Of a stretch of DNA of 8,307 nt, positions 1 through 8,307 are shown piece after piece (the stretch's first letter is position 1; the number at the start of each line of letters is the position of its first letter). The notes below the pieces were generated by a model. The model did no database searches. It worked only from the letters and a program-made list of their open reading frames with translations, and was not told where the DNA came from. The position numbers and the translations under genes are program-made. The stretch is from a bacterium (GTDB lineage: Bacteria; UBP6; JAFGXH01). The stretch is from assembly GCA_027064085.1 (NCBI GenBank), contig JAMOQH010000130.1, forward strand, positions 1 through 8,307. Reading direction: 5' to 3'.

Positions 1-435
1 AACAAAAAGAACAAAAAATCTGATTTTAAAAACTATCAAGATGATAACTTGTTCATGGAAATAATGAATATTCTTTTAAAGGATAAATTAACGGAAGAAG
101 AAATTAAATATATTACTAAGGAAGATGAATTAAAAGAAGCATATTTAAAATATACTTCTGTTCTTATTGAAAAGGAAAAAAAGGTTATTGAAACTTCAAA
201 AAAACTTAAAAAACTTTCAGGAGAAGTAGAAACTCTTTCTAAAAAAGCAAAAGAGGAAGCTAAAAAAGCAAAAGAAGCAAAAAGAAAAGAAGAAGAAGCA
301 AAAAAACAAGCTAAAAAGGAAAGAAAAGAAAAGGAGTTAATGATAGAAAATATGTTAAATTCAGGTTTATCAGTTAAAGATATTAGTAAATTTACAGGAT
401 TAACTCCAGAGGAAATAAGGAACATTAAAAAATAA
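1..435 (+). CDS. C-terminal part of a probable Rpn / PD-(D/E)XK nuclease-family 'transposase' (5' end outside window)
   Basis: The frame is open from the first base (N-K-K-N-K-K-S-D-F...) to the TAA at 433-435, so the start most likely lies left of the window. A TTG at 49 is possible but has no ribosome binding site. The visible 144 residues contain no nuclease motif. They show a helical segment (KLTEEEIKYITKEDELKEAY), then a long Lys/Ala/Glu-rich coiled coil at about residues 65-125, and a short tail (ENMLNSGLSVKDISKFTGLT) resembling a helix-turn-helix. Established knowledge: Rpn/PDDEXK_2 proteins, abundant and repeated in fusobacteria and other low-GC anaerobes, commonly end in a charged repeat followed by a tail of the type 'MLNxGLxxxxIxxxTGLSxEEI'. 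Assignment rests on this tail architecture alone; an unrelated coiled-coil protein with the same tail is possible. If correct, the gene is a mobile, recombination-promoting nuclease that has degenerated or is simply cut by the window edge. Confidence 0.55.
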   Translation, partial: NKKNKKSDFKNYQDDNLFMEIMNILLKDKLTEEEIKYITKEDELKEAYLKYTSVLIEKEKKVIETSKKLKKLSGEVETLSKKAKEEAKKAKEAKRKEEEAKKQAKKERKEKELMIENMLNSGLSVKDISKFTGLTPEEIRNIKK

Positions 436-477
436 TAAATTAATACCAATAAAGTTGTTATAGTCTTTGGTAATTTA
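436..477 (+). terminator. imperfect hairpin after the Rpn-like gene, possible terminator
   Basis: Directly after the stop codon, TAAATTA (436-442) is complementary to TAATTTA (471-477). Inside it, ACCAA..AAG (445-454) pairs with CTTTGGT (465-471) with small bulges. The stem is AT-rich and not followed by a clean U-tract, so it is a weak candidate for a transcription terminator or a processing hairpin. Confidence 0.25.
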
Positions 478-517
478 ATCTGTTATGAGGTAGTATGAAT
501 TATAGAATCACAATATC

Positions 518-545
518 TTGCATAATCCTAAATATGGGTTATAAT
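518..545 (+). promoter_or_regulatory. candidate sigma-70-type promoter for the methyltransferase gene
   Basis: A perfect TATAAT at 540-545 lies 16 bp downstream of TTGCAT (518-523). The -35 match is poor (TTG only). The spacing fits, and transcription would start about 30 nt before the ATG at 584. Promoter-like boxes arise often by chance in DNA this AT-rich. Confidence 0.4.
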
Positions 546-583
546 GTCTTAAAGGTTTTATTTAAAGATTAAAGGGAACTGAA

Positions 584-1195
584 ATGTTAGTTGATTTACA
601 AAATATTTATAATAAATTTGCTTCAACTTATGAAGAAAATAGAGTAGTATTTGACATGACTGAAATCATAAATGATTTTTATAATAATTTATTTTTTAAA
701 GAAGGGGAACTTTTAGATTTAGCTTGTGGGGCAGGTGAGCCTTTTGCTAAATTTTTTATTGATAATAATTGGCAAGTAACTGGAGTTGATTTTTCTAAAA
801 AAATGCTTGAAATGGCCAATAAATTTGTTCCTAAAATGCAAACTATGTATAATGATGTTACAAAAGTTGAATTTAAAAGTAATAAATTTAATGCAATTAC
901 TATGATTTATAGTTTGTTCCATTTAAAAAATGAAGAACAATTTAAACTATTAAATAAAATATATAATTGGCTTATTCCAAATGGAAGTATTTTATTCACT
1001 TATGCAACAAAAGAATATACTGGTTTTGATGAATTTGAAGATTATAAAGAGTTTTTAGGAGAAAATCTATTTTACGCCCATAAAACTCCTAAATCTTTAG
1101 AAAAAGAACTTAAACATATTGGTTTTAAAAATATTTCTTTTATTTATAGAAATATAGCTGGTGAAACTTTCTTATGGGTTACAGCCCAAAAATAA
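584..1195 (+). CDS. class I SAM-dependent methyltransferase, small-molecule type, substrate unknown
   Basis: A complete 203-residue protein with an ATG at 584 and the ribosome binding site AAAGGG at 571-576. It carries the Rossmann-fold methyltransferase signatures in order: motif I LLDLACGAGEP (residues 43-53, the SAM-binding glycine loop), the acidic end of beta-2 in GVDFSKKMLEMA (67-78, Asp69 expected to hold the SAM ribose), the motif IV region AITMIYSLFHL (104-114), and a post-motif LIPNGSILF (130-138). This is the Methyltransf_11/25 (UbiE-like) arrangement. There is no DNA-methyltransferase (N/D)PP(Y/F) motif, so DNA is not a likely substrate and this is not the BREX methylase. The protein is cytosolic, with no signal peptide or membrane segment. 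It stands alone with its own candidate promoter and is followed by a 193-bp gap. The substrate cannot be inferred from context. Confidence 0.88.
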   Translation: MLVDLQNIYNKFASTYEENRVVFDMTEIINDFYNNLFFKEGELLDLACGAGEPFAKFFIDNNWQVTGVDFSKKMLEMANKFVPKMQTMYNDVTKVEFKSNKFNAITMIYSLFHLKNEEQFKLLNKIYNWLIPNGSILFTYATKEYTGFDEFEDYKEFLGENLFYAHKTPKSLEKELKHIGFKNISFIYRNIAGETFLWVTAQK

Positions 1196-1210
1196 TTTTT
1201 TATAAAAAAT
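1195..1210. repeat. perfect 16-bp all-AT palindrome at the end of the methyltransferase gene
   Basis: The 16 bases 1195-1210, six T and six A around a central TAT-like core with A/T ends, equal their own reverse complement and start at the last base of the stop codon. It could act as a weak bidirectional terminator, but composition alone makes such palindromes fairly likely here. Confidence 0.3.
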
Positions 1211-1281
1211 GAACAAATAAGTAAGAAAAAAGGGTTTAAATTCTAGTACTGCTTCAACCTGTTCATCAGCAGTTTTACGCA

Positions 1282-1310
1282 GAAAAAAGTAAAGCAATGC
1301 TTTCTTTTTC
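1282..1310. terminator. hairpin, candidate (bidirectional) terminator between methyltransferase and lipoprotein genes
   Basis: AAAGC (1291-1295) pairs with GCTTT (1299-1303) around a 3-nt loop. After one bulged T the stem continues as AAAAAG with CTTTTT, giving roughly 11 bp. The 3' arm is itself T-rich, as in intrinsic terminators, and the A-rich 5' arm gives the same property on the other strand. It could end transcription from the upstream methyltransferase gene. Confidence 0.4.
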
Positions 1311-1329
1311 ATTAAAAATTAAAATAATC

Positions 1330-1357
1330 TTGAAATAATAAACGATTAATGTTAAAT
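1330..1357 (+). promoter_or_regulatory. weak candidate promoter for the lipoprotein gene
   Basis: TTGAAA (1330-1335) and TTAAAT (1352-1357) are separated by 16 bp and end about 30 nt before the ATG at 1389. Each box matches the consensus only partly (-35 at 5 of 6, -10 at 4 of 6), so the call is tentative. Confidence 0.3.
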
Positions 1358-1388
1358 TCCTATTGTTTTAATATGTTTTGAGGTAAAT

Positions 1389-2171
1389 ATGAAAAAAATG
1401 CTTAGTTTTTTAGCTCTTAGTATTATGGTAATGGTATCATGTAATGCTAATACTGAAAGTAAAGAAAATAATGGAACCGAAAGTAAGAAAACTATTAATA
1501 ATAGGCCTAAATCTAAACTTTCTGGTGAAATATTAGAAGTTTTAGATGTAGATAAATACACCTACATTAGAATTAAAAATTCTGAAAATAAAGAGATATG
1601 GATTGCTGGGCCTAAAGAGAATGTTAAAGTAGGAAAAAAGGTATTTATTCGTTCTGGAATGTTAATGAAAGACTTTGTTTCTAAAACTTTAAATAAGACT
1701 TTTAAAGAGATATATTTTGTAGGTAGTTTAACTGGAAAGAGTAAAGGTGGATTTCATGGTTCTATGCATGGGGGTAGTGAAGGTAAGGGAAGTTATCATT
1801 CAAAGCCTGCTAATGGGATAAACAAAAGACTAGAAGCCGAAATAGAAAAGAAATATAATATTAAAAAAATAGAAAAAGTTGAAGGTGGATATTCTGTTGA
1901 AGAAATTTATGCTAAAATGAAAGAATTAAATGGTAAAAAAGTAAAAATCAAAGGTCAGATTGTTAAATTTTCTCCTAAAATTATGAAAAGAAATTGGGTA
2001 CACTTAAGAGATGGAAGTGGAACTAACAAAAGTAATGATTTAACAATTACTACTAATGCAGAAGTTAAAGAAGGTGATGTTGTTACTTTTGAGGGAACTC
2101 TAGCAGTTGATAAAGATTTTGGTTATGGCTATAAATATAAGGTAATACTTGAAAATAGCTCCTTAAAATAG
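1389..2171 (+). CDS. NrfJ-like lipoprotein with two OB-type halves
   Basis: A complete 260-residue protein. The ATG at 1389 is preceded by GAGG (1380-1383). Residues 1-18 form a lipoprotein signal peptide (KK, a hydrophobic core, then MVSC with Cys18 as the expected lipidated residue), so the mature protein is probably membrane-anchored outside the cytoplasm. Residues 44-112 (SGEILEVLDVDKYTYIRI, then GMLMKDFVSKTLNKTF) match the small beta-barrel domain seen in NrfJ-like periplasmic proteins. Residues 116-142 are a Gly/Ser/His/Lys-rich linker with His123, His127 and His137. Residues 168-258 (VEEIYAKMKELNGKKVKIKG, NWVHLRDGSGT, NDLTITTNAEVKEGDVVTFE, DKDFGYGYKYKV) form a second OB-like nucleotide-binding-type fold common in bacterial exported proteins often labelled 'DNA-binding'. 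No enzymatic motif is visible and its role is unknown; a part in metal or redox handling in the envelope is a guess from the family name and the His residues. It ends 100 bp before brxA and is not obviously part of that operon. Confidence 0.75.
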   Translation: MKKMLSFLALSIMVMVSCNANTESKENNGTESKKTINNRPKSKLSGEILEVLDVDKYTYIRIKNSENKEIWIAGPKENVKVGKKVFIRSGMLMKDFVSKTLNKTFKEIYFVGSLTGKSKGGFHGSMHGGSEGKGSYHSKPANGINKRLEAEIEKKYNIKKIEKVEGGYSVEEIYAKMKELNGKKVKIKGQIVKFSPKIMKRNWVHLRDGSGTNKSNDLTITTNAEVKEGDVVTFEGTLAVDKDFGYGYKYKVILENSSLK

Positions 2172-2215
2172 TCTGTAAATAATAAAAAATCTCACAATAA
2201 AATCTTATATAAAAA

Positions 2216-2244
2216 TTGTAATTGCTATTTAATTGTTGTATAAT
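2216..2244 (+). promoter_or_regulatory. promoter of the BREX operon
   Basis: TTGTAA (2216-2221) and a perfect TATAAT (2239-2244) are separated by exactly 17 bp, the best promoter-like sequence in the window. Transcription would begin near 2251, giving a leader of about 20 nt before the brxA start at 2272. The -10 box lies inside the frame upstream of brxA, which argues against a translation start at 2233. Confidence 0.6.
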
Positions 2245-2262
2245 ATTTCTTCTTTTATATTT

Positions 2263-2266
2263 GGAG
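2263..2266 (+). promoter_or_regulatory. ribosome binding site that fixes the brxA start (TTG at 2272)
   Basis: GGAG at 2263-2266 lies 5 nt before an in-frame TTG at 2272-2274. No such sequence precedes the in-frame TTG codons at 2233 and 2236, and the first in-frame ATG (2392) would remove the conserved N-terminal region of BrxA. Confidence 0.6.
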
Positions 2267-2271
2267 ATTTT

Positions 2272-3030
2272 TTGGTAAAAAAAGAAATATTATATAATAC
2301 AGATATTAATATAATTGGTAGTATTCCTGATTATAGTCTTATTTTAAAAACATTAAAGTTACACTCAAAAAATAGTGATAAAATAGAAGAAATGATTATT
2401 AAAAATAATGAATTTGATTTTAGAACTGAAAAATCAAGAAAGAGATTTTTATCAGGAGTTGAGTCTGCTTTTTTAAATTTTAAAAATAAAGAACATAAAA
2501 AATTAATAAAAGCCCTTTTTAATACTGAATTAACAAGAGAAAATGAAAATATGATACTTTTTTGGCAGTTTTCAATTAATAATAAATTGTTTTTTGAAAT
2601 AACAAAAGAAGTTTTTTTTAAAGAATATTATTCTGGTAAAGTTTCCTTCTCTAAAGAGTATATAATTGCTTTTATTAAAGATTTGATTTCTAAAAATGAG
2701 AATTTAAAAGGTAAATGGTCTGAAACTACAATAAATACTATTGCATCTAAATATTTAACTATCTTAAAAAAACTTGGCTTAGTTGAAGGCAGTAAAGTAA
2801 AAAAGTTTAAAAATATTTATCTTTCTGATGAAAGTTTATTGATATTTTTACAAATTATAAAAATAATAGAGCCTTTAAGTGTAAACATTTTAAAAAGTAT
2901 GTATTTAGAATTTTCTTTTGTTTCTAAAGAAAATTTATTTTTTAGAATAAAGACTTTTGCTAAAAAAGGCTTAGTTAATATGAATTTTGATGGAAAAATT
3001 TTAAAAATAGAGTTTTTAGGTGGTTTTTAG
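2272..3030 (+). CDS. brxA: BREX system protein BrxA (DUF1819 family)
   Basis: A 252-residue protein starting at TTG 2272, chosen because it has a ribosome binding site and lies downstream of the promoter; a longer frame runs back to 2233. The N-terminal region IIGSIPDYSLILKTLKLH followed by EFDFRTEKSRKRFLSGVESA resembles the DUF1819 start (a serine/arginine-containing stretch before a helix). The C-terminal half (KWSETTINTIASKYLTILKK, then LGLVEG) fits the helical, winged-helix-like end of the family. Established knowledge: BrxA is a small all-helical DNA-binding protein of type 1 BREX whose exact job in defence is unresolved. It is the first gene of the operon, 8 nt before brxB, and its stop codon overlaps the brxB ribosome binding site, suggesting coupled translation. 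Identification leans partly on the unmistakable brxB-brxC-pglX neighbours. A run of eight T at 2612-2619 is a possible slippage site. Confidence 0.85.
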   Translation: MVKKEILYNTDINIIGSIPDYSLILKTLKLHSKNSDKIEEMIIKNNEFDFRTEKSRKRFLSGVESAFLNFKNKEHKKLIKALFNTELTRENENMILFWQFSINNKLFFEITKEVFFKEYYSGKVSFSKEYIIAFIKDLISKNENLKGKWSETTINTIASKYLTILKKLGLVEGSKVKKFKNIYLSDESLLIFLQIIKIIEPLSVNILKSMYLEFSFVSKENLFFRIKTFAKKGLVNMNFDGKILKIEFLGGF

Positions 3031-3038
3031 GAGATATA

Positions 3039-3590
3039 ATGTCTTATGAAATGGAATATATAAGGAAATTCAAAGAATTAGAAAGTTCTTTGAATGATAT
3101 TACAAGGCTTTCATTAAGTGCTAATGGAGGAAAAGCTATAATATTTTCATTTTCACCAAAAGATGAGAATAACTATATAAGAGAAGTAAAGAAAAGATAT
3201 AGTGAAAGGGCTATTTTTATAGATTTAAGTAAAATTTTTGTTAATTATATAGATAGCATTGGAATAGATAATTTTAAAGACCTTTATAAAGATTTTATTG
3301 ATACTCCTCATATAATTTTCAAAGATGAAACTGATAGTAATAAAGATTTTTTTGATATGATAATTGAAGAAATAAAAGATGCAGATAATTTAGGTAAGTT
3401 ACCGATATTGTTAAGAACGGGTGTTTTATATGGTACAGGTATAGAAAATCAAAATATTTTAGAGCATGATACTGTAATGAAACTAAAACAAGCATTGATT
3501 TTATTTTATCCATCAAAAATAGAAAATAATGATTTGTTATTTTTAAATTTTAAAACTGCTTCTAGGTATAGAGCGTTATTAATTAATTAA
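3039..3590 (+). CDS. brxB: BREX system protein BrxB (DUF1788 family)
   Basis: A complete 183-residue protein. The ATG at 3039 is preceded by AGGAGA (3029-3034), which overlaps the brxA stop. DUF1788 hallmarks are visible: an N-terminal helix (YIRKFKELESSL), a central beta strand RAIFIDLSKIF (about residues 57-67), the motif PILLRTGVLYGTG (about 122-134), then ILEHDTVMKLKQALILFYPS, and the C-terminal FLNFKTASRYRALLIN in which the S-R-Y-R stretch is typical. Length is close to the family norm of about 190-200. Established knowledge: BrxB is a core component of type 1 BREX, needed for defence in tested systems, with no known enzymatic activity. The protein is cytosolic, with no signal sequence. 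The gene lies 11 nt before brxC and is clearly co-transcribed with it. Confidence 0.93.
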   Translation: MSYEMEYIRKFKELESSLNDITRLSLSANGGKAIIFSFSPKDENNYIREVKKRYSERAIFIDLSKIFVNYIDSIGIDNFKDLYKDFIDTPHIIFKDETDSNKDFFDMIIEEIKDADNLGKLPILLRTGVLYGTGIENQNILEHDTVMKLKQALILFYPSKIENNDLLFLNFKTASRYRALLIN

Positions 3591-3601
3591 TAGAGGAAGT
3601 A

Positions 3602-6600
3602 ATGACAAGTATAAAAGATATATTAAAGATAAATTTAGATGAAGATATTAAATCTGTAATAGATTTAGAAGACTATAAAGAAATTGAAATTCAAAAAGAA
3701 ATTGAAAGTTATATTATAACTGAAAATATAGCAAAATATTTTTCAGTATTTTTGGATAAATTTACTTCTAATATATCAGAAACTGGAGTTTGGGTCTCTG
3801 GATTTTATGGCTCTGGTAAATCATATTTTGGTAAAATGTTAGGATATTTATTAGATAATCCTAGCATCAATGGAACAGATGTAATTACTCGTTTTATTAC
3901 TCGTTTAGAGGGCTTAAATAATGCTTATTTACTTGAAAATGATATAAGAAATATTGAAAATATTAAAAATAAGGTTGTTTTATTAGATATTGCAAAGCAA
4001 AATACTAGTAATGGGCTTGCTTTTACATTGTTTTTTAATTTTTTAAAAAAACTTGGATTTAGAACTGATGTTTATGGTTATATTGAATATGATTTTTTTA
4101 TTAATGGTGACTATAATCTTTTAAAAAAGAATTCTTTAGATTTATTTGGAGAAGATTGGGATAAGGCAAAAAATAACAAGCTAAATTTAGCTGGATTAAT
4201 GAAAAAGCTTTATATGAAAACCTTAGATAAATCAGAAGCTGATTATGAGCAAACACTAAAAATTTACAATAACTCTATTCAGAAGTTTTCTGCAACTGAT
4301 TTAAAAGATGAATTAAAAAAATATCTTGATAAATATAAAAATGAAAATATTGTTTTTATTTTTGATGAAGCAAGTGAAGCAATTTCACAAAATAAATTTT
4401 CCTTACTTGATTTAGAGGGGGTGAGTGAAGCACTCTCTAGCATAAAATCTAAAGTTTGGACTATTGCAATTGCACAACAAAAACTTGATGATGTAATTAA
4501 TAATATGAATATTAATAAGAGTGATTTAATTAAAGTTACAGATAGATTTAAAACTAAAATACATTTAGAATCAACTGATGTTGATATTATTATAAAAAAT
4601 AGATTATTACAAAAAAATAATGATGCTCTTGGTAAATTAAATGATTACTTTATGCAAAATAATGGCAATATTTCTGAAATAACTAATCTAAATTCAACAC
4701 ATCCAACTAAAACAAAAGATAATGAAGAATTTTCTACTTATTATCCTTTTCATAATTATCACTTTAAACTTTTACAGGACTTCTTGTTTTCTTCTAATGC
4801 TCTTACTGCGAATCAAATGGCTGCAAGAGGGATGATAATAACAACTTTTGATGTATTAAAAGATATTAAAAATAATGAATTATTTAATTTTACAACACTT
4901 TATGATATTTGTTCAAGAGCTCAAGTTGCTCCACCTGAAGAATTAAGTATAAAATATAGAGAATCTCTTAATATTTTAAAAGAACAAAAATTAGCAGTTA
5001 ATGGTGAAAGCTTGTTAAAAGTAATACATGTTTTAAGCAATTCAGGGGTTATTGATTCAACATTAGACAATATTACTAAAGCTTATATACATGACATTAA
5101 TGATTTTTATACTATAAAACCTTTAATAGAAGACTCTTTAAGTATTTTAGTTGAATCAGGTGTTTTACTGTTTTCAAACAATAAGTATAAAATAACATCT
5201 AATCAAGAAACTAAATTAATTGATGAAATGAAGAACCATGCAATTGAGCTATATACAAAAAAAAGAAACTTTACCAATTTCTTAAGAGATATTAAAATAT
5301 TTAAAAATATTTCAACAATTAAAGAGGGAGAAATTTCTTATAATTTTAGGATAAAAACAGATAAAGATGATGATGAAATTGTTAAAAGTAAAAATAAATC
5401 ATTAAATTTTACAGTTACTAATTTATATGATATTGGCAATATAGAGGATTTGAAAAATGAAAAAAAACAAAATCCTAAAAATAATAATATTGTTTTAATT
5501 CCAAATAATATAGATTTTATTCTTATTGATAAATTATTAACTGATATTGAAAAATATAATTATATATTAAACAAATATTCTTCTGATACAGATAAAAAAA
5601 TAAAAGAAATAATAAGAGAATTTAATATAATTAAAGAAGAAAAGTTAAAGAGTTTAACAGATAGAATTGAAGATGCTTATCTTAATGGTTTCCTGATTTA
5701 TAATTCAATATTAATTAAATTAAATAAAGAAAATTTCAATTTGGAGATCAATAAAATAGAAAAAAAATTAATTGATAATGTTTACACTAAAAAATTATCA
5801 TCTCAATTATCAGAGAACTTGGCAACAGCGGTTATAAAACGGAAAAACAACAAAGATTTGTCTAAACTATTTGAAAAATTCTCGTTTTTCGATGATTCAG
5901 GCAGGTTTATAGGGGATAATTTAAGTATTGTAGAAGAAATAAGAGATGAAATAAAAAATGGTTTTGTTTCAGGAAAAGATTTAGAAGAGAAATTTAGTGA
6001 AGCTCCTTGGGGTTATAGTTATGGTTCTATTGTAACTGTTTTAGCTGTTTTATTTAGAGCTGGAAGGCTTGAAGTTAAGTATAATGACTTTAAATATCAA
6101 GATTATAGAAAGGAGCAGGTTTATAAAGTTTTTGATGTATCAAGAGAGTTTAAAAAAGCAAGTTTTAAATATATTAGTAAAGTTTTATCTGCAAGTAAAA
6201 AAACAGAACTTGTTGAAGCATTGCAAAATTTAAAATATGATAAATATATTGGTAAGGAAATTAGTTTTAATATAAATGATATTGAACTGGTTAAATCAAT
6301 CAAGGTTTTAGCTGAATTTTTTATTTTAAAAATTAATAGTATAAAAAGAACTGTGGCTAATTTTAAAATTTTATCAGAAAATATAAATAATGCTCATGAT
6401 ATTTTAATAAAATATGATATTATGATTAATACGGATAACTATATTGATAAAGCTGATGTTTTTTTAAGTGAATACAGTGAAATTGAGGAAAAAATTAAAT
6501 ATATTATTAAAGTAGAGAAATTTATTGATAAAAAAATGGAAAATTTGAATATATTTAAAACTTTTATAAATGAAGTTGATTCTGAAATAAAAAAAACAAG

Positions 6601-7342
6601 AAAAGAAAATGAAGAAATAAAAGAAAATTATGAAAGATTCAATGAATTATATAATGGCGATATAGTAAATAATTTTTCTGAAATAAAAGAAATTGTACAA
6701 ATAATAAGAGATGAATATTTTAAAATTACAAGAAAAAAAATAATCTTAATGACAAATATTTATAGTGAAATAAAAATAAAAATAAATAATGCCCTTCATG
6801 ATTTAGAAAATAATTATCCTGAAAGAGAGAATATTAATAATAAAAAGAGATTAGAAAACTTGAAAAGAGAATGTGAAGACTATATTATTCAAGAAAATGA
6901 TATTAATTTTGATTATAGTATAAAATGTAAAAAATGTGGATTTACGCTATCAGAAATAATAAGTTATATTGAATTAGCATCACTTAAAGAACAAAAAATA
7001 TCAGAAATTGAAAATAGTTTTATTAGTGAATCCAAATATTCGCCCTCTAATAATGAATCCCAAAAAATATATTCAAAATGGAATAAAAAGTTAGCTTCTT
7101 TGAGTGGAAGTAATTTTCATGAAGAAGCGGCTAATTATATAGGTACTCCTATAGTTATAGATGATGAAATTGAAGAGCCTATAAAAAAAGTTCAAAAAAT
7201 AAAATTAACAATATATGGCAATAAAATGACTGTTAAAGAATATAGAAAATTATTGTCTTCTCAATTACAGTTATTGGCAAATAAAGATGATAATGAAGAT
7301 ATAGAATTAATAATAGAAGAATTGGTACTAGCGAGGGATTAA
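3602..7342 (+). CDS. brxC: BREX system P-loop ATPase BrxC
   Basis: A complete 1246-residue protein with ATG at 3602 and GAGGA at 3593-3597. Walker A is GFYGSGKS at residues 67-74, preceded by GVWVS as usual in BrxC/PglY. Walker B is VFIFDEASEA at 251-260 (Asp255, Glu256). A sensor-1-like strand TIAIAQQKLDDV follows at 287-298, then the DRFKTKIHLESTDVD region with Arg315 and IKNRLLQK with Arg334, candidate arginine-finger/sensor residues. The middle is mixed helical. Residues about 960-1095 are strongly coiled-coil (KKTRKENEEIKENYERFNEL), followed by one CKKC pair (Cys1109, Cys1112) that could be half a zinc site. Length matches type 1 BrxC (about 1200). Established knowledge: BrxC is the large AAA-type ATPase essential for BREX defence and, in several systems, for host methylation together with PglX. 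No frameshift or stop interrupts it. Its last codons contain the pglX ribosome binding site, so brxC and pglX are probably translationally coupled. Confidence 0.96.
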   Translation: MTSIKDILKINLDEDIKSVIDLEDYKEIEIQKEIESYIITENIAKYFSVFLDKFTSNISETGVWVSGFYGSGKSYFGKMLGYLLDNPSINGTDVITRFITRLEGLNNAYLLENDIRNIENIKNKVVLLDIAKQNTSNGLAFTLFFNFLKKLGFRTDVYGYIEYDFFINGDYNLLKKNSLDLFGEDWDKAKNNKLNLAGLMKKLYMKTLDKSEADYEQTLKIYNNSIQKFSATDLKDELKKYLDKYKNENIVFIFDEASEAISQNKFSLLDLEGVSEALSSIKSKVWTIAIAQQKLDDVINNMNINKSDLIKVTDRFKTKIHLESTDVDIIIKNRLLQKNNDALGKLNDYFMQNNGNISEITNLNSTHPTKTKDNEEFSTYYPFHNYHFKLLQDFLFSSNALTANQMAARGMIITTFDVLKDIKNNELFNFTTLYDICSRAQVAPPEELSIKYRESLNILKEQKLAVNGESLLKVIHVLSNSGVIDSTLDNITKAYIHDINDFYTIKPLIEDSLSILVESGVLLFSNNKYKITSNQETKLIDEMKNHAIELYTKKRNFTNFLRDIKIFKNISTIKEGEISYNFRIKTDKDDDEIVKSKNKSLNFTVTNLYDIGNIEDLKNEKKQNPKNNNIVLIPNNIDFILIDKLLTDIEKYNYILNKYSSDTDKKIKEIIREFNIIKEEKLKSLTDRIEDAYLNGFLIYNSILIKLNKENFNLEINKIEKKLIDNVYTKKLSSQLSENLATAVIKRKNNKDLSKLFEKFSFFDDSGRFIGDNLSIVEEIRDEIKNGFVSGKDLEEKFSEAPWGYSYGSIVTVLAVLFRAGRLEVKYNDFKYQDYRKEQVYKVFDVSREFKKASFKYISKVLSASKKTELVEALQNLKYDKYIGKEISFNINDIELVKSIKVLAEFFILKINSIKRTVANFKILSENINNAHDILIKYDIMINTDNYIDKADVFLSEYSEIEEKIKYIIKVEKFIDKKMENLNIFKTFINEVDSEIKKTRKENEEIKENYERFNELYNGDIVNNFSEIKEIVQIIRDEYFKITRKKIILMTNIYSEIKIKINNALHDLENNYPERENINNKKRLENLKRECEDYIIQENDINFDYSIKCKKCGFTLSEIISYIELASLKEQKISEIENSFISESKYSPSNNESQKIYSKWNKKLASLSGSNFHEEAANYIGTPIVIDDEIEEPIKKVQKIKLTIYGNKMTVKEYRKLLSSQLQLLANKDDNEDIELIIEELVLARD

Positions 7343-7344
7343 TA

Positions 7345-8307
7345 ATGAAATTAGCTGAACATGTAAATGAAATTAGAGAGTTGATTGTTGAAAAAATAGA
7401 AGTTGAATTTATGAAAGTTGGTGGATTTACCCACCCCACAAAGCCGAAGCCTCTCGACTCTGCACCCCTCCATGGAGGGGAATTAAAGATTCTAAATTTA
7501 CTTGATGATTATACAAAAGAAACTGGTAGTTTAGAATTAGCAAAAGAAAAGGCTATAGATGAATTTGCTTTTACGCTTTTTAATCAAATTGCTGCTATAA
7601 AAGTAATGGAAAGCCATAATTTATTTCCTCCTATTATAACAAAAGATGAAAATAGTGGAAATCGCTCTTTGGGGCATAAAATTTGGTTGGAAAATAATCC
7701 AAATATGAAACAAGTTCAGTTTGAAGGGATAAAAGACTATATAGAATATGAATTTAATAAATTAGCTAAAGAAATTTTGCTTTTTAATAAAGATTACCCT
7801 TATAGTTTAATTCCTGATGCTGTAAATTTAAATGAAATAATAAATAGGTTTAATGAAGTTGATTACAATCTTTGGAGAGATAATGATATTTTGGGATGGC
7901 TTTATGAAAGTTATAATAATGCCAAAAAAGAAGCCTTTAAAAAAAGCAAGAAAAAAACAGAATATGATAAAGTTTCTTTGCAGTCTCAAGTTTATACACC
8001 AAGTTGGGTTGTTGAGTTTTTAGTTAATAATTCATTAGGGAAATTGTATTTAGAGATGTATCCTGATTCTGAGATAGGGGAAAAGTATAAAATAGCAAGG
8101 GATTTACCCACCCCACAAAGTCAAAGCATCTTGACTTCGCACCCCTCCACTTTTGAACAAAGTTCAAGGAGGGGAATTAAACCCACCCCACAAAGTCAAA
8201 GCATCTTGACTTCGCACCCCTCCACTTTTGAACAAAGTTCAAGGAGGGGAATTAAACCCACCCCACAAAGTCAAAGCATCTTGACTTCGCACCCCTCCAC
8301 TTTTGAA
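7345..8307 (+). CDS. pglX: BREX-1 adenine-specific DNA methyltransferase PglX, N-terminal part, interrupted in-frame by palindromic repeats (3' end outside window)
   Basis: ATG 7345, two nt after brxC, with GAGGG at 7333-7337. The frame stays open for all 321 visible codons. After a helix (MKLAEHVNEIRELIVEKIEV), residues 28-46 come from a GC-rich repeat. PglX sequence then resumes: EFAFTLFNQIAAIKVMESHN (residues 73-92), the family's conserved N-terminal helix, and SQVYTPSWVVEFLVNNSLGK (214-233), the motif X-like region that precedes the methyltransferase domain. From residue 255 the protein reads a 25-residue repeat (PTPQSQSILTSHP..., ending SSRRGIK) at least 2.7 times up to the window edge. 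In intact PglX (about 1100-1200 residues), motif I (DPACGSG) should follow soon after this point; neither it nor the catalytic NPPY is visible here. Role, from family knowledge: N6-adenine methylation of a non-palindromic site to mark host DNA. Whether this copy is functional is open. Confidence 0.92.
   Translation, partial: MKLAEHVNEIRELIVEKIEVEFMKVGGFTHPTKPKPLDSAPLHGGELKILNLLDDYTKETGSLELAKEKAIDEFAFTLFNQIAAIKVMESHNLFPPIITKDENSGNRSLGHKIWLENNPNMKQVQFEGIKDYIEYEFNKLAKEILLFNKDYPYSLIPDAVNLNEIINRFNEVDYNLWRDNDILGWLYESYNNAKKEAFKKSKKKTEYDKVSLQSQVYTPSWVVEFLVNNSLGKLYLEMYPDSEIGEKYKIARDLPTPQSQSILTSHPSTFEQSSRRGIKPTPQSQSILTSHPSTFEQSSRRGIKPTPQSQSILTSHPSTFE
7426..7487 (+). repeat. short palindromic repeat element (copy A) inside pglX
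   Basis: A 62-bp GC-rich island in AT-rich coding DNA, bounded by TTTA (7426-7429) and TAAA (7484-7487). It contains ACCCACCCCACAAAG (7429-7443), a degenerate inverted repeat around AAGCCGA / TCGACTC, and the perfect 16-bp palindrome CCCCTCC-AT-GGAGGGG (7465-7480), followed by AATTAAA. Removing 57 bp (7426-7482) would rejoin GGA to TTA AAG ATT in frame, so the net addition is probably 19 codons. The inserted peptide reads FTHPTKPKPLDSAPLHGGE. It shares both flanking blocks with the tandem array further downstream and differs from it by 17 bp in the loop. Confidence 0.85.
8103..8307 (+). repeat. tandem array of a 75-bp palindromic element (copy B), in-frame in pglX, continuing beyond the window
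   Basis: Units begin at 8107, 8182 and 8257; the first two are complete and identical, and the third is identical over its 51 visible bases. Each unit has CCCACCCCACAAAG, a hairpin AAGTCAA (8118-8124) / TTGACTT (8131-8137), a second hairpin CCCCTCC (8142-8148) / GGAGGGG (8168-8174) extended by TTGAAC (8153-8158) / GTTCAA (8162-8167) with a 4-nt bulge and AAA loop, and GAATTAAA. The first unit is preceded by GGATTTA, as is copy A. A 75-bp unit equals 25 codons, so any copy number preserves the frame; the other two forward frames each meet a TGA inside the unit. The total number of units is unknown. Confidence 0.92.

What the first reader, a model, noticed from the sequence alone, without database searches (positions are those of the whole stretch)
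8103..8307. Perfect 75-bp in-frame tandem array inside the BREX methyltransferase gene
At least 2.7 identical 75-bp units sit within pglX, each encoding the same 25-residue Ser/Pro/Gln/Thr-rich peptide, placed between the motif X-like YTPSW region and the expected motif I. Perfect identity points to recent expansion or homogenisation. Because 75 is a multiple of three, unit number could change by recombination or slippage without breaking the frame. That would vary the length of a probably disordered linker in the enzyme that marks self DNA. Unlike frameshift-type phase variation known in some methyltransferase genes, this would be a graded, length-tuning change. That functional reading is inference.
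Basis: partly seen in the sequence, partly recalled or inferred. Interest (0 to 1): 0.85.

Follow-up and report, generated by a model that had tools for sequence, protein, structure and literature searches.

The report
Hairpin repeat copied within defence gene
The 75-base tandem array is a small hairpin-forming DNA repeat that is scattered through this genome, has entered one phage-defence (BREX) gene in frame at four places, and has recently multiplied at one of them; elements that insert in frame like this are known from Rickettsia, but this family and this many copies in one defence gene look new.

Summary
The array is real as sequence: 202 bp (8106-8307) of perfect 75-bp periodicity, in frame in pglX. 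It is not a stand-alone linker repeat. Each unit is a copy of a dispersed two-hairpin palindromic element (ACCCACCCC-hairpin-CACCCCTCC-hairpin-GGGGAATT, core 48-73 bp) found at about 11 sites in this genome and in none of 27 other genomes of its phylum. Four sites are in pglX: 7429-7484, the array, and two on contig C25, which carries the rest of pglX (DPASGSG and NPPY present, open to the end). Other in-frame copies lie in mnmH, a multihaem cytochrome and a DegT-type aminotransferase. Homologues show clean empty sites at pglX site 3 and in mnmH; stem changes are compensatory. The closest known kind is the Rickettsia palindromic element (RPE) and other intragenic REPs. The figure "2.7 units" comes from the assembly: the contig ends inside the array with a 127-base self-overlap, the overlap other contig ends share (apparently k=127). 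The true number is at least 2.7 and unknown. Length-tuning or phase variation of PglX could not be tested: no second strain and no reads were available.

The parts
2233..3030 (+). brxA
   Evidence: Pfam BrxA E=3e-16; PADLOC BrxA E=5.9e-61
3039..3590 (+). brxB
   Evidence: PADLOC BrxB E=2.3e-33; Pfam BrxB E=0.00012, below its cut-off
3602..7342 (+). brxC
   Evidence: PADLOC BrxC-PglY 1164 bits
7345..8307 (+). pglX, 5' part (321 codons, runs off the contig); the 3' part is on contig G000:C25 (L020:942-3896, minus strand)
   Evidence: PADLOC PglX: window part matches positions 1-258 and C25 part 272-1241 of model PDLC02519
7429..7484 (+). site 1: single in-frame copy of the palindromic element
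   Evidence: covariance model R1, 80.9 bits, E=1.8e-16 over the genome
8106..8180 (+). site 2, array unit 1
8181..8255 (+). site 2, array unit 2, identical to unit 1
8256..8307 (+). site 2, array unit 3, cut off by the contig end after 52 bases

Best explanation
The array is a dispersed, hairpin-forming palindromic element of the RPE / intragenic-REP kind. It inserted in frame into pglX at four sites, and at the site between the YTPSW region and motif I it was then tandemly duplicated to at least 2.7 perfect copies. Shown: the element family, its two hairpins with compensatory changes, four in-frame sites in one gene, clean empty sites in homologues, and an open frame on both contigs. Inferred: copies persist in genes because they land in tolerant loops or linkers and add a number of bases that keeps the frame; the array grew by replication slippage or unequal recombination between adjacent copies; the product is a PglX with at least 67 extra, polar, probably unstructured residues in a linker. 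How the element is copied to new places is unknown; a single-strand hairpin route, as proposed for REPs, is a guess. A change in unit number would alter linker length without breaking the frame, but nothing here shows that this happens or matters.
For: Copies at about 11 sites in the genome by covariance model, none in 27 other genomes of the phylum. Seven stem pairs with changes on both sides, 0 or 1 when partners are slid; five of six copies fold far better than shuffles. In-frame copies in pglX (4 sites), cytochrome, mnmH and aminotransferase. Empty sites: PglX of G286, 52% identical, lacks the site 3 insert and the array; two same-family MnmH proteins lack the 23-residue insert. Unit GC is 47% against 24% for the window. 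Frame open on both contigs with DPASGSG and NPPY.
Against: Insertion was not observed, only inferred from homologues 46-52% identical. Site 1 has no net length gain against the G286 homologue, so it is not a clean insertion there. The junction from array to C25 is not assembled, so the frame across it is unproven. No mobilising enzyme is linked to the element.
Confidence: 0.85

Rival explanations
1. Functional length-tuning or phase-variable array: unit number varies between cells, lengthening or shortening the PglX linker and so changing methylation or defence.
For: Perfect identity of units and a period divisible by three; the array lies in a linker of variable length and sequence between homologues. 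Phase variation of PglX is reported in the Streptomyces coelicolor system, and a high frequency of pglX disruptions is noted (PMC9122589).
Against: No variation was seen or could be looked for. Single copies of the same element sit in frame at three other pglX sites and in unrelated genes, so being in frame and being in a linker need no regulatory explanation.
Confidence: 0.08
2. Assembly artefact: the tandem repetition at the contig end was made by the assembler, and the genome has one copy of the element at this site.
For: The contig ends inside the array, and the 127-base terminal self-overlap equals the overlap shared by other contig ends. Multi-k assemblers carry sequence over from earlier rounds.
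Against: A 75-bp loop at k=127 needs 128-base words that span more than one unit, which a single copy does not supply. None of the other 54 contig ends checked shows a terminal repeat of this kind.
Confidence: 0.1
3. pglX is a decaying gene: the inserts have inactivated it and accumulate because selection on it has ended.
For: Four inserts in one gene, one of them about 20 residues after NPPY in the catalytic domain.
Against: All inserts keep the frame, 321 + 984 codons are open with motifs intact (DPASGSG, NPPY), and similarity to an intact homologue is high along the whole length. A decaying gene would be expected to show stops or frameshifts.
Confidence: 0.12

Closest known systems
Rickettsia palindromic elements (RPE)
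   Same: Palindromic, dispersed, inserted in frame into unrelated protein-coding genes, different reading frames used, no protein of their own (PMC10969869; PMC3733652)
   Different: Core is 48-73 bp against about 150 bp, unrelated lineage, two short hairpins side by side, four sites in one gene with a perfect tandem array at one
Intragenic GTAG/CGTC REPs (Di Nocera and colleagues 2013, PMC3733652)
   Same: Short palindromes found inside ORFs, sometimes twice in one ORF or in clusters that encode 43-82 residues
   Different: No GTAG or CGTC tag at either end, no linked RAYT gene found
PglX / BrxX of type 1 BREX
   Same: The host gene is a typical PglX in a brxA-brxB-brxC-pglX order
   Different: Carries four in-frame repeat inserts; pglZ and brxL were not seen because the contigs end
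Phase-variable pglX of the Streptomyces coelicolor Pgl system
   Same: A repeat in pglX that could change by slippage
   Different: Reported phase variation of PglX switches the system on and off (general knowledge; reported as phase variation in PMC9122589); here only in-frame length change is possible, and no variation is shown

Membership tests
RPE-like in-frame palindromic element | Palindromic, able to form hairpins | tested here: met
   Folding against shuffles and compensatory pairs
RPE-like in-frame palindromic element | In-frame copies within unrelated protein-coding genes, absent from homologues | tested here: met
   pglX, mnmH, cytochrome, aminotransferase; empty sites shown for pglX site 3 and mnmH, not checked for the others
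RPE of Rickettsia, as a named sequence family | About 150 bp, with the sequence of a described RPE family | tested here: not met
   Core 48-73 bp; sequence comparison with RPE families was not made
REP/REPIN with RAYT | GTAG or CGTC tag at one end | tested here: not met
   Ends are ACCCACCCC and GGGGAATT in the aligned copies
REP/REPIN with RAYT | A RAYT-type (Y1_Tnp) gene flanked by the element | tested here: not met
   Three Y1_Tnp genes in the genome; the flanks read of each do not carry this element, and one has hairpins of its own
MITE | Terminal inverted repeats | tested here: not met
   The 5' end ACCCACCCC and 3' end GGGGAATT are not inverted complements over their length
MITE | Target-site duplication | tested here: inconclusive
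   Direct repeats of 37 and 21 bp abut the left edge of two intergenic copies, with 12 and 40 bases between element and repeat on the right; no such repeat at the other sites
Phase-variable repeat | Unit number differs between strains or within a population | not testable with these tools
   No second strain of the species and no reads; same-family genomes lack a homologue of this pglX
PglX (BREX methyltransferase) | Motif I and NPPY, full-length match to PglX models, brx neighbours | tested here: met
   the two parts lie on separate contigs

The most novel reading that the evidence does not exclude
pglX is a preferred landing ground for in-frame palindromic elements, and their tandem growth in the YTPSW to motif I linker tunes the BREX methyltransferase: a graded form of variation in a self-marking enzyme.
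Probability: 0.07. Interest if true: 0.8.

Novelty: new variant of a known kind. Interest (0 to 1): 0.45.

Why it matters
In-frame palindromic inserts are best known from Rickettsia. An unrelated family in another lineage, with four sites in a single phage-defence enzyme and one of them visibly multiplied, would show how small selfish repeats lengthen working proteins, and would give a natural test of how much insertion a BREX methyltransferase tolerates. It also warns that contig breaks at such repeats can be mistaken for arrays with a definite unit number.

Tried and rejected
Element in phages and plasmids by blastn: no match. Element pattern in viral contigs: none; a looser pattern hit one contig with only a generic resemblance. 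Rfam: no match. DUF559, suggested by the neighbour of the L052 copy, is not found in this genome. RAYT as mobiliser: Y1_Tnp genes present but not linked to this element. PglX relatives in viral contigs: none. PglX on plasmids: only distant. The different insert at site 4 of the G286 PglX, searched in plasmids: no match, so that it is a dispersed repeat is not shown. A contig overlapping the start of C25: only a weak 43-base match.

Full report
What is there. The window is a complete contig (G000:C130) of a 3.65-Mb draft genome in 195 contigs. It carries brxA, brxB, brxC and the 5' part of pglX. The array at 8106-8307 is perfect, with period 75.

The unit is a dispersed element. A DNA search of the genome found diverged copies at 7429 in the same gene, on contig C25 and on C185. 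C25, read on the minus strand, is the rest of pglX: it begins DIKIIDPASGSG, has TANPPY, and matches PglX model PDLC02519 from 272 to 1241, while the window part matches 1-258. It carries two more in-frame copies. A further copy was seen by eye in mnmH. Six copies were aligned and made into a covariance model. The model finds 13 matches at E<=0.01 in this genome, which make 11 sites when the array counts as one, and none in 27 other genomes of the phylum. The two weakest of these (C15, C167) share the ends but have a different central hairpin.

Structure. There are two hairpins: a variable stem closed by a loop near AGCATC, and CCCCTCC/GGAGGGG with, in two copies, an inner stem. Seven pairs show changes on both sides; sliding the partners by 1 to 3 columns leaves 0 or 1. 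All copies except site 1 fold well below their shuffles.

In-frame insertion. Copies lie in open frames of pglX (four sites), a multihaem cytochrome, mnmH and a DegT-type aminotransferase, in different reading frames of the element; others are intergenic or in a short ORF. The names cytochrome, mnmH and DegT rest on my reading of the sequences, not on a profile search. The closest PglX found (52% identity over the C25 part, genome G286) has no insert at site 3 and a stretch of about 15 residues where the array lies; at site 4 it carries a different palindromic stretch, ACCACGAAG...CTTCGTGGT, encoding HHEEHREHEE...LRDLRDLRG. At site 1 the two proteins have the same length, so that copy replaced sequence or the native loop was shorter. 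Two same-family MnmH proteins lack the 23-residue insert.

Clustering. Four of 11 sites in one gene is very unlikely by random placement (6 in 2,000,000 simulations). Sites 1, 3 and 4 are 89-95% identical to each other, so local spread or gene conversion within pglX is likely, which lowers the number of independent events.

How many units. The terminal self-match at offset 75 is 127 bases long, and other contig ends share exact runs of 127, 126 and 126 bases. The simplest reading is a de Bruijn assembly with k=127 that went once round a 75-bp loop. That implies real tandem DNA of at least 202 bp and an unknown total. Multi-k assemblers carry over sequence from earlier rounds, so an artefact is unlikely but not excluded. 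C25 does not begin with array sequence, so a further piece between the two contigs is missing from the assembly.

Position in the enzyme. In solved Salmonella PglX the N-terminal helical bundle is residues 1-227, and motif I and NPPY (509-512) lie in the methyltransferase region 227-661 (PMC11341690). By alignment, site 1 is in the part that corresponds to the bundle, the array lies between YTPSW and motif I, site 3 lies about 20 residues after NPPY, and site 4 after the methyltransferase region. Twenty of 25 unit residues are P, S, T, Q, R, K, E or G, so a disordered linker is plausible but was not modelled.

Elsewhere. A pattern scan of 84,980 species gave one true copy, 94% identical to the mnmH copy, in a Peptostreptococcaceae MAG, overlapping the end of a short ORF that I read as a DUF559-type endonuclease from memory; the other match looks like chance. 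Mis-binning of that contig is possible. The window's own genome is left out of that scan by design, so the count concerns other genomes only.

Comparison with what is known. RPEs in Rickettsia and REPs in several other genomes are known to lie in frame inside genes, sometimes twice in one gene or in clusters that encode 43-82 residues (PMC10969869; PMC3733652). This element works like them in landing in frame in unrelated genes. It fails the REP tags, a linked RAYT and MITE terminal inverted repeats, so it is not filed as a REP or a MITE.

Verdict. Its nature is a new RPE-like family with unusual density in pglX and tandem growth at one site. The tuning hypothesis stays open.

Noticed in passing
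L100:5198-5253 and L102:9520-9574: Two intergenic copies have direct repeats of 37 and 21 bp, one copy abutting the left edge of the element, possibly long target-site duplications and so a sign of recent insertion.
   Followed up: partly
L054, PglX of G286, about residue 940: At the position of site 4 an unrelated PglX carries a different in-frame palindromic stretch, ACCACGAAG...CTTCGTGGT, which suggests that this spot tolerates inserts.
   Followed up: partly
L026:1331-1390 and 1860-1935: A Y1_Tnp gene is flanked on both sides by REP-like hairpins of another family, TCCCACCA...TGGTGGA.
   Followed up: no
L052:7584-7637: Near-identical element in a MAG named Peptostreptococcaceae, overlapping the 3' end of a short ORF; either transfer between lineages or a mis-binned contig.
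   Followed up: partly
L020:173-814, minus strand: The 213-residue ORF directly after pglX has no Pfam or PADLOC match.
   Followed up: no
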